Notes under the pieces: model-generated
What the model was told of the DNA's origin: nothing
The model's database searches: none
Seen by the model: the letters and a program-made list of their open reading frames with translations, nothing else
Assembly (NCBI RefSeq): GCF_003254465.1
Contig: NZ_QDFI01000008.1
Span: forward strand, 1-64,000
DNA: 64,000 nucleotides
From: Meridianimarinicoccus zhengii
Lineage (GTDB): Bacteria; Pseudomonadota; Alphaproteobacteria; Rhodobacterales; Rhodobacteraceae
Reading direction: 5' to 3'
Part shown: positions 1 through 64,000 of the stretch, in pieces
Position numbering within the stretch: the first letter of the stretch is position 1
Layout of the letters: each line of letters begins with the position of its first letter
Made by a program: the position numbers and the translations under genes

Positions 1-298
1 CGGGTCCGGCGGGCGCGGCAGGCACGCTCGCCGCCAGCGCCACGCCGCCCAGGATCGCCGGGGCGCCCAGTAGCCAGGACCCCGGCTGATCGCCCAGCAG
101 CATCGCCCATATCGCAGCCATCGCGCCCGCGGTGATGGCCGGCCCGCGCCAGCGCAGGTTGTGCGGCGGCGGGCGCTGCGCTTCTGGCGCCTCTGCAAAT
201 GGTGGATGCAGCGGCGTGACGGTCTGTGGCAGTTTTCCCGTCAACAGTGCTGGGGTCGCAGGCGTGGGATGGCCGTGGCGCGAAGGCGCTGCGGTCAT
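1..298 (-). CDS. Membrane protein, C-terminus outside window
   Basis: Partial gene read towards base 1; the visible 99 residues start at the ATG at 296-298. About 45 polar, proline-rich residues are followed by two hydrophobic stretches (from about residue 50 and about residue 70), so the product is an inner-membrane protein with a cytoplasmic-like N-tail. The spacing of the hydrophobic segments and a WLLGAP-type turn recall MnhE-like cation antiporter subunit E, but the similarity is weak and the rest lies outside the window. It sits behind a promoter (450-477) matching the ECF sigma factor's own promoter, so it may belong to that regulon. No function is assigned with confidence. Confidence 0.5.
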   Translation of the reverse strand, partial: MTAAPSRHGHPTPATPALLTGKLPQTVTPLHPPFAEAPEAQRPPPHNLRWRGPAITAGAMAAIWAMLLGDQPGSWLLGAPAILGGVALAASVPAAPAGP

Positions 299-569
299 GG
301 GGTTCCTTTCCGTGGCAGCTTGGGTCGCGGTCTGCCCCTGTCGCCGGGCTGCCTGTCCGGTGGGGTGTCTGCGATGGTCCGGCCCGTCCGTGTCACCGCC
401 CGGTCAGGGCGGACAGGGTGCGCGAAGGTCTCGCGGCATTCACGTGAAGACATACGCCGCGGGCGGCGAAATCATCCGCATCCTTCGAAAATTTTCTGCG
501 TTGCGGCGCCGTCTTGCAGCTGTGCAGACAGCCGCGCGTGTGCGGCTGCCGGGAAACGCGGCGGACGGG
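299..569. other. Intergenic stretch with promoter P1
   Basis: These 271 bases hold no convincing gene. They contain the ECF-type promoter P1 (450-477, minus strand) with an A/T-rich tract directly upstream of it (about 484-497). Short open frames here are GC-driven and lack ribosome-binding sites. Confidence 0.6.
450..477 (-). promoter_or_regulatory. Promoter P1, ECF sigma motif
   Basis: On the minus strand the sequence reads GGATGATTTC, 11 bases, then CGTATGT. The same two blocks at the same 11-base spacing occur in front of the ECF sigma gene (2387-2414), the DUF2333 gene (2484-2511) and a small DUF1127-like gene (4574-4601). An A/T-rich tract lies just upstream, as at the other copies. 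Transcription would run towards the gene starting at 298, leaving a leader of about 145 bases. The motif is seen directly; recognition by the adjacent sigma factor is inferred. Confidence 0.6.
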
Positions 570-1067
570 TCAGCCCGCGCTGCGGTCTGCCATCGCGGCC
601 GGCGCGGTCAGGTCGAACGCCTCCCGCGTGGCGCCGGTGCGATACTGAACGCGGGCGACAACGCCATAGCGGCATTCGAGCCGAATCTCGTCGGGCAGCG
701 GCGTGCCGTCTTCCGGTACGGGCAGCACCAGCAGCTCCCCTTCCGACCCATTCCCGTGCCGCTGCGGGGTATCGGACCCGAGCGCGAAGCGGACGGTCAC
801 ATCGCTGTCCAGACCGTCATGCCGGAACGGGCCAAGGCTGACATTGTGCCCCCCGGCCTTGCGCATCAGATCGCGCAGCGGCAGCGCCACGGGCGCCGGT
901 GCCGCGTCCAGCCCGCACGTCGCGATGGTCAGATGCGTGACCTGTCCCTTCGCCCGCATGTGCCCGGCCACGAAGCCGGCTGCCCCGGCAAGAATCGTGA
1001 CGCCAAGGCCCAACGCCAAGGTCCGCGCGGTCCAGCCGCGCGGCAGGTCAGCGGGAAAGGCCGACAT
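570..1067 (-). CDS. Membrane-anchored protein of sigma/anti-sigma operon
   Basis: 165-residue protein with one transmembrane segment near residues 17-38 and a larger C-terminal domain that should face the periplasm. It overlaps the anti-sigma gene by 20 bases and has a GAGGTG ribosome-binding site, so it is co-translated with the sigma and anti-sigma genes. I recognise no family. Its place as third gene of an ECF operon suggests an accessory role in signal sensing or anti-sigma stability, which is inference only. Confidence 0.65.
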   Translation of the reverse strand: MSAFPADLPRGWTARTLALGLGVTILAGAAGFVAGHMRAKGQVTHLTIATCGLDAAPAPVALPLRDLMRKAGGHNVSLGPFRHDGLDSDVTVRFALGSDTPQRHGNGSEGELLVLPVPEDGTPLPDEIRLECRYGVVARVQYRTGATREAFDLTAPAAMADRSAG

Positions 1068-1851
1068 TGCGGGTCACCTCGGCCGCTACGCTTTCGATCT
1101 GCACATCGCTCGTGTCCGCGATCACCGCGAAATCCAGCGTGGCATCGCTCCAGTAGCCGACACTGTTGCTGTCGTTGCGGGCGACCTGAAGCCCGGCCTC
1201 GGGCGCGCCTTCGGGATGGGGCATGACCACGAGAGACAGCCGGTTGCCGGACTGGTCCTCGTAGATGAACTGCGCCAGCGGGCCTTCGCGCGTGCCGGAC
1301 AGACGCGTGCCGACCAGGTCCAGCCCCAGCGCATCCAGTGCCGGGCTGGCGATCTTGCGCTTGAGCTTTTCCGACATCCAGTCGAGCGCCGCGGCCGTCG
1401 CCTCGGGCGTGAATTCCACCGGATACACCCTGTCTTCGGCGAAGACAGTATGCGCCCCCAGCCCCTCGGCCACGTAGGACGGATAGATGCCGTCGCCGGG
1501 CGCAAGCGTCATGTGCGCGCCCCAGCCCAGGGCGAACATCACGACACCCGCCGCCACTTGCCGGGACACGGGGCCGGTGATCGCCGCCTGCCAGCGGCGG
1601 CGCGACAGACGCGTGGCAAGCTGGCGTTCCAGCGCCGCGGTGCGCAGGCTGGTCGGGCCGGTATCCAGCGCACCCGCCGCCGCGCGGATCGCGTCGCGGT
1701 CGCCGATCATGGCGTCCACAGCCCGCCGAAATTCGGGGTCCGCAGTCAGCCGTGCCTCGACCTCGGCGGCCGCGTCCGGGCCGAGCCTGCCGTCGATATA
1801 GGCGTTCAGTTCTGGGTCCACATCCATCTGCGATGGGGTCTGAGAAGTCAT
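1048..1851 (-). CDS. Anti-sigma factor, membrane-bound
   Basis: 267 residues. The N-terminus starts with a DPELNAYIDGRL-type motif, typical of alphaproteobacterial transmembrane anti-sigma factors, and forms a helical cytoplasmic domain of about 90 residues. One transmembrane segment lies near residues 93-112, followed by a periplasmic domain of about 150 residues. It starts 13 bases after the ECF sigma stop codon, the usual arrangement for a sigma factor and its cognate inhibitor. No zinc-binding HxxxCxxC motif is visible, so it is not a ChrR/RsrA-type redox sensor. It probably holds the sigma factor at the membrane until an envelope signal triggers release. Confidence 0.8.
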   Translation of the reverse strand: MTSQTPSQMDVDPELNAYIDGRLGPDAAAEVEARLTADPEFRRAVDAMIGDRDAIRAAAGALDTGPTSLRTAALERQLATRLSRRRWQAAITGPVSRQVAAGVVMFALGWGAHMTLAPGDGIYPSYVAEGLGAHTVFAEDRVYPVEFTPEATAAALDWMSEKLKRKIASPALDALGLDLVGTRLSGTREGPLAQFIYEDQSGNRLSLVVMPHPEGAPEAGLQVARNDSNSVGYWSDATLDFAVIADTSDVQIESVAAEVTRNVGLSR

Positions 1852-1863
1852 CTGCGGATCCTT

Positions 1864-2361
1864 TCAGGCAATCAGATGCAGCTTGCCGCGCTTGATCTCG
1901 CCCAGCAGCTTTCGCAGGGCGGCGCGGCCACGGCCAAGCCGGGACATGAAAGTGCCAAGCGGCACATCGAGACTGCGCGCGGCGTCGGCGTAGGACATGT
2001 CCTCCAGCGCCACCAGCACGATGGGCTTGCGCTGCGCCTCGGGGATCTTCTCCAGCGCATCGAGAACCTGTTTCAGTTCCAGCGCCACGGCCTGGGTTTC
2101 CGGCATCACGGGTTCGGGCAGATCGTGGGCTGCGTCGGCGCGCACCTTCTGCTTGCGCAGGTTGCTGACATGGGTGTTGTGCAGGATGCGGAACAGCCAG
2201 GGCCGCAGGTCGGTGCCGGGCTGCCATGTATGCGCCTTGTCCAAGGCCTTGGCGAGCGTGTCCTGCACCAGATCCTCGGCATCGTCGCGGTTGCGCGTCA
2301 GCACCAGCGCATAGCGGCGCAATCCCGCGATCTGTTCGTGCAGATTGTCCTGCAAACCCAT
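1864..2361 (-). CDS. ECF-family RNA polymerase sigma factor
   Basis: 165-residue extracytoplasmic-function sigma factor. Region 2 is seen at about residues 8-75 (LRRYALVLTRN, DAEDLVQDTLAKAL, LRPWLFRILHNT) and region 4 at about 105-158 (helix-turn-helix with MSYADAARSLDVPLGTFMSRL). I chose the ATG at 2359-2361 because it has an AGGAGG site five bases upstream; the ATG at 2380-2382 would sit at the predicted transcription start. The gene is followed by its anti-sigma factor and preceded by promoter P2, which matches three other promoters nearby, implying positive autoregulation. No NepR-like gene is present, so it is not the PhyR/EcfG general stress system. Confidence 0.9.
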   Translation of the reverse strand: MGLQDNLHEQIAGLRRYALVLTRNRDDAEDLVQDTLAKALDKAHTWQPGTDLRPWLFRILHNTHVSNLRKQKVRADAAHDLPEPVMPETQAVALELKQVLDALEKIPEAQRKPIVLVALEDMSYADAARSLDVPLGTFMSRLGRGRAALRKLLGEIKRGKLHLIA

Positions 2362-2386
2362 CCGGCCCTCCTGTGTGGTCATAGGT

Positions 2387-2414
2387 ACATACGCCGGGTC
2401 ATCCGGTTTCATCC
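2387..2414 (-). promoter_or_regulatory. Promoter P2, ECF sigma autoregulation
   Basis: Reads GGATGAAACC, 11 bases, CGTATGT on the minus strand. The predicted start of transcription about seven bases downstream (near 2380) leaves a leader of about 20 bases before the sigma gene and excludes the upstream start codons. It is the motif copy that links the four-promoter set to this sigma factor. Confidence 0.65.
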
Positions 2415-2483
2415 CGCGCACGCGAAATTTTTCCGGCCATGGGGCTGAACCAAGGCCCTTTGTCGAATTTTGCGAAAATGCGC

Positions 2484-2511
2484 GGATGAAGGCCGGACCT
2501 GCCGCGTATGT
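2484..2511 (+). promoter_or_regulatory. Promoter P3, ECF sigma motif
   Basis: Reads GGATGAAGGC, 11 bases, CGTATGT on the plus strand, with an A/T-rich tract (GAATTTTGCGAAAATG) directly upstream. It is divergent from P2 with about 70 bases between the two boxes, and drives the DUF2333 gene at 2564 through a leader of about 45 bases. Confidence 0.65.
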
Positions 2512-2563
2512 CTGCCAATGAACAGCGCGGGACGTCTGCTCGCCGCGCACCAAAGGAGCGCAC

Positions 2564-3565
2564 ATGCCCAATGATGCCATAGCCAGCCCGTCGTCCCTTC
2601 CGGTGCCGCAGCCGCGGCGCAGGGTGGCGCGGGCCATTCTCGGAAAGAAGCCCGCCACCGTCGCCCTGCGCGGATCGGTTATTCTGGCCGTCCTGTTCGC
2701 GGGCTATTTCGGGGTGGTGGGGAACCTGATGAACAGGGTCGATGCGAACCCGGATTTCGCCCCGACCGAGGCCCCGGAAGCGGGGAGCGCGGCGGTGGCC
2801 ATGGCGGCGGCGCTGATCCGGCGCGAAACCGTGGATCATCGCTGGTCGGTCAACGATCCCGCCTTCTTTCCGACGGCGTTCCACGACAACATGCCGAATT
2901 TCCAGAACGGCGTGCTGCGCGGCGTGAGCCGTTTCGTCATGGCGCTGGAAAGCCAGATCGGTCGTACACGCGGCAGTTCGGCCATCGACGCAAATCTGGG
3001 GCGCGCGGTGGGATTGCTGCAATATCCGTCCGATGTGTGGATGTTCGATTTCCGCCAGTCCATGTTCCCGGTCTCTCCCTCGGACCAGCAGTACCGCGCC
3101 GCTCTCGAGGCGCTGGAAGCGTACAATGCGCGCGTCGCGCAAGGCGGTGCGGTGTTCGAGCGGCGCACCGATACGTTTGCGCTGACGCTTCAGGCGATGG
3201 CGGCGGAGCTGGGTGCACGCACGGCCGAGGTGGACGAGCATCTGCGCCGCGAGAGCTTCATCATAGACGGCCGCACCGACGACATATTCTATTTCAACAA
3301 GGGACAGGTCTATGCGAGCTACCTGCTCCTGCGGGAAATGGGGCGCGATTTCGAAGCGGTGATCAGCCAGCAGGGACTGACCGGCGTCTACGACCAAGCG
3401 CTCGACAGCCTGCGCACGGCGGCATCCCAGCGCCCGCTTGTGGTCCTGAACGCGGCGGGTGACGACAGCATTTTCGCGAACCACCTGTATCTGCAGGGCT
3501 TCTACATCAAGCGCGCGATCCTTCAGCTCGATGAAGTCTCGCGCGTCCTGTCCGTCAGCCGCTGA
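2564..3565 (+). CDS. DUF2333 family protein
   Basis: 333 residues. A polar N-tail of about 35 residues is followed by one transmembrane segment near residues 38-55 and a mainly helical domain matching DUF2333 (motif with FFPTAFHDNMPNFQNG near residue 105). The family occurs in proteobacterial envelopes and has no known biochemical role. It is transcribed divergently from the sigma gene under promoter P3 and is followed 45 bases later by a small membrane protein gene, with a strong terminator behind that. The context suggests an envelope-stress target of the sigma factor. Confidence 0.8.
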   Translation: MPNDAIASPSSLPVPQPRRRVARAILGKKPATVALRGSVILAVLFAGYFGVVGNLMNRVDANPDFAPTEAPEAGSAAVAMAAALIRRETVDHRWSVNDPAFFPTAFHDNMPNFQNGVLRGVSRFVMALESQIGRTRGSSAIDANLGRAVGLLQYPSDVWMFDFRQSMFPVSPSDQQYRAALEALEAYNARVAQGGAVFERRTDTFALTLQAMAAELGARTAEVDEHLRRESFIIDGRTDDIFYFNKGQVYASYLLLREMGRDFEAVISQQGLTGVYDQALDSLRTAASQRPLVVLNAAGDDSIFANHLYLQGFYIKRAILQLDEVSRVLSVSR

Positions 3566-3610
3566 ACGCGGCTGGCCCGACCCATTCACCAACCCAAAGA
3601 GGAGGGAACG

Positions 3611-3769
3611 ATGAGCACGACGAAAGATGACACCGGCACCGAGCTTGAAAGCAAGGCGGAAGATCTGAAGGCCCGGCTGATGCGCCCGCTGACGGTCACC
3701 GCACCGGTCTATGCCTTTGCGGCGGCGGGTATCGCGGTTCTGGCGCTGATCCTGGTGGCCATGGACTGA
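3611..3769 (+). CDS. Small single-span membrane protein
   Basis: 52-residue protein. It has a charged N-terminal half rich in D, E and K (about residues 5-22) and one C-terminal transmembrane segment (about residues 30-50). A strong AGGAGGGA ribosome-binding site precedes the ATG, and a GC-rich hairpin (3826-3852) follows. The layout of a charged helix plus a C-terminal membrane anchor resembles small envelope-stress proteins such as ElaB/YqjD, but it is too short to assign. It probably shares promoter P3 with the DUF2333 gene. Confidence 0.65.
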   Translation: MSTTKDDTGTELESKAEDLKARLMRPLTVTAPVYAFAAAGIAVLALILVAMD

Positions 3770-3825
3770 TCCGGGGCCGGAGGTCTGCCACTAATCCCGG
3801 TCGGTGTGGCCCGTCGGTCGGGAAG

Positions 3826-3852
3826 GACGCCGCCGCCCCCCGCGGCGGCGTC
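3826..3852 (+). terminator. GC-rich hairpin after DUF2333 operon
   Basis: An 11-base-pair perfect stem (GACGCCGCCGC against its complement) with a five-base C loop lies 57 bases after the small membrane protein gene. It has no clear U tract (it is followed by CGCTTGTCC), so termination may be only partly intrinsic. Confidence 0.55.
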
Positions 3853-3913
3853 CGCTTGTCCGGATGGTGTCTGACGGGTACCGCGTCGCGCGGCTGTCCG
3901 CGCGGAGACAAGG

Positions 3914-3942
3914 AAAAGCCCCGGCGCGGCATGCGTCGGGGC
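3914..3942 (-). terminator. Terminator of small minus-strand gene
   Basis: On the minus strand a six-base-pair stem (GCCCCG/CGGGGC, 3918-3923 with 3937-3942) is followed by TTTT. It lies about 30 bases after the stop codon of the small gene at 3972-4148. Confidence 0.5.
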
Positions 3943-3971
3943 GGGAATTGATGTCGGCGGCGGCTGTCGGA

Positions 3972-4148
3972 TCAGGCGTCGAAATATCCGAACATCTGGT
4001 CGAGCGGTTCGACCGGAGACGCATCGCGGCGCAGCGATGCTGCGGTAACGATGCGCAGGCGTGGGTCGAAATAGGCCGCGGTGTCCGTCGTCTCGTGGAT
4101 CGACGGGGCCGCGACCGCGGCGGGGATATGCTGTGCGCTGTGGATCAT
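3972..4148 (-). CDS. Small hypothetical protein
   Basis: 58-residue protein starting at the ATG at 4146-4148, which has a CAGGAG ribosome-binding site. It has no hydrophobic segment and ends in an aromatic, acidic tail (QMFGYFDA). It has its own terminator downstream and no ECF-type promoter upstream. I do not recognise a family; small proteins with such acidic tails are common in Roseobacter-group genomes. Confidence 0.5.
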   Translation of the reverse strand: MIHSAQHIPAAVAAPSIHETTDTAAYFDPRLRIVTAASLRRDASPVEPLDQMFGYFDA

Positions 4149-4256
4149 GTCTGGCTCCTGTGTCGGAGCCGTACAAATAATCTTTCGCACACCAGCGTAT
4201 ACCCGCCTCGATCGCAGCCCCGCTATCCGGTGACTGCATGGCGCTGCGCGTGACCG

Positions 4257-4547
4257 TCAGGCAGCGTGTCGGTTGTCCACGATCCGAAGCACGTCGTCAT
4301 GGACGATCCGCTTCTGCTCGGCGTGCTCGGCCAGGTGATCGACGTCCAGTGCCAGTGTCGCCCGGTTCAGTCCGATGCGGCCGAGCTGACGATCGTTGAG
4401 CCGCGCCAGCGCGCAGGTGATGGTGATCATGTCGCGCTCCGTCTGCGCTGCCTCGCGCCGTTCGCGCAGCCGCCCGAGGAAGCCGATGCCGGCATGGCCG
4501 CCCGGTTGAATGTCCGCGCGAGAATTCCTGCGTGTATTCCAGAACAT
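4257..4547 (-). CDS. DUF1127-like small protein, ECF target
   Basis: 96-residue basic and polar protein. A DUF1127-like segment with the pattern of alternating leucines and RLNDRQLGRIGLNR lies near residues 40-66. The ATG at 4545-4547 has a perfect AGGAGG site. Promoter P4 (4574-4601) matches the sigma factor's own promoter, leaving a leader of about 20 bases. DUF1127 proteins in other Alphaproteobacteria are small, stress-linked and RNA- or phosphate-related; the role here is unknown. Confidence 0.6.
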   Translation of the reverse strand: MFWNTRRNSRADIQPGGHAGIGFLGRLRERREAAQTERDMITITCALARLNDRQLGRIGLNRATLALDVDHLAEHAEQKRIVHDDVLRIVDNRHAA

Positions 4548-4573
4548 CGTTGCACCTCCTTGAGTTCTACATG

Positions 4574-4601
4574 ACAAACGCGGCGCTGCGCGGTTTCATC
4601 C
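4574..4601 (-). promoter_or_regulatory. Promoter P4, ECF sigma motif
   Basis: Reads GGATGAAACC, 11 bases, CGTTTGT on the minus strand: the upstream block is identical to that of the sigma gene's promoter P2 and the downstream block differs by one base. An A/T-rich stretch (GCGAAAATAAA) lies just upstream. It drives the DUF1127-like gene. Confidence 0.6.
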
Positions 4602-4707
4602 GGTTTATTTTCGCAATCCGTTCACGCGCGCGTGAAAGCAGCACCGAACCCGCTGTCTCGCCGCCCGCGTGCAGCTAGAAGGGTCGGAACGGGACAGGGA
4701 GAGGCGC

Positions 4708-5937
4708 ATGGTACTGACACGCAGAACGATGGGACTGTCGCTGGTGGCGGCGACGCTGGCCGCCTGTGCGGGTAGCGGAACCGTGGCGCCTGCGGACCCC
4801 GCGATGCAGCCCGTGCCCAATGCCGGGTTCGATGGTTGGCTTGCAGGGTTCCGGGGCCGGGCGCGGGCGCAGGGCGTATCGCCCACGGTGGTGGATCGGG
4901 CGTTGGCGGATGCGGGGTTTCTTCCCGGCGTGGTCGAACGCGACCGCAACCAGACGGAGTTCACCCGCAGCCTCGACGACTACCTTGCCATCGCCGCATC
5001 GGACAAACGCGTCACCGACGGGCGTGCGGCGCTGCGCCAGTATCGCGGCGCACTCGACGCGATCTCGGCGCGGTTCGGCGTGGAGCCGGAGGTCATCACC
5101 GCGATCTGGGGGCTGGAAAGCAGCTATGGCACGCGGCGCGGCGACATCCCCGTGGTGTCCGCCGTGGCGACGCTGGCCTATGACGGGCGGCGCGGCGCGT
5201 TCTTCGAACAGCAACTCGTGGCGGCGCTGAAAATCCTCGAAGCGGGCGACACCACACCCGAGCGTATGGTCGGAAGCTGGGCCGGGGCGATGGGACATAC
5301 CCAATTCATCCCGACCTCGTATCTGGCCTTCGCGGTGGATTTCACCGGCGACGGCCGGCGCGATATCTGGTCGGATGATCCCAGCGACGCGCTGGCCTCT
5401 GCCGCGGCCTACCTGCAACGTTCCGGCTGGACGCGCGGCCAGCCCTGGGGGGTGGAGGTGCAATTGCCCGCCGGTTTCTCGGGTCCCGTCGGGCGCGGCA
5501 CGACCCGCAGCCCCGCGCAATGGGCCGCGGCGGGCGTGCGCGACATGGATGGCCGCCCGGTGCCGGATCATGGGGCCGCGTCGATCCTGCGGCCCGCGGG
5601 GGCGTCCGGTCCGGCCTTCATGGTGTTTCGCAACTTCACCGTCATCACGCGCTACAACAACTCGGAAAGCTACGTGATCGGCGTGGGGCACCTGTCGGAC
5701 CGGATCGCGGGCGGTCCGCCCTTCCGCGGCAGTTTTCCGCCCGATGCGCAGGGGTTCGATCTGGCCGCGCGCAAACGGCTGCAGGAACGGCTGACGGCGG
5801 CGGGATACGATACCGGCGGTGTGGATGGCGTGCTCGGGTCGCGCAGCCGCGCCGCGATTTCCGACTATCAGCGCGAGAATGGCCTGCCCGTCACGGGCGT
5901 GCACAGCCGCGACCTGCTGGCGCGGCTGGGGGGCTGA
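4708..5937 (+). CDS. Lytic murein transglycosylase, MltB family
   Basis: 409-residue lipoprotein that should cleave glycan strands of peptidoglycan to 1,6-anhydro products in the periplasm. Residues 1-20 form a lipoprotein signal ending in LAAC (Cys20). The SLT-type catalytic domain spans about residues 40-330, with the catalytic glutamate in GLESSYG (about residue 137), and a C-terminal peptidoglycan-binding domain spans about 345-405. I chose the ATG at 4708, which has an AGGGAGAGG ribosome-binding site and gives an intact signal peptide. It is monocistronic, with a terminator hairpin 18 bases after the stop. Confidence 0.9.
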   Translation: MVLTRRTMGLSLVAATLAACAGSGTVAPADPAMQPVPNAGFDGWLAGFRGRARAQGVSPTVVDRALADAGFLPGVVERDRNQTEFTRSLDDYLAIAASDKRVTDGRAALRQYRGALDAISARFGVEPEVITAIWGLESSYGTRRGDIPVVSAVATLAYDGRRGAFFEQQLVAALKILEAGDTTPERMVGSWAGAMGHTQFIPTSYLAFAVDFTGDGRRDIWSDDPSDALASAAAYLQRSGWTRGQPWGVEVQLPAGFSGPVGRGTTRSPAQWAAAGVRDMDGRPVPDHGAASILRPAGASGPAFMVFRNFTVITRYNNSESYVIGVGHLSDRIAGGPPFRGSFPPDAQGFDLAARKRLQERLTAAGYDTGGVDGVLGSRSRAAISDYQRENGLPVTGVHSRDLLARLGG

Positions 5938-5955
5938 TCCGCCCTGAACGCGGAA

Positions 5956-5977
5956 CGCCCGCCGGTTTCGGCGGGCG
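5956..5977. terminator. Hairpin between convergent genes
   Basis: A perfect nine-base-pair stem (CGCCCGCCG with CGGCGGGCG) with a GTTT loop. It lies between the convergent transglycosylase gene and the amino-acid ABC operon and could stop transcription in both directions; there is no strong U tract on either side. Confidence 0.6.
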
Positions 5978-6044
5978 TGGACGCTTTGGTCGATGACGTG
6001 CGCAAGGCCGCCCCGGTCCGCCAGGAACCGGGGCCTCCCGGCCC

Positions 6045-6821
6045 TTACAGCGTCGGCAGAGGCGGCAGATCCTGGCCGAACCATTCCTGTGACAGCGCGT
6101 TCAGCGATCCGTTCAGCTTCTTGTTCAGGATGAACACGTTCACCCATTGCAGCAGTTCCCAGTTGCCCTTCTTCACGCCGATGAAGCAGGGGCTGTCGCT
6201 GACGATGAACTTGGTCTCCAGGTCCATATCCGGGTTGTCCGCGGCAAGTTGCGCGGCGACCGTGTTGCCGGTCACGAGCACGTCCACCTGCCCCGAGGTA
6301 TAGGCGGCCAATGTCGCGGCGTTGTCGCCGAAGCGGATGATCTCGGTCCCCTCGGGCACCATGTCGGTCAGCGCGAGATCCTCCAGCGTGCCACCGGTCA
6401 GCCCGACGGTCATGCCCGCCAGATCATCCACCGTGCTCACCGCGACATCGGGCGCAGCGAAGGCCCCGGAATAGAACGGGGCATAGGCCGCCGAGAACAG
6501 GATGGACTTGGCCCGTTCCGGGTTCGCGCCCATGGACGAGATCACGAGATCGACCCGGTCGGTTTCCAGGTAGGGGATGCGCTGGTTCGACGTGACCGGC
6601 ACGAGTTCCAGCTCCACGCCCAGATCGTCGGCGATCATCTGCGCGACGGCCACATCATAGCCCACGTATTCGCCTTCCATGCCCAGCGATCCGAAGGGCG
6701 GGAAATTCTCTGGCACCGCGATCTTGACGACGCCCGCGCTCAGGATGTCGGGCAGGTCTGCCAGCGCCGGGGCGCCGAAGCCGATCACGGCGGCGGTCAG
6801 GGCGGTCAGAAGTCGTTTCAT
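6045..6821 (-). CDS. Amino-acid ABC transporter, substrate-binding protein
   Basis: 258-residue periplasmic binding protein of the family 3 (HisJ/GlnH) type. It has a cleavable signal peptide of about 21 residues (ending in APALA), the conserved YDVAVAQMIADDLG region and the SNQRIPYLETDRVDLVIS segment that contains the ligand-binding arginine/aspartate pattern. The start at 6819-6821 has an AGGAGA ribosome-binding site. It is last in an operon behind two permease genes. Substrates are probably polar or acidic amino acids; this cannot be settled from sequence. Confidence 0.85.
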   Translation of the reverse strand: MKRLLTALTAAVIGFGAPALADLPDILSAGVVKIAVPENFPPFGSLGMEGEYVGYDVAVAQMIADDLGVELELVPVTSNQRIPYLETDRVDLVISSMGANPERAKSILFSAAYAPFYSGAFAAPDVAVSTVDDLAGMTVGLTGGTLEDLALTDMVPEGTEIIRFGDNAATLAAYTSGQVDVLVTGNTVAAQLAADNPDMDLETKFIVSDSPCFIGVKKGNWELLQWVNVFILNKKLNGSLNALSQEWFGQDLPPLPTL

Positions 6822-6840
6822 GGGATCTCCTCTCAATGGG

Positions 6841-7548
6841 TCAGGCAAGGTTGGGTTTGGGCATGCGCGACGGCTTGCCCAGCCGCCGCTCCAGCCGCAG
6901 CGCGAGCAGCGACAGGGGAAAGCACAGCGCGAAATAGATCAGCGCCATGAGCGGATAGACGATGAAGGCCTCGGTGCCTTCGACGGGGGCGTTGGCCCAG
7001 CGTTTGCCGATGGCCATCAGGTCGTGAAAGCCGATGATGTACGCCAGCGACGTGCCCTTGATGATCTGCACCATGAAGCCAACCGTGGGCGCGAGCGCCA
7101 CGCGCACCGCCTGCGGCAGGATCACCTTCCACAGCGTCGGCAGGAACCGCATCCCCAGCGCGCGTGCGGCTTCCCACTGGCCTTGCGGGATGGTTTCCAG
7201 CGCGCCGCGCCAGACATCCGCCAGATAGGCACTGGTATAGAGCAGCAGCGCCACGGACGCCGCGATCCAGGGGTTCACGTCCAGCCCCAGCAGCCGCGGC
7301 ACCCCCAGCCCGAACAGGAACAGCAGCATGAGAAGCGGTGCGGACTGGAACGCCCAGATATAGGCGATGGCGACTCGTTGTGCGGCGCGCGACGGCATCA
7401 CCCGCGCCAGCGTGACGAGCGCGCCGACCGATCCGCCCAGGACGAAGGCCAGCAGGGACAGGTAGATGGTGAACTGCGTCGCCTCGATCAGCTGGAACAG
7501 CATGATCCCTTCGGGCTTGCCGAACAGGCCGATGAACAGGTCCCTCAT
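6841..7548 (-). CDS. Amino-acid ABC transporter, permease 2
   Basis: 235-residue inner-membrane permease of the His/Glu/Gln/Arg/opine type (HEQRo/3-TM family). About five membrane spans; the EAA loop is the QWEAARALGMRFLPTLWKVILPQA segment near residues 125-150 (only the start, EAARALGM, is needed to recognise it). Its ATG overlaps the stop of the upstream permease gene (ATGA), so the two are translationally coupled. No ATPase gene is linked to this operon. Confidence 0.88.
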   Translation of the reverse strand: MRDLFIGLFGKPEGIMLFQLIEATQFTIYLSLLAFVLGGSVGALVTLARVMPSRAAQRVAIAYIWAFQSAPLLMLLFLFGLGVPRLLGLDVNPWIAASVALLLYTSAYLADVWRGALETIPQGQWEAARALGMRFLPTLWKVILPQAVRVALAPTVGFMVQIIKGTSLAYIIGFHDLMAIGKRWANAPVEGTEAFIVYPLMALIYFALCFPLSLLALRLERRLGKPSRMPKPNLA

Positions 7549-8222
7549 CGCGCCGTCATCCCCGGATAGAGCCGCGTATGGGCGACGGCCAGCGCGGATT
7601 TGAACGTCAGCGACATGGCGATGTAGATCATTGTGAGCGTCAGGAAGACCTCGAAGCTGCGGAAGGTCCGGCTGTCGATGAACTTGCCCGCCTGCGTCAG
7701 GTCGTTCACGCCGATCTCGGCGATCACGCCGGTGGTCAGGAACAGGAACACGAACTGCCCCGACAGCGATGGGAACATCCGCGCGATGGCCTGCGGCAGC
7801 ACGATCTTTCGGAAGATCAGGAAGGGCCGCATCCCGAGCGCGCGGGCGGCCTCGAACTGGCCCTGCGCCACGGTGGAAAAGCCCGCGCGCAGGATCTCCG
7901 AGAAATAGGCCGAGAAGTTCAGCGTCAGCGCCAGCAGCGCATGGGCCCAGAACGGCCAGCTATAGCCCAGAAGTTGCGGCAGCCCGAACGCCACGAAGAA
8001 CAGTTGCACGATCAGCGGCGTGTTGCGGATGAATTCGACGTAACCAGCCGCGATGTGCCCCAGCACCGGAATGTTCTGGAACCGCGCCGTGGCCAGCAGG
8101 ATCGCAAGGCAAAGCCCCGTCAGACCCGCCGTCACCGTCAACCCGGCGCTGAGCGCCGCGCCTTCGGCCAGCAGCCAAAGGTAGTCCGGGTTCCGGTATA
8201 TCTCGAAAAAGCGCAGTTCCAT
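7545..8222 (-). CDS. Amino-acid ABC transporter, permease 1
   Basis: 225-residue permease of the same family as its neighbour, with the EAA loop beginning QFEAARALGMRP near residue 122. It is the first gene of the operon. The gene before it on this strand is a sugar-type ATPase (8356-9366) separated by a hairpin, and that ATPase belongs to the UgpC/MalK family, not the GlnQ family that normally powers these permeases. Confidence 0.88.
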   Translation of the reverse strand: MELRFFEIYRNPDYLWLLAEGAALSAGLTVTAGLTGLCLAILLATARFQNIPVLGHIAAGYVEFIRNTPLIVQLFFVAFGLPQLLGYSWPFWAHALLALTLNFSAYFSEILRAGFSTVAQGQFEAARALGMRPFLIFRKIVLPQAIARMFPSLSGQFVFLFLTTGVIAEIGVNDLTQAGKFIDSRTFRSFEVFLTLTMIYIAMSLTFKSALAVAHTRLYPGMTAR

Positions 8223-8323
8223 GCGGAACAGCAGGCCCGCCTGTTACGCGGCGACAAGGTTGCGCCGCCGATCCAGCGCACGAAATCGGCGCAAGCCGTC
8301 GCCCTGTGCGGTCCGCGATCCAA

Positions 8324-8342
8324 CTGCCCGAAATGCGGGCAG
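8324..8342 (-). terminator. Hairpin after sugar ABC operon
   Basis: A perfect seven-base-pair stem (CTGCCCG/CGGGCAG) with a five-base loop, 14 bases after the stop of the sugar ABC ATPase gene on the minus strand. There is no U tract. It separates the amino-sugar operon from the amino-acid ABC operon. Confidence 0.45.
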
Positions 8343-8355
8343 GTGGCGAACAGGG

Positions 8356-9366
8356 TCAGGCGGGTTCCGCCACCAGCCGCGCGCCTGCGGCATCGAACAG
8401 GAACGCGTCTGCGTCGTCGAAATCCAGCGCCGCACTGCGCCCGACCGTGCAGGGATACTGCCCGAAGACACGGACCGTGACCCTTTCGCCCGCCCCGGTT
8501 TCCACGATGATGTTCGTGTCCCCGCCAAGGTTCTCGACATGCGCGACGGTACCCTTGATCCGGCCCGCGTCGGTGACACGCAGATGTTCGGGGCGGATGC
8601 CCAGCGTGGCCCCGCCCGGTCCGCCAAGCGTTGCGGCATCGAGGAAATTCATCGCGGGCGCGCCAAGGAACCCGGCCACGAACCGGTTGGCGGGGTTGTT
8701 GTACAGTTCCATCGGGCTGCCGATCTGCTCCACCCGCCCGTCTCGCAGCACCACGATCTTGTCCGCGAGCGTCATCGCCTCGGTCTGGTCGTGTGTGACA
8801 TAGATCATCGCCGCCGACAGGGACCGGTGCAGCGCCGCGATCTCGATCCGCGTGGCCATGCGCAGGCTGGCGTCGAGGTTCGACAACGGTTCGTCGAACA
8901 GGAACAGTTTCGGCTGGCGCACCACGGCGCGCCCGATCGCCACGCGCTGGCGCTGTCCGCCCGACAGGTCTGCTGGGCGGCGGTCGAGATAGGGGCCAAG
9001 TTCCAGCATCCGCGTCGCCTCGGCGACGCGTGCGGCGATCACGTCGCGGGGCGTGCCCTCCTGCTTGAGCGCAAGCGCCATGTTCTCCTTCACCGTCAGG
9101 TGCGGGTAGAGCGCATAGGACTGGAACACCATGGCGATCCCGCGCTTCGCAGGCGGCACCGCGTTCACGCGGGCCCCGGCGATTTCGACGTCGCCCGACG
9201 TGGCGTCCTCCAGGCCCGCGATCACCCGCAGCAGCGTGGACTTCCCGCAGCCTGACGGACCGACGAAGACCACGAATTCGCCGTCTTCCACGGTCAGGTC
9301 GATGTTCCTCAGCACGTCCACCGCGCCGAAGGATTTGCAGACATCTTTTAGGACAAGCGCGGTCAT
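8356..9366 (-). CDS. Sugar ABC transporter ATPase, UgpC/MalK type
   Basis: 336-residue ATPase. Walker A is GPSGCGKST (about residue 36), the Q-loop is in [10 protein letters not shown], the signature is LSGGQRQR and Walker B is [14 protein letters not shown]-terminal TOBE/OB-fold region of about 100 residues follows from about residue 235, as in MalK and UgpC. It is last in the amino-sugar import operon, and its ATG overlaps the stop of the Gfo/Idh gene (ATGA at 9363-9366). The OB domain could bind a regulatory partner. Confidence 0.9.
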
Positions 9367-10397
9367 GCGTCGTCTCCTTTCAGGTGGATGACGGTGCCGG
9401 TACGGATGCTTTCGTCGGCGGCGAGACAGATGGCGAGGCTCGACACGGCGTCTTCCATGTGGCGGGTCAGATCCATATCCTCGGCGATGGCCCGCAGGAC
9501 GAAATCCTGTTCCGTGTCGCACAGGCGCTGATGGCCCGGTTCGTCCGGCAGGTCGATGCGCGTGTCGCCGCCGGGGCGGTGCACCAGCAGGCTACCGACA
9601 CTGGTATGCCCGTCCACATCCGCCGACGCGCCGGTGTTTCCGTCGAGGATCGACACGGCCCCCGCCGGGCTGATGATGTCCTTCACGAAGAACGCCGTTT
9701 CCGACATCATCGGACCCCAGCCGGCTTCATACCAGCCCACGGACCCGTCGTCGAAGATCACCTGGAACTGGCCGTAATTGTACATTTCCCGCGCGATTTC
9801 GCCCGTCAGCCGCAGGCCCATGCCATGCACGCGCACCGGCTGCGCATCGGTGATCTGGCACATGACATCGACGTAATGCACCCCACAGTCGACGATGGGC
9901 GACGTGGTCTGCATCAGCGCCTTGTGGGTTTCCCATTCCGCGCCCGTGCTCTGCTGGTTCAGGTTCAGCCGGAAGACGTAAGGCCCGCCAAGCCCGCGCG
10001 CCTCGGCGATCAGGCGCTGCCATCCCGGATGGTGGCGCAGGATATAGCCGACCACCAGCTTGCGCCCCGTGTCCGTGGCGACCGCCACCACGCGGCGGGC
10101 ATCATCGACCGTCGTGGCGAGCGGCTTTTCCACGAAGATATGGGCGCCCGCGCGCATCGCCGCGATGGCGTAATCCGCGTGGCTGTCCGAATAGGTGGCG
10201 ATGACCACCAGATCCGGCTTGGTCTCGGCCAGCGCCGCGTGGAAGTCATCAAACCGCGGATAGCCCCCCAACTCAGGTGGCAGATCCACCGCCGAGCGGT
10301 TGACCAGCCCCACGATTTCCGCGTCCGGATGATGGTGATGGGCCAGCGCATGGGACAGCCCCATGTTGCCCAGCCCGGCGACAAGAACCCGGATCAT
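9363..10397 (-). CDS. Gfo/Idh/MocA family oxidoreductase
   Basis: 344-residue NAD(P)-dependent sugar dehydrogenase homologue. The Rossmann motif GLGNMG lies at about residue 9, EKPLATT, characteristic of the family, near residue 95, and the active-site region with [10 protein letters not shown] near residue 170. It is coupled by ATGA overlaps to the permease gene upstream and the ATPase gene downstream, so it should act on the imported sugar or a derivative. The substrate is unknown; an N-acetylamino sugar or its oxidised form is likely from context. Confidence 0.85.
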
Positions 10398-11233
10398 TTG
10401 ACAGCCCCCGATGTGATCCCGCGGATCAACTGCCGCGAGAAGATGACGTAAAGCCCCATGACCGGCAGGATCGCCATCGACAGCGCCGACAGCACCGCGT
10501 TCCAGTCGGTCACGAACTGACCGATGAAGACCTGGCTGCCCAGCGTCAGGGTCTTGGTCTCCTCCGCGGGCGCAAGGATCAGCGGGAACCACAGGTCGTT
10601 CCAGATCGGGATCATGTTGAACACCGCAACGGTGGCCAGCGCGGGCCGCACCAGCGGCAGCACAAGGCGCAGGAAGATCGTGTATTCGCTCAGCCCGTCG
10701 ATGCGCCCTGCGTTCTTCAGGTCGTCCGACACCTGCCGCATGAATTCCGACAGGATGAACACCGCCAGCGGCAGCCCCTGCGCGGTATAGACAAGGATCA
10801 GCGCCCAAAGCGTGTTCACGAGGTTCGTCGCCACCATCATTTCCAGGATGGCCACGGTGCCGATGCGGATAGGGATCATGATCCCGAGCGCCAGGTAAAG
10901 CCCCATCAGCATGTTGCCCCGGAAGCGGTATTCGGCCAGCGCGAAGGCCGCCATCGCCCCGAACAGCAGGATGAAGAACAGCGACGCCACTGTGACGATG
11001 AAGGAGTTCTGGAAGTAGAGGAAGAAATCCCCCTGTTTCAGCACCGTCTGGTAGCCGATCAGCGAAAAGCTCTCGGCGTCGGGCAGCGCGAGCGGTTCGC
11101 GAAAGATCGACCGGCGGTCCTTGAAGCTGTTGATGACGATGACGAAGACCGGGAACAGCGCGATCGCGACATAGGCCAGCAGGGCGGCATGGGCGGCGGC
11201 GCTGTTCAGCGGGTTGCGGCGGGCGGCAGACAT
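10394..11233 (-). CDS. Sugar ABC transporter permease, MalG type
   Basis: 279-residue inner-membrane permease of the CUT1 family with six predicted spans and the EAA-type loop NAGRIDGLSEYTIFLRLVLP near residue 190. The start at 11231-11233 has an AAAGGGG ribosome-binding site. It lies between the MalF-type permease and the Gfo/Idh gene, with an ATGA overlap downstream. Confidence 0.88.
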   Translation of the reverse strand: MSAARRNPLNSAAAHAALLAYVAIALFPVFVIVINSFKDRRSIFREPLALPDAESFSLIGYQTVLKQGDFFLYFQNSFIVTVASLFFILLFGAMAAFALAEYRFRGNMLMGLYLALGIMIPIRIGTVAILEMMVATNLVNTLWALILVYTAQGLPLAVFILSEFMRQVSDDLKNAGRIDGLSEYTIFLRLVLPLVRPALATVAVFNMIPIWNDLWFPLILAPAEETKTLTLGSQVFIGQFVTDWNAVLSALSMAILPVMGLYVIFSRQLIRGITSGAVK

Positions 11234-11246
11234 GGGCAGGCCCCTT

Positions 11247-12164
11247 TCAGAACTGGTAGCGGCGCAGCCGCGTCTGGATGCCGAACAGGTAGATGCACAC
11301 ACCGATCAGGATGATGGCGAACATCGCCGTGGCGATGGCCGATCCCATATGCGGGTCGCCGAGTTGCAACTGGAACCCGAAGAAGGTGCGATACATGAAG
11401 GTGCCGAGGATGTCGGTGGCGAAATTGGGGCCCGCCAGCGCGCCCTGCGCCGAGTAGATCAGGTCGAACGCGTTGAAATTGCCCACGAAGGTCAGGATCG
11501 AGATGATCCCGATCGACGGCAGGATCAGCGGCAGCTTGATCTTCCAGAAGGCGGCCATGCCCGTGATGCCGTCGCATTCGCCGGCTTCGAGTATCTCGTC
11601 GGGGATCGACAGGAGCGCCGCGTAGATCAGCATCATCGGGATGCCCACGAACTGCCAGACCGAGATCAGCGCCAGCGTGGTCAGCGCGGACCCCTCCATC
11701 CCCAGCCAGGGGCGGAACCATGATGCCAGCCCCAGCGTGTCGAGCATCCCGGGTGCTATGCCCCAGATGGGCGAAAGGATCAGCTTCCACGCAAAGCCCA
11801 CGATCACGAAGGACAGGATCGTCGGCACGAAGATGGCCGACCGATACAGGTGCGCAAAGCGCAACCGCGGGTTCGACAGGATCGCCGCCAGCGCGATGCC
11901 GAGCGGATTCTGCACCAGCATGTGGATGAAGAAGAACCAGAAATTGTTGCCGAGCGCGTTCCAGAAGCTCGCGGACCAGCGCGGATCGCCGAAGAGGGTC
12001 CGGAAATTGGCGAGTCCCACGAAGACACGGGCCTGATCGACCTCGGTGTATAGTGCCAGCCGCAGGGTGTTGAACAGCGGCACGATCATTATCGCGGTGT
12101 AAACCAGCACGGCCGGGGCGAGGAACACCACGACATGCCAGCGGATGGGGCGACGCTCAGACAT
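11247..12164 (-). CDS. Sugar ABC transporter permease, MalF type
   Basis: 305-residue CUT1-family permease with six predicted spans. The EAA loop begins EAGECDGITGMAAFWKIKLP near residue 200. It partners the MalG-type permease 13 bases downstream. An unusually long gap (332 bases, with two inverted dispersed repeats) separates it from the binding-protein gene. Confidence 0.88.
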   Translation of the reverse strand: MSERRPIRWHVVVFLAPAVLVYTAIMIVPLFNTLRLALYTEVDQARVFVGLANFRTLFGDPRWSASFWNALGNNFWFFFIHMLVQNPLGIALAAILSNPRLRFAHLYRSAIFVPTILSFVIVGFAWKLILSPIWGIAPGMLDTLGLASWFRPWLGMEGSALTTLALISVWQFVGIPMMLIYAALLSIPDEILEAGECDGITGMAAFWKIKLPLILPSIGIISILTFVGNFNAFDLIYSAQGALAGPNFATDILGTFMYRTFFGFQLQLGDPHMGSAIATAMFAIILIGVCIYLFGIQTRLRRYQF

Positions 12165-12334
12165 GGGCCCGCACCCATGCAGGCATACCGTCCCCGGCCG
12201 CGCACACCGCGAGTGGGGCTGTTGGAAGGCCATCACCTGTCACGGTCATCGGCGTCCCCGCCTGTACCGCAGCGCCGGAATGTGTCGGGTCTGGTTGACG
12301 AAACATGAACGTCGCTCCTGTTGCGGGGTGCGGG

Positions 12335-12369
12335 TGCCTCCGGCGGGGATACTCGAGGACAGAAGATAC
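12335..12369 (+). repeat. Dispersed intergenic repeat, copy A
   Basis: Reads TGCCTCCGGCGGGGATACTC and then GAGGACAGAAGATAC. It matches copy C (56485-56519) over most of its length and lies in inverted orientation to copy B 46 bases away. From general knowledge, elements with a CCTCCGGCGGG block, an A/T-rich centre and GGACAGAAGA are frequent between Rhodobacteraceae genes. Confidence 0.65.
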
Positions 12370-12415
12370 CTGTGCCGGGCACGCGCCGTGCCAGCCGGAG
12401 CAGGGCTGCGCCTGC

Positions 12416-12449
12416 CATCTTCTGTCCGGAAATATCTCCGCCGGTTTGC
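12416..12449 (-). repeat. Dispersed intergenic repeat, copy B
   Basis: On the minus strand it reads ACCGGCGGAGATATTTCCGG followed by ACAGAAGATG. It is the inverted partner of copy A; together they can form a long stem in the transcript of the gap between the binding-protein and permease genes. Confidence 0.65.
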
Positions 12450-12459
12450 GGAAGCGGGC

Positions 12460-12477
12460 CGCCCGAGCGTCCGGGCG
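12460..12477 (-). terminator. Hairpin after sugar-binding-protein gene
   Basis: A six-base-pair stem CGCCCG/CGGGCG with a six-base loop, 20 bases after the binding-protein stop codon on the minus strand. It has no U tract and more likely protects or attenuates the transcript than ends it. Confidence 0.35.
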
Positions 12478-12496
12478 ACCCGTGCGGGACAGGGGC

Positions 12497-13747
12497 TTAT
12501 TGCTGCGGTTCGTACCAGCTGGCCAACCCGTCCTGCAGGCGGGCCGCCGCGTCCTCGGGCGACTCCGCGCCGCGGATCACCTGGGCCGATGCGTTCCAGG
12601 TCTCGTTCTCCAGGTTCGGCGTGCCGCGCGACAGGATCTGGTAGGTGGACCGGATCGTGGATGCGCACTCCTGCCGCCACGACACGAATTCCTGTGCCAG
12701 CGGATCATCAAGCTGCACGTCATGCGAAGACAACGGGAAGAAGCCGGGCAGCGCGTTGGCATAAAGCGTGGCGAACTCCGCCGACCCGACCCAGTTCAGG
12801 AACGTGCGCGCGGCCTCGGCGTTCGGCGATGCCGCGTTCAGTCCCAGCGCGATATCCGTGTGATCCGAGATGTAGCAATCCTCGCCCGCTGCGGGCACGG
12901 GCGGCGGGAAGGCGCCCATGGCGAAATCGGCCTGCGTGTTGAAGCCCGAGATCTCCCATGATCCGGCGGGGTAGATCGCAGCACGGCCCAGCGTGAACAG
13001 GTTCTGGCTGTCGGGATAGGTCTGCGCCTCGAACCCGAACCCGAGGTAATCGCCCCAGCGTGCCAGCTGGCGGAAGGGCGCGACCCACTGCTCGTCCGTC
13101 AGGCTCTGCTCGCCCGCGATCAGGGCCTTTCTGCCGTCCTCGCCCTGCCAGTAGTTCGGCCCGATATTGTTGTAGCCCATCGTGGCAGCTTCCCACTGGT
13201 CGTTCGTGCCCATCGCCATGGGGATGTAGCCGCCGTCTTCCTTGATGGCGTCGAGCACGGCGAAGAATTCGTCCACCGTTTCCGGCTCGCTCAGGCCCAG
13301 TTCCGCAAAGGCGTCGGCGTTGTAGATGAAGCCGTGAATGACCGACGCCATCGGCACGCAGAATGTGGCGGACCCGTCATCGGTCTGCCAGGCGGATTTG
13401 GCCACGTCCGGAAAATCCGCCATCGCGGGCAGGTCGGACAGGTCCGCAAGATGCCCGCCCTGGTAAAGCGCCAGCGACGCGTCGAAGGGGCGGCAGGTGA
13501 TCAAGTCCCCGGCGCTGCCCGCGTCGAGCTTGGAGTTCAGCACCGCGTTGTATTCTGCCGGGGCGGACGGCGTGAAGCGTACGGATATACCGGGATTTGC
13601 CGCCTCGAAGGCTGGGATGATTGTGTCCTGCCAGATCGCAAGGTCGTCGTTGCGCCAGCTTTCGATGGTCAGCGTCACGTCCTGCGCCATGGCGGGCGCC
13701 GCCAGCGCCGTGCCCAGCAATGCCGCGCCGAGTGTGCTTATCTTCAT
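12497..13747 (-). CDS. Sugar ABC transporter, substrate-binding protein
   Basis: 416-residue family 1 binding protein (MalE/UgpB type) with a signal peptide of about 21 residues ending in APAMAQ. The start at 13745-13747 has an AGGGAGA ribosome-binding site. It lies between the MurQ gene and two CUT1 permeases and opposite NagA and kinase genes, so the ligand is probably N-acetylglucosamine, chitooligosaccharide or N-acetylmuramic acid. The protein carries cysteines near positions 86 and 129 and near 276 that could form a disulfide. Confidence 0.85.
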   Translation of the reverse strand: MKISTLGAALLGTALAAPAMAQDVTLTIESWRNDDLAIWQDTIIPAFEAANPGISVRFTPSAPAEYNAVLNSKLDAGSAGDLITCRPFDASLALYQGGHLADLSDLPAMADFPDVAKSAWQTDDGSATFCVPMASVIHGFIYNADAFAELGLSEPETVDEFFAVLDAIKEDGGYIPMAMGTNDQWEAATMGYNNIGPNYWQGEDGRKALIAGEQSLTDEQWVAPFRQLARWGDYLGFGFEAQTYPDSQNLFTLGRAAIYPAGSWEISGFNTQADFAMGAFPPPVPAAGEDCYISDHTDIALGLNAASPNAEAARTFLNWVGSAEFATLYANALPGFFPLSSHDVQLDDPLAQEFVSWRQECASTIRSTYQILSRGTPNLENETWNASAQVIRGAESPEDAAARLQDGLASWYEPQQ

Positions 13748-13773
13748 GGTCGTCTCCCTGTTATGGTTATGGG

Positions 13774-14661
13774 TCATTGTGTCAGGCTGCCGAGCGCTGG
13801 CGCCAGCCGCCCCTCTGCGCGGGCCAGCATGTCCTGCGCGGCCCCGATGTCGGGCGCGCCCGCGGCCAGCAGGATCGCGGGCTTCACCGCGCCCCCGGCC
13901 GCGTCGAGAGCCTTGGCGGCGCGATCCTCGTGCACGGCCGCGATCTGCGCGACCATGCGGCGCGCGCGGGCCCGCAGCTTGGCGTTGTCGGCGCGAAGGT
14001 TGACCATCTGGCCCGCATGCACATGGCCGAGCAGCACGCCAGCGAGTGTCGAGATCATGTTCAGCGCCGCCTTCTGCGCCGTGCCCGCGCCCAGCCGGGT
14101 CGACCCGGCAAGCTGTTCGGGCGGCGTGGGCAGGCAGATGGGCAGATGCACAAGGCCCAGCAGTTGCGATTCCGGCACGTTCGCCATGCCGATCACGGTG
14201 GCCCCCGCATCCGCGGCGGCGCGCGCGAAGGCGCAGGCATAGGGTGTCGTCCCGCTGGCGCTGACCACGATGGCGGTATCGCCGGGGCGCAGGTCTGCCG
14301 CGTCGCGGGCGCCCTGCGTATCGTCGTCTTCAGTGTCGCCGGGCATCGTGGCAAGCCCGGGAAGGCCGCCCGCCATGAAGATGCCGACCTGGGCTTCGGG
14401 GATGCCGAAGGTGCCGGGCAACTCCAGCGCGTCGGCCATGGCCATCAGGCCGGACGACCCGGCCCCGGCATAGACCAGCCGGTGCCCGTCGCGCAGGCTC
14501 TTCGCCACCTGGTTCGCCGCCTTCGCCAGCGCAGGGCGAGCGCCGTTGATCGCGGCCAGTGCCGCCGACTGCCCGTCCAGCAGCCGACGCAGGGCCGCAT
14601 CGGGCGCCAGGGCATCAAGCGGCGTATCCGTTTGCAGCGCTTCGGTACGGGGCGAATCCAT
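13774..14661 (-). CDS. murQ: N-acetylmuramic acid 6-phosphate etherase
   Basis: 295-residue SIS-domain protein that should remove D-lactate from MurNAc-6-phosphate to give GlcNAc-6-phosphate. The sugar-phosphate-binding loop AGAGSSGLMAMAD lies near residue 66, followed by a catalytic-type glutamate in ALELPGTFG, and the second SIS loop VSASGTTPYA near residue 130. The start at 14659-14661 has an AAAGGAG site. It heads the minus-strand operon with the ABC importer, 27 bases from the binding-protein gene. The product would feed the SIS and NagA enzymes encoded opposite. The second acidic residue used by E. coli MurQ could not be aligned with certainty. Confidence 0.82.
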   Translation of the reverse strand: MDSPRTEALQTDTPLDALAPDAALRRLLDGQSAALAAINGARPALAKAANQVAKSLRDGHRLVYAGAGSSGLMAMADALELPGTFGIPEAQVGIFMAGGLPGLATMPGDTEDDDTQGARDAADLRPGDTAIVVSASGTTPYACAFARAAADAGATVIGMANVPESQLLGLVHLPICLPTPPEQLAGSTRLGAGTAQKAALNMISTLAGVLLGHVHAGQMVNLRADNAKLRARARRMVAQIAAVHEDRAAKALDAAGGAVKPAILLAAGAPDIGAAQDMLARAEGRLAPALGSLTQ

Positions 14662-14692
14662 CGGCGTCTCCTTTGATCCCGACACTAGCAAA

Positions 14693-14715
14693 AGAATACC
14701 TTTTGTCTACCATTT
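14693..14715 (-). promoter_or_regulatory. Putative amino-sugar regulator site, murQ side
   Basis: On the minus strand it reads TGGTAGACAAAAGGTATTC: two GGTA half-sites nine bases apart in direct orientation, 32 bases upstream of murQ. A similar pair lies in front of the divergent kinase gene (14794-14814). A GntR/UTRA regulator of the DasR/NagR kind is encoded in the divergent operon; those regulators bind TGGTCTAGACCA-like sites, so the match is only partial. Confidence 0.45.
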
Positions 14716-14793
14716 TCTTCTCTGACACCAAGAAGGGCGCTCTTTGGCCTCTAATATCGGGTCCTCATGCGCAAAGCCTCTTCCCAAGGAAGC

Positions 14794-14814
14794 AAAGGTA
14801 TTGTAATGGTATCT
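14794..14814 (+). promoter_or_regulatory. Putative amino-sugar regulator site, kinase side
   Basis: Reads AAAGGTATTGTAATGGTATC: two GGTAT half-sites in direct repeat, ending three bases before the kinase start codon. A -10-like TAATGG (14804-14809) lies inside it, so a bound repressor would cover the promoter. Confidence 0.45.
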
Positions 14815-14816
14815 TC

Positions 14817-15695
14817 ATGACATCGGATCACACCCCCCTTCTGATCGCGGCCGATGGCGGCGGAACCGGCTGCCGGATCGCGTTGCTGGCCGATGGGCGC
14901 CGGGTCGATCTTCAGCTCGGGCGGGCCAATGTGCACTCCGATCCGGACGGCGCCGCGACGACCCTGCGGGAAGGGCTGGCGCGACTCGCCGCCGCGGCCG
15001 GGCTCGCGGCGTCCGATCTGTCGCGCGGGGTGGGCTATTTCGGCCTTGCTGGCGCCAACGCGCCCGCCGCCGCGGCGCGGGTGGCCGCGCGTCTGCCCCT
15101 TGCGCGCGTACGGGTGGAGGATGACCGCCGCGCCGCGGTGGTCGGGGCGCTCGGGGATGACGACGGCACGCTTGCGGGTATCGGCACGGGATCGTTTTTC
15201 GCCCGGCAGCACGCGGGCGCGGTCGATCTGCGCGGCGGCTGGGGCTTCCTGCTGGGGGACGAGGCGTCGGGCAGCTGGCTTGGGCGCATGGCGCTGGCGC
15301 GCGTGCTGCACGCGGCGGACGGGATCGCCCAGGGCAGTGACCTTACCCGTGCGCTTGCGGCGCGCTTCGGCGGGCCGCAGGGGATACTCGACTTCGTGGC
15401 CGATGCGCGGCCCGGCGACATCGCTGCTCTGGCGCCCGACGTGGTCGCGGCGGCCCAAGCGGGCGACGCGACGGGCGCCGCCCTGATGCGCGCGGGCGGT
15501 GATCACATCCTTCGGGCCATCGCCGCGCTCGGCTGGCAGGCGCCGGAGCCGTTCTGTCCGATGGGCGGTCTTGGCCGGACCTATCTGCCATGGCTGCCCG
15601 CCGACATCGCCGGGTCCGTCCGCGCGCCGCGGGGCAGTGCGCTCGACGGGGCGTTGACGCTGGCAGCGCGCCTGGCGGCGGAGGACGCGCCATGA
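14817..15695 (+). CDS. BadF-family N-acetylamino-sugar kinase
   Basis: 292-residue kinase of the BadF/BcrA ATPase superfamily, the family of eukaryotic GlcNAc kinase and clostridial MurK. The phosphate-1 motif ADGGGTGCRIAL lies near residue 12 and the phosphate-2 motif AGIGTGSFF near residue 120. It should phosphorylate imported GlcNAc and, because murQ is divergent from it, possibly MurNAc at O6. No ribosome-binding site is visible: a -10-like TAATGG lies only seven bases upstream of the ATG, so the mRNA may be leaderless. It overlaps the GntR gene by ATGA. Confidence 0.8.
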   Translation: MTSDHTPLLIAADGGGTGCRIALLADGRRVDLQLGRANVHSDPDGAATTLREGLARLAAAAGLAASDLSRGVGYFGLAGANAPAAAARVAARLPLARVRVEDDRRAAVVGALGDDDGTLAGIGTGSFFARQHAGAVDLRGGWGFLLGDEASGSWLGRMALARVLHAADGIAQGSDLTRALAARFGGPQGILDFVADARPGDIAALAPDVVAAAQAGDATGAALMRAGGDHILRAIAALGWQAPEPFCPMGGLGRTYLPWLPADIAGSVRAPRGSALDGALTLAARLAAEDAP

Positions 15696-16468
15696 CGGCG
15701 GCCATGACCATCGACGACTACCTGCGCGGCGACGCCTGGGCGACGGGCAGCGGCCCGCGCTATGCCCGATTGCGCGACCGCATGATCGCGGCGATGGAGG
15801 ACGGCATTCTGCGCCCCGGTGCGCCGCTGCCGCCGGAACGTGAACTCGCAACCCTCACGGGCCTGTCCCGCGTGACCGTGCGCCGCGCCATTCATGCGCT
15901 GGCCGAGGCGGGGCTGGTGGAGCAGAAACAGGGCTCCGGATCCTTCGTGAAGGGGCGGCCGCGGGTGCAGCAATCGCTCCAGCGTCTGACATCCTTCACC
16001 GAGGACATGGCGCAGCGCGGCCTGTCCACGCGGTCGGTCTGGCTGGAGCGGGGCTTGTTCCTGCCCACGCCCGAGGAAACCGAGGCGCTCAATCTCGGGC
16101 CCGAGGCGCAGGTCGCGCGGATCGCCCGGCTGCGCCTGTCGGATGACGAACCGATGGCGATCGAGCGGGCGTCGCTGCCCATGGACCTGCTGCCGAACCC
16201 GACGGTCGTCGCGCGGTCGCTTTATGATGTGCTCGACGCGGACGGGAACCGCCCGGTGCGGGCCATCCAGAAGATCTCGGCCATCAATCTGGGGCGCGAG
16301 GATGCCGACCGGCTGGGCGTGCCCGAACACGCCGCCGGGCTGCGGATCGAGCGGGTGTCGTATCTCGCGTCGGGGCGCGTCGTCGAATTCACCAGATCCC
16401 TCTATCGTGGCGATGCCTATGACTTCGTCGCCGAATTGCAGCTTGCCAAAGGACCGGACAGGACATGA
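15692..16468 (+). CDS. GntR-family regulator with UTRA domain
   Basis: 258-residue repressor. Winged-helix GntR domain at about residues 22-90 (RYARLRDRMIAAMEDG, LSRVTVRRAIHALAEAGLVEQ), then a UTRA effector domain at about 110-250 as in NagR/DasR. These bind GlcNAc-6-phosphate or glucosamine-6-phosphate and release DNA. It is coupled to the kinase gene upstream and the SIS gene downstream by ATGA overlaps, and is the likely ligand of the GGTA repeats in the 14662-14816 divergent region. Confidence 0.87.
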   Translation: MTAAMTIDDYLRGDAWATGSGPRYARLRDRMIAAMEDGILRPGAPLPPERELATLTGLSRVTVRRAIHALAEAGLVEQKQGSGSFVKGRPRVQQSLQRLTSFTEDMAQRGLSTRSVWLERGLFLPTPEETEALNLGPEAQVARIARLRLSDDEPMAIERASLPMDLLPNPTVVARSLYDVLDADGNRPVRAIQKISAINLGREDADRLGVPEHAAGLRIERVSYLASGRVVEFTRSLYRGDAYDFVAELQLAKGPDRT

Positions 16469-17496
16469 CACAGACGCCCACGCTGATGCGGCAGGAGATC
16501 GACGAAATCCCGGCGGCGGTGGACCGCCTGTTGACCGGCGGGACCGAGGCCGTGCGCGGTGCCGCCACGGCGCTGGCGGCGGCGGACCCCGCGTTCCTGG
16601 TGACCGTGGCACGGGGATCGTCTGACCATGTGTGCAGCTACCTGAAGTACGCGGCCGAGCTGGAACTGGGGGTTCCCGTGGCGTCGGTCGGCCCGTCCGT
16701 CGCGTCGATCTATCGCCGCCCCCTGAAGTTGGCGCACGGGGCCTGCATCACCGTCTCCCAATCCGGACAAAGCCCGGACATCGTGGAAATGGCGCGGGCG
16801 GCGGGCCGCGATGGCGCGCTGAGCATTGCCATCACGAACGACCCCGGCTCGCCGCTGGGGGAGGCGGCGGCGCATACGCTGGCGCTCCATGCCGGGCCGG
16901 AACGGTCGGTCGCGGCCACCAAGACCTTCGTGACCTCTGCCGTGGCTGGGCTGTGGCTGCTGGCGGAATGGCGCAATGATACCGACCTCTTGGCCGCGGT
17001 CCGCGCGCTGCCGGAGCGGCTCGCGCAGGCCGTGACGCTTGACTGGCCCGAAATGCGGGCGGCGGTGGGTGCGCGATCCTCGCTCTACACGCTGGGGCGG
17101 GGGCCGTCCTGGGCGATGTCGAACGAGGCCGCGCTGAAATTCAAGGAAACCTGCCTGCTGCATGCCGAAAGCTATTCCTCGGCCGAGGTGCTGCACGGCC
17201 CGGTGTCTATCGTGGACGCGGGGTTCCCGGTTCTGTGCCTGGCCGCCGACGATGCCGCGGGCCCCGTGGTGGCCGAGATCGCGGCGCAGATCGCCGAAAA
17301 GGGCGCGGCCTGTTTCATCACCGCCGATGCGGCGGGCGGGGCGCAGGCATTGCCCCATGTGCGCACGGGCCACCCGCTGACCGATCCGTTGGCGCTGATC
17401 GCCACCTTCTACGGGGTGGTGGAGCGGCTCGCGCGGGATCGCGGCATCGACCCCGACACGCCGCGCCATCTGAAGAAAGTGACGGAAACGACATGA
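16465..17496 (+). CDS. SIS-domain glucosamine-6-phosphate deaminase/isomerase
   Basis: 343-residue protein with two SIS domains (about 40-170 and 190-330), homologous to the isomerase half of GlmS and to the AgaS/NagB-II group that replaces NagB in many Proteobacteria. Visible loops are VARGSSDHV (residue about 48), SQSGQSPD (about 98) and LGRGPSWAMSNEAALKFKET (about 210). The last is the sugar-phosphate binding segment. It should turn glucosamine-6-phosphate, made by NagA next door, into fructose-6-phosphate and ammonia. Confidence 0.85.
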   Translation: MTQTPTLMRQEIDEIPAAVDRLLTGGTEAVRGAATALAAADPAFLVTVARGSSDHVCSYLKYAAELELGVPVASVGPSVASIYRRPLKLAHGACITVSQSGQSPDIVEMARAAGRDGALSIAITNDPGSPLGEAAAHTLALHAGPERSVAATKTFVTSAVAGLWLLAEWRNDTDLLAAVRALPERLAQAVTLDWPEMRAAVGARSSLYTLGRGPSWAMSNEAALKFKETCLLHAESYSSAEVLHGPVSIVDAGFPVLCLAADDAAGPVVAEIAAQIAEKGAACFITADAAGGAQALPHVRTGHPLTDPLALIATFYGVVERLARDRGIDPDTPRHLKKVTETT

Positions 17497-18647
17497 CCGG
17501 GCAAAGGGCCTTTATCGCGCCCGCGATCGTCCATGATGGGGTGACGCTGGCCGATCATGCACTGGTGGTGGCGGGCGACCGGGTTGCCGGGGTCGTGGCC
17601 TTGCGCGACCTGCCCGCCGATGTGGAGCGGGTGGACCTTGGCAGCGGCGCGCTGATGCCGGGTTATGTCGATCTTCAAGTCAACGGGGGCGGCGGCGTGA
17701 TGCTGAACGACACGCCCGCGCCCGAGACCATGGCGACCATGGCCGCGGCCCATGCGCGGCTGGGGGCGACGACGATCCTGCCGACGCTCATCACCGACCG
17801 GGCGGAGGTGACGGCTGCGGCCATCGATGCGGCGGTCGCGGCCTGTGCCGCGGGCGTGCCGGGGATCGCAGGTCTGCATCTCGAAGGACCGCATCTCGAT
17901 CCGGCTCGGGCGGGCGCGCATGATCCGGCGCTGATCCGGCCAATGGCGGATTCCGATCTTGCGCTGCTACTCGATGCCGTCGCGCGGCTGCCGGTCCTGA
18001 AGGTCACGCTCGCGCCCGCATCGGTCACGATGGCGCAGATCGAAACGCTGGCGCGTGCCGGGGTTATCGTGTCGCTCGGCCATACTGAGGCTGACTTCGC
18101 CACCTGCGCTGCAGCCGCCCATGCGGGCGCGGCGTGCGTAACGCATCTATTCAACGCGATGCGGCAACTTGGAAACCGAGAGCCGGGGGTCGTCGGGGCT
18201 GCGCTGCATCTCAGCGGGCTGAGCGCGGGGCTGATCGCCGACGGCATCCATGTGCATCCGGCGACCATGGGTGCGGCGATCCGGGCCAAATCCGGGCCGG
18301 GGCGGCTGTTCCTGGTCAGCGACGCGATGGCGGTGGCGGGAACCAATCTGGATGGCTTCACCCTGAACGGGCGGCGCATCGACCGCGCCGATGGGCGGCT
18401 GACGCTTGCGGACGGAACGCTGGCAGGGGCGGATCTCGACCTGACCACCGCGCTGCGGGTGCTGACCCGCGATGTGGGCGTGCCGCTGGCTGAGGCCGTT
18501 TCCATGGCGACCGCAGCCCCGGCCGACCTGATCGGGCAGGGGGGTCGGCGGGGCCGGTTCGTCGCGGGGGCGCGGGCGGATGTCCTGCATCTCGATGACG
18601 ATGGAAACCTGACCGGGGTCTGGCAGGGCGGCAAGCGGCTGGTCTAG
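17493..18647 (+). CDS. nagA: N-acetylglucosamine-6-phosphate deacetylase
   Basis: 384-residue amidohydrolase that removes acetate from GlcNAc-6-phosphate. Metal and active-site motifs are visible: HLEGPHL (about residue 130), SLGHTEAD (about 195), THLFNAM (about 215), the substrate-binding GNREPG segment and LVSDAM with the catalytic aspartate (about 278). It is coupled to the SIS gene by ATGA overlap and ends the operon; its stop codon overlaps that of the convergent reductase gene through a shared CTAG. Confidence 0.92.
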   Translation: MTGQRAFIAPAIVHDGVTLADHALVVAGDRVAGVVALRDLPADVERVDLGSGALMPGYVDLQVNGGGGVMLNDTPAPETMATMAAAHARLGATTILPTLITDRAEVTAAAIDAAVAACAAGVPGIAGLHLEGPHLDPARAGAHDPALIRPMADSDLALLLDAVARLPVLKVTLAPASVTMAQIETLARAGVIVSLGHTEADFATCAAAAHAGAACVTHLFNAMRQLGNREPGVVGAALHLSGLSAGLIADGIHVHPATMGAAIRAKSGPGRLFLVSDAMAVAGTNLDGFTLNGRRIDRADGRLTLADGTLAGADLDLTTALRVLTRDVGVPLAEAVSMATAAPADLIGQGGRRGRFVAGARADVLHLDDDGNLTGVWQGGKRLV

Positions 18648-19855
18648 GCCGCCATCAGGTCCTTCAGCGTGCGGGCCGGGTCCAGCACCGTGTCGGGCGC
18701 GGGTGATTGCCCGGCCTCGATCATGCGCTTGGCGACCATATAGGCGCGCGGGTTGTTCATCGCGTCCACCGACAGAAGCCGGTCCCCCGCGTAATACCAA
18801 TGCGACCGCGCGCCCGCATCGTCGCGCACGACCACCCGGTCATAGCCGGCGTTCAGCCCCGCGATCTGCAGCTTCACATCGTACTGGTCCGACCAGAACC
18901 ATGGCCTGGCCACGTAGGGCTCGGTGCCGCCCAACATGGCGGCGGCGGTGGCCTCGGCGTGCTCAATGGCGTTGGGCACGCTTTCCAGTCGGATGCGCCC
19001 GCCCCGATACGGAAAGGACGCGCAATCGCCCGCGGCCCAGATGCCGGGCACCGAGGTTCGCCCTAGCGCGTCCACCGCTATGCCGTTGTCGACGTCGATC
19101 CCTGCGGCTTCGGCCAGACCCGTGGCCGGGCGGATGCCGATACCGACCACCACGAAATCCGCGGCGATCTCGCGCCCGTCCGACAGCACGGCACCACCGA
19201 CGCGACCGTCCTGTTCGACCAGTCGCGTGACGCCCGTGCCCTCGATGATCTCCACCCCGTGGCGCGCGTGCAGGTCGCGGAACCAGTCGGCGGTTTCCTG
19301 CGCGGCCACGCGGCAGAGGATGCGCGGCGCCTGTTCCACCAGCGTAACCTTCAGACCGCTGCTTGCGGCGACCGCCGCGGCCTCCAGCCCTATGTAGCCG
19401 CCGCCGACCACCAGCATGTGCCGCCCCGGCTGGCATTTTGCCGCCAGCGCGTCGGCGTCGGAAAGCGTGCGCATGGTATGTACGCCCGGCAAGGCGCCAC
19501 CGATGGCCGCGGGCAGGCGCAGCGGCGGTGCGCCGGTGGTCAGTGCCAGCGCGCCATAGCCCAGCGTCGTGCCGTCGGAGAGCGCGACCAGCCGCTTGTC
19601 CGTGTCGATGCCCACCGCCCGCGTGCCCAGCCGCAGGGCGATGTCGCGGTCGGCATAGAACGCCTCGGGGCGCAGGAACATCCGCTCCAGCGCCATGTCG
19701 CCCAGCATGTATTTCTTGGACAAAGGCGGACGCTGGTAAGGCGGCACCGGTTCTTCGCCGACCAGCGTCAGTCTTCCATCGAACCCCAACTCGCGCAGCT
19801 TGGCGCAAAGTGCCGATCCGGCCTGCCCGGCCCCGATGACCACGATATCCGTCAT
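18644..19855 (-). CDS. FAD-dependent NAD(P)H:ferredoxin reductase-like protein
   Basis: 403-residue flavoprotein of the rubredoxin/ferredoxin reductase family. FAD-binding GAGQAG lies at residue 7, the NAD(P)H-binding GGGYIG near 150, the second FAD motif GIWAAGDCA near 270, and a Reductase_C domain occupies about the last 80 residues. Such proteins reduce [2Fe-2S] ferredoxins or Rieske oxygenases. It lies 102 bases downstream of the rhodanese gene on the same strand and may supply electrons to the flavin enzyme of that operon, though a separate promoter cannot be excluded. Confidence 0.8.
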   Translation of the reverse strand: MTDIVVIGAGQAGSALCAKLRELGFDGRLTLVGEEPVPPYQRPPLSKKYMLGDMALERMFLRPEAFYADRDIALRLGTRAVGIDTDKRLVALSDGTTLGYGALALTTGAPPLRLPAAIGGALPGVHTMRTLSDADALAAKCQPGRHMLVVGGGYIGLEAAAVAASSGLKVTLVEQAPRILCRVAAQETADWFRDLHARHGVEIIEGTGVTRLVEQDGRVGGAVLSDGREIAADFVVVGIGIRPATGLAEAAGIDVDNGIAVDALGRTSVPGIWAAGDCASFPYRGGRIRLESVPNAIEHAEATAAAMLGGTEPYVARPWFWSDQYDVKLQIAGLNAGYDRVVVRDDAGARSHWYYAGDRLLSVDAMNNPRAYMVAKRMIEAGQSPAPDTVLDPARTLKDLMAA

Positions 19856-19957
19856 GCCTGTTCCATCATTGCCGCCCCGGTGCGTTCCGGGGTCAATATA
19901 CGCCCGCAAGCCGGGGTGCAAAGTGCGGCGAGGCGTGGAACCCCGCCGCGCCATCCG

Positions 19958-20809
19958 TCACGCGCCGTAGGGCAAGCCTTCCTCGATCGGCAGGGACGGG
20001 TCGCGGGACCATTCGTTCCACGAGCCGAAATACATGCGCACGTCCTTCACGCCCGCTTCCTTCAGCGCGAGGAAGGTGTTGGACGCCCGCGCGCCCTTGA
20101 AGCAGTAAAGCCGCACGGGCGTGTCCGCAGTGATGCCCACGGTCGCGCATTCGGCGAGGATCTCGGCCGGGGATTTCATCACCGGCCCGTCGGCGGACGG
20201 CTTCATCATGCGATACCATTCGATCCAGACGGCGCCGGGGATACGGCCCTTGCGCGGGCAGAAATCCTTGCCGTAGGGCGAGGAGCTTTCGCCGACCCAT
20301 TCGTCCACGTCCCGCACGTCGAGGATCTTGGCGTCGGTTTCCAGCGCTGCCTTCATGGCCTCCATGTCCATCATGATCTCGGCAGCGGCGGGGTCGATGT
20401 CGAAGCCTGCGGGCGTGGGCGTGACCGGGTCGGTGGACAGCGGCATTCCGGCCGCTTCCCACGCGGCCAGACCGCCATGCAGAACCTTGATGCTGGGATA
20501 GCCCAGATAGGACAGCAGGAAATAACCCCGGCAGGACTGCCCGAAGCCCGTGTTCATCGACTGCTCATAGATCACGGCGGTCTTCGTGCCATCCAGCCCC
20601 GCCGCGCCGAAATCGGCGGCGAATTTCTGGGCCAGTTCCGCCATGCCCGCGCTGTCGGACGTGGCGAGGAAGGTGAAGATGTCGTGCAGGTTCACCGCTC
20701 CTTCGATGTGGCCGGCGGCATAGCTGTCGGGGTTGCGGGTGTCGATGATGACGCGGCTGTCTTCGGGCATGGCCGCCAGTTCGGCGGGGGTGATCAGCGT
20801 GTTGGACAT
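19958..20809 (-). CDS. Two-domain rhodanese (thiosulfate/mercaptopyruvate sulfurtransferase)
   Basis: 283-residue tandem rhodanese. Domain 1 (about 5-125) has CRGYF at Cys93 but lacks a proper active-site loop. Domain 2 (about 150-275) carries the persulfide cysteine Cys236 in CFKGAR, a six-residue loop typical of thiosulfate-type enzymes. No signal peptide is present, so it acts in the cytoplasm. It lies downstream of the flavin enzyme and OsmC genes in the sulfur-type ABC operon and probably takes sulfane sulfur or sulfite released there. Confidence 0.85.
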   Translation of the reverse strand: MSNTLITPAELAAMPEDSRVIIDTRNPDSYAAGHIEGAVNLHDIFTFLATSDSAGMAELAQKFAADFGAAGLDGTKTAVIYEQSMNTGFGQSCRGYFLLSYLGYPSIKVLHGGLAAWEAAGMPLSTDPVTPTPAGFDIDPAAAEIMMDMEAMKAALETDAKILDVRDVDEWVGESSSPYGKDFCPRKGRIPGAVWIEWYRMMKPSADGPVMKSPAEILAECATVGITADTPVRLYCFKGARASNTFLALKEAGVKDVRMYFGSWNEWSRDPSLPIEEGLPYGA

Positions 20810-20841
20810 GGCACTCTCCTGTTGGTTATTCTTGTTGGGGG

Positions 20842-21939
20842 TCAGGCGGGCAGGTCCGCCAGCATCTTGCGCAACTGCTTGGTGGCGGGCGTGACGATGG
20901 CGACGAAATACGCCTCGCGCAGGCGGCGCTGCGCGGCACCCTGGCTGACATAGCCGCGCGCGCCGCAATGCAGCATCGCGTAATGGGCCGACTCTACGGC
21001 CATTTCGCCGCCTTTCAGCCGCGCGGTCAGCACCCGGCGGAAATACGCGTTGGACGGCTCGTATGGCGTGCGCGCCAGATCGGTGATCTCGGCCATCAGA
21101 TCGGTCAGGTCTGCGGCGAAATCCTCGGGCTGCTTTTCGAGGTAGCAGTTCACATGCCCCAGCGGGCCGCGAACCTGCTCCATCAGGTCGATGCAGCTTT
21201 GCACCATCCCGCTTGCCATGCCGCATTGCATCAGCACGAAGCCGCCGCGAATGCGCTTGATGAAATCCTCGGCCGGGTCGGCGAGGATGTAGTCGTCGGG
21301 GATGAAGGCGTCCTTGAACATGACCTGGCAGGTCGCGGTGCCCCCCATCGCCACGAAGTCGTGGTCGAGCTTCAGCTTCACCCCGTCCCAGTCGGCGAAG
21401 GCGACGGCCATGACCTTTTTCACCGCGTCGCTGCGCGGGACGGGCGCGTCGAAGATGATCCCGAAATAGCCGCCTTCGCTCAGGTTCGACACCCAGGGCA
21501 GCACGCCCTTGACCCTGTAGCCGCCGTCGACCCGTTCGGCTTTCAGGCGCATGGGTTCGATGCCGTTCACGGCCTTCATGGGGTTCGACAGGCCGGTGCC
21601 GCCGAGGATCTCGCCGCTGGCGACGCGCGGGCCGATGGTGGATTTCAGGAAATCGTTGTCGGACGAATATATGTACCAGGCCAGCGCGTCCTGGCACCAC
21701 ATGCAGAACGCGGTCGATGTGCAAACCTCGCCCGCGCGGGACATTGCGATGATCGCGTCCATCACGCCGGTTTCGCCGGTGATGTGGCTGCCATAGGCCC
21801 CGGCGGCGCCGTAGGCGCGCATCACGCCCTCGGGGTATTGCCCTGCGTCGATGTCCCGAACCATCGGGGCCAGCGTCTGGGTGGTGATCGTCTCGATCCG
21901 GTTCGTATCCACGTGTCCGATAGGCAGGGCGATGTTCAT
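20842..21939 (-). CDS. Acyl-CoA dehydrogenase/DszC-type flavoprotein
   Basis: 365-residue member of the acyl-CoA dehydrogenase superfamily, with the FAD-binding region around GGTGLSNPMK (about 115) and a helical C-terminal domain. The superfamily includes SfnC and DszC, flavin monooxygenases that cleave organosulfur compounds. The context (sulfonate-type ABC importer, OsmC, rhodanese) supports a role in desulfurisation rather than fatty-acid oxidation. The start at 21937-21939 has a GAGGA site. A true dehydrogenase role cannot be excluded, because the catalytic base could not be placed. Confidence 0.7.
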   Translation of the reverse strand: MNIALPIGHVDTNRIETITTQTLAPMVRDIDAGQYPEGVMRAYGAAGAYGSHITGETGVMDAIIAMSRAGEVCTSTAFCMWCQDALAWYIYSSDNDFLKSTIGPRVASGEILGGTGLSNPMKAVNGIEPMRLKAERVDGGYRVKGVLPWVSNLSEGGYFGIIFDAPVPRSDAVKKVMAVAFADWDGVKLKLDHDFVAMGGTATCQVMFKDAFIPDDYILADPAEDFIKRIRGGFVLMQCGMASGMVQSCIDLMEQVRGPLGHVNCYLEKQPEDFAADLTDLMAEITDLARTPYEPSNAYFRRVLTARLKGGEMAVESAHYAMLHCGARGYVSQGAAQRRLREAYFVAIVTPATKQLRKMLADLPA

Positions 21940-22001
21940 GGCGCGGTCCTCGATGAATGGCGGATGGCGGGCCGGGAGGGATGCCCCGGCCCGGGTCGTT
22001 G

Positions 22002-22538
22002 TCAGACGGCAGTGGCGACCATGTTCACGGGTCGCGAGAAGGTGTTGAACACCGGCGACCACTGGATGACATGGGCGATCAGGTCGTCGATTTCCGACTG
22101 CGGGCAATCGGCTTCCATATCGACCTTGATGCGGACATCGGTGAAGCCCACGGGCTTTTCGCTGGTGTCGCCGGTACCCCAGACGGCGGTGATGTTCAGA
22201 TCGCCTTCCAGCTGCACCTCCAGCTTCTGGATGGTGATGCCGCGCGCGATGGCGTTGGCGTGCAGCCCGACCGCGACGCAGGACCCGAGTGCCGCAAGCG
22301 ACGCCTCGGACGGGTTGGGGGCGGTGTCGTCGCCCAGCAGCCCCGGCGGTTCGTCCACGATGTAGGGCTCCAGATCGCGGATGTAGTTGGCGTGCCGGAA
22401 CCGGCCTTCGGCCACGGTCTTGCACGACAGTGTCTTGACCGCTTTCGGGTCGGCCTTGCCCTTTTCGATCAGGCCGTCCAGCCCCGCCTTGTCGATGGGC
22501 GCAAGGCAGCCGGTCAGGGCCGTTGCAGGTTGAGACAT
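22002..22538 (-). CDS. OsmC-family protein
   Basis: 178-residue OsmC/Ohr-fold protein. One conserved cysteine lies in LAALGSCVAVGLHA (about residue 87); the first cysteine of Ohr is not evident at its usual place, so it is more like the YhfA/OsmC-like group than a classic peroxidase. Family members use cysteine thiols to handle peroxides or persulfides. It lies between the ABC permease and flavin enzyme genes and could remove reactive sulfur or peroxide made by the oxygenase. Confidence 0.8.
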   Translation of the reverse strand: MSQPATALTGCLAPIDKAGLDGLIEKGKADPKAVKTLSCKTVAEGRFRHANYIRDLEPYIVDEPPGLLGDDTAPNPSEASLAALGSCVAVGLHANAIARGITIQKLEVQLEGDLNITAVWGTGDTSEKPVGFTDVRIKVDMEADCPQSEIDDLIAHVIQWSPVFNTFSRPVNMVATAV

Positions 22539-22573
22539 GGTATCCTCCTTCTTCTGCGGGATAGCGGGGGGTG

Positions 22574-23389
22574 TCAGGCGTCGCTGCGCACCCAGTTGAC
22601 GTGCTTGATGGCCGCCATCAGGGCCGCGTCGAGCGCGAAGCCGATGACGCCGATGATGACGACGGTCGCGCCGAGGCTGGCGTAATCCAGCGTGTCGCGC
22701 GCATCGTTGATGGAATATCCAAGCCCCGAGGTGACGCCGAGGTATTCGGCCGGCACCAGCACCACCCATGCGACGCCAAGTGCCAACCGGATGCCGGTCA
22801 GAATATCGACCGATATTGCCGGCAGGATCACCACGAAGAGCATGTGAAACGGGTTGGCGCCAAGGTTGCGGGCGACCTTCAGCCATGCGGGGTCGATCCG
22901 GCGCAGCCCCGCGGCGGTGGCGAACAGGATCGGCCAGACAGCGGCGACGAAGATCAGGAAGATGATCGCGCCGTCCCACGTGTCATAGGCCATCACCGCG
23001 ATGGGCATCCACGACAGGGGGGAGATCATGCGCAGGAACTGGAACGGGACGTTCGTGATCTCGCGCAGCACGGGGATGCGCCCGATCAGGATGCCCACGG
23101 GCACGCCGATGGCGATGGCGAGCGCGAGCCCCATGCCGACGCGGTAAAGCGACGGGGTGGACATGCCCACGACCTCGCCCGCCACGATCATTTCCCACAG
23201 CCGGGTCAGGGTCGGGCCGGGCGCGAAACTGGCAAAGGCGAAAAGGTCCGGATCGCGCGCGATCATCCAGCCGCCCAGCCACCAAAGCGCGAGCAGCAGC
23301 CCGATGCCAAGGACCGCGTTCATCAGCCCCCGAAACCGTCCCAAGGCGGGCAGGGACGGGCGCGCGATCACGTCCGCCGCCGCACTCAT
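22574..23389 (-). CDS. Sulfonate/taurine-type ABC permease
   Basis: 271-residue inner-membrane permease of the SsuC/TauC/NrtB family with about six spans. The EAA-type loop is around DPAWLKVARNLGANPFHMLF near residue 165. Its ATG overlaps the stop of the binding-protein gene (ATGA at 23386-23389). Confidence 0.87.
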   Translation of the reverse strand: MSAAADVIARPSLPALGRFRGLMNAVLGIGLLLALWWLGGWMIARDPDLFAFASFAPGPTLTRLWEMIVAGEVVGMSTPSLYRVGMGLALAIAIGVPVGILIGRIPVLREITNVPFQFLRMISPLSWMPIAVMAYDTWDGAIIFLIFVAAVWPILFATAAGLRRIDPAWLKVARNLGANPFHMLFVVILPAISVDILTGIRLALGVAWVVLVPAEYLGVTSGLGYSINDARDTLDYASLGATVVIIGVIGFALDAALMAAIKHVNWVRSDA

Positions 23390-24654
23390 AGCTTCAGCAC
23401 TTCTTCGCGGTTATAGGGATCGGCGGCGTTCACAGACGGGTCGGTCTTCCAGTCGGGGAACTTCTCCAGCGCGTTGCGCACGAAGGTGTAGTCCACCAGG
23501 TCGTCGGCCACGAACTGCGGGTCGAGCCCGTCGAGGAACGTGGTGTCGCCCGACACGACCGTGTCGTTCATCGCCTCCACGATCAGCTTGGTGGCGGACG
23601 GGTAGGGCCATGGCTGGAAATCGATCCGCCCGTTCTGGTATTCCGCATGGTTCGCGATGGCACCACTGGCGATGTAATCGGCATTGTCTTCATAGACCGT
23701 CATCGCGCGGGTCACGACCGGGGCGGGGGCGGGCAGGTAACCCATCCCGTCCTTCGACAACATCTCCGCCACTTCAGCCTTGTTCTGGCTCGCGTAGATG
23801 GCACCGCGCACCACGGCGTTCATCACGGCCTGCGTCCATTCGGGCTTTTCCGTCGTGACCTGCTCGTTCATGCAGACGACGCAGCACGGGTGGTTCTTCC
23901 AGATGTCGCCGGTGAAGCGCAGCATCCGCGCACCCGCCATCAACTCGCCCAGTGCATTGAACGGTTCCGCCACGATGAAGGCGTCGATCTTGCGGGCGGC
24001 CAGCGCGGGGGGCATTTCCGGCGGCGGCAGAACCTGCAGGTTGCATTCATTGGGGGCGAGCGATTCACCCTGCGCCTTGATGACCGGCGTGATGCCCGAC
24101 GCGCGCAGCGCGTATTGCAGCACGATGTTGTGCATCGAATACCAGAATGGCACCGCGACCTGCTTGCCGCCCAGCCCCGCGAAATCGGTCACGTCCGTGT
24201 GCCGCCCGACCACGAGCGCCGATCCGTTCGTGTGCGCCCAGGCCATGATCTTGACCGGGAAATCGTTATTGTAGCGCATCCAGACCGGGATGGGCTTCAG
24301 GAAGTGGACGAGGTTGAACTTGCCCGCGGCGAAACCTTCGATCAGCGGGGACCAGCCCCGGATCAGGGTGGGCTGTTCCGCTTCCAGCCCCTCGTCGGCG
24401 TAGAAGCCCTTGGCATGGGCCACCAGCAGCGGCGTCGCGTCGGTGATCGGCAGGTATCCGATGCGCACGACGTCGTCTGTCTGTGCCGCCGCCATCCTCG
24501 GCAGCCCGCCCAGCACGGTCGCCAACGCCGCCGCCAGCCCGCCCTGCGCCAGCATGTCGAGCGTCTGGCGTTTGGCATGGTCCACGCCGTCTGCGCCGTC
24601 CGTTCCGCAACAGGCGGCGTGCAGGTCGTGGGGGCTGTGCATGTGATCGGTCAT
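23386..24654 (-). CDS. SsuA/TauA-type ABC substrate-binding protein
   Basis: 422-residue NMT1/SsuA-type binding protein, longer than usual (about 320) because of a 60-residue N-terminal extension. A Cys-rich segment (HAACCG) precedes a signal-like stretch with KRQTLDML followed by a hydrophobic run and MAAAQT; this resembles a degenerate twin-arginine signal. The core contains GYLPITDATPLLVAHAKGFY. A second Cys-rich patch (CCVVCMN near residue 260) could bind metal or form disulfides. The ligand is probably a sulfonate or other organosulfur compound, by context. Confidence 0.82.
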   Translation of the reverse strand: MTDHMHSPHDLHAACCGTDGADGVDHAKRQTLDMLAQGGLAAALATVLGGLPRMAAAQTDDVVRIGYLPITDATPLLVAHAKGFYADEGLEAEQPTLIRGWSPLIEGFAAGKFNLVHFLKPIPVWMRYNNDFPVKIMAWAHTNGSALVVGRHTDVTDFAGLGGKQVAVPFWYSMHNIVLQYALRASGITPVIKAQGESLAPNECNLQVLPPPEMPPALAARKIDAFIVAEPFNALGELMAGARMLRFTGDIWKNHPCCVVCMNEQVTTEKPEWTQAVMNAVVRGAIYASQNKAEVAEMLSKDGMGYLPAPAPVVTRAMTVYEDNADYIASGAIANHAEYQNGRIDFQPWPYPSATKLIVEAMNDTVVSGDTTFLDGLDPQFVADDLVDYTFVRNALEKFPDWKTDPSVNAADPYNREEVLKL

Positions 24655-24685
24655 AGCGGTCTCGCTTGTTATTCGGGAAAGGGGC

Positions 24686-25525
24686 TCAGGCCGTGTCCGT
24701 GATCTGCGCCACGGCGGAATAGGTCTGCATCAGGCGGGTGTGCTCGCGCTGGAACGCCTCCGTGCCGCCGTTGCGGTCGGCATCGCTCAGCGTCATCGTC
24801 ACGTCGTGGGCGATGCGGCCCGGATTGGCGTCGAGCACCAGAACCCGGTCGGCCATGCGCACCGCTTCGCCCACGTCATGGGTGACGATCATCATGGTCA
24901 GGCCAAGGTTCCGAGCGATCCGGCGCACGTCCTGTTGCAGGTTGCGGCGGGTGAACGCGTCGAGTGCCGAGAACGGCTCGTCCAGCAGCAGCACCTCGGG
25001 CTTGGGCGCCAGCGATCGCGCCAGCGCCACGCGCTGCTGTTGCCCCCCCGACAATTCCTGCGCGTTGCGATCCGCCAACCCGCCAAGATCCACGAGGTCG
25101 AGCACCTCGGGCACGCGGGTCTTCGCCGCGTGCATCCGGCGGGCGAAACGCAGGCCGAGCGCGGCGTTCTGCGCGACGGTCATCCACGGATACAAGGACG
25201 GCGCCTGGAACATCATGACCCAGCGTGGCGAGGGGCCGCGCACCGCGTTGCCGTTGATGACGACCTCGCCCGCCGTGGGCATGGTCAGGCCGGACACCAT
25301 GTGCAGCAGCGTGGACTTGCCGCAGCCCGACCGACCCAGCAGCGCCAAGATCTCACCCGGTTCGACCGCGAAGCCGATATCCTGCAGGACAGGCCCGTCG
25401 GCCTTGCGATATGTGTGGCACAGCCCGCGCACCGAAACGTGGGCCCCGGTCGGGCGCGGGGTCGGTAGGGTCGGATCGGCGGGTCGGCGTCGGTCGATCG
25501 GTTCCGGCATCATCGGGTCACCCAT
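24686..25525 (-). CDS. Sulfonate/nitrate-type ABC ATPase
   Basis: 279-residue ATPase of the SsuB/TauB/NrtD family: Walker A GRSGCGKST (about residue 68), signature LSGGQQQR (about 160), Walker B VLLLDEPFSALD (about 180) and the switch histidine in IVTHDV. It is the first gene of the sulfur-type operon, which runs on through the binding protein, permease, OsmC, flavin enzyme and rhodanese genes. A TetR gene is divergent from it. Confidence 0.87.
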   Translation of the reverse strand: MGDPMMPEPIDRRRPADPTLPTPRPTGAHVSVRGLCHTYRKADGPVLQDIGFAVEPGEILALLGRSGCGKSTLLHMVSGLTMPTAGEVVINGNAVRGPSPRWVMMFQAPSLYPWMTVAQNAALGLRFARRMHAAKTRVPEVLDLVDLGGLADRNAQELSGGQQQRVALARSLAPKPEVLLLDEPFSALDAFTRRNLQQDVRRIARNLGLTMMIVTHDVGEAVRMADRVLVLDANPGRIAHDVTMTLSDADRNGGTEAFQREHTRLMQTYSAVAQITDTA

Positions 25526-25580
25526 GCGGTCTGGCGTGGCTTTCCACCATCAGGGATGCGCGCCGGGCATTGGGTCAAGT

Positions 25581-25597
25581 GAACAGACCTGTCTTTC
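25581..25597. promoter_or_regulatory. Putative TetR operator
   Basis: Contains the 10-base perfect palindrome AGACCTGTCT (25585-25594). The AGAC/GTCT core is typical of operators of TetR-family repressors. It lies 56 bases upstream of the ATPase gene and 214 bases upstream of the divergent TetR gene, in a 285-base region that holds no other gene. Confidence 0.5.
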
Positions 25598-25810
25598 CAT
25601 TCAAAACTGACACTGCGGAGAAATGATGCGGAAAATTGCGTGGAATGTTCGAATTTGCGCCGATTTGGGTCTGGAAATCTGGCATCCGGCCAAGAATCGC
25701 GTTGCGTTCACGAAAATCGAGCAGACAGTACGGTCCGCCGCCATTGCCGCCCGCGCACGGATATGCGACACAGGTGACGCACCGACGCAAGCAGCCTTTT
25801 CAGGTCCGCC

Positions 25811-26455
25811 ATGACAGCCCTCGACGCCCCGACGCCCGCCTTCGACCCCGGTGAAGATCCTGACGGGTGCGACTGGAACTTCGCGCGTCATGCGCCGGGA
25901 TCCGCGCGGGAACGCATCCTCGCCGCGGCGTCGCATCTTTTCTGTCACAATGGGTTCTCGGCTACGGGGATCGACACGATCCTTGCGCGCGCGGGCACGG
26001 CCAAGGCCACGCTCTACAACCATTTCCCGTCCAAGGACGCGCTGATCGAGGCCGTGCTGGACGTCGAAGGCGCGGCGTGGCGGCGCTGGTTCTTCGGGCG
26101 GCTGGGGGCCGTGCGCGGCACGCCGCAGGACCGCGTGCTGGCCGTGTTCGACGTGCTGCACGACTGGTTCGCGGACGAGAACTATTATGGCTGCCCTTTC
26201 ATCAACGCGGTCGCGGAATTCGACACGGGCAACGCGGCGATCAAGGCAGCGGCCGACCGGCACAAGACCCATCTGTTCACCTGGCTCAAGGCTGCGGCGA
26301 TGGAGATGCGTGCGCAGGACCCCGACGCCGTAGCACGCGCCATGGTCGTGCTGGTGGACGGTGCCATCGTCGCGGCCCAGCACGCCGGCAACCCCGGCTT
26401 CGCCCGCGATGCCCAGGCGGTCGCGCGGACCTATCTGGCGGCCCTGCCGCGCTGA
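25811..26455 (+). CDS. TetR-family regulator
   Basis: 214-residue repressor. Its N-terminal helix-turn-helix domain (about residues 31-78, with SARERILAAASHLF, GFSATGIDTILARAGTAKATLYNHF) is followed by an all-helical ligand domain with a Cys near residue 118. It is divergent from the sulfur ABC operon and is its likely regulator through the palindrome at 25581-25597. It also lies 95 bases upstream of the MaoC-Pta gene on the same strand and could be transcribed with it. Confidence 0.87.
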   Translation: MTALDAPTPAFDPGEDPDGCDWNFARHAPGSARERILAAASHLFCHNGFSATGIDTILARAGTAKATLYNHFPSKDALIEAVLDVEGAAWRRWFFGRLGAVRGTPQDRVLAVFDVLHDWFADENYYGCPFINAVAEFDTGNAAIKAAADRHKTHLFTWLKAAAMEMRAQDPDAVARAMVVLVDGAIVAAQHAGNPGFARDAQAVARTYLAALPR

Positions 26456-26550
26456 GCCGATGCAGCGCGGCGCCGCGCCGCACGGTACTGTTGCGGCGGC
26501 GTCGCACCCGTGGCCTATGGTCTGGGCAACCAGGGACCGGAGCGCCGCGC

Positions 26551-27933
26551 ATGACCGTCTTTCACAACATTCCCTTCGACCGGCTGACGGTCGGGATGGA
26601 GGCGCGCGCGGAACGCCTGTGCCGCGCCGACGATCTTTATGTCTTCGCCCATGCCTCGGGGAACCTGAATCCGCTCCATATCCCCGACGCCGATGGTGAC
26701 GGCGACGGCGTGCCCGAGGCGGTGGCGCCATCCGCATGGGTCGGTGCGCTGATCTCGGCGGTGCTGGGCAACCAGTTGCCGGGACCGGGCACGATCTATG
26801 AAAGTCAGACCCTGCGTTTCGTGGGCCGCGCGACCGAAGGCGACACGCTGCACATCCATGTCCGCGTGACCGAGAAGATGGCGGATCGCCGGGTGCGGTT
26901 CGACACGCGTGTCAGCCATGACGACGGCACCCCCATAGTGACGGGCGAGGCCGTGGTGACCGCGCCGATGCGCGAAGCCAGTTTCGATGCGAAGGGCGTG
27001 CCGGGTCTCGGGGTTTACCGCCATCGCCATTTCGACGCGCTGCTTGCGCGGGCCGCGCCGCTGGAGCCGATCCGCACGGCGGTCGTCGCACCCGAGGAAC
27101 CCAATGCGCTGGCCGGTGCGCTGGCCGGGTTCGACCGCACGATCATCACCCCGATCCTCGTGGGCGATCCCGGGCTTATCGCGGCCGCCGCGCTTGAGCT
27201 GGGCAGGGACCTGTCGGGTTTCGAGATCGTCGCCGCCGCCAGCCATGCCGATGCCGCGGCGCAGGCCGTGGCGCTGGTACACGGCGGGCAGGCGCAGGCG
27301 TTGATGAAGGGGCATCTGCACACCGATGTTCTGCTGTCCGCGGTGCTGAAGCGCGACACGGGCCTGCGCACCGACCGGCGCCTGAGCCACTGTTTCGTCT
27401 TCGATGTGCCCGGACTGCCGCACCTGCTGACCGTGACCGACGCCGCGATCAACATCGCGCCGGATCTCGAAACCAAGGTGGACATCGTGCAGAACGCCAT
27501 TGGCCTGATGCGCGCGCTGGGGGTGGCCCAGCCGAAGGCGGGCATCCTGTCGGCGGTGGAAACGGTCAATCCGCGCATCCCGTCCACGCTCGATGCCGCG
27601 ATCCTGTCCAAGATGGCCGAACGCGGGCAGATCACCGGCGGGCTCGTGGATGGCCCGCTTGCGCTGGACAACGCGATGGACATGGAAGCGGCACGGACCA
27701 AGGGCATCACGTCGATGGTGGCGGGGCGCGCCGATATCCTCGTCGTGCCGAACCTGGAGGCCGGGAACATGCTTGCGAAGGAACTGACCTTCGCCGCCCA
27801 TGCCGAAGGCGGCGGCGTGGTACTGGGCGCCGCCTGCCCGATCATCCTGACAAGCCGGGCGGACGGTGAAAAGGCCCGGCTCGCGTCCTGTGCCATCGCG
27901 GCGCTGGCCGCGCCGGGGCCGAGCCGGGCATGA
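26551..27933 (+). CDS. MaoC hydratase-phosphotransacetylase fusion
   Basis: 460 residues. Residues 1-150 form a MaoC-like hot-dog domain (with the hydratase-type NPLHIPDAD motif near residue 40), and residues 155-460 form a phosphate acetyl/butyryltransferase domain (with VDGPLALDNAMD near residue 370). The fusion is well known in Rhodobacterales and converts acyl-CoA to acyl-phosphate for the acetate kinase encoded next. The hot-dog domain may bind or hydrate enoyl-CoA. It overlaps ackA by ATGA. With the sulfur operon nearby, it could handle acetyl-phosphate made by sulfoacetaldehyde breakdown, but no xsc gene is present. Confidence 0.9.
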   Translation: MTVFHNIPFDRLTVGMEARAERLCRADDLYVFAHASGNLNPLHIPDADGDGDGVPEAVAPSAWVGALISAVLGNQLPGPGTIYESQTLRFVGRATEGDTLHIHVRVTEKMADRRVRFDTRVSHDDGTPIVTGEAVVTAPMREASFDAKGVPGLGVYRHRHFDALLARAAPLEPIRTAVVAPEEPNALAGALAGFDRTIITPILVGDPGLIAAAALELGRDLSGFEIVAAASHADAAAQAVALVHGGQAQALMKGHLHTDVLLSAVLKRDTGLRTDRRLSHCFVFDVPGLPHLLTVTDAAINIAPDLETKVDIVQNAIGLMRALGVAQPKAGILSAVETVNPRIPSTLDAAILSKMAERGQITGGLVDGPLALDNAMDMEAARTKGITSMVAGRADILVVPNLEAGNMLAKELTFAAHAEGGGVVLGAACPIILTSRADGEKARLASCAIAALAAPGPSRA

Positions 27934-29099
27934 GTGTGATCCTCACCCTCAATGCCGGGTCGTCGTCGATCAAGTTCGCAGTCTATGACGCAGGCTCCGA
28001 ACCGGCGCTGCTGGCGTCGGGACAGGTGGACAGGCTGGGCGCTGCGGCACCCGTGCTGATCCTGCGGCAGGGGCCGCTGCAGACCCGTACCTCCATCGAC
28101 GGGGTCGATCATGCGGCGGGCATCGCCGCGATCCTGCAAGCGTTGGCTCCGCTTCTGGCGGCGCGGACCGTGGCGGGCGTCGGGCACCGGATCGTCCATG
28201 GCGGGCCAGACCTTGCGCGACCCGTCCGGCTGACCGATGCCGTGCTGGGGCGGCTGGCGGCGTATGAACCCTTCGCGCCGCTGCACCAGCCTCACAATCT
28301 CGCGGCCGTGCGTGCCGCCATGGCGGCGTTTCCGGACGCGGTGCAGGTCGGTTGCTTCGATACCGCCTTTCACCGCGGCCATCCGTTCGTGAACGACACC
28401 TTCGCCCTGCCGCGCCGGTTCTATGAACAGGGGGTTCGGCGTTACGGGTTCCATGGGCTCAGCTACGAATTCATATCCGGTGAACTCGACCGGATCGACC
28501 CGGACGACCATCACCGCCGCACGATCGTGTGCCATCTGGGCAATGGCGCGTCGCTCTGCGCGATCCGGGGCGGGCGCAGCGTCGGATCGACCATGGGGTT
28601 CTCGGCACTCGACGGGCTGCCCATGGGCACGCGCTGCGGCCAGATCGACCCCGGCGTGATCCTGTACCTGCTTGACCACGAAGGCATGACCAGTGCCGAG
28701 ATCGCGCGGATGCTCTATGCCGAAAGCGGGCTGAAGGGCCTGTCGGGCCTGTCGGGAGACATGCGCGACCTGCTGGCGTCGGACAGCGCGGCGGCGGCGC
28801 AGGCGGTGGATTACTTCGTCTTCCGCATCCGGCGCGAGATCGGCGCGATGGCGGCGGTTCTTGGCGGGCTCGACACGCTCGTGTTCACCGGGGGCATCGG
28901 AGAGAACGCGGGCGAGATCCGTGCGCGCGTCTGCGACGGGATGGACTGGCTGGGCGTCACGCTTGACCCGGACGCGAATGCCGCGCCGTGCGACCGGGCC
29001 GGCGGGCTTGTGTCCGCGGGCGCGGTTCGGGTTCGGGTGCTGCCTACGGACGAGGAGCGGGTGATCGCGCGGGCCGTCGCGTCGGCATTGGCGTCCTGA
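27930..29099 (+). CDS. ackA: Acetate kinase
   Basis: 389-residue ASKHA-fold kinase interconverting acetyl-phosphate plus ADP and acetate plus ATP. Motifs seen: TLNAGSSSIKF (residue 6), VGHRIVHGG (about 85), FDTAFH (about 145), the HLGNGASL phosphate loop (about 198), the MGFSALDGLPMGTR stretch with catalytic residues (about 212), and FTGGIGENA near 320. It is translationally coupled to the MaoC-Pta fusion. Confidence 0.94.
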   Translation: MSVILTLNAGSSSIKFAVYDAGSEPALLASGQVDRLGAAAPVLILRQGPLQTRTSIDGVDHAAGIAAILQALAPLLAARTVAGVGHRIVHGGPDLARPVRLTDAVLGRLAAYEPFAPLHQPHNLAAVRAAMAAFPDAVQVGCFDTAFHRGHPFVNDTFALPRRFYEQGVRRYGFHGLSYEFISGELDRIDPDDHHRRTIVCHLGNGASLCAIRGGRSVGSTMGFSALDGLPMGTRCGQIDPGVILYLLDHEGMTSAEIARMLYAESGLKGLSGLSGDMRDLLASDSAAAAQAVDYFVFRIRREIGAMAAVLGGLDTLVFTGGIGENAGEIRARVCDGMDWLGVTLDPDANAAPCDRAGGLVSAGAVRVRVLPTDEERVIARAVASALAS

Positions 29100-29182
29100 T
29101 TCTGCGCGCTGTGGCCGCAGGGCGAGCGGCACTCTGGACCGGGCCGCCTAAACTGACTAAATAGGTCGGAAAAGGTGCCCCG

Positions 29183-29620
29183 ATGACCATGATCGCCGCT
29201 GCCACGACCACCGTTGATCGACCCGCCACGCTGCCCGTGCCGGATATCCTGCGCCGCCTGCGCCGGGACGCCGCGCGCACACGGGCCAGTGCGCGCCTCG
29301 ATCTGTTCCGGGCCTGCGCGATGCTGTCCACCGACCGCGGCGTGGCGGGGCGCGCATATATCGACACGTTCCTGCGTACCCTGGAGCAGGGGCTGGGCCG
29401 GGCGCCGGTCATCTATTGCGAAGCGTGCCCGCAGATGTCCTTTGACGAACGCTGGATCATGGCGCTGGTCGATGCGCAGCGCCGCGGCGACCGGGACAGT
29501 TTCGCCTTTCTCCTGTGTTCGCGCCTGCCATGTGCCGCGCGCCGCCATGTCGGATTCCTGATCGCCGGGATCGCGCGGACCACGGTCGCGGATGGCACGG
29601 ATGTCCGAAAGACCGCCTGA
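29183..29620 (+). CDS. Hypothetical protein
   Basis: 145 residues with an AAAGGTG ribosome-binding site. It is basic near residues 27-40 and has a cysteine cluster (CEACPQM near residue 83) that could hold a metal, but no family is recognised. It lies 83 bases after ackA and ends just before the palindrome in front of dps. It is probably a soluble protein; there is no signal peptide or membrane span. Confidence 0.6.
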   Translation: MTMIAAATTTVDRPATLPVPDILRRLRRDAARTRASARLDLFRACAMLSTDRGVAGRAYIDTFLRTLEQGLGRAPVIYCEACPQMSFDERWIMALVDAQRRGDRDSFAFLLCSRLPCAARRHVGFLIAGIARTTVADGTDVRKTA

Positions 29621-29628
29621 AACGCTCA

Positions 29629-29649
29629 AGTTTGGAATCGTTCCAAACT
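29629..29649. promoter_or_regulatory. Irr box (ICE motif) upstream of dps
   Basis: A perfect nine-base-pair inverted repeat AGTTTGGAA-TCG-TTCCAAACT. It fits the iron-control element TTTrGAA-N3-TTCyAAA bound by Irr in Alphaproteobacteria. It is 97 bases upstream of the dps start codon. The repeat is seen directly; control by Irr is inferred from the consensus and the iron-storage gene behind it. Confidence 0.7.
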
Positions 29650-29745
29650 GCCTTGCGGGGCGCCGATCCGCCGTTATATGATCACAAACGGGCCGCCAGC
29701 CATCGCCAGCCAGTCCCGCCCCCAATCCCGTGAAAGGAGTGCCGG

Positions 29746-30216
29746 ATGACACAGACCGCAACGACCCTTGCCCCCGATGCGCAGACCGCGATCTGCGATG
29801 CGCTGAACCAGTGCGTGGCGGAAACGACGGTCGCCACGATGATGGCGCAGAATTTCCACTGGAACGTCACCGGCATGGCCTTCGGGTCGCTGCACGACCT
29901 GTTCCAGACGATCTACGAGGATCATTTCGCCGCCGCCGACGATCTGGCCGAGCGGGTGAAGGCGCTGGATGGTTTCGTAGATGGCCGTCTGTCGGTGGTG
30001 CTGGAGCGTTCCAAGGTTCAGGACCACGCGGGCGACGTGCCGGCCGAAACGATGGTGAAGGCGCTGAGTGCGGCGCAGGAAACGCTGGCCGCGACGCTGG
30101 CGGGTACCGCGGCCGTGGCCGAGGATCATGGAGATCTTCTTACGCAGGACCTGGCCATCGCGCGCGGACAGGCGCATGAGAAATTCGCCTGGATGCTGCG
30201 GTCGCACCTGAAATAG
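29746..30216 (+). CDS. dps: Dps DNA-protection/mini-ferritin
   Basis: 156-residue Dps protein that oxidises ferrous iron with hydrogen peroxide and stores it in a dodecamer. Ferroxidase-site residues are visible in NFHWNVTG (His near residue 38) and DHFAAADDLAER (Asp and Glu near 65-72). An AAAGGAG ribosome-binding site precedes the start. The ICE palindrome upstream suggests repression under low iron. Confidence 0.92.
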   Translation: MTQTATTLAPDAQTAICDALNQCVAETTVATMMAQNFHWNVTGMAFGSLHDLFQTIYEDHFAAADDLAERVKALDGFVDGRLSVVLERSKVQDHAGDVPAETMVKALSAAQETLAATLAGTAAVAEDHGDLLTQDLAIARGQAHEKFAWMLRSHLK

Positions 30217-30225
30217 GGGCCCGCA

Positions 30226-30465
30226 TCAGATCGGGCAGGTGCCGCCCTTCTTCGCGCATCTTTTGCGATAGGCCGCGTCCCAGTGGCGGTACTTGCCCAG
30301 ATCCGCCTGCTGATGCGTGAGCATCGTCACGAATGCGGCCTGATGCTTCGGCTTCTTCAGTTTCTTGAACAGCGATTTCTGGTCGCGGGTCATGGAACAG
30401 CCGATGCAATGGCCTTCGCGGCGGAACTTGCACACGCCGATGCAGGGTGAGGGGATCTTGCTCAT
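30226..30465 (-). CDS. DUF1289 small cysteine protein
   Basis: 79-residue DUF1289 protein with the family signature SPCIGVCKF followed by GHCIGC (Cys residues near 8, 12, 20 and 23). Four such cysteines probably bind zinc or an iron-sulfur cluster. The C-terminal half is strongly basic. It lies convergent to dps with 9 bases between the stops, and downstream of hemP on the same strand, which points to an iron-related role. Confidence 0.8.
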   Translation of the reverse strand: MSKIPSPCIGVCKFRREGHCIGCSMTRDQKSLFKKLKKPKHQAAFVTMLTHQQADLGKYRHWDAAYRKRCAKKGGTCPI

Positions 30466-30533
30466 GTGGGTGCCTGTTCTCGGTGCCTGTGTCTTGTGCC
30501 CCCGACCGGATGGCGGTCCGGGGCGCGGGGTCT

Positions 30534-30701
30534 TCACTTCGTCAGGATCAGCTTGCCCGCCCGGGTGATCCGAAGGGTGTAGCTGGTCCCGTCCAGCATG
30601 ATCCGCGCCGTCCTGTCCGGTCCGATCAGGGATCGCGCGTCGTGACGGGGCGGTTCGTTGCGCGCAGGCCTGTCCTCTTCGCGGTCTTCGCTGTCGTTCA
30701 T
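30534..30701 (-). CDS. hemP: Hemin uptake protein HemP
   Basis: 55-residue HemP/HmuP-type protein. The family signature is seen at the C-terminus: YTLRITRAGKLILTK (residues about 41-55). I chose the start at 30699-30701, since the reading frame further upstream has no family similarity. HemP proteins act as regulators of haem-receptor expression in other Proteobacteria. A promoter-like TTGACG with TAGACC 16 bases later is found about 90 bases upstream of the start. Confidence 0.82.
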   Translation of the reverse strand: MNDSEDREEDRPARNEPPRHDARSLIGPDRTARIMLDGTSYTLRITRAGKLILTK

Positions 30702-30828
30702 GCCCTTCAGGTCTCCGCGCGTCCCCGCGCCGGGGATCGAGCGGGTGCAAGCCCATGGTCTACAAAAATACTCAGGAACGTCAATCCGAGTCTTTCGCTC
30801 AGACATGTTCGCCTGCCGCGGGTTGCGG

Positions 30829-31308
30829 TCAGAACCGGTCCAGAACCCGCAGATGTGCATGGCGGTGCCCCGTGCCGTCGCCTGCGTCGTCGCCATGATC
30901 GTGGGATTCGATTTCCGTCTGCACCGGAATCATCGTGACCGTGCCGTGCCGCACGCCCCGTTCAAGGAAAAGTGCGTTGGCATAGCGGTCCACATCGGCG
31001 ACCCGTCCGCGCATCACGCTGACATCCAGCGCGGAATCGTGGTCCACCGGCACCGATAGCGCGGCAATGGTGCGGTCGTGATGGGCGTGGCGCGTGCGTG
31101 GCACGCGGCGGGCGAGATCGCGTATCGTCGGGTCGATGGTGCAGGTCACGACGGCAAGGCATTCCGCGGATGCAGGCGCGGCCGGGGCAAGCGCGCGGCG
31201 CAGCAGGTCGCGCAGGGCTTCTGACCGGTTCGTCGCCCCCGCGCGCGCCATGAACGCGTCAAGTTCGGCCAACAGTCCATCCTCAAGGCTGATCGTGATC
31301 CGTTGCAT
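30829..31308 (-). CDS. NikR-family ribbon-helix-helix regulator with altered metal site
   Basis: 159 residues: a ribbon-helix-helix DNA-binding domain (MQRITISLEDGLLAELDAF, NRSEALRDLLRR; residues 1-45) and an ACT-like metal domain (50-130) that aligns with E. coli NikR without gaps from about residue 64. Of the four nickel ligands, His76 is kept (His74 here), but His87, His89 and Cys95 are replaced by Ser85, Pro87 and Ala93. A histidine-rich tail (residues 136-152, six His) follows. It may sense a different metal or no metal at the usual site. Neighbours are hemP and, divergently, the lipid cassette. No nickel transporter is near. Confidence 0.8.
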   Translation of the reverse strand: MQRITISLEDGLLAELDAFMARAGATNRSEALRDLLRRALAPAAPASAECLAVVTCTIDPTIRDLARRVPRTRHAHHDRTIAALSVPVDHDSALDVSVMRGRVADVDRYANALFLERGVRHGTVTMIPVQTEIESHDHGDDAGDGTGHRHAHLRVLDRF

Positions 31309-31516
31309 CGCCCCCTCCGCCGTGCCGTGCACGGTCCCTTGCGACGTCGCCGCCCGCATGTGGTTTGCGTGCCAGTGTCGGCCGACGCGGCGGTCGGTGC
31401 AAGGCGATCCGAGTTCGCAGCCGGGGCCGCCGGCCCGCCTGCCGTTCGACCGCGCCGGGCGGCATGTGCAGAGGTGGCTTGACCGCGGCCCGGCGGCGCT
31501 AGTTTGTGACGGCAAG

Positions 31517-32362
31517 ATGACAGAAATTCCGCCGTCCTCCTCCGTGCGCCTGCGAGCGCCGCCCCGCTTGCCCATCGCGCCCTTTCGCCCGGGGATGCCG
31601 CCGGGCCGGTCGCTGCGCGATTTTCACCTGTGCGCGTTGGCCGGGCTGCTGTTGGTCCTCGCGCTGGTGCTTGGCCCGCTCGGGTCCGCGGGCGGTGTGG
31701 CGCAGGCCTTGCCGCTGGCGGGCTACGCGCTTCTCGTGGCGGTGGCGCGGGTCGGGCTGGCGCGCGGCTATCCGCACCCGCGGTTCGGGGCATGTAACGC
31801 GGTGACATTTCTCCGGGCGACGGGCGTGGCGGGGCTGACGGCGGTGCTCGCTTTGCCGGGGCCGCCGATGGGGGGCTGGCTTGTGCCGGGGGTCGCGGCG
31901 GCGATCCTGTCACTGGACGGCATCGACGGGTGGCTGGCGCGGCGGGCCGGGCGCTGCTCGGCCTTCGGCGCGCGGTTCGACATGGAAACGGACGCGGCAC
32001 TTGCGCTCGTCCTAGCGGCGCTGATCTGGCAGGCAGGGCTGGCAGGTCCGTGGGTGCTGTGGCTGGGTTTGGCCCGCTACGGCTTTGTCGGGGCGGGGCG
32101 GATATGGCCCTGGCTCCGCGCCCCGCTGCCACCGCGCTGGCGCCGCAAGGCCGGGTGCGTCGTGCAGATCGGCGCGCTGGTGCTGGCGCTGCTGCCGGGT
32201 CTGCCTGCCGCGGCGGTTCAGGCGGCGCTGGTCGTCGCGGCGGCGATGCTGGTCTGGTCTTTCGGCGCGGACGTCGCGTGGCTGCGGCGGCACGGGCCGG
32301 TGCCGGGTCAGGCCCGGCGCGGCACGTCATCAGCCTCCGCCGCCGGAAACCGGGCCGCATGA
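31517..32362 (+). CDS. CDP-alcohol phosphatidyltransferase-like membrane protein
   Basis: 281-residue membrane protein. The CDP-alcohol phosphatidyltransferase signature D-G-x2-A-R-x8-G-x3-D-x3-D is complete at residues 134-159 (Asp134, Asp137, Ala141, Arg142, Gly151, Asp155, Asp159). About six spans are predicted after a basic, proline-rich N-tail of 33 residues. It should transfer a phospho-alcohol from a CDP donor, giving a phospholipid or related compound. It is the first of three genes coupled by overlapping start and stop codons. The acceptor is unknown. Confidence 0.8.
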   Translation: MTEIPPSSSVRLRAPPRLPIAPFRPGMPPGRSLRDFHLCALAGLLLVLALVLGPLGSAGGVAQALPLAGYALLVAVARVGLARGYPHPRFGACNAVTFLRATGVAGLTAVLALPGPPMGGWLVPGVAAAILSLDGIDGWLARRAGRCSAFGARFDMETDAALALVLAALIWQAGLAGPWVLWLGLARYGFVGAGRIWPWLRAPLPPRWRRKAGCVVQIGALVLALLPGLPAAAVQAALVVAAAMLVWSFGADVAWLRRHGPVPGQARRGTSSASAAGNRAA

Positions 32363-34005
32363 GCGCAGGCCCCGTGCCACGGCTGGCCGGTCTGGCCGCG
32401 GCGGCCGCGCTGTTCCATGTCGTGCTCGTGCTGCCCGACCGCCTGAACGCGGTGACGCCGCAGGCGCTGACGCTTTTCCCGCTGGAATTGCCCGTGCTGC
32501 TTGCCGGGCTTGCCGTGCTTCGGCCCCATGGCTGGGCCGCGGCGGTGCTGCGCGCCGCCCTGGTCGCGTGGCTCGCGTCCAGCGTGGCCCTGCGCCTTAC
32601 CGATATGGGCATGCGGTCGGCCTATAACCGCCCGTTCAACCCGGCCATCGACCTGCACCTGATCCCCGCGGGCATGAACCTGCTGACGACCTCGGTCGGG
32701 GCGGTGGCGGCATGGGCCGCTCTTGCGCTGGTGGTGGCCGCGCTTGCGGTGCTTGCGGCGGCGCTGTGGTGGGCCACGGGACGCTGGGCGGGGCTTGCGC
32801 CGCGCGGCGTGCCGCGGCGCTTGGCGGGCGGCGCGGCTTTCATCGCCGCGCTTGTGGCGGCGGGGGAGGCCGGGCACAGGTTCGGCGCATGGACAGCGCC
32901 CCTGCGCCCGCCGGGGGACCCGTTCGCCCTGTGCAGCACGGTGACGCAGACGGCGCGGATGGTCACGACACTGGATCGGATGGCCGACTTTCGGCGCGCG
33001 GCAAGGGAGGATCCCTTTGCCGATGCCGGCGCGGTTCTGGACCGCGCGCATGGGCGCGACATCTTGATCGTCTTCGTGGAAAGTTATGGCCGGTCGAGCT
33101 TCGACGTGCCGCTCTATGCACCCACCCACACCGGCACGCTGCGCGACGGCGAAGCGGCGCTGGCGGCCCGCGGGCTGGCGATGCGATCGGGCTGGCTGAC
33201 GGCACCCATGGTAGGCGGACAGAGCTGGCTTTCCCACGCGACCTTGGGAACGGGCTTGTGGGTGTCGGACCAGCCGCGCTATGCAGCGGCCCTTGCCAGT
33301 CGGCGCCAGTGGCTGTTTCATCTGGGGCAGGGCGCTGGGTTTCACACGGCGGCGGTAATGCCTGCGATCACGCTGGCCTGGCCGGAAGCGGAGAAGATGG
33401 GTTTCGACACGATCCTGCCTGCGGCGGAGCTTGGCTATTCCGGGCCGCGGTTCAACTGGGCGACCATGCCCGACCAGTTCACGCTGGACGCGCTCGACCG
33501 GCTGGTGCGTGATCGTGTCGATGGCCCGGTGATGGCGCAGGTGGCGCTGGTGTCGTCGCATGCGCCCTGGGTACCGGTGCCCGACATGATCGACTGGGAT
33601 GCGCTGGGGGACGGCACGGTCTTCGCTCCGCAGGCCGCGCGCGGCGATCCGCCCGAGGTCGTCTGGCGCGACCGTGACCGGGTGCGCGACCAGTATCGGC
33701 TGGCCATCGACTACAGCCTGACGGCCGTGCTGGATTATGCCGCGCGGCAGGACGAAGCGGCGCTGATGGTGGTGCTGGGCGATCATCAGAGCGCACCGAT
33801 GATCTCGCAGAGCGACAGCTTCGACGTGCCGGTGCATGTGATCGGGCCGCCGGACGTGGTCGCGCAGTTCGATGCCTGGGGCTGGACTCCGGGGCTGGTG
33901 CCGGATGCGAAGCTTTCGTCCTGGCCGATGGACGCGTTCCGCGACCGCTTCCTGTCGGTCCTGTCGAGCGGGGCGCCCGCGCAGGCGGCAGGGCTGCGCC
34001 CGTGA
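32359..34005 (+). CDS. Membrane sulfatase/phosphoethanolamine-transferase-like protein
   Basis: 548 residues. Four or five N-terminal membrane spans (about 10-180) precede a periplasmic alkaline-phosphatase-superfamily domain. Metal-site motifs are IVFVESYGRSSFD (about residue 236), GGQSWLSHATLGTGLW (about 287, nucleophile region with Ser or Thr), SSHAPW and VVLGDHQSAP (about 475). This layout is that of EptA/LtaS-type transferases, which move a phospho-alcohol head group from a phospholipid to another envelope molecule. Coupled by ATGA to the CDP-alcohol transferase gene. Confidence 0.8.
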   Translation: MSAGPVPRLAGLAAAAALFHVVLVLPDRLNAVTPQALTLFPLELPVLLAGLAVLRPHGWAAAVLRAALVAWLASSVALRLTDMGMRSAYNRPFNPAIDLHLIPAGMNLLTTSVGAVAAWAALALVVAALAVLAAALWWATGRWAGLAPRGVPRRLAGGAAFIAALVAAGEAGHRFGAWTAPLRPPGDPFALCSTVTQTARMVTTLDRMADFRRAAREDPFADAGAVLDRAHGRDILIVFVESYGRSSFDVPLYAPTHTGTLRDGEAALAARGLAMRSGWLTAPMVGGQSWLSHATLGTGLWVSDQPRYAAALASRRQWLFHLGQGAGFHTAAVMPAITLAWPEAEKMGFDTILPAAELGYSGPRFNWATMPDQFTLDALDRLVRDRVDGPVMAQVALVSSHAPWVPVPDMIDWDALGDGTVFAPQAARGDPPEVVWRDRDRVRDQYRLAIDYSLTAVLDYAARQDEAALMVVLGDHQSAPMISQSDSFDVPVHVIGPPDVVAQFDAWGWTPGLVPDAKLSSWPMDAFRDRFLSVLSSGAPAQAAGLRP

Positions 34006-34997
34006 CCGTCTGGCAGCGCATCCGGCGCTGGCGGCCGGGCAAGGGCGCGCTGCGCATCGCGGGCACGCTCGCCATCGTCGGACTGGTCGCGTGGTCGGTG
34101 GATATCGGGCAGGCGCTGGCGCTTCTGGCTTCGGCCGACCGTGACCTGCTGACCGTGGCCTTCGTCGCGCTGACGCTTCAGACCGTCATTTCCGCCGCGC
34201 GCTGGAAGATCACCGCGGCCCGGCTGGACCATCGCTTCAGCCTGTTCGTTGCGGTGCGGGAATACTACCTTGCGCAGTTCCTGAACCAGACCCTGCCGGG
34301 CGGCATGGTCGGCGACGCGGGCCGGGCCTATCGCGCGCGGCATGGCGCGGGGCTGGTGCGGTCCGGGCAGGCGGTGCTGTTCGAACGGCTGTCGGGACAG
34401 ATCGCCCTGATCGGCGTCGCCGCCCCCGGTTTCGCGCTGACCGTGCTGGTGCCGGGCGGACCGAGTTGGCCGACCACGCTGGGCACCATCGCGCTGGGGC
34501 TGGCCGCGGGGCTGGTGACGGTCCCGCTGCTGATCTTCGGCGGGTCCAAGGCCCCGGGCGCCGTGGGCCGCGCGTCGCGGGATTTCATCGGCGCGGCGCA
34601 GGGGGCCATCTTCGCGCCCGAGGTCCTGCCGTGGCAGGTGGGCCTGAGCCTCGGGACGGTGGCCTGCAACCTGGCCGCCTTCGCCGCCTGTGCCGCGGCG
34701 ACCGGCACACCGCTGGAACCGCTGGCGGTGGTCACTATCGTGCCGATCGTCCTGCTGGCCATGGTCGTGCCGTTGTCCGTCGCGGGCTGGGGCGTGCGCG
34801 AAGGTGCGGCGGCGATGCTGTTTCCGGTGCTTTACGCGACACCCGAGGCGGGGGTCGCGGCGTCGGTGGCGTTCGGGCTGGTGTTTCTGGCGGTAACCCT
34901 GCCCGGCGCGCTGGTGTTGGCCTGGGAAAGCCGCCGGGGCCGCTTCAGGCTCGGCAAGGGCGACGGCGCGCCGGACAAGGCCGGGCGCGCCGTCTGA
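34002..34997 (+). CDS. UPF0104/lysylphosphatidylglycerol synthase-type membrane protein
   Basis: 331-residue polytopic protein with eight or so spans of the LPG_synthase_TM (UPF0104) family, including the motif LNQTLPGGMVGDAGRAYR near residue 92 that marks this group. Family members flip or bind lipids (as in the MprF flippase half) but this one lacks the aminoacyl-transfer domain. It starts with GTG overlapping the TGA of the gene before it. It may move the lipid product of the first two genes across the membrane. It ends 4 bases from the convergent dabA gene. Confidence 0.82.
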   Translation: MTVWQRIRRWRPGKGALRIAGTLAIVGLVAWSVDIGQALALLASADRDLLTVAFVALTLQTVISAARWKITAARLDHRFSLFVAVREYYLAQFLNQTLPGGMVGDAGRAYRARHGAGLVRSGQAVLFERLSGQIALIGVAAPGFALTVLVPGGPSWPTTLGTIALGLAAGLVTVPLLIFGGSKAPGAVGRASRDFIGAAQGAIFAPEVLPWQVGLSLGTVACNLAAFAACAAATGTPLEPLAVVTIVPIVLLAMVVPLSVAGWGVREGAAAMLFPVLYATPEAGVAASVAFGLVFLAVTLPGALVLAWESRRGRFRLGKGDGAPDKAGRAV

Positions 34998-35001
34998 TCG
35001 G

Positions 35002-37416
35002 TCATTCGGCGGCGACCATGCGCGGCCCCGCGCCATCGGTCGGCATCCAGACCCCGCGCTCGTAGCGCCACGCCATCCGGCCCGCATCGTCCATTGCGTG
35101 GAGCGCAAGCCAGCCGTTGTCGAACAGGGCCGCCACCTGCGGGTGCCGTTCGAGCACGTCGGAAATGGCGGCGCGCGGGGCTTCCACCACCACGGTCAGG
35201 CGCAGCGGGTCATGGGCGGGCGCGTCGCCGTCATGGACCGACTGCATCGGCAGGCCCGCGCGCAGCACGCCGCCGTTGCCTTCGACCACGCCGATCCCGC
35301 CCGTGACGTTGTGCAACAGCTTGTTGCCCGCCCCGAAAAGTGACGGTGCGACCGTGGAGCCGTAGTATTGCAGGCTGATCCAGCTTGCCACGACCACCGG
35401 CGCGGTCAGGATCAGTTCGAGCACGCCGAAACCTTCATCCTTGTGCCAGTCATAGCTGTGCAGGAACACGCCGCCGCCCATGTCCAGCGGCGCGGTCCGG
35501 TGCCGCGGTGCGGCGACGAAGGCGCGGCAGCCCGCCAGCCCCCATTCCGGGCGCAGCTCGGCCCAGTCCCGCGCGCGGGCCATGATGTCGGTGCCCTTGT
35601 CCGCGCGCGGCAGTCGTGCCGCCCGTTCGGCGCGCGCCAGCTTGCCCGCGGCCGTCAGCGCGTGCCTGAGCGTCTTCAGGTCTTCTTCATGCGCCTCGCT
35701 TGGGTGGTCGCGGTCGTACAGCGTCACGGCATCGGTCGTCGTGTCGTGCAGCCCGGCCACAAACAGCGTGTCCTCGGGGATGGGCCGTCCGGCCTCGGCC
35801 AGCCCGGCGCGCACCTTCGGGTCGTTGAGCAGCCCGGCCAGAAGCCGCGCGTTCACGTCGCCCGCATAGCCGCCGCAGGCGCCGCATTGCAGCGCGCTGG
35901 CATGGGGATTGTTCGTGACACCCGCGCCGTGGCCCGCGACCAGCACCAGCCGCGCCATCGAGCCGTGCAAGCCCATGGCCCCGAGCACGGTCGCCGCCGC
36001 CTGCACCCGGTCCGCAAGGGGCGGCAGCGGGTCGAGCACCGGCGTGGGGCTGTCCGCCCCCGGCAGCGCATGGTCCTCGCCATGGGCGCGGGAGTCGCGC
36101 CACAGCTTCGCGCCATAGATCGGCCCCGCGGCCTCGACGAACGCGAAGGACGACACGGCGGCCTGCTTGAACCGGCCCCAGGCCCGTGCCGCGCGCGCCT
36201 TGATGCGCTGGTCCATGTCGGCGGCCTCGGTCTGGTCGGCGCGGCTGGACAAGCCCGGCGTCAGCAGCACGGGCGCCCGCGGTTCGGTCACGTCGGAGGC
36301 CGCACCGTGATGGGCGCTCGCCAGTCCGAAAAAGCCCGCGAACCCGATCGTGTCGATCCCCGCGCTTGTGGATTCCAGCGCACGGCGGAAGACCTCGGAG
36401 CGCACGTCGATGCAGAACGCGGCCTGGACCGCCGGGCGGGTGCCGGAATCGGTTCGCGCGCCAGCACAAGCGGCAAAGCCCGCGGCGAGTTCGCGTTGCG
36501 CGGCGCGGTCGGCGGCATCCTGCAGGATCGCGTCGATGACCTGATCGGTGTCCGGTTCCAGCGGGGCAGCATAGGCGGCCTTGGCGGTCTCCCACGCCGC
36601 GGCCAGCGCGGGCTTGTGCAGCGACCAAAGGGCAGCTTCCCACACCAGCCGGGCGGTCAGCAGGTCCGTCAGGGTCGGATCGCTGCCGCCTGCCTGCTCT
36701 GCCTGCCATCCGGGTCGCCGGGCCAGTTGCGCCCAGCCGCCCAGATCGACCAGCAGGCGGTGGAAGTAATGTTCCGCCGTGTCCGCCGACAGGCCCAGTT
36801 CCCGCGCACAGACGGCCAGTGCCACCCGCGCCGTGGGCGGCATGTCGGTGACGTATCCGCAGAACCCGGAAAGACCGTGCAGTTCGGGCGTCACATCGCG
36901 CTGTGCGTGCGCCTTCCACGCGGCATAGGCACCGATGTCGGGTGCGGGCCAGAGCGCCTGGCCGGCATCGAAATGCCCCGCGGCCCAAAGGCCGATCCGC
37001 TCTGCCACGAGCCCAGGCCAGTCCACGCCCGTCACCTTGGCGGCAAGATCGGCCATGGTCGGCAGCGGGTCCGGGTCGTTGACCGTGCGCTCCGCCGCGG
37101 CGCGCAATGCGCCGACGGTCAGCGGCCCGCCTTGGGGCGCGGCATCGAGCGCCGCCTGCAGGTCATCCGCCGTGATGGCCCCTGACGCGAGCTTGGACCG
37201 GATCGTGGCACGCGGGGCCGTCACCCGGATGCCAGCCACGCGCGCCATCCGTGCCGCCGTGAGCGCCAGCGTATCGCCCGCCTGCCCCATGAAGGGGTTC
37301 ACCGCCACGCTTTCGGTCAGCGGCCACAGCGGGGGAATCTGCCGCCCGGCCCGGTCGGCCATGGCGAAGATCTCGAGGCTGGTGCCGTCGAAGCTTTCCA
37401 TCGTCAGCTTGTCCAT
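35002..37416 (-). CDS. dabA: Inorganic-carbon transporter subunit DabA
   Basis: 804-residue DUF2309 protein, the beta-carbonic-anhydrase-like half of the DAB carbon-concentrating pump. Zinc-site residues match those shown in Halothiobacillus DabA: Cys335 and Asp337 in FCIDVRSE, His496 in [11 protein letters not shown] and Cys511 in LQCGACGG. It should hydrate CO2 one-way in the cytoplasm, driven by ion flow through DabB. The start at 37414-37416 has a GAGGGGA site. It follows dabB by 11 bases. Confidence 0.92.
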
Positions 37417-37427
37417 GATCTTTCCCC

Positions 37428-38987
37428 TCAGGTCCGGTTGGTGGTCCGCCAGCCGCCGATCAGCCGGTCGAACACAGCGTTCACGTAAAGCCCGTTCAGC
37501 AGGTGGACGCGCAGCCCCGCCGCCGCCGGATGCCCGGCCCAAAGCGGGAACAGCGCCTGCGCCACGGCAACCGCGCCGAAGCTGAGGATCGCAAGCACCA
37601 TCAGCGCCCATTCGAGCGGCCCCGGTGCGGGCGTTGCCGGCAGCGCGTCGGCGGTCAGCTTGATGGCGATGACCTGAAGGGCGAAGTAGCTCAGCGTCGC
37701 GGCGACGGAGGCCAGCGCCGTGCGCCGGGTCAGGGCGCGTGGGGCGGCATCCGCCAGACCTTGCGCGACTAGGTATGCCACCCCGAAGACGAGGATCGCC
37801 CCCAGTGCGATGGCCTGCGGCGGCTTGCCTGCGAAACCGAACAGCGCGCCGATCACGCCGTAGATCGCCAGCGCAAGGGCAAAGGCCCGCGCCACGGCCC
37901 ATCCATCGGGCACCGCGACCGGCCCGGGCCTGCGGATCGAGGCGACGGCGGTCACGGCGCTGCCCGAGCCGAGGAACGCATGCGCCTTGTAGAGCGAATG
38001 GGCCAGAATGTGCAGCAGCGCCAGCGGAAACAGGGCCAGCCCGCACTGGAGCAGCATGAAGCCCATCTGCGCCAGCGTGGACCATGCGAGCGCGGTCTTC
38101 ACCGCCGGCTGGGTCAGCATGACCAGCCCGCCGAACAGCGCGCTGAACCCGCCGATCATCACGAGCGCGGCCAGCACGCCCGGCGCGGTCAGCATCACGT
38201 CGGCAAAGCGGATCAGCAGGAACCCACCCGCATTGACCACCCCGGCATGCAGCAGGGCCGAGACGGGGGTGGGCGCCTCCATCACCTCGGTCAGCCAGCC
38301 ATGGCTGGGGAACTGCGCGGATTTCAGGATCGCGGCCAGCGCCAGCAATCCGGCCGCCAGAAGCGCGGGTGCGCCGCCGATGCCGGTGCGCGCCATGGTC
38401 GCGATGGTGGCGACATCGCCGGTGCCATAGGCCACGATCAGCAGCGCCGCCGCCGCCAGCAGCGCGAAGCTGCCTGCAAGCCCGGTCAGCGCCTTTTTCC
38501 GCGCCGCGCGCTGCGCCGCGATCCGGTCCGGGTAGAACAGCAGCAGCCGGTCGAGCGCGAAGCCCACCGCCACCCAGGCCAGCAGCAACTGCCCGAGGTT
38601 GCCAGCCGTCACCAGCCCCATCACCGCCGCAAGTGCTGCCGCCATCCACGCCATGAAGGCGTTCTGCCGCGCCTCGCCATCGGTGTAGGTGCGGGCATAC
38701 CGCAGCACGACCCAGCCGATGAAGCACACCAGCGCGAACATCGCCACGCTGACGCTGTCCACGCGGGCAGACAGGCCGATCCCGGCGATCCCGACCGTCG
38801 GTCCGGTGCCCGGACCCGCGACGATCAGGCCAAGCGTGACCACGACGGCGATCACGGTGCTGGCCATCACCGCCCATTCGGGCAGGCGCAGCATCCAGTG
38901 ACCGCGCGGTGCGGGCCAGCGCGCCAGTGCAAGGGCGGCGATCAGCATCAGCGCCGGGGCGAACAGGGGCAGGGCGTATTGCGGCAT
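37428..38987 (-). CDS. dabB: Inorganic-carbon transporter subunit DabB
   Basis: 519-residue NuoL/MrpA-like membrane protein with about 14 spans. Key motif: [26 protein letters not shown] near residues 223-248, containing the conserved Pro and His of proton-translocating antiporter subunits, plus a conserved Lys-rich segment near residue 170. In DAB systems this subunit conducts cations and is coupled to DabA. It is the first gene of the operon and divergent from a LysR gene. Confidence 0.9.
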
Positions 38988-39052
38988 CGGGCGTCTCCTG
39001 TGTCAAATGACTTGAGGGGGATATGCGGCCCTGCTGCATGAAGAAAAATACA

Positions 39053-39081
39053 TTGTTTCGCGCATTACGTTCGCGATAATA
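39053..39081 (+). promoter_or_regulatory. LysR promoter and inverted repeat
   Basis: TCGCG-N9-CGCGA (39058-39076) forms an inverted repeat between a -35-like TTGTTT (39053-39058) and a -10-like GATAAT (39075-39080) with 16 bases between them. The predicted start falls at about 39087, the A of the LysR start codon, which would make that mRNA leaderless. The repeat is the likely autoregulatory site and lies 70 bases upstream of dabB. Confidence 0.5.
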
Positions 39082-39086
39082 GAACG

Positions 39087-39995
39087 ATGAACGATCTGAA
39101 CTATCATCACCTGCGGTATTTCTGGGCCGTGGCCCATGACGGGAACCTGACCCGCACTGCGGAACGGCTGAACCTGTCGCAATCGGCGCTGTCGAGCCAG
39201 ATCAGGACGCTCGAGGCACGACTCGGCCATGCGCTGTTCGACCGGCGCGGGCGGCAGTTGCACCTGACGGAGGCCGGGCGCATCGCGCTCGACCATGCCG
39301 ACACGATCTTCGCCACCGGCGCGGAGTTGCTGGGTACGCTGGCGCAGACCGGCCAGGTGCGCCGGCCGTTGCGGGTCGGCTCGCTCGCCACGCTGTCGCG
39401 CAATTTCCAGACCGGGTTCCTGCGGCCGCTGTTCGGACGGGCGGATGTGGAGATCGTGCTGCGGGCCGGGTCCGCGCGGGAGCTTTACGCAGCGCTGTCG
39501 GATCTTAGCCTCGACGTGGTGCTGACCAACCGCCCGCCGGCCCGCGATGCGGGTCTGCCGTTCGTCACCCACCGGATCGCGGCCCAGCAGGTGGGGCTTT
39601 TCGGAACGCCCGCGCATCTTTCGGGGGTGGATGATGGCGACCCCTCAGGGCTGCGGGACGTGCCGCTGATCCTGCCCACGCTCGATAGTGCCCTGCGCGC
39701 CGATTTCGACGCCTGGGCGGATCGGACGGGCCTGCGCCCCCAGATCGCGGCGGAGGTTGACGACATGGCGATGATGCGGCTTCTCGCGCGCGACGGGCTG
39801 GGGCTGGCGCTTGTGCCGCCCATCGTCGTGCAGGACGAACTGGCGACCGGCGCGCTATGTGCCGCCCCGATCCCGCTGGGCATCATCGAGACGTTCCTCG
39901 CCGTCACCGTGGCGCGGCGCTTTCCCAACCCGCTCCTGCGCGAGGTGCTGGAAAGCGCGGCGGATCGGCTCGGGGCTTCGGAGCCTGCGGTGTAA
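39087..39995 (+). CDS. LysR-family regulator, NhaR-like
   Basis: 302 residues. N-terminal winged helix ([44 protein letters not shown]; residues 4-46, of which the first part is NhaR-like) and a C-terminal ligand-binding domain. It is divergent from dabBA across a 99-base region that holds an inverted repeat, so it should control DAB expression, as LysR regulators do next to other dab operons. The signal may be bicarbonate, sodium or pH. No ribosome-binding site is seen before its ATG. Confidence 0.87.
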
Positions 39996-40130
39996 CAGTC
40001 CGGTCGCGCCGGACCTGTGCGGTCTTGGTGACACGTTGCCGATGCCCACGCCGCTTCGTGCGAATGTCTTTGCGATGCACGTCTGGTGGTGGCACCGTCC
40101 CGCCACCAATTCGCCATCGGAGTCGCCCGG

Positions 40131-41477
40131 ATGTCCGCCCTGTTCCACCGCGCCTGCAACGCCACCCTGCCCACCGCCGTCGCGGGCGAGGGCTGCTATC
40201 TGATCGATGCCGCCGGCAAGCGGTATCTCGATGCCTGCGGCGGTGCGGCGGTGTCCTGCCTCGGTCATTCCGACGCGGAGGTGAAGGCCGCGCTGCACGG
40301 GCAACTGGACCGGCTCGCCTTTGCCCATACCGGGTTCTTCACGTCGGAACCGGCTGAACGCTTGGCCGAACGCCTGATCGCCCATGCGCCCGCGGGGCTC
40401 GCGCGGGTCTATCCCGTCTCCGGCGGGTCCGAGGCGGTGGAAGCCGCGATCAAGCTCGCGCGGCAGTATCACCTGGAACGGGGCGCACCGTCCCGGCACC
40501 GCATCGTCGCGCGGCGGCAAAGCTATCACGGCAACACGCTGGGCGCGCTGGGGGCGGGCGGCAACATGTGGCGCCGTGAACCCTTCGCGCCGCTGATGGT
40601 CGAAACCAGCCATATCGCGCCCTGCTACGCCTATCGCGACCAGCGTGCCGACGAGACGGCGGAGGCGTATGGGCTGCGCGTGGCGGACGAACTGGAAACC
40701 GAACTTCAGCGCCTCGGCCCCGACACGGTCGCCGCCTTCATCGCGGAGCCGGTCGTGGGCGCCACGGCGGGCGCGGTGCCCGCGGTGCCGGGCTACCTCA
40801 AGCGCATCCGCGAGATCTGCGACCGCCACGGTGTGCTGCTGATCCTTGACGAGATCATGTGCGGCATGGGGCGAACGGGGCACCTGTTTGCCTGCGCGGA
40901 GGACGGGGTAACCCCCGACATCCTGACCATCGCCAAGGGGCTTGGCGCGGGCTACCAGCCCGTGGGCGCGATGCTCTGCACCGCCGCGATCCACGACACG
41001 ATCGCCAAGGGGTCGGGCTTCTTCCAGCACGGGCACACCTATATCGGGCATCCGATGGCGATGGCTGCGGCGGATGCCGTGCTTGGCAAGCTGACCGCGC
41101 CGGGGATGATGGTGTCGGTGCGCGACAAGGGGGCCGCGCTGGACGCGGCGCTGCGGGACCGGCTGGGCGCGCATCCCCATGTGGGCGATATCCGGGGGCG
41201 GGGCCTGTTCCGCGGCATCGAACTCGTGGCTGACCGCGGGACCAAGACGCCGTTCGACCCCGCTTTGCGGCTGCACAAGAGGATCAAGGCGGCGGCGATG
41301 GACGCGGGGCTGATGTGCTACCCGATGGGCGGCACCATCGATGGACGTCGCGGCGATCACGTGCTGCTGGCCCCGCCCTTCATCATCGAACAGGCGCAGA
41401 TCGACACGGTAGCGGACCTGCTGGCGCAGGCCATCGACCGCGCGCTCGTCGAGGCCGGGGTCGGGCTCGCCGCGTGA
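40131..41477 (+). CDS. Class III PLP-dependent aminotransferase
   Basis: 448-residue omega-aminotransferase. The Schiff-base lysine is Lys269 in TIAKGLGAGYQP, with the aspartate in LLILDEIMCGMGRTG (Asp240) and the phosphate-binding SGGSEAVE near residue 98. It should deaminate an omega-amino acid or amine with pyruvate or 2-oxoglutarate. It shares an operon, by GTGA overlap, with a DUF849 enzyme. The start at 40131 has a GGAG site; an earlier in-frame ATG at 40086 would add 15 residues but lacks one. Confidence 0.88.
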   Translation: MSALFHRACNATLPTAVAGEGCYLIDAAGKRYLDACGGAAVSCLGHSDAEVKAALHGQLDRLAFAHTGFFTSEPAERLAERLIAHAPAGLARVYPVSGGSEAVEAAIKLARQYHLERGAPSRHRIVARRQSYHGNTLGALGAGGNMWRREPFAPLMVETSHIAPCYAYRDQRADETAEAYGLRVADELETELQRLGPDTVAAFIAEPVVGATAGAVPAVPGYLKRIREICDRHGVLLILDEIMCGMGRTGHLFACAEDGVTPDILTIAKGLGAGYQPVGAMLCTAAIHDTIAKGSGFFQHGHTYIGHPMAMAAADAVLGKLTAPGMMVSVRDKGAALDAALRDRLGAHPHVGDIRGRGLFRGIELVADRGTKTPFDPALRLHKRIKAAAMDAGLMCYPMGGTIDGRRGDHVLLAPPFIIEQAQIDTVADLLAQAIDRALVEAGVGLAA

Positions 41478-42301
41478 CGCCCTTGCCGCGGATCATGGTC
41501 GCCCCGAACGGCGCCACCAGGACCCGTGCCGACCATCCGGCATTGCCCGTGACCATCCCTCAGATTGTGACGACGGCGCGGGCGTGTTTCGACGCGGGGG
41601 CGGACGGCATCCACGCCCATGTGCGCGACCGGGCGGGGCGACACGTGCTCGATGCCGGGCTTTACGCAGAATTGCTGGCGGAGCTGGCCTGCGCCGTCCC
41701 CGGCATGGCTGCGCAGATCACCACCGAAGCACAGGGGCGGTACACCCCCGCGCAGCAGCGTGCCGTCGTGGCGGCAGTGCCGGGCGCGGTATCCGTGTCC
41801 GTCGCGCTGCGCGAGATGATGGCCGACAACGATGCCGCCGCCGCGCGCGGTTTCTACCACGATTGCGCGGCGCGGGGGTGCGCGGTGCAGCACATTCTCT
41901 ATGATCTGACCGACATGGACCGGCTGGCAGCAGCACGGGCGGCGGGGATCGTACCGGACGGTCCGGTGCAGGTACTTCTGGTGCTGGGCCGCTACACGGA
42001 CGGACAACGCGCCGCGCCCGCGGAGCTCGCCGCACCCCACGCCCGGCTGATGGAACGGATACCCGGTGCCGACTGGGCCGTTTGCGCCTTCGGTCCGGAC
42101 GAAACCGCCTGCCTTGCAGCCGCCCACGGTCTTGGCGGCAAGCTGCGCGTCGGGTTCGAGAACAACCTCTTCAATGCGGATGGGCGGCGTGCGGCGGACA
42201 ATGCCGACCGGGTGCGCGACCTGTGCGCGGTGTTGTCCCATGCTGGCGCGGATGCCGAAAATAAGGCGGTACGACGCACATCGCGGGACCGCGTGGAATA
42301 G
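41474..42301 (+). CDS. BKACE-family beta-keto acid cleavage enzyme (DUF849)
   Basis: 275-residue TIM-barrel enzyme of the BKACE family, starting with GTG overlapping the stop of the aminotransferase gene. Family motifs seen: IMVAPNGATRTRADHPALP near the N-terminus, GADGIHAHVRD near residue 45 with the zinc-binding histidines, and GFENNLFNADG near residue 232. BKACE enzymes use acetyl-CoA to cleave beta-keto acids to acetoacetate and a CoA ester. With the aminotransferase it could take a beta- or delta-amino acid to a keto acid and cleave it. The substrate is unknown. Confidence 0.82.
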   Translation: MTPLPRIMVAPNGATRTRADHPALPVTIPQIVTTARACFDAGADGIHAHVRDRAGRHVLDAGLYAELLAELACAVPGMAAQITTEAQGRYTPAQQRAVVAAVPGAVSVSVALREMMADNDAAAARGFYHDCAARGCAVQHILYDLTDMDRLAAARAAGIVPDGPVQVLLVLGRYTDGQRAAPAELAAPHARLMERIPGADWAVCAFGPDETACLAAAHGLGGKLRVGFENNLFNADGRRAADNADRVRDLCAVLSHAGADAENKAVRRTSRDRVE

Positions 42302-42476
42302 TTTCCCTATCCAAGCCCGTTATCCCGGCGATGTGTTCCGGTTAGCTTGCGCCATGGCGAAAAAGACGCGATCCTGTCCCGCGTCGGGAAACGGAGTGTA
42401 TCTTGAAATCGACACACCGACGCGCGAGCTGCACGGCAACTGCCTGTCCCATTCCGACCCCGCAAAGGAGGTTCGC

Positions 42477-43415
42477 ATGAAACACCTTATGGCCTCGATG
42501 ATCGCGCTGACGCTGGCGCTGCCTGCCGCCGCGCAGGAGGGCTTCGGCCCGCTCATCGCCCCGCAGGATCTGTCCGCCGCGACGTCCGGAGATGCCGCAC
42601 CGCTCGTGCTCGATATCCGGGCAGGCGATGGCGATGGCTACGGTGGCGGGCATGTTCCCGGTGCCGTGAGCGCGCCCTATGGCCTGTTTCGCGGGCCTGC
42701 CGAGAACCCCGGCCAGCTGCCGCCCGAGGACCGCCTGACAGAAGTGCTGCGCGGGCTTGGCGTGACCCCTGACCGGCCCACCGTGATCGTCCACCAGGGC
42801 GCGAACGAAACCGATTTCGGGGCCGCCGCGCGGGTTTACTGGACGCTGAAATCCAGCGGCGTGAGCCAGTTGGCAATCCTGAACGGCGGTATGAACGCCT
42901 GGACGGCGGCGGAACTGCCGGTGGCGTCGGATTCCGTGACCCCGGCCGCGTCGGACATCACCGTGAATTTCTCGGACCGGTGGCTGGCCACGGAGGCCGA
43001 TGTCCTCGCCATCGTGGACGGGCGCGACGATGCGCTGCTGCTGGATGCGCGGCCCGAGGATTTCTGGTCCGGCCGCACGGCACACGGGGCCGCGGCGCGT
43101 CCCGGTACGCTGCCGCAGTCGAAATACTTCGAACATGCGGGCTGGTTCGGCGGCGGCCCCGCCATCGTCGATGCGGATGCCGCGCGCAGCCTTGCCGCCG
43201 AACAGGGTTTCACCGGCGAAGAGCAGATCGTGAGTTTCTGCAATACCGGGCACTGGGCGGCGACCAACTGGTTCGCGCTAAGCGAACTTGCGGGCATCGA
43301 GAACGTGAAGCTGTACCCGGAATCGATGGTCGGCTGGTCCAACGCGGGCCATGACATGGCGAACGTGCCCGGCCTGCTGCAAAACCTGTGGTTCCAGATC
43401 CGGAACGTGTTCTGA
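42477..43415 (+). CDS. Periplasmic tandem rhodanese
   Basis: 312 residues with an N-terminal signal peptide (residues 1-19, ending LPAAAQ). Two rhodanese domains: the first (25-150) lacks the catalytic cysteine (VIVHQGANETD in its place), and the second (165-300) carries Cys255 in CNTGHW. A strong AAAGGAGG ribosome-binding site precedes it. It is 4 bases upstream of a YeeE/YedE transporter gene and probably supplies or prepares sulfane sulfur or thiosulfate for it in the periplasm. Confidence 0.87.
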   Translation: MKHLMASMIALTLALPAAAQEGFGPLIAPQDLSAATSGDAAPLVLDIRAGDGDGYGGGHVPGAVSAPYGLFRGPAENPGQLPPEDRLTEVLRGLGVTPDRPTVIVHQGANETDFGAAARVYWTLKSSGVSQLAILNGGMNAWTAAELPVASDSVTPAASDITVNFSDRWLATEADVLAIVDGRDDALLLDARPEDFWSGRTAHGAAARPGTLPQSKYFEHAGWFGGGPAIVDADAARSLAAEQGFTGEEQIVSFCNTGHWAATNWFALSELAGIENVKLYPESMVGWSNAGHDMANVPGLLQNLWFQIRNVF

Positions 43416-43419
43416 TCCC

Positions 43420-44544
43420 ATGGCGATGACGCAGACGGCTTCACCCGCCGCCAATACCGGACAGCGCGCCGCCCTCTTGGGGGCGGCAGCGACGCTTGTT
43501 CTGGCCGTGGCCTTGTTCGCGGGGGCGCGGTTCGGGCTGCTGCTGGCCATCGGGCTGGGCTTCGGGATCGTGCTCGAAGGGTTGCGGTTCGGCTTCGCCG
43601 GGCCGTGGCGGGCCATGATTCTGCGCCGCGACCCGGCGGGCATCCTTGCGCAGCTTGTCGCGATCGCCATCGTGGCGGTGGTTGCCATCCCGCTGCTGGC
43701 CTCCCACCCCGGAGAGCTGACCGGTGCCCATGCGCCGGTGGGGTTCGCCATGCTGGGCGGCGCCTTCGTGTTCGGTGCAGCCATGCAGGTGGTGCTGGGC
43801 TGCGGGTCCGGCACACTGGTGAACGCCGGCAGCGGAAACCCGGTCAGTCTCGTGGCGCTGCCGTTCTTCGCGATCGGCAGCTTTGCGGGCGCGTCGCATC
43901 TGTTGTGGTGGACCGATCTTGGCACGGCGCCCGTGGTGGTGTTCCGCGGCGCGGGCGGGCTGGTCGTCACGCTGGCGCTGCTGGCCGGTGTGGCGGGCAT
44001 CGTGTGGTGGCGCGCGGCGCCCGAACATCGGAAGCTGCCGGTGCGGCGCCTGTGGATCGCGGCTGTCGTCGTGGCGCTTCTGGCGCTGGCCAACCTCGCC
44101 GTCGCGGGCCAGCCATGGGGGGTGGTCTACGGTCTTGGCCTCTGGGCGGCGAAAGGGGCCGTTGCGCTGGGTATCGATGTGACCGCCTCGCCCTTCTGGG
44201 CGGCGCCCGGCAACGCGGACCGGCTTGCGGCAAGCGTGCTGACCGATGTCACGTCGCTGACCAATATCGGGATCATCGCGGGGGCCGCCCTTGTGGCGGC
44301 ATGGCGCGGCGGGCTGGCGCAGGCGCTGCCGTCCTATCCGGCGCGGGCGTGGATTTGCACGATCATCGCGGGGTTCCTGCTGGGCTACACCTCGCGGCTG
44401 GCGTTCGGCTGCAACGTGGGCGCGTTCTTCAGCGGCATTTCCACCGGCAGCCTGCATGGCTGGGCGTGGTTCGCCGCGGCCTTCGCGGGGGCGGTGCTGG
44501 GCGTGCGTCTTCGCCCGCTTGCGGGGCTGGAGGCACGCCCATGA
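43420..44544 (+). CDS. YeeE/YedE-family sulfur-compound transporter
   Basis: 374-residue inner-membrane protein with about ten spans, of the YeeE/YedE (TsuA thiosulfate permease) family. Two conserved cysteine motifs are visible: QVVLGCGSGTLVNAG near residue 125 and LAFGCNVGAFFSGISTGSLHGW near residue 335. In TsuA such cysteines line the pathway for thiosulfate. It lies between the periplasmic rhodanese gene and a small coupled gene (ATGA at 44541-44544). I chose the ATG at 43420; an ATG two codons later is also possible. Confidence 0.87.
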   Translation: MAMTQTASPAANTGQRAALLGAAATLVLAVALFAGARFGLLLAIGLGFGIVLEGLRFGFAGPWRAMILRRDPAGILAQLVAIAIVAVVAIPLLASHPGELTGAHAPVGFAMLGGAFVFGAAMQVVLGCGSGTLVNAGSGNPVSLVALPFFAIGSFAGASHLLWWTDLGTAPVVVFRGAGGLVVTLALLAGVAGIVWWRAAPEHRKLPVRRLWIAAVVVALLALANLAVAGQPWGVVYGLGLWAAKGAVALGIDVTASPFWAAPGNADRLAASVLTDVTSLTNIGIIAGAALVAAWRGGLAQALPSYPARAWICTIIAGFLLGYTSRLAFGCNVGAFFSGISTGSLHGWAWFAAAFAGAVLGVRLRPLAGLEARP

Positions 44545-44711
44545 CACGGCACCTGACAGCGGGGCTGGCCGTGGCCTTCATCGCGGCTGTGGTTCTGGCG
44601 GACCTTGCAGGCGGTGCGGGGTTGAACCCGTATCGGGCGCCCCCGGCGCTGGCGCTTGGTTCGGGCCAGGCCTCGGCGGGCGGGCATTGCGCGGCGATGC
44701 CGGGCAACTGA
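44541..44711 (+). CDS. Small membrane/periplasmic protein coupled to YeeE
   Basis: 56 residues. A hydrophobic stretch (residues 5-25) forms a membrane anchor or uncleaved signal; the short outer part is rich in Ala and Gly and contains one cysteine (SAGGHCAAM). It starts in the overlap ATGA with the transporter gene, so the two are made together. No family is recognised. The single cysteine facing the periplasm suggests it helps pass sulfur or thiol groups to or from the transporter. Confidence 0.55.
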   Translation: MTRHLTAGLAVAFIAAVVLADLAGGAGLNPYRAPPALALGSGQASAGGHCAAMPGN

Positions 44712-44845
44712 ACGCGCGGCGCGCGCCGGCGCGACTGACCTCCATTCCACTGCGTGCGGGTGCCGCTCGATACTTGCGGGCCGGGACCGGGTGGCATAGC
44801 GTCCCCGGCAACGATACGGACAATCCGGACGGGGGATGCAACGGG

Positions 44846-45991
44846 ATGACACGCAAGGGTTTAATGGCGGCGGTGCTGACCGCGACGATGGCCTTCGGGG
44901 GTGCGGGCGCCGCTGAAGAAGCTCTCAGGGTCGGCATGATCACCACCCTGTCGGGCGGTGGCGCGGGGCTTGGCATCGACGTGCGCGACGGCTTCCTGCT
45001 GGCGGTCAAGCAGGCCGGCGCACCCATCGAGGTGATCGTCGAGGATGACCAGCAGAAACCCGATATCGCCGTGCAGTTGTCCGACAAGCTGATCCAGGCC
45101 GAAGAGGTCGATGTCATGACCGGGATCATCTTCTCCAACATCGCCATGGCGGTGATCCCGTCGGCGCTGGCGCAGGGCAAGTTCTACCTGTCGCCCAATG
45201 CCGGGCCGTCGCAACTGGCGGGTGCCGGCTGCCATCCGGACTATTTCAACGTCGCGTGGCAGAACGACAACCTGCACGAAGCTGCCGGTGCCTATGCCAA
45301 TTCCGCGGGGCTGGCCAATAGCTTCATCCTCGCGCCGAACTATCCAGCCGGGCAGGACGCGCTGACGGGGTTCAAGCGGTTCTACACGGGCGAGCTGGCG
45401 GGGGAGCTTTACACCACGCTCGGCCAGACCGATTACGCGGCCGAGATCGCGCAGATCCGCGCGAGCGGCGCGGACAGCGTGTTCTTCTTCCTGCCGGGCG
45501 GCATGGGAATTTCGTTTCTCAAGCAATATTCCGACAGCGGCGTGGACATGCCCGTGATCGGCCCGGCCTTCAGCTTTGACCAGGGCATCCTTCAGGCCGT
45601 GGGCGCCGCGGCGCTCGGGGTGCGCAATACCTCGCAATGGTCCCCGGATCTCGACAATCCGACCAATGCGGCCTTCGTGGGAAGCTTCGAAGCCGAGTAC
45701 GGGCGGCTGCCGTCGCTTTATGCGAGCCAAGGCTTCGACACGGCGAACCTTCTGATCAGTGCCATGGAAAAGGCCGATGTCGCCGATCGCGACGCGTTCC
45801 GCGCGGCCCTGCGGGAAGCCGATTTCGACAGCACGCGCGGTGCGTTCCGGTTCAACACGAACCAGCATCCGATCCAGGACATCTATGTGCGCGAAGTGAT
45901 TCAGGACGGCGAGATCTTCACCAACCGGATCGTGACAACGGCGCTGCGCGATCACGGCGACGCCTATGCCGCCGAATGCCCGATGGAGTGA
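44846..45991 (+). CDS. Branched-chain-type ABC substrate-binding protein
   Basis: 381-residue LivJ-type binding protein with a signal peptide (about residues 1-22, ending GAGAAE) and the family start ALRVGMITTLSGGGAGLGIDV. It is the first gene of a five-gene operon and lies 37 bases before the first permease. The ligand is uncertain: LIV-type systems in Rhodobacteraceae also take up aromatic acids, amides and polyamine-like compounds. Confidence 0.85.
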   Translation: MTRKGLMAAVLTATMAFGGAGAAEEALRVGMITTLSGGGAGLGIDVRDGFLLAVKQAGAPIEVIVEDDQQKPDIAVQLSDKLIQAEEVDVMTGIIFSNIAMAVIPSALAQGKFYLSPNAGPSQLAGAGCHPDYFNVAWQNDNLHEAAGAYANSAGLANSFILAPNYPAGQDALTGFKRFYTGELAGELYTTLGQTDYAAEIAQIRASGADSVFFFLPGGMGISFLKQYSDSGVDMPVIGPAFSFDQGILQAVGAAALGVRNTSQWSPDLDNPTNAAFVGSFEAEYGRLPSLYASQGFDTANLLISAMEKADVADRDAFRAALREADFDSTRGAFRFNTNQHPIQDIYVREVIQDGEIFTNRIVTTALRDHGDAYAAECPME

Positions 45992-46027
45992 TGCGCTGCC
46001 CCGCCCGATGACACGTCCCGCCGCGAC

Positions 46028-46945
46028 ATGAGCACCGTCCTGCTGCTGGAGCAGCTTCTCAACGGTCTGCAATTCGGGGTGATGCTGTTCCTGATGGCCG
46101 CGGGGCTGACCCTGATCTTCGGCGTGATGGGTCTGATCAACCTCGCTCACGGCTCGCTCTACATGATCGGGGCATTTGCCGCCGCTTCGGTGGCGGGATT
46201 TACCGGATCTTTCCTGCTGGCGCTGATGGCGGCGCTGGCGGCGGCGGCGGCGGCGGGTGCGCTGATCGAGGTGACGGTGATCCGGCGGCTTTACGCGCGC
46301 GACCATCTCGACCAGGTGCTGGCGACCTTCGCGCTGATCCTGATCCTGTCCGAAGGCACGCGCTGGCTGTTCGGGTCGTTCCCGCTTTACCTCGATGTGC
46401 CGGCGTGGCTGGCCGGCCCGGTGCGGCTTCCCGGCGGGATCGACTATCCGCGGTACCGGCTGGCGGTGATCGCCGTCGGGCTGGCCGTCGCGGGCGGGCT
46501 GGCCTGGCTGATCGCGGGCACGCGGCTCGGCATCCGCATCCGCGCCGGAGAGGCCGACCGCGAGATGATCGCGGCGCTCGGCGTGGATATCTCGCGGCTC
46601 TACACGCTGGTGTTCGCGCTTGGCGCCGCGCTCGCGGGGCTGGCGGGGGCGCTGGTGGGCGCGATCCAGTCGGTGCAGGTGGGGATGGGCGAGCCTGTCC
46701 TGATCCTCGCCTTCGTGGTCATCGTGATCGGCGGGATCGGATCGATCCGCGGCGCCTTTGTCGGTGCGCTGCTGGTCGGTCTGACCGACACCGCCGGGCG
46801 GGTCTTCATGCCGATACTCATGCAGCCCCTCGTGGGCCAGCAGCAGGCGGCGACGGTGGGCTCGGCGCTCGCATCCGTGGCGATCTACGTGCTGATGGCG
46901 CTGGTGCTGCTCGTCCGTCCCGCGGGCCTGTACGGGCGGGCCTGA
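46028..46945 (+). CDS. Branched-chain-type ABC permease, LivH type
   Basis: 305-residue inner-membrane protein of the LivH family with about eight spans and the GLINLAHGSLYMIGAF motif near residue 37. The conserved cytoplasmic loop with GIRIRAGEADREMIAALGV near residue 165 contacts the ATPases. It is followed one base later by the LivM-type gene. Confidence 0.88.
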   Translation: MSTVLLLEQLLNGLQFGVMLFLMAAGLTLIFGVMGLINLAHGSLYMIGAFAAASVAGFTGSFLLALMAALAAAAAAGALIEVTVIRRLYARDHLDQVLATFALILILSEGTRWLFGSFPLYLDVPAWLAGPVRLPGGIDYPRYRLAVIAVGLAVAGGLAWLIAGTRLGIRIRAGEADREMIAALGVDISRLYTLVFALGAALAGLAGALVGAIQSVQVGMGEPVLILAFVVIVIGGIGSIRGAFVGALLVGLTDTAGRVFMPILMQPLVGQQQAATVGSALASVAIYVLMALVLLVRPAGLYGRA

Positions 46946-46946
46946 C

Positions 46947-47924
46947 ATGGGACGCGAGCGCATCGTCAATGCCGCGCTGGCGGTGCTGCTGCTTGGCGTG
47001 CCGCTCTGGGCGCATTGGGCGGGGGAGCCGTTCACCATCACGCTGGCCACCCGCGCGGCGATCCTTGCGCTGGCAGGGGTCGGGCTGAACCTCGCGCTCG
47101 GGACCGGTGGCCTTGTCAGCCTCGGTCACGCGGTGTTCTTCGGGCTTGGCGGGTATGCCATGGGTATCCTCGCCCATCATGCGCAGACCTTCACGCCGCT
47201 GCCGTTGTGGGATCTGCCGGGGACGAAATCCATGCCGGTGATCTGGCTGGTGGCCATCACGGGCGGGGCGCTGATGGCCGCTCTGATCGGGGCACTGTCG
47301 CTGCGATCGTCGGGCGTCTATTTCATCATGCTGACGCTCGCCTTCGGGCAGATGTGTTTCTATTTCGCCGTCTCCTCGCCAACCTATGGCGGGGAGGACG
47401 GGCTGTCGATCTGGGTGCGCAACGGGTTTCCGGGGCTGAACACGCTGGACCCCTTGCAGTTCTTCCTGCTCGCCTATGCCGTGCTGATGGCGGTGATCTG
47501 GGCCATGGCCCGGATCAAGGCGTCGCCCTTCGGGCTGGCGCTGGCCGCCGCACGGCAAAGCCCTGCACGGCTGGACGCGGTAGGCGCGCGGCCGTTCCGG
47601 CTGCGGCTCGTGGCGTTCGTGATCTCGGGTGCCGTCACGGCGCTGGCGGGGGCGCTGTTCGCCGATCTCAACCGCTTCGTCAGCCCGTCGATGCTGAGCT
47701 GGCAGACCAGCGGCGAACTGATCGTGATCGTCGTGCTGGGCGGCGTTGCGCGGCTTTACGGGCCTGTGGCGGGCGCGATCCTGCTGGTGACGCTGGAACA
47801 CTACCTTGGCGGGATCAGCGAATACTGGCAGATCGCGCTCGGGGCCGCGCTGCTGGCGGTGGTGCTGTTCGCACGCGGCGGGCTGATCGGGGCGCTGGCG
47901 GGGCGCCCGGTGGCCCATGACTGA
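46947..47924 (+). CDS. Branched-chain-type ABC permease, LivM type
   Basis: 325-residue LivM-family permease with about nine spans, the GLNLALGTGGLVSLGHAVFFG segment near residue 47 and the loop with LAAARQSPARLDAVG near residue 200. It overlaps the LivG-type ATPase gene by eight bases. Confidence 0.88.
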   Translation: MGRERIVNAALAVLLLGVPLWAHWAGEPFTITLATRAAILALAGVGLNLALGTGGLVSLGHAVFFGLGGYAMGILAHHAQTFTPLPLWDLPGTKSMPVIWLVAITGGALMAALIGALSLRSSGVYFIMLTLAFGQMCFYFAVSSPTYGGEDGLSIWVRNGFPGLNTLDPLQFFLLAYAVLMAVIWAMARIKASPFGLALAAARQSPARLDAVGARPFRLRLVAFVISGAVTALAGALFADLNRFVSPSMLSWQTSGELIVIVVLGGVARLYGPVAGAILLVTLEHYLGGISEYWQIALGAALLAVVLFARGGLIGALAGRPVAHD

Positions 47925-48675
47925 ACCCGGAGCGATCCTCGAAGTCACGGGTTTGCGCAAGCGGTTCGGCGCCTTGCAGGCGACCGACGATGTCAGCCTC
48001 GATCTGCATGCGGGCGAGATCCACGCGCTTATCGGGCCCAACGGCGCGGGCAAGTCCACGCTGATCGGCCAGATCTCGGGCGCGCTGCGGCCCGATGCGG
48101 GGCGCGTGGCGATTGCCGGGCAGGATGTAACGGCGATGGATACCGCCGGTCGCGCGCGGCTTGGACTGGCGCGGACCTTCCAGATCTCGGCGTTGGCGAT
48201 GGATATGACGGTGCTGCAGAATGTCGTGCTGGGCGTGGCCGGGGCGCAGCGCGGGCTGTGGCGGTTCTGGCGCCCGGCCTTGCGCGATCCGGCGCTTCTG
48301 GCACCCGCGCGTGCGGCGCTGGCCCGCACTGGCCTGACCGGCGAGGCGGCGACGCAGGTCGCGGCGCTGTCGCACGGCCAACGGCGGAGGCTGGAACTGG
48401 CCATGGCGCTGGTGCTGCGCCCGCGTCTGTTCGTGATGGACGAACCGCTGGCCGGGCTTGGCACGGATGGCAGCGCTGCACTGACCCGGACACTGGACAC
48501 CCTGCGCGTCGAGGCGCCGATCCTGCTGGTCGAACACGACATGGACGCGGTGTTCCGGCTGGCCGACCGGATCAGCGTGCTGGTCGAGGGCCGGATCGTC
48601 GCCACCGGCCCGCCCGACGCGATCCGCGGCGACCGCGACGTGCGCCGTGCATATCTGGGGGAGGACGGACCGTGA
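47917..48675 (+). CDS. Branched-chain-type ABC ATPase, LivG type
   Basis: 252 residues with Walker A GPNGAGKST (about residue 43), a signature region reading LSHGQRRRLE (canonical LSGGQ replaced, as is normal in LivG), Walker B LFVMDEPLAGLG and the LivG-specific insert between them. Its stop overlaps the GTG start of the LivF-type gene. Confidence 0.9.
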   Translation: MTEPGAILEVTGLRKRFGALQATDDVSLDLHAGEIHALIGPNGAGKSTLIGQISGALRPDAGRVAIAGQDVTAMDTAGRARLGLARTFQISALAMDMTVLQNVVLGVAGAQRGLWRFWRPALRDPALLAPARAALARTGLTGEAATQVAALSHGQRRRLELAMALVLRPRLFVMDEPLAGLGTDGSAALTRTLDTLRVEAPILLVEHDMDAVFRLADRISVLVEGRIVATGPPDAIRGDRDVRRAYLGEDGP

Positions 48676-49367
48676 CCGCGCCGCTGCTGGATCTGCGCGG
48701 CGTGACCGCGCTTTATGGCGCGTCCCAGGCGCTGTTCGGTGTCGACCTGCGCGTCGATGCCGGGGGCGTGACCGCGCTCATGGGGCGCAACGGGATGGGC
48801 AAGACCACGACCATCCGCACGATCTGCGGGCTGCTGCCCAACCGCGCGGGGGAAATATTCCTCGACGGGCACGAAGTGTCGGGTCTGGCACCCCACCGGA
48901 TCGCGCGGATGGGCGTGGGGCTGGTGCCTGAGGGGCGGCGCTGCTTCGCGCCGCTCACCGTGCGCGAGAACCTGATCGCCGCCGCCCGGCCCGGCCCGTG
49001 GGACATGACCCGCGTGACCGGCCTGTTCCCGCGGCTCGGCGAACGGATGGGACAGCGCGCGGGCACTCTCTCTGGGGGCGAGCAGCAGATGCTGGCGATC
49101 GGGCGGGCGCTGATGACCAACCCGCGGCTGCTGATCCTCGACGAGGCGACCGAAGGGCTGGCGCCCACCGTGCGCGCGGAAATCTGGGCCGCCATCGCGG
49201 CGCTGCGCCGGGATGCTGGCCTGGGGATTCTGCTGGTGGACAAGAGCCTGAAGGAACTCGGGGGCGTGGCGGATCGCGGCGTGATCCTCGACAAGGGGCG
49301 CACGGTTTGGGCGGGGTCCATGAGCACGCTCGATGCTGCGCTTGCGGCCCGCTGGCTGGGGGTCTGA
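48672..49367 (+). CDS. Branched-chain-type ABC ATPase, LivF type
   Basis: 231 residues starting with GTG. Walker A GRNGMGKTT (about residue 37), signature LSGGEQQM and Walker B LLILDEATEGLAP are present. In place of the usual switch histidine (LLVEQ in LivF) the sequence reads LLVDKSLKEL. It closes the five-gene importer operon. Confidence 0.9.
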   Translation: MTAPLLDLRGVTALYGASQALFGVDLRVDAGGVTALMGRNGMGKTTTIRTICGLLPNRAGEIFLDGHEVSGLAPHRIARMGVGLVPEGRRCFAPLTVRENLIAAARPGPWDMTRVTGLFPRLGERMGQRAGTLSGGEQQMLAIGRALMTNPRLLILDEATEGLAPTVRAEIWAAIAALRRDAGLGILLVDKSLKELGGVADRGVILDKGRTVWAGSMSTLDAALAARWLGV

Positions 49368-49450
49368 CCGACCGGCAAAAAGCCGCTTGGACGTTTGAAC
49401 ATCCTGCGCGAACGCTTATTGTCGTGGGAGCAGGATAACAGGAGCACGAC

Positions 49451-49843
49451 ATGGACATCTTCGCACCGGCACGCGTGGCCGCGGCGCCGCTTGCAGCCAC
49501 GCTGACGCTTTGCTCGGCCATGGTGCTTTGGGCGCAGCAGGCGCAGGACTGGATTCCGGCCGAAATCACCCTGCCGACCGACATGGAGATCACCGTGGAC
49601 CGCGCGATCGGGTCGTCGACGCGGATCTTCGCGTTCGTTACCGGCGAAGATGTGGGCGCCCTGATGGAGTCGTGGAACATTGCGCTGACGGAGGCGGGGT
49701 ATAATATCGCGCCCGGACCCGACGAAGTCACGAACCCGCAGATCGAGTTCTCGGGCCCGGGCATAGGGAATGCGAAGATCGCCGTGCAGCCCACTGCCGA
49801 TACGGACCGCAGCCTTGTGCAGTTCGACGCATCGCTGAACTGA
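49451..49843 (+). CDS. Secreted small hypothetical protein
   Basis: 130 residues with an ACAGGAG ribosome-binding site and an N-terminal signal peptide (about residues 1-28, ending in WAQQA). The mature part, about 100 residues, is acidic and predicted to be mostly beta strand. I recognise no family. It lies 83 bases after the ABC operon, with a small CGGC/GCCG hairpin between them, so it probably has its own promoter. Confidence 0.65.
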   Translation: MDIFAPARVAAAPLAATLTLCSAMVLWAQQAQDWIPAEITLPTDMEITVDRAIGSSTRIFAFVTGEDVGALMESWNIALTEAGYNIAPGPDEVTNPQIEFSGPGIGNAKIAVQPTADTDRSLVQFDASLN

Positions 49844-49858
49844 CCGGGCGGCCCGCGA

Positions 49859-50488
49859 TCAATACGCGTCGCGGGCGACGAGCAGGCGGATCGGCGTCAG
49901 CGCCAGGATCATGATGTCACGGTGCAGGGTCCAGCCTTCGATATAGTCGATATCGAGGGCCACGCGCCGCGCCATCTTGTCGAGCGTATCGGTCTCGCCG
50001 CGGGCGTTGTTGATCTGCGCCCAGCCGGTCAGGCCCGGTTTCACGGCATAGCGCCGCGCGTAATTGGCGATCTGCGGCGCGTAATGCGCGTCATGGGCGG
50101 TTGCATGGGGGCGGGGGCCGACCAGTGCCATGTCGCCGCGCAGCACGTTCCACAATTGCGGCAGTTCATCGATGGAGGTGCGGCGCAGCCAATGGCCTAC
50201 GCGCGTGACCCGCGCGTCGTTGCGCGTCGCCTGTGCCAGCCCGGCACCGACGGTCATCGAGCGGAACTTGAGGATCTGGAACACGCGCCCGTTCTGTCCC
50301 GTGCGCGCCTGCCGGAACAGGACAGGGCCACGGCTGTCCAGCCGGATCGCAACCGCCACGACGACCAGCAACGGCGCCAGCATGACCAGCGCCAGTGCGG
50401 CGAGCATGCGATCCATTGCCGATTTCGCGGCAAGCTGGATGCGGCGGGTCTGAGCGGCAGCGCGGATGGGGTGGGTGGTGGTCGTCAT
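49859..50488 (-). CDS. Undecaprenyl-phosphate sugar phosphotransferase
   Basis: 209-residue bacterial sugar transferase of the short ExoY/PglC-like type. One N-terminal membrane segment (residues 29-48) is followed by the catalytic domain: FKILKFRSM-type motif (here FQILKFRSM near 70), LRRTSIDELPQLWNVLRGDMALVGPRP (98-124, of which the SxDELPQ core is diagnostic) and PGLTGWAQINNARGE near 150. It should start polysaccharide repeat units by attaching a sugar-1-phosphate to the lipid carrier. No other polysaccharide gene is adjacent. Confidence 0.9.
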   Translation of the reverse strand: MTTTTHPIRAAAQTRRIQLAAKSAMDRMLAALALVMLAPLLVVVAVAIRLDSRGPVLFRQARTGQNGRVFQILKFRSMTVGAGLAQATRNDARVTRVGHWLRRTSIDELPQLWNVLRGDMALVGPRPHATAHDAHYAPQIANYARRYAVKPGLTGWAQINNARGETDTLDKMARRVALDIDYIEGWTLHRDIMILALTPIRLLVARDAY

Positions 50489-50720
50489 GGCATGTCATCC
50501 CTGTTTCGGAACCTGCCGTGACATTAACCTTGACGCTCTGTTTTCTCACCCTCTGCAAGGGTTTAGTAGGGGGCACCTCGGTATGGTGCAGCCCTTCTTA
50601 AGGATAGGCGGGCTATCCGGACGGCGGTGGCGCCTTTGCGTCAACCGCCTGAATCCTGCCGGTGTGCATAGCCCGACCCCGGCCTTGTGCCGGGACCGGG
50701 GGCAGCCGATGGCGGATGCG
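50489..50720. other. Intergenic region with palindromic element
   Basis: 232 bases without a supported gene. It holds the sugar-transferase upstream region (A/T-rich near 50520-50550) and the palindrome at 50678-50694 behind the E2 gene. Confidence 0.55.
50678..50694. repeat. GC palindrome, intergenic copy
   Basis: CCCGGC-CTTGT-GCCGGG. It is almost identical to the palindrome inside the di-lipoyl gene at 54122-54140 (CCCCGGC-CTTGC-GCCGGGG). Here it lies 27 bases after the stop of the E2 gene on the minus strand and could act as a terminator stem. Confidence 0.5.
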
Positions 50721-51617
50721 TCAGACCATGATCCGGCGCGGATCGGCGATCAGCGCAGCGTAACGGGTGCAGAACCGTGCGGCATCGGCGCCGTTGATGA
50801 CGCGGTGGTCATAGGTCAGGTCCAGCGGCACCATGGGGACCGGCGCCCATGTCTCGCCATCCCAGACCGGCACGGTTTCGGTCCGTGTCAGCCCGAGTAT
50901 CGCCAGTTCCGGCGGATTCACGATGGGGGTGAAGGCGCTGCCGCCCAACCCCCCGAGGTTCGAGATGGTCATGGATGCGCCGCCCATCTCGTCGCCCCGG
51001 ATCTTGCGGGTCTGAGCGCGCCCCGCAAGGTCCGTGATCTCGGCGGCGATGGTCCACAGGCCCTTGCGGTCGGCATCGCGGATCACCGGCACCATCAGCC
51101 CGTGCGGGCTGTCCACGGCGATCCCGACATGCACGTAGTCCTTCAGCGTCAGGCTCGTGCCGTCCGGCGACAGCGACGCGTTGAAGCGCGGGAAATCCCG
51201 CAGGCAGCGCGCCAGCGCCTTGACGTGGAATGCCAGGGCCGTCAGCTTCACTCCCCGTTCCGCGGCCTCCGCCTTCAGCCGCGCCCGGGCGGCTTCCACC
51301 CCGCGCATGTCGGCGCGGTCGTGGTGGGTGACGCTGGGGATCAGCCCGTGCGCCGCCGACAGGTTCGCCGCGGTGACCTGTGCCAGTCGCGGCATGTCTT
51401 CCTCCGCCACCGGGCCATGGGCCGCGTGATCCACCGCCCAGTAGCGTGACGGGTCCGGCCCTGACGGTGCCGCGGCCCCGGCGGTTTCGCCGCGCAGGTG
51501 CCGGTCCACGTCCTCGCGCGCGATGGCGCTGCGGCCCGTGGCCTTGGCCACCGTGTCGATATCCACGCCCTGCCGCGCGGCATGGGCGCGGGTCGCCGGG
51601 CTTGCCGTGATCTCCAT
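50721..51617 (-). CDS. 2-oxoacid dehydrogenase E2 catalytic subunit without lipoyl domain
   Basis: 298 residues. A short peripheral-subunit-binding domain (residues about 8-42, ATRAHAARQGVDIDTVAKATG) precedes the acyltransferase core (about 70-298), with the catalytic DHRVING motif (His271) and a conserved Ser/Asn pair upstream. The N-terminal lipoyl domain that E2 proteins normally carry is missing; two lipoyl domains are instead encoded at 53074-54408. I chose the start at 51615-51617 with a GGGGAA site. It would transfer acyl groups to CoA for the E1 encoded upstream. Confidence 0.82.
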   Translation of the reverse strand: MEITASPATRAHAARQGVDIDTVAKATGRSAIAREDVDRHLRGETAGAAAPSGPDPSRYWAVDHAAHGPVAEEDMPRLAQVTAANLSAAHGLIPSVTHHDRADMRGVEAARARLKAEAAERGVKLTALAFHVKALARCLRDFPRFNASLSPDGTSLTLKDYVHVGIAVDSPHGLMVPVIRDADRKGLWTIAAEITDLAGRAQTRKIRGDEMGGASMTISNLGGLGGSAFTPIVNPPELAILGLTRTETVPVWDGETWAPVPMVPLDLTYDHRVINGADAARFCTRYAALIADPRRIMV

Positions 51618-51627
51618 GTCGTTCCCC

Positions 51628-53058
51628 TTACCAGTCGGCCGAGATGTATTGCGCTTCCATGAATTCGAGCATGCCTTCATGCCCGCCCTCGCGCCCGAGC
51701 CCGGATTGCTTGACCCCGCCGAAGGGCGCCGCCGGGTCGGACACGAGCCCGCGGTTGAGCCCGACCATCCCGTATTCCAGCCGCTCGCAGACCTGCATCG
51801 CGCGCTTCATGTTCTGGCTGAAGACATAGGCCACCAGCCCGTATTCCGTGTCGTTGGCGCGGCGGATCACGTCCTCCTGGTCGGTGAAGGACTGGATCGC
51901 GGCGACGGGGCCGAAGATCTCGTCATGCATGCATTCGGCGTCTTCGGACACATTGGTCATCACGGTGGGCGGGTAGAAGAACCCCGGCCCGTTCGGCAAC
52001 TGCCCGCCCAGGTGCAGCTTCGCGCCCTTCGTGACCGCGTCCTCGACGAAATGGGCCACCTTGTCGCGCGTGTCGGCATTGACCAGCGCGCCCACGTCCA
52101 CGGACGGATCGGTACCGTCGCCCATCTTGAGTGCCGCCATGCGGGCGGTGAACTTCTCGGTAAATGCGTCATGCACCGCGTCGTGGATGTAGAAGCGGTT
52201 GGCCGCGGTGCAGGCGGAGCCGAGGTTGCGCATCTTGGCCAGCATCGCGCCGTCCACGGCTGTGTCCAGGTCCGCGTCCTCGAACACGATGAGCGGCGCG
52301 TTGCCGCCCAGTTCCATCGCCGGTTTCAGCACCTGGTCGGCGGCGCCTTTCAGCAGCTTGCGTCCGACCGCGGTCGAGCCGGTAAAGCTGATGACCCGCA
52401 CGCGCGGGTCATGCATCATGTGATCGACGATCTTGCCTGCGCTGGTGGTCGGCAGAACGTTCACCAGCCCCTTGGGCACCCCGGCTTCTTCCAGCAGCGG
52501 CATCAGCGCCAGCATGGTCAGCGGCGTTTCCGCGGCGGGCTTGATGATGACGGGGCAGCCTGCGGCCAGCGCCGGGGCGATCTTGCGGGTGCCCATGGCG
52601 GCCGGGTAGTTCCACGGCGTGACCAGCACGGCGATGCCTGCGGGCTTGTGCTGCACGACGATGCGCGCGCCCGACGCCGGGGCGTGCGTGATCATCCCGT
52701 CGGCGCGCACGGCCTCTTCGGAAAACCAGCGGAAGAATTCGGCGGCATAGGCGGCCTCGCCCCGTGCATCATTGCCTGCCTTGCCGTTTTCGAGCGTGAT
52801 GAGATGGGCGAAATGATCCAGCCGCGCGGTCATGAGTTCCCACGCCTTGCGCAGCACCTCGGCCCGTTCACGCGGCTTGCGGCCCGCCCAGTCGGCAAAG
52901 GCCGCCTGCGCTGCGTCAAGGGCGGCGTCGGCATCGGCGATCTCGGCCGACGCGACCGAGGCGATGGGCTGCTCCGTCGCCGGGTTGATGACGTCGAACC
53001 GCGCGCCGGATGCGCCGGGGCGCCAGGTGCCGTCGATATAGAGGTCGGTATGGTCCAT
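51628..53058 (-). CDS. NAD(P)-dependent succinate-semialdehyde-type dehydrogenase
   Basis: 476-residue aldehyde dehydrogenase of the GabD class. Catalytic Cys283 lies in NLGSACTAANRF and Glu249 in MELGGN; the NAD-binding SFTGSTAVG is near residue 224. The second Cys of GabD is replaced by Ala (Cys-Thr). It is inserted between the two halves of the split E2 and probably oxidises an aldehyde formed in the same pathway. Confidence 0.86.
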   Translation of the reverse strand: MDHTDLYIDGTWRPGASGARFDVINPATEQPIASVASAEIADADAALDAAQAAFADWAGRKPRERAEVLRKAWELMTARLDHFAHLITLENGKAGNDARGEAAYAAEFFRWFSEEAVRADGMITHAPASGARIVVQHKPAGIAVLVTPWNYPAAMGTRKIAPALAAGCPVIIKPAAETPLTMLALMPLLEEAGVPKGLVNVLPTTSAGKIVDHMMHDPRVRVISFTGSTAVGRKLLKGAADQVLKPAMELGGNAPLIVFEDADLDTAVDGAMLAKMRNLGSACTAANRFYIHDAVHDAFTEKFTARMAALKMGDGTDPSVDVGALVNADTRDKVAHFVEDAVTKGAKLHLGGQLPNGPGFFYPPTVMTNVSEDAECMHDEIFGPVAAIQSFTDQEDVIRRANDTEYGLVAYVFSQNMKRAMQVCERLEYGMVGLNRGLVSDPAAPFGGVKQSGLGREGGHEGMLEFMEAQYISADW

Positions 53059-53073
53059 GATCGGTCCTGTCGG

Positions 53074-54408
53074 TCAGAGAATGTGGCGCAGCGGGTCCGC
53101 CAGCCGCGCGGCGATGGCATCGATCATCGCAATGGCCTGCGCCGGGGGCAACTGCCCTTCGAGCGTGAGGCAAAGCCGGTCGCCTTCGGTTGTCAGGATG
53201 AGCACTGGAACGGCTTCGGCCCCCAGTGCCACGCTGCGGATCGCGGTGCGGCGCATGTCGCGCAACACCAGCGCCGGGGAAGTGTCGGCGGGTTCCAGCG
53301 TACCCATGGGCTGGCCGGGCTGCGGGGCGAACACGGTCGCGTCCGCGCCGGGCCGTTCCACCGCAACCGCGCCCGCCGTGCCGGCCGCCCCGTGCAGGGC
53401 TGCGGCAGCGAAGCTCGCCAGGGCCGCATCGGTGCCAACGCCGTCCTCTGCCAGCCACGCCGCGAAGGCCGCGAAATCGGCGGCAGGCACATCGGCGGTC
53501 ACGCGCTGTGCCGTCGCGCCCTTTGCAGCGGCCGGCGCGGCGGAAGGGATGTCCGCGGGCAGGGCGCGCAGCGTGTCGAGATCCGCCACGTGGAACGGCT
53601 GTGCAATGCCCTGGGCCACCAGCCGCGCCAGATCGAGCCCTTCCTGCGCCGCGATGTAGCGCGCCTTGGGCGAGGCGAGGATCCGGTCGCCCGCCGCTGG
53701 GGCGGGGGCGGGTTGGGGCGCCGCGGTTGGTGTCTTGGCGGGTGCCGGTTCCGGGGCGTCCTGCGCCGGGGCGTCGTCCTTGGCAGCTGGCGCGGCAACG
53801 GGGGCAGGGGCGTCGGCGCGGGTGCGCTGCACGGGCGTATCGGGCTTTTCGGCGGAGATGATCGCGATCACTTCGCCGACCGGCACGTCTTCGCCCTCGG
53901 CAGCGAGCACGGCGGCAAGGTAGCCGTCATGGCCTGCGGGCACCTCCATGGTGGACTTGTCCGTCTCGACCTCCAGCAGCACGTCGTCCGCGCCGACCTT
54001 GTCGCCGGGCTTGACCGACCAGCCCACGATCAGCGCGCTGTCCTGCGCCATGCCGAGCGCGGGCATGATGATCTGGCGGCCCTCTGGCAGCGACGCACAG
54101 TCGCCATCCGTCGCCCCGGTGCCCCGGCCTTGCGCCGGGGTCTCCCGTGGTGCGTTCCCGGAGCCTTCAGGCGTCTCGGAAATCAGCGCCACGACATTGC
54201 CCACGGGCACGGCCTCGCCCTCGGTCGCCTGAAGGTCGGTCAGGTACCCGTCATGGGCGGCTTCGACCTCCATCGTGGCCTTGTCGGTCTCCACTTCCAT
54301 GAGCGCGTCGCCGGCCTTGACCGGGTCGCCCGGCGATTTCAGCCACGCCACCAGCACGCCGCTGTCCTGGGCCATGCCGAGCGCGGGCATGATGACCTCA
54401 TGCGGCAT
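53074..54408 (-). CDS. Di-lipoyl carrier protein with degenerate E2 domain
   Basis: 444 residues. Two lipoyl domains (about 1-77 and 112-187) have lipoylation lysines Lys43 and Lys151 in ETDKATMEVE and ETDKSTMEVP. A Pro/Ala linker and a peripheral-subunit-binding domain follow (about 240-285, LASPKARYIAAQEGLDLARL). The last 150 residues resemble the end of an E2 catalytic domain but lack DHRxxxG, so the enzyme relies on the separate subunit at 50721. The linker between the lipoyl domains is partly encoded by a palindromic repeat (54122-54140). It overlaps the E1 beta gene by 11 bases. Confidence 0.82.
   Translation of the reverse strand: MPHEVIMPALGMAQDSGVLVAWLKSPGDPVKAGDALMEVETDKATMEVEAAHDGYLTDLQATEGEAVPVGNVVALISETPEGSGNAPRETPAQGRGTGATDGDCASLPEGRQIIMPALGMAQDSALIVGWSVKPGDKVGADDVLLEVETDKSTMEVPAGHDGYLAAVLAAEGEDVPVGEVIAIISAEKPDTPVQRTRADAPAPVAAPAAKDDAPAQDAPEPAPAKTPTAAPQPAPAPAAGDRILASPKARYIAAQEGLDLARLVAQGIAQPFHVADLDTLRALPADIPSAAPAAAKGATAQRVTADVPAADFAAFAAWLAEDGVGTDAALASFAAAALHGAAGTAGAVAVERPGADATVFAPQPGQPMGTLEPADTSPALVLRDMRRTAIRSVALGAEAVPVLILTTEGDRLCLTLEGQLPPAQAIAMIDAIAARLADPLRHIL
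54122..54140. repeat. GC palindrome inside di-lipoyl gene
   Basis: CCCCGGC-CTTGC-GCCGGGG, in the coding region for residues about 90-96 of the di-lipoyl protein, exactly in the linker between the two lipoyl domains. The same core occurs between genes at 50678-50694. Confidence 0.55.
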
Positions 54409-55393
54409 GGAACAACTCCCCCCGCACGGCGGCGCGGGCGCGGTCGGCCACGCCTTCGGGTGTCGGCACGGTCAGGTCTTCGAGCGCGGGCGAGAACGGC
54501 ACGGGCACGTCCATGGCGCCCATCCGCAGCACCGGCGCATCCAGATGGTAGAACGCCTTCTCGGTGATCCGCGAGGCGATCTCGCCGGTGATGCCATAGC
54601 TCTGGTGGCCTTCGTCGATGACGATGGCGCGGGATGTCTTGCGCACGGAGTTGAGGATCGTTTCCTCGTCCAGCGGCACGATGGTGCGCGGGTCGATCAC
54701 CTCGGCCGAGATACCGTCCTTGGCCAGCAGGTCCGCGGCCTTTTCCGCCACCTGCACCATGGACGAGGTGGCGATCAGCGTGATGTCCGTGCCTTCGCGC
54801 TTGATGTTGGCCTTGCCGAAGGTGATCAGGAATTCCTCTTCCGGCACCGGGGCCTTGTCCTGGTACATCAGCTTGTCTTCGAAGATCACCACCGGGTTGT
54901 TGTCCCGGATCGCGGTCTTCATCAGGCCCTTGGCTTCGTAGGCCGAGGACGGCATTGCCACCTTCAGCCCCGGGATATGCGCCACCAGCGCATGCAGGGA
55001 TTGCGAGTGCTGCGCCGCCGAGCGCCGGGTGGCGCCAAGGTTCGTGCGCAGCACCATCGGCACGTTCAGTTTGCCGCCGGACATGTAGCAGGCTTTCGCG
55101 GCCTGGTTGCACAACTGGTCCATCACCAGGAAAATGAAATCCCCGAACATCAGGTCCACGATGGGCCGCGATCCGGTCAGGGCCGCGCCGACGGCCATGC
55201 CGACGAAACCCGGCTCGGAAATGGGGGTGTCGATGACGCGTTCGGTGCCGAATTCGTCCACAAGCCCCGCCAGCACCTTGAACGGCGTTCCGGCCTCGGC
55301 CACATCCTCGCCGATCAGGAAGACGTTCGGGTCGCGGCGCATTTCCTCCGCGATGGCTTCGTTGACGGCCTTGGAAAGTGTGATCTCGCGCAT
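54398..55393 (-). CDS. 2-oxoacid/acetoin dehydrogenase E1 beta subunit
   Basis: 331 residues of the PdhB/AcoB/BkdB family: FLIGEDVAEAGTPFKVLAGL near residue 25, RVIDTPISEPGFVGMAVG near 52 and the EGHQSYGI motif near 270. It forms a thiamine-diphosphate heterotetramer with the E1 alpha encoded 12 bases upstream. Whether the substrate is pyruvate, acetoin or a branched oxoacid cannot be read from sequence; the linked SSADH and split E2 do not match a standard pyruvate dehydrogenase operon. Confidence 0.88.
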   Translation of the reverse strand: MREITLSKAVNEAIAEEMRRDPNVFLIGEDVAEAGTPFKVLAGLVDEFGTERVIDTPISEPGFVGMAVGAALTGSRPIVDLMFGDFIFLVMDQLCNQAAKACYMSGGKLNVPMVLRTNLGATRRSAAQHSQSLHALVAHIPGLKVAMPSSAYEAKGLMKTAIRDNNPVVIFEDKLMYQDKAPVPEEEFLITFGKANIKREGTDITLIATSSMVQVAEKAADLLAKDGISAEVIDPRTIVPLDEETILNSVRKTSRAIVIDEGHQSYGITGEIASRITEKAFYHLDAPVLRMGAMDVPVPFSPALEDLTVPTPEGVADRARAAVRGELFHAA

Positions 55394-55405
55394 GTCTGTC
55401 TCTCC

Positions 55406-56452
55406 TCAGGCGGCGGGCTGGCCGCGCAGGGCGGCGTTGAGTTCGGGGCTGTCCACATAGACATGCATGTCCACCTCGTTCTCGGGCGGATAGGCGGCGG
55501 CCTCGGCATAGGCGACAGCGGCTTCGGCGTCGGCCTTCACCTCGGCCCCGATGGCGGCCAGATCGTCCTCCGAGGCGACGCCCTGTTCTGTCAGCCACTT
55601 GCCGAAGTTCAGGATCGGGTCGCGGGTGGATTTCCACTCCGTCTCCTCGTCCTTGGCGCGATAGTATTCGCGGTTGATGTCACCGACATGGTGCCCGTGA
55701 TAGCGGTAGGTGGCGAGTTCGATGAAGAACGGCCCTTCTCCCTTGCGGGCCCGTGCCACCAGCTTTTGGGTCAGTTCGTTGACCGCCAGCACATCCTGCC
55801 CGTCGACCTTGTGCGCTTCGATCCCGAAGGCTTCCGCGCGCGCGGTCAGCGACCCCGCGGCGATCTCGGCGGTCTTCGTGTATTCGGAATAGCCGTTGTT
55901 CTCGCAGGCATAGATGACCGGCAGCTTCCACAGTGCGGCCATGTTCATGACCTCGTACCACAGGCCCTGCGCGGTGGCGCCGTCACCGAAGAAGCAGACC
56001 GTCACCTCGTCCGTGCCGCGCAGCTTCGCGGACAGCGCGGCCCCGGTGGCGATGCCCATGGACCCGCCGACGATGGCGTTGGCGCCCAGGTTGCCGTGGC
56101 TCTGGTCGGCGATGTGCATCGATCCGCCCTTGCCCCGGCAATAGCCCTCGGCCTTGCCCAACAGCTCGCAGAACATCGCCTTGAATTCCGCGCCCTTGGC
56201 GACACAGTGCCCGTGACCGCGATGGGTCGATGTGATCTTGTCGTCGTCGGTCAGGGCTTCGCAGATGCCGACCGCGACGGCCTCCTGCCCGGAATACATA
56301 TGGGTCAGGCCGGGCATCTTCGCGGACAGGTAGAGCTGGTTGGCCTGGTCCTCGAAGGCGCGGATGCGCACCATCTGGCGATACATCCGCAAGTAGTCTT
56401 CGGCATTGCCCTTGGGCTTAGCGCCCGTCTTGGCTGCGGCTTTGGCGGCCAT
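55406..56452 (-). CDS. 2-oxoacid/acetoin dehydrogenase E1 alpha subunit
   Basis: 348 residues. After a basic Ala/Lys-rich N-tail (residues 1-15) comes the E1 alpha fold with RIRAFEDQANQLY, the THRGHGHCVAKG segment (about 77), the EGYCRGKGGSMHIAD motif (about 101) and the thiamine-diphosphate motif GDGATAQGLWYEVMNMAALW (about 157). It follows an M24-family gene with an 87-base gap that holds repeat copy C. Confidence 0.89.
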   Translation of the reverse strand: MAAKAAAKTGAKPKGNAEDYLRMYRQMVRIRAFEDQANQLYLSAKMPGLTHMYSGQEAVAVGICEALTDDDKITSTHRGHGHCVAKGAEFKAMFCELLGKAEGYCRGKGGSMHIADQSHGNLGANAIVGGSMGIATGAALSAKLRGTDEVTVCFFGDGATAQGLWYEVMNMAALWKLPVIYACENNGYSEYTKTAEIAAGSLTARAEAFGIEAHKVDGQDVLAVNELTQKLVARARKGEGPFFIELATYRYHGHHVGDINREYYRAKDEETEWKSTRDPILNFGKWLTEQGVASEDDLAAIGAEVKADAEAAVAYAEAAAYPPENEVDMHVYVDSPELNAALRGQPAA

Positions 56453-56484
56453 GGTGTCCTCCCGATGGGGGCCTGACCCCCGTG

Positions 56485-56519
56485 CATCTTCTGTCCGGAA
56501 AATATACCCGCCGGAGGCA
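56485..56519 (-). repeat. Dispersed intergenic repeat, copy C
   Basis: On the minus strand it reads TGCCTCCGGCGGGTATATTT followed by TCCGGACAGAAGATG, matching copies A and B at 12335-12449 over about 35 bases. It lies alone in the 87-base gap between the M24 and E1 alpha genes. Confidence 0.65.
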
Positions 56520-56539
56520 TGGCCCCCGGCTGGGCGTGT

Positions 56540-57838
56540 TCAGTAGCGGTTGGCGATCGGCAGATCTTCGGCGGGAAAGAGGCTGATCACCTCGCACCCG
56601 GTCTCGGTCACCACGACTTCTTCCTCGATCCGTGCGGCCGAGTAGCCGTCGGTCGCCGGGCAATAGGTTTCCAGCGCGAAGACCATGCCGGTCTTGATCT
56701 CCATCGGGTGATCGAGGCTGACCGCGCGGGAGATGATCGGACGCTCGTGCAGGGCAAGGCCCAGCCCGTGACCGAACTGCAATCCGAAGGCCGCGTCCTC
56801 GTTCGGGAAGCCAAGGCTTTCGGCGGTCGGCCAGACCTCGGCCACCTTGTCCGTGGTCACGCCCGGCTTGATCATCGCGATGGATGCGTCGATCCATTCC
56901 CGCGCCTTGACGTAGGCATCATTCTGCGAGGGCGTCGCCCGTCCGACGTTGAAGGTGCGATAATAGCAGGTCCGGTAGCCCTGGTAGGACTGCAGGATGT
57001 CGAAGAAACACTGGTCGCCCGGCCGGATCAGTCGGTCGGTGAAGTTGTGCGGATGCGGGTTGCACCGCTCGCCCGAGATCGCGTTGATCGCCTCGACATC
57101 GTCCGAACCCATCTCGTAGAGCAGCTTGTTCGACAGCGCCACGATGTCGTTCTCGCGCACGCCCGGCTTCAGCTCCTCGTAGATCATGTGGTAGACGCCA
57201 TCGACCATCGCGGCCGCCTGCGTCAGAAGCTGGATTTCGTCCCAGTTCTTGATCTCGCGCGCCGCCAGCATGATCTGCTGGCCATCGACGACCTTGATGC
57301 CCTCTTCCTGCAGCGCATGGAACATCGCGGTCTCGGCATAGTCCACACCCACCGGCATGTCGCCCATGCCTGCATCCTTGATCAGTTGCGCGATCATCTT
57401 GGCGTATTTGCGCATCAGGCCGAATTCGGGCGGGATGGTGCCGCGCATGCCGACGACGCCCGCAAGACAATGGTCGGGCTCCAGCCAGTCGGAATACTTC
57501 TGGTGATGCACCGCCGCGCTGCCGAAGTCCCAGACATACGGGGAATCGTCGCCGGTCAGCAGGCAGAAGCGGCACATCTTGTCCCGTTCCCATTCCCCGA
57601 TCTTGGTGGCGGACACGTACCGGATGTTGTTCACGTCGAAGAGCAGCAGCGATCCGGCGTTCGAGGCCTGCAGGGATTGCCGCGTGCGCGCGAGACGGTA
57701 ACGGCGCAGGCGATCATGATCGATGCGGCGTTCGAAATCCACCGACATGTGGCCGGGTGATGGCAGCTTCGCTTCCCATTGCCAGTTGGGTTTGAGATCC
57801 TGCGGCGTCAGCAGGTTCGGCATCAGGGCACGTGACAT
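56540..57838 (-). CDS. M24-family metallohydrolase (creatinase/Xaa-Pro type)
   Basis: 432 residues with an N-terminal creatinase-like domain (about 30-185) and a pita-bread M24 domain (200-425). Metal-site residues: Asp280, His357 (QFGHGLGLALHE), Glu390 (VFALETY) and Glu406 (RIEEEVVV). The second bridging aspartate of the family (GYxxDxxRTF) is Cys291 here. Family members include aminopeptidase P, creatinase, ectoine hydrolase and DddP. The catabolic context argues for hydrolysis of a small amide, amine or sulfonium compound rather than a peptide; the substrate is unknown. The start at 57836-57838 has a GGAGGAA site. Confidence 0.78.
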   Translation of the reverse strand: MSRALMPNLLTPQDLKPNWQWEAKLPSPGHMSVDFERRIDHDRLRRYRLARTRQSLQASNAGSLLLFDVNNIRYVSATKIGEWERDKMCRFCLLTGDDSPYVWDFGSAAVHHQKYSDWLEPDHCLAGVVGMRGTIPPEFGLMRKYAKMIAQLIKDAGMGDMPVGVDYAETAMFHALQEEGIKVVDGQQIMLAAREIKNWDEIQLLTQAAAMVDGVYHMIYEELKPGVRENDIVALSNKLLYEMGSDDVEAINAISGERCNPHPHNFTDRLIRPGDQCFFDILQSYQGYRTCYYRTFNVGRATPSQNDAYVKAREWIDASIAMIKPGVTTDKVAEVWPTAESLGFPNEDAAFGLQFGHGLGLALHERPIISRAVSLDHPMEIKTGMVFALETYCPATDGYSAARIEEEVVVTETGCEVISLFPAEDLPIANRY

Positions 57839-57912
57839 GTGTGTTTCCTCCGGGGGCGGCCCGGTCGGGCCGCCGTTTTCATGGGTGATGTGTCTTGAAC
57901 AGGTCGGGGCCG

Positions 57913-58719
57913 CTACTGGATGCACCAGCCGCCGTCGATATGGATCATCTGGCCGGTCATGTAGTCGCTGTCGGAGCTGCACAGGAACGCGGCGGTGCCC
58001 ATCACGTCCTTGGGATAGGACACGCGCTTGATGTGCAGCTCGTTGTTCACGATGTCCTCGTAGGCTTGGCCTTCGCGTTCCTTGAACCCGATGTCGATCA
58101 GGTCCTTGTCGAGCTGTTCCCACAGCGGCGTCACCACGACGCCCGGCGCGTAGCCGTTCACGGTGATGCCGTGTTCCGCCAGCGCGATGGCGCCGCAATG
58201 GGTCAGCGCCAGACAGCCGTATTTCGAGGTGCAATAGACCGTCACGTCGATCAGCGGCTTGCGCGACGCGATCGAGCCCACGCAGATCAGCTTGTAGGGG
58301 TAGTCCTGCTTGCCCTGCTTGATCATCTGCTTGGCCACCGTCTGCATGCCAAGCCACATGCCCTTGGTGTTCACGTTCATGATCATGTCCCAGTTGTCTT
58401 CATCGATATCCATGAAGAACCGGGGCTTGTTCAGGCCTGCGTTGAACAGGCCGACATTGATCGACCCGAACGCCTCGACGCAGGCGGCGACGGCGGCCTC
58501 GTTGTCCTCGCGGCTGGTCACGTTCATCTTGACGGCGACGGCCTTGCCGTTTCCGGCCGCGTTGATCTTGTCGGCGAGCTGTTGCGCAAGATCGAGATCG
58601 AGATCGCCGAGGCAGACGTTCGCGCCCTGCGCGGCAAAATGTTCGGCATTGCATGCCCCCATGCCCTGCGCGCCGCCGGTGATGAGAATGTTCTTGCCCT
58701 TGAGGCGTTCGGTATCCAT
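57913..58719 (-). CDS. Short-chain dehydrogenase/reductase
   Basis: 268-residue classical SDR. The NAD-binding TGGAQGMG lies at residues 14-21, the NAG motif (LFNAGLN) near 93, and catalytic Ser149, Tyr162 and Lys166 (VYCTSKYG) are all present. The Asp at about residue 39-41 after beta-2 suggests NAD rather than NADP. It is the second gene after the sensor-like regulator and 74 bases from the M24 gene. The substrate is probably a sugar, polyol or hydroxy-acid imported by the ribose-type transporter; not known. Confidence 0.86.
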   Translation of the reverse strand: MDTERLKGKNILITGGAQGMGACNAEHFAAQGANVCLGDLDLDLAQQLADKINAAGNGKAVAVKMNVTSREDNEAAVAACVEAFGSINVGLFNAGLNKPRFFMDIDEDNWDMIMNVNTKGMWLGMQTVAKQMIKQGKQDYPYKLICVGSIASRKPLIDVTVYCTSKYGCLALTHCGAIALAEHGITVNGYAPGVVVTPLWEQLDKDLIDIGFKEREGQAYEDIVNNELHIKRVSYPKDVMGTAAFLCSSDSDYMTGQMIHIDGGWCIQ

Positions 58720-58755
58720 GGGTTCCTCCCTGTCGGTCTTCCGTGGTCTCTGGTG

Positions 58756-60588
58756 TCAGTCGTCGGTGCGCCCGAGCGCCCGTTCGGCGCGGGCCTGGGC
58801 ACGTTGCAAGGCGGCGCGCGGCGGGCGCAGGCCGCGCAGCATGTCGTGCAGCTCCTCGCCGCAGATCGCGATGATGTCCGAGATCTTCGGGATCGGCGGC
58901 CGCGGCCAGAATTGCAGTTCGTCGCGCCAGGACATGGCGTCCACTGCTTCGAAGACGGGCGACAGGCGCCGCACGTCCGGGTCTGCGCCCACGGAATAGC
59001 GCGGCGCCGTGCGCGAGCCGTTCTGGGCGTAGAGCTTCTGCGCCTCGGGGGAGGTGAAGGCCACGAGCGCTTCGGCCGCCGCGGCCTGCCGGTCCGGCGC
59101 GAGGTTCGCCGGGATGCCCAGCACGTAGCCGCCCACGGGCGCGATGGGCACGCCCTGCGGCCCTGCGGGGTGGGGCAGGTAGCCCGTGTTGCCATGGGCG
59201 GGGCTTTTCGGGTCCAGCTCGAAATACGGCGCCAGCAGCGTGTAGCCGTAAGCCATCGCCACGCGCCCCGCCGCATAGGGGCGGATGCGTTCGTACCATG
59301 ACATCGACAGGATGTTGGGCGGCGAGTAATCCATCAGCGCCAGCAGGTATTCGGCGGCCTCCAGCGCGCGGTCGGTGTCGATCAGGATCTCGGCGTCGCC
59401 GCGATGAAGCGCGGAGGCATCGAACCCGCCCGCGATACGCGGCATGGACACGATGGGCTGGCCGAAATCGGCGCAGGTCATGATGAAGGTATGCCCCAGC
59501 GCCGTGCCGCGCGCGGCGTTCCACGCGATGCCGTGGAAATCGCGGCCCGGACGGTGCAGGGCGCGGGCGCAATCCAGCAGGTCGCGCGTGCTGCGCGGCG
59601 GGGTCAGCCCGGCCTCGGCGAAGATGTCGGTGCGGTAGAACAGCAGCTCTGGCGTCGTCTGCGACGGCACGCCATAGGGCCGCCCGCCCCAATGCGCACC
59701 CTGCCAGCCCGCGGTGTGAAAATCGCCGGGATCGAGCCGGTTGACGTCGAGCAGCGTGTCGAGCGGCGCGAGGATCCCTTTTTCGGCGAATTCGCCGATC
59801 CAGGGCAGGTCCACCGCGATGATGTCGTAGCGCGAGGTGCGGCGCGCGGCGTTGCGCAGCGCTTCGTCCCGCAGCCGGTCGATGGAAAAGGCGCGCTGGT
59901 GGATGTCGGTGCCCAGCATCTGTTCGAACTGGCGCTTGAGATCCTTCATCACCATGAAGGTCGGATCGCCATGCACCAGACCACGCAGCCCCCCCGGCAG
60001 GGCCAGCGGTTCGGGCAGCACCTGCGGCGGCTGGATCGCCTGCGCCTCCATGTAGCTGCCGCCGAAGTAGTATTCGGAAAGGCTGTCGCCGCCATTTCCG
60101 AACCTTTCGAGGCTTAGCCGCCGGACCCGATCCGCGAGCCGGTCGAACTGGTCGAGCATGTCCGCCGAGGGATGCAGCGAGAAGGTCTTGCCTGACCGGG
60201 TGCGCGGGCGCTGTTCGATCAGCCCGGCGTCGAGCATGTCGCGCAGCTTGCGCATGCCGGTCGCGTAGGGCACCCCGGAGGCCGCCACGAGCGACGACCC
60301 GGTCACGAGCCGCCCTTGGATGTGGTGCTTGACGAGGTGATTGGCCATGTTGAGATAGGGGTTCGCCACGGACAGGTCGAACGCGGTGTCGATTTCCAGA
60401 CGCAACTGGTCAAGATACTCGGTCAGCTCCAGCAGGACATCGGGGCGTGCCCGCCCGGCCGGGACTGGACGAGCGGTCCTGGGCCTGCCGGGATCGGGCA
60501 GTACCTGCGGTATGTCGAGCGTGTCTTTCAAACTGGACCTTCTTGTCCCGGCGGGCTGCGATCTGTCCGGAATGGATGTTCGGGGCAT
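58756..60588 (-). CDS. Winged-helix DNA-binding domain fused to ABC-type solute-binding domain
   Basis: 610 residues, no signal peptide. Residues 1-45 are basic and proline-rich, probably disordered. Residues 50-165 form a helical region with a winged helix-turn-helix (VTGSSLVAASGVPYATGMRKLRDMLDAGLIEQRP, about 95-128, of which the recognition helix is TGMRKLRDML). Residues 200-600 are a family 1 extracellular-type solute-binding fold (FLYRTDIFAEAGLTPP-like, GIAWNAARG, VAFTSPEAQKLYA near 530). Such domains are normally periplasmic; here it must be cytoplasmic and should sense a sugar-like ligand. It is divergent from the ribose-type importer and upstream of the SDR, M24 and dehydrogenase genes. 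It may be a repressor or activator. Confidence 0.8.
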   Translation of the reverse strand: MPRTSIPDRSQPAGTRRSSLKDTLDIPQVLPDPGRPRTARPVPAGRARPDVLLELTEYLDQLRLEIDTAFDLSVANPYLNMANHLVKHHIQGRLVTGSSLVAASGVPYATGMRKLRDMLDAGLIEQRPRTRSGKTFSLHPSADMLDQFDRLADRVRRLSLERFGNGGDSLSEYYFGGSYMEAQAIQPPQVLPEPLALPGGLRGLVHGDPTFMVMKDLKRQFEQMLGTDIHQRAFSIDRLRDEALRNAARRTSRYDIIAVDLPWIGEFAEKGILAPLDTLLDVNRLDPGDFHTAGWQGAHWGGRPYGVPSQTTPELLFYRTDIFAEAGLTPPRSTRDLLDCARALHRPGRDFHGIAWNAARGTALGHTFIMTCADFGQPIVSMPRIAGGFDASALHRGDAEILIDTDRALEAAEYLLALMDYSPPNILSMSWYERIRPYAAGRVAMAYGYTLLAPYFELDPKSPAHGNTGYLPHPAGPQGVPIAPVGGYVLGIPANLAPDRQAAAAEALVAFTSPEAQKLYAQNGSRTAPRYSVGADPDVRRLSPVFEAVDAMSWRDELQFWPRPPIPKISDIIAICGEELHDMLRGLRPPRAALQRAQARAERALGRTDD

Positions 60589-60649
60589 GGCTTTGCACCT
60601 CGTGTGCGATCAATGCTTGATTTGCAGGCTGCAGGGCACCGTCTATATG

Positions 60650-60673
60650 TCCATAATGGATACAGAAGTATCC
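60650..60673. promoter_or_regulatory. Double palindrome, probable operator of HTH-SBP regulator
   Basis: Two overlapping inverted repeats: TCCATAATGGA (60650-60660) and GGATACAGAAGTATCC (60658-60673; six-base arms, four-base spacer). They lie 62 bases upstream of the regulator gene (start 60588) and 135 bases upstream of the ribose-type binding-protein gene, in the 219-base divergent region. They are the only strong dyads there. Confidence 0.6.
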
Positions 60674-60807
60674 AAAGTGAACTTTTTCGCGGTGCCGGAA
60701 AAATCGGCAATCGCGGATGGTCAAGTCGTCGCGGTGGGCGGATTCGCAAGATATCCGTTCCGGGCAAACGCCACGCGAAACCAATGATCCTCGGGAGGAC
60801 GACCGAC

Positions 60808-61758
60808 ATGACCACGACGCTGAAGGCCCTTGTGGCCGGGACGACCGCGATGGCAGCCACCTGCGCCCTGGCGCTGGCTGCACAGGCGCAGGAATACAAG
60901 ATCGGCATCACGCAGAACAACGTGGGTGTCGACAGCTACCAGACGACCTATGAGCAGGCGTTCATCGCCGCCGCCGAGGCGAACGAGAATGTCGAGGCCG
61001 TGGTGCTGGATGCGGGCGGCGATGTGGCCCGCCAGATCGCGCAGATCCAGGATCTGATCCAGCAGCAGGTGGATGCGATCATCATCTGGCCGACCAACGG
61101 GCAGGCCGTCGTCCCCGCCGTGCGGCAGGCGAAGAACGCGGGCATCCCGGTGATCGTGACCAATTCGAACATCGCCGAAGAAGGGTTCGATTTCATCGCG
61201 TCCTTCTCGGGGCCGAACAACATCCAGCAGGGTGCCAGCTCGGCCGAGCTGATGTGCGAGGCGCTGGATGGTGAAGGCAACATCGTGCAGATCAGCGGCC
61301 AGCCCGGCTACACGACCGCGATCGAACGCCAGCAGGGGTTCGAGGACCGCCTGGCCGAAGCCTGCCCCGGTGTCACGATCATGGAAACCCAGCCCGGCGA
61401 CTGGAACCGCGAGAAGTCGCAGCGCGTGATGGAAGCGTTCCTCGTCAAGTATGACAACATCGATGGTGTCTATGCGGGTGACGACAACATGGGCGTCGGC
61501 GCGCTGAACGCCGCCAAGGCCGCGGGCCGCGAGGGCATCGCGTTCATCGGCGCCACCAACTTCTCGGTCGGCTACGAGGCGATGGAGCGGGGCGAGTACT
61601 ATGGCTCGATCTACCAGTCGCCGGTGGACGATGCCGAGGCCGCGCTGCAGACGGCGATCGACATCCTGGACGGCAAGGACGTGCCCTTCCTCAACTACTT
61701 CGAGACGCCGAAGATCACGCAGGACAACATGGGCGAGTTCACCAAGCCGGTGTTCTGA
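60808..61758 (+). CDS. Ribose-type ABC substrate-binding protein
   Basis: 316-residue periplasmic binding protein of the RbsB/LacI-type family with a signal peptide (about 1-28, ending LAAQAQ), the YQTTYEQAFIAAAEAN segment and the DGVYAGDDNMGVGAL hinge region near residue 225. The TCGGGAGGA ribosome-binding site precedes it. A strong hairpin follows (61778-61812), the usual way to raise its level over the permeases. The ligand may be a pentose, polyol or hydroxy-compound. Confidence 0.88.
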   Translation: MTTTLKALVAGTTAMAATCALALAAQAQEYKIGITQNNVGVDSYQTTYEQAFIAAAEANENVEAVVLDAGGDVARQIAQIQDLIQQQVDAIIIWPTNGQAVVPAVRQAKNAGIPVIVTNSNIAEEGFDFIASFSGPNNIQQGASSAELMCEALDGEGNIVQISGQPGYTTAIERQQGFEDRLAEACPGVTIMETQPGDWNREKSQRVMEAFLVKYDNIDGVYAGDDNMGVGALNAAKAAGREGIAFIGATNFSVGYEAMERGEYYGSIYQSPVDDAEAALQTAIDILDGKDVPFLNYFETPKITQDNMGEFTKPVF

Positions 61759-61777
61759 TCCCGAACGGCTGACAGCG

Positions 61778-61812
61778 GGGCGCGGCGGTGCGGAAACGCC
61801 GCCGCGCCCTTT
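61778..61812 (+). terminator. Attenuator hairpin after binding-protein gene
   Basis: A perfect 11-base-pair stem (GGGCGCGGCGG, 61778-61788, with CCGCCGCGCCC, 61799-61809), ten-base loop and TTT after it. It lies 19 bases after the stop codon. The permease genes follow 113 bases later on the same strand, so it is probably a partial terminator. Confidence 0.65.
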
Positions 61813-61925
61813 GTGGCACGTGCAAGGCAAGTGCTGCGGAACGGCGCGCGGGGAGCGCGTGACACCGAAGCGGCGCGCGGTGCGCGCAGGCGGGCAGGAC
61901 CGGAACCGGGGGGAGGAGTGACGCC

Positions 61926-62900
61926 ATGGCGTCGGCACGATTGAAGGGCATCGGAAGCTTACTGGCGCGGCAGGGGATTCTCATCGCCTTCGCGCTGTTC
62001 CTGCTGGGGTTCGCGGCGTTCTCGGACAGTTTCAGCGATGCCGACAACCTGATGCAGGTGGTGCGCCAGTCGGCCATCATCGGGGTTATCGCCATCGGCG
62101 TGACGGTGGTCGTCATCAGCGGCAATCTCGACCTTTCGGTGGGGTCTATGCTGTCCTTCGCCACGGTGATGGTGGTGGACCTGCACGACAAGATCGGCCC
62201 GGTCCCCGCCATCGCGGTCATGCTGGTGGCCGTGCTGGTGCTGGGATGCATCAACGGGTTTCTCGTAGGGGTGCTGAAGCTCAACTCGCTGATCGTCACG
62301 CTAGGGATGCTTTCGGCCATCCAGGGTCTGACGCTGATCTATTCCGGCGGGCAGAACGTGGATATCGCGGACCAGGAGGCGACGTGGTTTTCCCTGATCG
62401 GGCGGGGTTCGTTCCTCGGGATCGCGCTGCCCATCTGGATATTCGGAACCCTCGCCATCTTCATGCATGTCGTCATGTCCACCACCGCCTTCGGGCGGCG
62501 CGTCTATGCGGTGGGCGGCAATCCCACGGCGTCGGTCTTTTCCGGTATCCGGCGCACCCATGTCGTGTTCGCCGCCTACATGATTTCCGCGCTTTGCGTG
62601 GGCATTGCGGCGTTGATCCTTGGCAGCCGCGTGGGCGGGTCGCAGAACAACGTGGGGCAGGGCTATGAATTGCAGGTGCTTGCCGGTGTGATCCTGGGCG
62701 GCACGTCGCTTCTGGGCGGGTCGGGCACGATCCTGAAGACGGTGATCGGGGTTCTGATCCTCGGCTTCATCCAGAACGGGCTGCTGCTGCTGGGCTTCGC
62801 CTATTACGTGCAGTGGCTGGTGACCTGGGTGGTCATCATCCTGGCTGTCTGGCTCGACATCGCGGCCAAGCGCGGCCGGCTTCTTTCCCCCATCGCCTGA
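61926..62900 (+). CDS. Ribose-type ABC permease 1, RbsC family
   Basis: 324-residue RbsC-family permease with about ten spans, the IGVTVVVISGNLDLSVGSML segment near residue 58 and the GGNPTASVFSGIRR loop near 198. A GGGGGAGGAGTG site gives a strong start. It is followed 12 bases later by a second RbsC-type gene, so the importer may use a heterodimeric channel. Confidence 0.88.
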   Translation: MASARLKGIGSLLARQGILIAFALFLLGFAAFSDSFSDADNLMQVVRQSAIIGVIAIGVTVVVISGNLDLSVGSMLSFATVMVVDLHDKIGPVPAIAVMLVAVLVLGCINGFLVGVLKLNSLIVTLGMLSAIQGLTLIYSGGQNVDIADQEATWFSLIGRGSFLGIALPIWIFGTLAIFMHVVMSTTAFGRRVYAVGGNPTASVFSGIRRTHVVFAAYMISALCVGIAALILGSRVGGSQNNVGQGYELQVLAGVILGGTSLLGGSGTILKTVIGVLILGFIQNGLLLLGFAYYVQWLVTWVVIILAVWLDIAAKRGRLLSPIA

Positions 62901-62912
62901 GGACGCATCACC

Positions 62913-63902
62913 ATGGCCACACTCAAGCAGAACGCGGCGTTGCGCTGGCTGACGGAGAACCCGATCTGGGGCTTCGTCGTGCTGATCTTCGTCTTCTTCA
63001 GCCTGTCGAACGAGTTCTTCTTCGACATGAACAATTTCCAGAACATCCTCGTGCAGACGTCCACTATCGGGCTGATCGCGCTTGGCATGACGCTGGTGAT
63101 GATCAACGGCAATATCGACCTGAGCGTGGGCGCGGTCGTGGCGCTGGCCGCGTCGCTCATGGTGGACATACAAAGCTGGGACGCGTTTTCCGGCTGGGGC
63201 AACTGGCAGATGCTGCCCGCGCTGATCGCGGCGCTCGGGGTCGGCACGGCGCTGGGGGCGCTCAACGGGATCATCGTGTGGAAGACCGGCGTCGATGCCT
63301 TCATCGTCACGCTGGGTGCCATGCTGGGCGTGCGGGGGCTGGTGTTCGTCTACACCAAGGAGCAGTCTTTCTTCGCCATGAACTTCACCTTTTCCGACCT
63401 GGGCATGTCCACGGTCGGGCCGGTGCCGTCGCTTGCGGTGCTGTTCCTGATCGCGACGGTTCTTGTGCATATCCTTCTGTCCCGCACGGTCCATGGGCGC
63501 AATACCTATGCCGTGGGCGGCAACCGCGAGGCGGCGGTGAACGCCGGGATCCGCGTCGGGCCGCACATGGTCGTCAATTTCATGATCGTGGGATTCATGG
63601 CGGCGCTGGCGGGGGTCACGCTGTCGTCGCAGATGGGGGCGGCGACCCCGAACCTGGGCCGCGACTATGAATTGTGGGTCATCACCGCGGTCGTGCTGGG
63701 CGGCACAAAGCTGACCGGCGGGGCGGGCAGCATCATCGGCACATTCGGCGGAGTGCTCGCCATCGGCATCCTGCGCAACGGGATGAACCTGATGCAGGTG
63801 CCCGCGTTCTACGTGCTCGTGATCCTCGGCTCGATCCTGATCGCGGTGCTGATCCTCGACAAGCAACTGACGCGCAAGGGCGTGGAGGCGCTGAAAACAT
63901 GA
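62913..63902 (+). CDS. Ribose-type ABC permease 2, RbsC family
   Basis: 329-residue RbsC-family permease with about ten spans, the MTLVMINGNIDLSVGAVVAL segment near residue 63 and the GGNREAAVNAGIRVG loop near residue 204. Its stop overlaps the start of the ATPase gene (ATGA at 63899-63902). Confidence 0.88.
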   Translation: MATLKQNAALRWLTENPIWGFVVLIFVFFSLSNEFFFDMNNFQNILVQTSTIGLIALGMTLVMINGNIDLSVGAVVALAASLMVDIQSWDAFSGWGNWQMLPALIAALGVGTALGALNGIIVWKTGVDAFIVTLGAMLGVRGLVFVYTKEQSFFAMNFTFSDLGMSTVGPVPSLAVLFLIATVLVHILLSRTVHGRNTYAVGGNREAAVNAGIRVGPHMVVNFMIVGFMAALAGVTLSSQMGAATPNLGRDYELWVITAVVLGGTKLTGGAGSIIGTFGGVLAIGILRNGMNLMQVPAFYVLVILGSILIAVLILDKQLTRKGVEALKT

Positions 63903-64000
63903 CCGAACACAGCGAAACCCCGGCCCTGCGGCTGGAAGGCATCGTCAAGACATTCCCCGGGGTGCGCGCGCTTGACGGAGTGGATCTGGAGGTCCGCGCG
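63899..64000 (+). CDS. Sugar ABC ATPase, RbsA type, truncated by window end
   Basis: Only the first 34 codons are in the window. The reading frame (ATG overlapping the permease stop) gives LRLEGIVKTFPGVRALDGVDLEVRA, the standard start of RbsA/MglA-type double ATPases before Walker A. It completes the ribose-type importer with 60808-63902. Confidence 0.75.
   Translation, partial: MTEHSETPALRLEGIVKTFPGVRALDGVDLEVRA

Follow-up and report, generated by a model that had tools for sequence, protein, structure and literature searches.

The window, a stretch of 64,000 nucleotides from Meridianimarinicoccus zhengii, opens within mnhE (MrpE; 1..298, minus strand), of which the N-terminal 99 amino acids are encoded before the contig edge interrupts the gene. 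Orthologues of this protein match PF01899 (MNHE), and the remainder of the gene was found at C184:43-312 (67 bits to PF01899), where mrpF, mrpG, mnhB, mnhC and mnhD come next. The predicted subunits E, F, G, B, C and D matched, in this order, the Pfam families MNHE, MrpF_PhaF, PhaG, MnhB/MbhD, Oxidored_q2 and Proton_antipo_M, confirming the operon that begins with mnhE as one for a predicted Mrp-type Na+/H+ antiporter. Upstream of mnhE lies a 151-nt leader (299..449, minus strand) with a GGCAGC...GCTGCC element ahead of the ribosome site. Next to it, also on the minus strand, is a three-gene operon comprising an ECF sigma factor (1864..2361), a predicted membrane anti-sigma factor (1048..1851) and a 165-aa protein (570..1067). 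The third protein shows a hydrophobic N-terminal stretch by eye and no Pfam match, and at some of the orthologue loci a homologue follows the anti-sigma gene. Divergently oriented are the gene for a helical DUF2333 protein with an N-terminal hydrophobic helix (2564..3565, plus strand; PF10095, 65 bits) and a possibly co-transcribed 52-aa ORF with one hydrophobic stretch (3611..3769, plus strand), for which no homologue was found in the searched orthologue loci. A 96-aa DUF1127-like protein, recognised by its conserved family alignment, is encoded at 4257..4547 (minus strand).

The sigma factor matched Pfam Sigma70_r2 and Sigma70_r4_2, and sigma2 and sigma4 were the only regions found over the 165-172 aa of the protein, as expected of the ECF group. 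Its top Pfam match was the PhyR sigma2 domain, and its top NCBIfam match was PRK12511 (171 bits, residues 12-159), under the 185-bit cut-off of that model. Judged from an AGGAGG ribosome site and from the orthologues, the gene most likely starts at 2361 rather than at 2382, yielding a protein of 165 aa; this start places the promoter 25 nt from the start codon, as in most orthologues.

For the anti-sigma factor, NCBIfam returned weak anti-sigma matches under the cut-off and Pfam no cupin match, and for its family no convincing PDB sequence match was obtained, RseB/MucB included (best E 0.06). The AF2 model (pLDDT 85) was more informative. Residues 12-66 matched a ChrR-like fold with a middling Z of 6.2 over 54 aa, and the periplasmic part aligned with residues 218-315 of the RseB chain, its C-terminal part (Z 9.5, 2.5 A, 95 residues, 16% identity; the remaining RseB has no counterpart). 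As modelled, the protein combines a ChrR-like domain on the cytoplasmic side, predicted to bind sigma, with a membrane helix and, on the periplasmic side, an RseB/MucB-like domain. Of 32 loci carrying a close orthologue of the sigma factor (58-78% identity), 31 have the anti-sigma gene beside it; at the exception, L043, the contig ends.

An earlier note had described a promoter-like motif, GGATGA-N3-C-N11-CGTWTGT, at four positions, and all four copies were found there with 0 mismatches each, every one intergenic. They precede mnhE (450-477, minus strand), the sigma/anti-sigma operon (2387-2414, minus strand, a predicted autoregulatory promoter), the DUF2333 gene (2484-2511, plus strand, the predicted divergent promoter) and the DUF1127-like gene (4574-4601, minus strand). 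With up to 2 mismatches allowed, 0.69 matches are expected by chance in the window, and four were reached by 1 of 100 shuffles. Across the whole genome of 4,597,081 bases, the exact pattern GGATGA-N15-CGTWTGT occurs four times, always within the same 4.2 kb of the window. Based on a scoring matrix trained on 64 sites from the 32 orthologue loci, with the window excluded, the four copies scored 20.7, 28.9, 26.1 and 28.1 in the order given, and they are the only sites in the window scoring at least 12. A looser pattern gave 53 matches in the genome, all of which were scored, and the four window copies took the top ranks. Rank five, at C175:7050, lies within a coding ORF and scores 20.3, so that the weakest copy, the mnhE site, which departs from the consensus after GGATGA, is inseparable from a coding match by score alone. 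Overall, the four-copy motif is no artefact.

An A/T tract had been described before each copy, which holds unevenly: the A+T fraction at -22 to -12 from GGATGA was 0.73, 0.64, 0.64 and 0.45 across the four. Between the two divergent promoters (2415..2483), two such tracts lie at about 2426-2436 and 2462-2472. Among the orthologues, the mean at this position was 0.63 for sigma promoters, compared with 0.35 further upstream, and 0.53 versus 0.43 for promoters on the DUF2333 side.

A divergent pair of sites was present in 32/32 close-orthologue loci, with GGAT and CGT invariant and a gap of 15 nt, a count that is partly selected because the top-scoring site on each strand within 330 bp was picked. 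The consensus refined from these sites is GGATGAAA-N12-GCGTWNTT, with 15 nt from GGATGA to CGT. Relative to the motif as originally described, conservation of the C that follows N3 amounts to only 56-69%. Upon leave-one-out scoring, the minimum was 15.6 on the sigma side and 12.4 on the opposite side. The second, opposite-facing site outscored the best outgroup upstream region (13.9) in 30/32 loci, and those of L042 (12.4) and L038 (13.8) fell under it. By comparison, 43 control loci (463,638 bases) contained 3 sites scoring at least 15. The copy noted before the sigma gene itself recurs at the corresponding position in 32/32 close orthologues. No site was found before the ECF paralogue of the same genome or before any of 41 outgroup ECF genes; likewise, one sigma homologue (L066) has no site, and two others (L062, L063) have none immediately upstream of the sigma gene. 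In the phylogenetic tree, which excludes L092 and L097 (same species as L091, and relatives of it), the 33 motif-bearing rows form a single clade (support 98/94).

The proposed co-occurrence scan was carried out with the pattern derived from the orthologues. It detected 93 matches in 31/32 sigma-bearing genomes (reversed pattern: 3), and 24/32 showed at least two matches inside 10 kb; the high match rate beside sigma genes is partly circular because the pattern stems from the same loci. Of 248 sampled genomes of the family, three, including the genome studied, carry a close orthologue (here, identity of at least 63%). The 245 others showed the pattern in 74 genomes, never twice within 10 kb. 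The reversed pattern is an imperfect control, since these 74 sigma-less genomes match and, of 24 off-locus regions retrieved from sigma-bearing genomes, 12 hold only matches in coding sequence.

Pattern matches away from the sigma locus amounted to 26 regions in the sigma-bearing genomes. Among the first 12 (L148-L159), chosen by eye as promising, 10 sites precede genes of the regulon families (at L155, how far the site stands from mnhE is uncertain); the other two lie upstream of an ABC transporter gene (L153) and before no clear gene (L158). The next 12 regions and C175:7050 all lie inside ORFs and were taken as chance. Judging by sequence, such predicted promoters travel with their genes upon relocation: the DUF2333 gene of L148, for example, has moved and still carries a site (score 26.5). 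Two off-locus sites of genome G263 have the same letters as sites of G261.

The DUF2333 gene carries a site in 31/31 orthologue loci holding it (scores 14.3-28.1), and two DUF2333 genes of genomes lacking this sigma factor (L164, L165) have none. The protein model (28 sequences, AF2 pLDDT 78) yielded no PDB match at E<=0.001, so that no function can be proposed for it; the domain is mentioned in one paper among the literature matches listed. The mnhE, SPW-like and AAA ATPase genes lay outside the matrix training, as did the DUF1127-like genes except that of L048. A site precedes mnhE in 18/19 orthologue loci showing the gene, with the start in L031 unsure; that locus was left out of statements on the leader because the leader as drawn ends at an ATG out of frame with mnhE. 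No site was found before mnhE of L039 or before two further mnhE copies of the own genome (L111, L112). The DUF1127-like gene has a site directly upstream in 15/26 loci (that of L048 being a training site); of the remaining loci, 10 carry the gene just 3' of DUF2333 on the same strand and one has it at a contig edge. At E<=0.1, PF06568 (DUF1127) matched 5/25 family members, the best with 18.2 bits (E 0.0022) under a cut-off of 23.3, and the protein of the window was not among them; as with DUF2333, no function was found for the DUF1127-like protein. A site was also found upstream of the gene for an SPW-like protein (7/7) and of an AAA ATPase gene (9/9 loci where the upstream DNA sufficed, with two weak sites at 15.7 and 18.6). 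The MltB gene (4708-5937) was rejected as a target: the site at 4574-4601 faces away from it, the window holds only four sites, and tblastn over 37 loci gave nothing but a partial match in L066.

The candidate regulon in the window comprises sigma/anti-sigma, DUF2333, the DUF1127-like protein and the Mrp Na+/H+ antiporter operon, to which a small membrane protein, the AAA ATPase, a second soluble anti-sigma factor and a dynamin-like GTPase are added elsewhere in the clade. The description of all following genes as encoding envelope or small proteins was thus an understatement, as one predicted promoter heads the Mrp operon. Many of the related bacteria with the same promoter before a Na+/proton pump operon come from soda lakes. 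In 11 orthologue loci, terC RNA (RF03067; cut-off 39.9 bits) is present; it was found neither in the mnhE leader of the window, which has no Rfam match, nor in the rest of the genome.

Sequence comparison establishes the conservation of the predicted promoters, their association with the sigma factor and the identity of the genes that follow, and the assignment of the four copies as putative promoters of the adjoining ECF sigma factor is well supported. It is unlikely that they serve another sigma factor, for example EcfG or a second ECF factor, with the neighbouring sigma gene merely a target. The resemblance of the -10 element CGT(A/T) to the CGTT of EcfG, the best Pfam match of the sigma factor and the sites distant from the sigma gene in some genomes would fit such an arrangement, but the -35 element GGATGA is unlike GGAAC, the site follows the clade of the sigma factor on the tree, the ECF paralogue lacks it, and no clustered pair was found in the 245 genomes of the family from which a close orthologue is absent. 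Still less probable is an operator of a DNA-binding regulator with the two boxes, 15 nt apart, as half-sites: two conserved boxes with constant spacing between divergent genes might suggest one, but the boxes are neither palindromic nor repeats of one another, the sites are oriented toward the gene with the spacing and GGA/CGT form of ECF promoters, and sigma and anti-sigma are the only regulators among the genes compared between loci. In GC-rich DNA, chance or a bias of coding sequence may account for the low-rate occurrences inside ORFs (12 off-locus regions and C175:7050), but as an explanation of four exact intergenic copies in 4.2 kb of 4.6 Mb it is negligible and is contradicted by the conservation before the sigma gene in 32/32 loci.

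We consider it very probable that the sites are promoters read by the adjoining ECF sigma factor, within a regulon that includes Mrp, would be controlled by release from a membrane anti-sigma factor and has a proposed role in Na+/alkaline stress. In the resting cell, the sigma factor would be bound by the anti-sigma factor encoded alongside. A signal beyond the inner membrane may be perceived by the RseB/MucB-like periplasmic domain, and the freed sigma factor would, with RNA polymerase, transcribe its own operon, giving positive feedback with co-production of the inhibitor, as well as the divergent DUF2333 gene, the DUF1127-like gene and the Mrp operon from mnhE onward. The net outcome would be that, under Na+/alkaline stress, the ion/pH balance and the envelope are protected. 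We infer the binding by sigma, the release mechanism, the signal and the physiological role, and a Na+/pH envelope-stress regulon is proposed based on Mrp and the habitat names of relatives, a sample that may be biased. Mrp complexes serve other roles as well. More tentatively, and somewhat doubtfully, this distinct ECF clade may be a dedicated Na+/alkalinity envelope-stress switch acting through Mrp and a one-piece anti-sigma factor with an integral RseB-like periplasmic sensor; in part of the clade, the terC stem on the same mRNA could alternatively sequester the ribosome site. If true, one ion pump would be under transcriptional plus RNA-level control.

These findings provide a small candidate regulon for an ECF clade that occurs infrequently in its family, and the promoter consensus is sharp. 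They also suggest, in a form open to testing, how haloalkaliphilic Rhodobacteraceae may turn on one given Mrp antiporter among several. DUF2333 and the DUF1127-like family are placed in a regulatory context, and the promoter might find use as an orthogonal component of synthetic circuits.

RpoE/RseA of E. coli and RpoE/ChrR of Rhodobacter serve as general models of ECF sigma/anti-sigma modules whose promoter is autoregulated. The system described here resembles them in its sigma2+sigma4 protein, adjoining anti-sigma gene, predicted autoregulated operon and few targets, but differs in its promoter and in predicted targets that include Mrp and DUF2333. Compared to the separate RseB protein of these models, and to RseB/MucB periplasmic stress sensors in general, the corresponding domain, identified by fold match only, is fused to the anti-sigma factor. 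The general stress sigma factor EcfG (ECF15) uses a -35 GGAAC and adjoins NepR/PhyR. The GGA...CGT(T/A) layout and the match to the PhyR sigma2 model recall it, but the -35 here is GGATGA, the neighbour is a predicted membrane anti-sigma factor instead of NepR, and the system is rare in the family; neither NepR nor PhyR was found among ten window ORFs scanned with Pfam. ECF11 (Rhodobacter RpoE) combines a TGATCC-type -35 with the cupin-bearing ChrR anti-sigma factor, and the anti-sigma factor here differs in having no cupin match and an RseB-like C-terminal fold. The distinction that the earlier note had drawn from both the GGAAC/CGTT and the TGATCC types is borne out by this motif comparison. 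Among the literature matches listed, no paper dealt, by title or opening of the abstract, with this sigma factor, its promoter motif or control of an Mrp operon by an ECF factor. The likewise alphaproteobacterial ECF26, ECF29 and ECF16, compared by motif only and as given in excerpts of two papers, have differing motifs, namely GGAATA/GT and GGGAAC/GCATCCAA for ECF26 and ECF29 (PMC6180224) and GTAAC-N14-15-CG for EcfF (ECF16; PMC3420878). The ECF clade is apparently an uncharacterised one, set apart from ECF26, ECF29, ECF16 and EcfG by its motif.

The motif (GGATGA, 15 nt, CGT) occurs exactly where the earlier note had placed it, at 450-477(-), 2387-2414(-), 2484-2511(+) and 4574-4601(-), and a whole-genome search of the 4.6-Mb genome found exact copies at these four positions only. 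The ECF sigma gene (1864-2361, minus strand; ORF call and Pfam) lies with an anti-sigma gene (1048-1851) and the gene of a 165-aa protein (570-1067) on the same strand, and its promoter is back to back with a DUF2333 gene (PF10095; 2564-3565, plus strand). A 96-aa DUF1127-like protein (4257-4547, minus strand) starts 26 nt past its own site; it scores below the Pfam cut-off for DUF1127, and we take the spacing of its conserved residues to be like that of this family. The window is the beginning of contig C199 and opens with the first part of mnhE (1-298, minus strand; full-length relatives match PF01899), a gene cut in two by the assembly: the second part (7-393, plus strand) starts contig C184 and is followed there by mrpF, mrpG, mnhB, mnhC and mnhD. 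Two further mnhE copies, on contigs C13 and C2, lack a site. Downstream of the MltB gene, at 5952-5982, there is a weak CRISPR-repeat-like Rfam match (22.5 bits, cut-off 45, E 0.16), which has the appearance of a GC-rich hairpin and is probably a terminator.

The reading of these sites as promoters of the adjoining ECF sigma factor, proposed earlier, is well supported by orthologue conservation and by controls. Searching 84,980 species genomes yielded 117 relatives, of which the best 80 were used. The 32 loci taken as close orthologues (L031-L061 and L080; 58-78% identity) come, except for one Ectothiorhodospira and one Geminicoccaceae MAG, from Rhodobacteraceae broadly defined, and the 33 close sigma rows form one clade on the tree (support 98/94). 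When the best match on each strand is picked from the 330 bp preceding sigma, all 32 loci carry one site before sigma and one pointing the opposite way. GGAT and CGT are invariant in the 64 sites, the gap from GGATGA to CGT is 15 nt, and the sites follow the consensus GGATGAAA-N12-GCGTWNTT. Sigma promoters have an A/T-rich stretch at 12-22 nt upstream of GGATGA (A+T of 0.63 versus 0.35 further upstream), which is hardly seen in those on the DUF2333 side (0.53 versus 0.43). The gammaproteobacterium Ectothiorhodospira haloalkaliphila (L039) has the module too, with sites: genes for sigma (70% identity) and anti-sigma, DUF2333 and a DUF1127-like protein. This is likely a case of horizontal transfer.

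Leave-one-out matrix scores of the 64 orthologue sites range from 12.4 to 30.0 (sigma side at least 15.6), and the window's four sites, outside the training set, reach 28.9, 28.1, 26.1 and 20.7. In 463,638 bases of control sequence (43 loci of other ECF genes), three sites score 15 or more; the best score upstream of 41 outgroup sigma genes is 13.9, with two of the 64 orthologue sites below it (L042, 12.4; L038, 13.8), and the ECF paralogue of the own genome has no site. Among more distant sigma genes, two (L064, L065; 50-51% identity) have the site too and one locus (L066) lacks it. In two Skermanella loci (L062, L063) no site precedes the sigma gene itself, but one precedes the gene homologous to that of the 165-aa protein (scores 22.9 and 25.1; 4325-4352 in L062). 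A further site at L062:4960-4987 (27.7) precedes an rpoH gene (TIGR02392, 335.6 bits, cut-off 323.1) ending 65 nt before sigma, which suggests an ECF-to-RpoH cascade in Skermanella. L063 has a like sequence at this position, and the corresponding site there is weak (16.5).

The earlier note asked for a test of whether motif and sigma factor occur together, and they do: GGATGAA-N13-GCGTWNKY is present in 31/32 sigma-bearing genomes (93 matches; reversed pattern, 3), a confirmation rather than an independent test, because the pattern was derived from the same loci. Two matches within 10 kb of each other were found in 24/32 of these genomes. Among 248 family genomes, close orthologues (at least 63% identity) are confined to the own genome (4 matches, one of them a coding match on contig C175), G025 (judged by contig positions, the genome of L048; 7) and G037 (likewise, that of L045; 2), and five further genomes have sigma matches of 41-46% only. 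The other 245 contain a match in 74 cases, none with two within 10 kb. DUF2333 homologues occur in 5/248: the three sigma-bearing genomes and two at 32% identity, the latter without a site. More independent support comes from off-locus sites before the same gene families: 10 of the 12 regions fetched first, which were picked by eye, precede genes of regulon families; all 12 fetched later hold coding matches.

Besides the sigma operon, DUF2333 is preceded by a site in all 31 loci having the gene (14.3-28.1, all training sites), and its relocated copy in G265 (L148) has kept one (26.5). For mnhE this holds in 18/19 loci (16 from the automatic table, with L032 and L031 added, the start in L031 being unsure), L039 being the exception. 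The DUF1127-like gene directly follows its own site in 15/26 loci (that of L048 is a shared training site), lies directly 3' of DUF2333 on the same strand in ten and at a contig edge in one. Sites also precede an SPW-like small membrane protein (7/7 loci), an AAA_15-type ATPase of 740-790 aa (9/9 loci with upstream DNA, leaving out L041 and L042 at contig edges; weak in L040, 15.7, and L080, 18.6) and, in a single genome (L150), a dynamin-like GTPase. At L148:4366-4659(-) and L149:4446-4739(-) the ATPase gene, itself with a site, is preceded by the gene of a 98-aa soluble relative of the anti-sigma domain; this gene has a strong site of its own, and its product is possibly a second brake inside the regulon.

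A terC RNA (RF03067) above the Rfam threshold lies between the ECF promoter and mnhE in 11 orthologue loci, the scan covering 17/32 close loci plus L062 and L063: L047:7698-7758, L048:4536-4596, L049:8026-8085, L051:7508-7568, L053:4576-4636, L054:7698-7758, L055:8055-8115, L057:8057-8117, L058:7731-7790, L059:6648-6707 and L061:9322-9381. The RNA is above cut-off in 14/80 family genomes searched; among the matches listed are 12 loci, where the first ORF downstream encodes a TerC-family protein (PF03741) in nine, mnhE in one (L177, of the sigma-bearing G025), and a Bax1-I protein (L184) or an unassigned product (L174) in one each. The terC stem can alternatively pair through its 3' strand with the ribosome site, and in the 11 leaders this pairing is stronger than with swapped partners (-13.65 versus -11.93 kcal/mol; permutation p 0.001, control pair 0.51, the p value being only indicative because the leaders are related). 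The Rfam search found no terC RNA in the window's mnhE leader (299-449, minus strand) or elsewhere in the own genome. Like L032 and most leaders of the terC type, this leader has a GGCAGC/GCTGCC pair, GGCAGC within a possible hairpin loop and GCTGCC immediately 5' of the ribosome site, and may represent a variant RNA switch.

The predicted anti-sigma structure (pLDDT 85) has a helical N-terminus that aligns with the sigma-binding part of ChrR (a middling Z of 6.2 over 54 residues), a helix at 94-113 that could cross the membrane, and at its C-terminus a domain aligning with MucB and with the C-terminal portion of RseB (Z 9.5 over 95 residues). On this model, the periplasmic part of a membrane anti-sigma factor would sense the state of the envelope. 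The signal may be Na+ or high pH, since the Mrp operon is among the predicted targets and locus titles hint at a soda-lake habitat: CSSed, CSBr, T3Sed10 or B1Sed10 appear in 13/32 (a raw count, as sampled). By their prefix, CSSed16 and CSBr16 presumably denote the same lake as other codes of this series. CSSed10/CSSed11, T3Sed10 and B1Sed10 refer to Kulunda soda lakes (PMC6146748). The system, apparently uncharacterised in the literature searched, has the architecture of an ordinary ECF regulon; what is unusual is its promoter and its set of targets.
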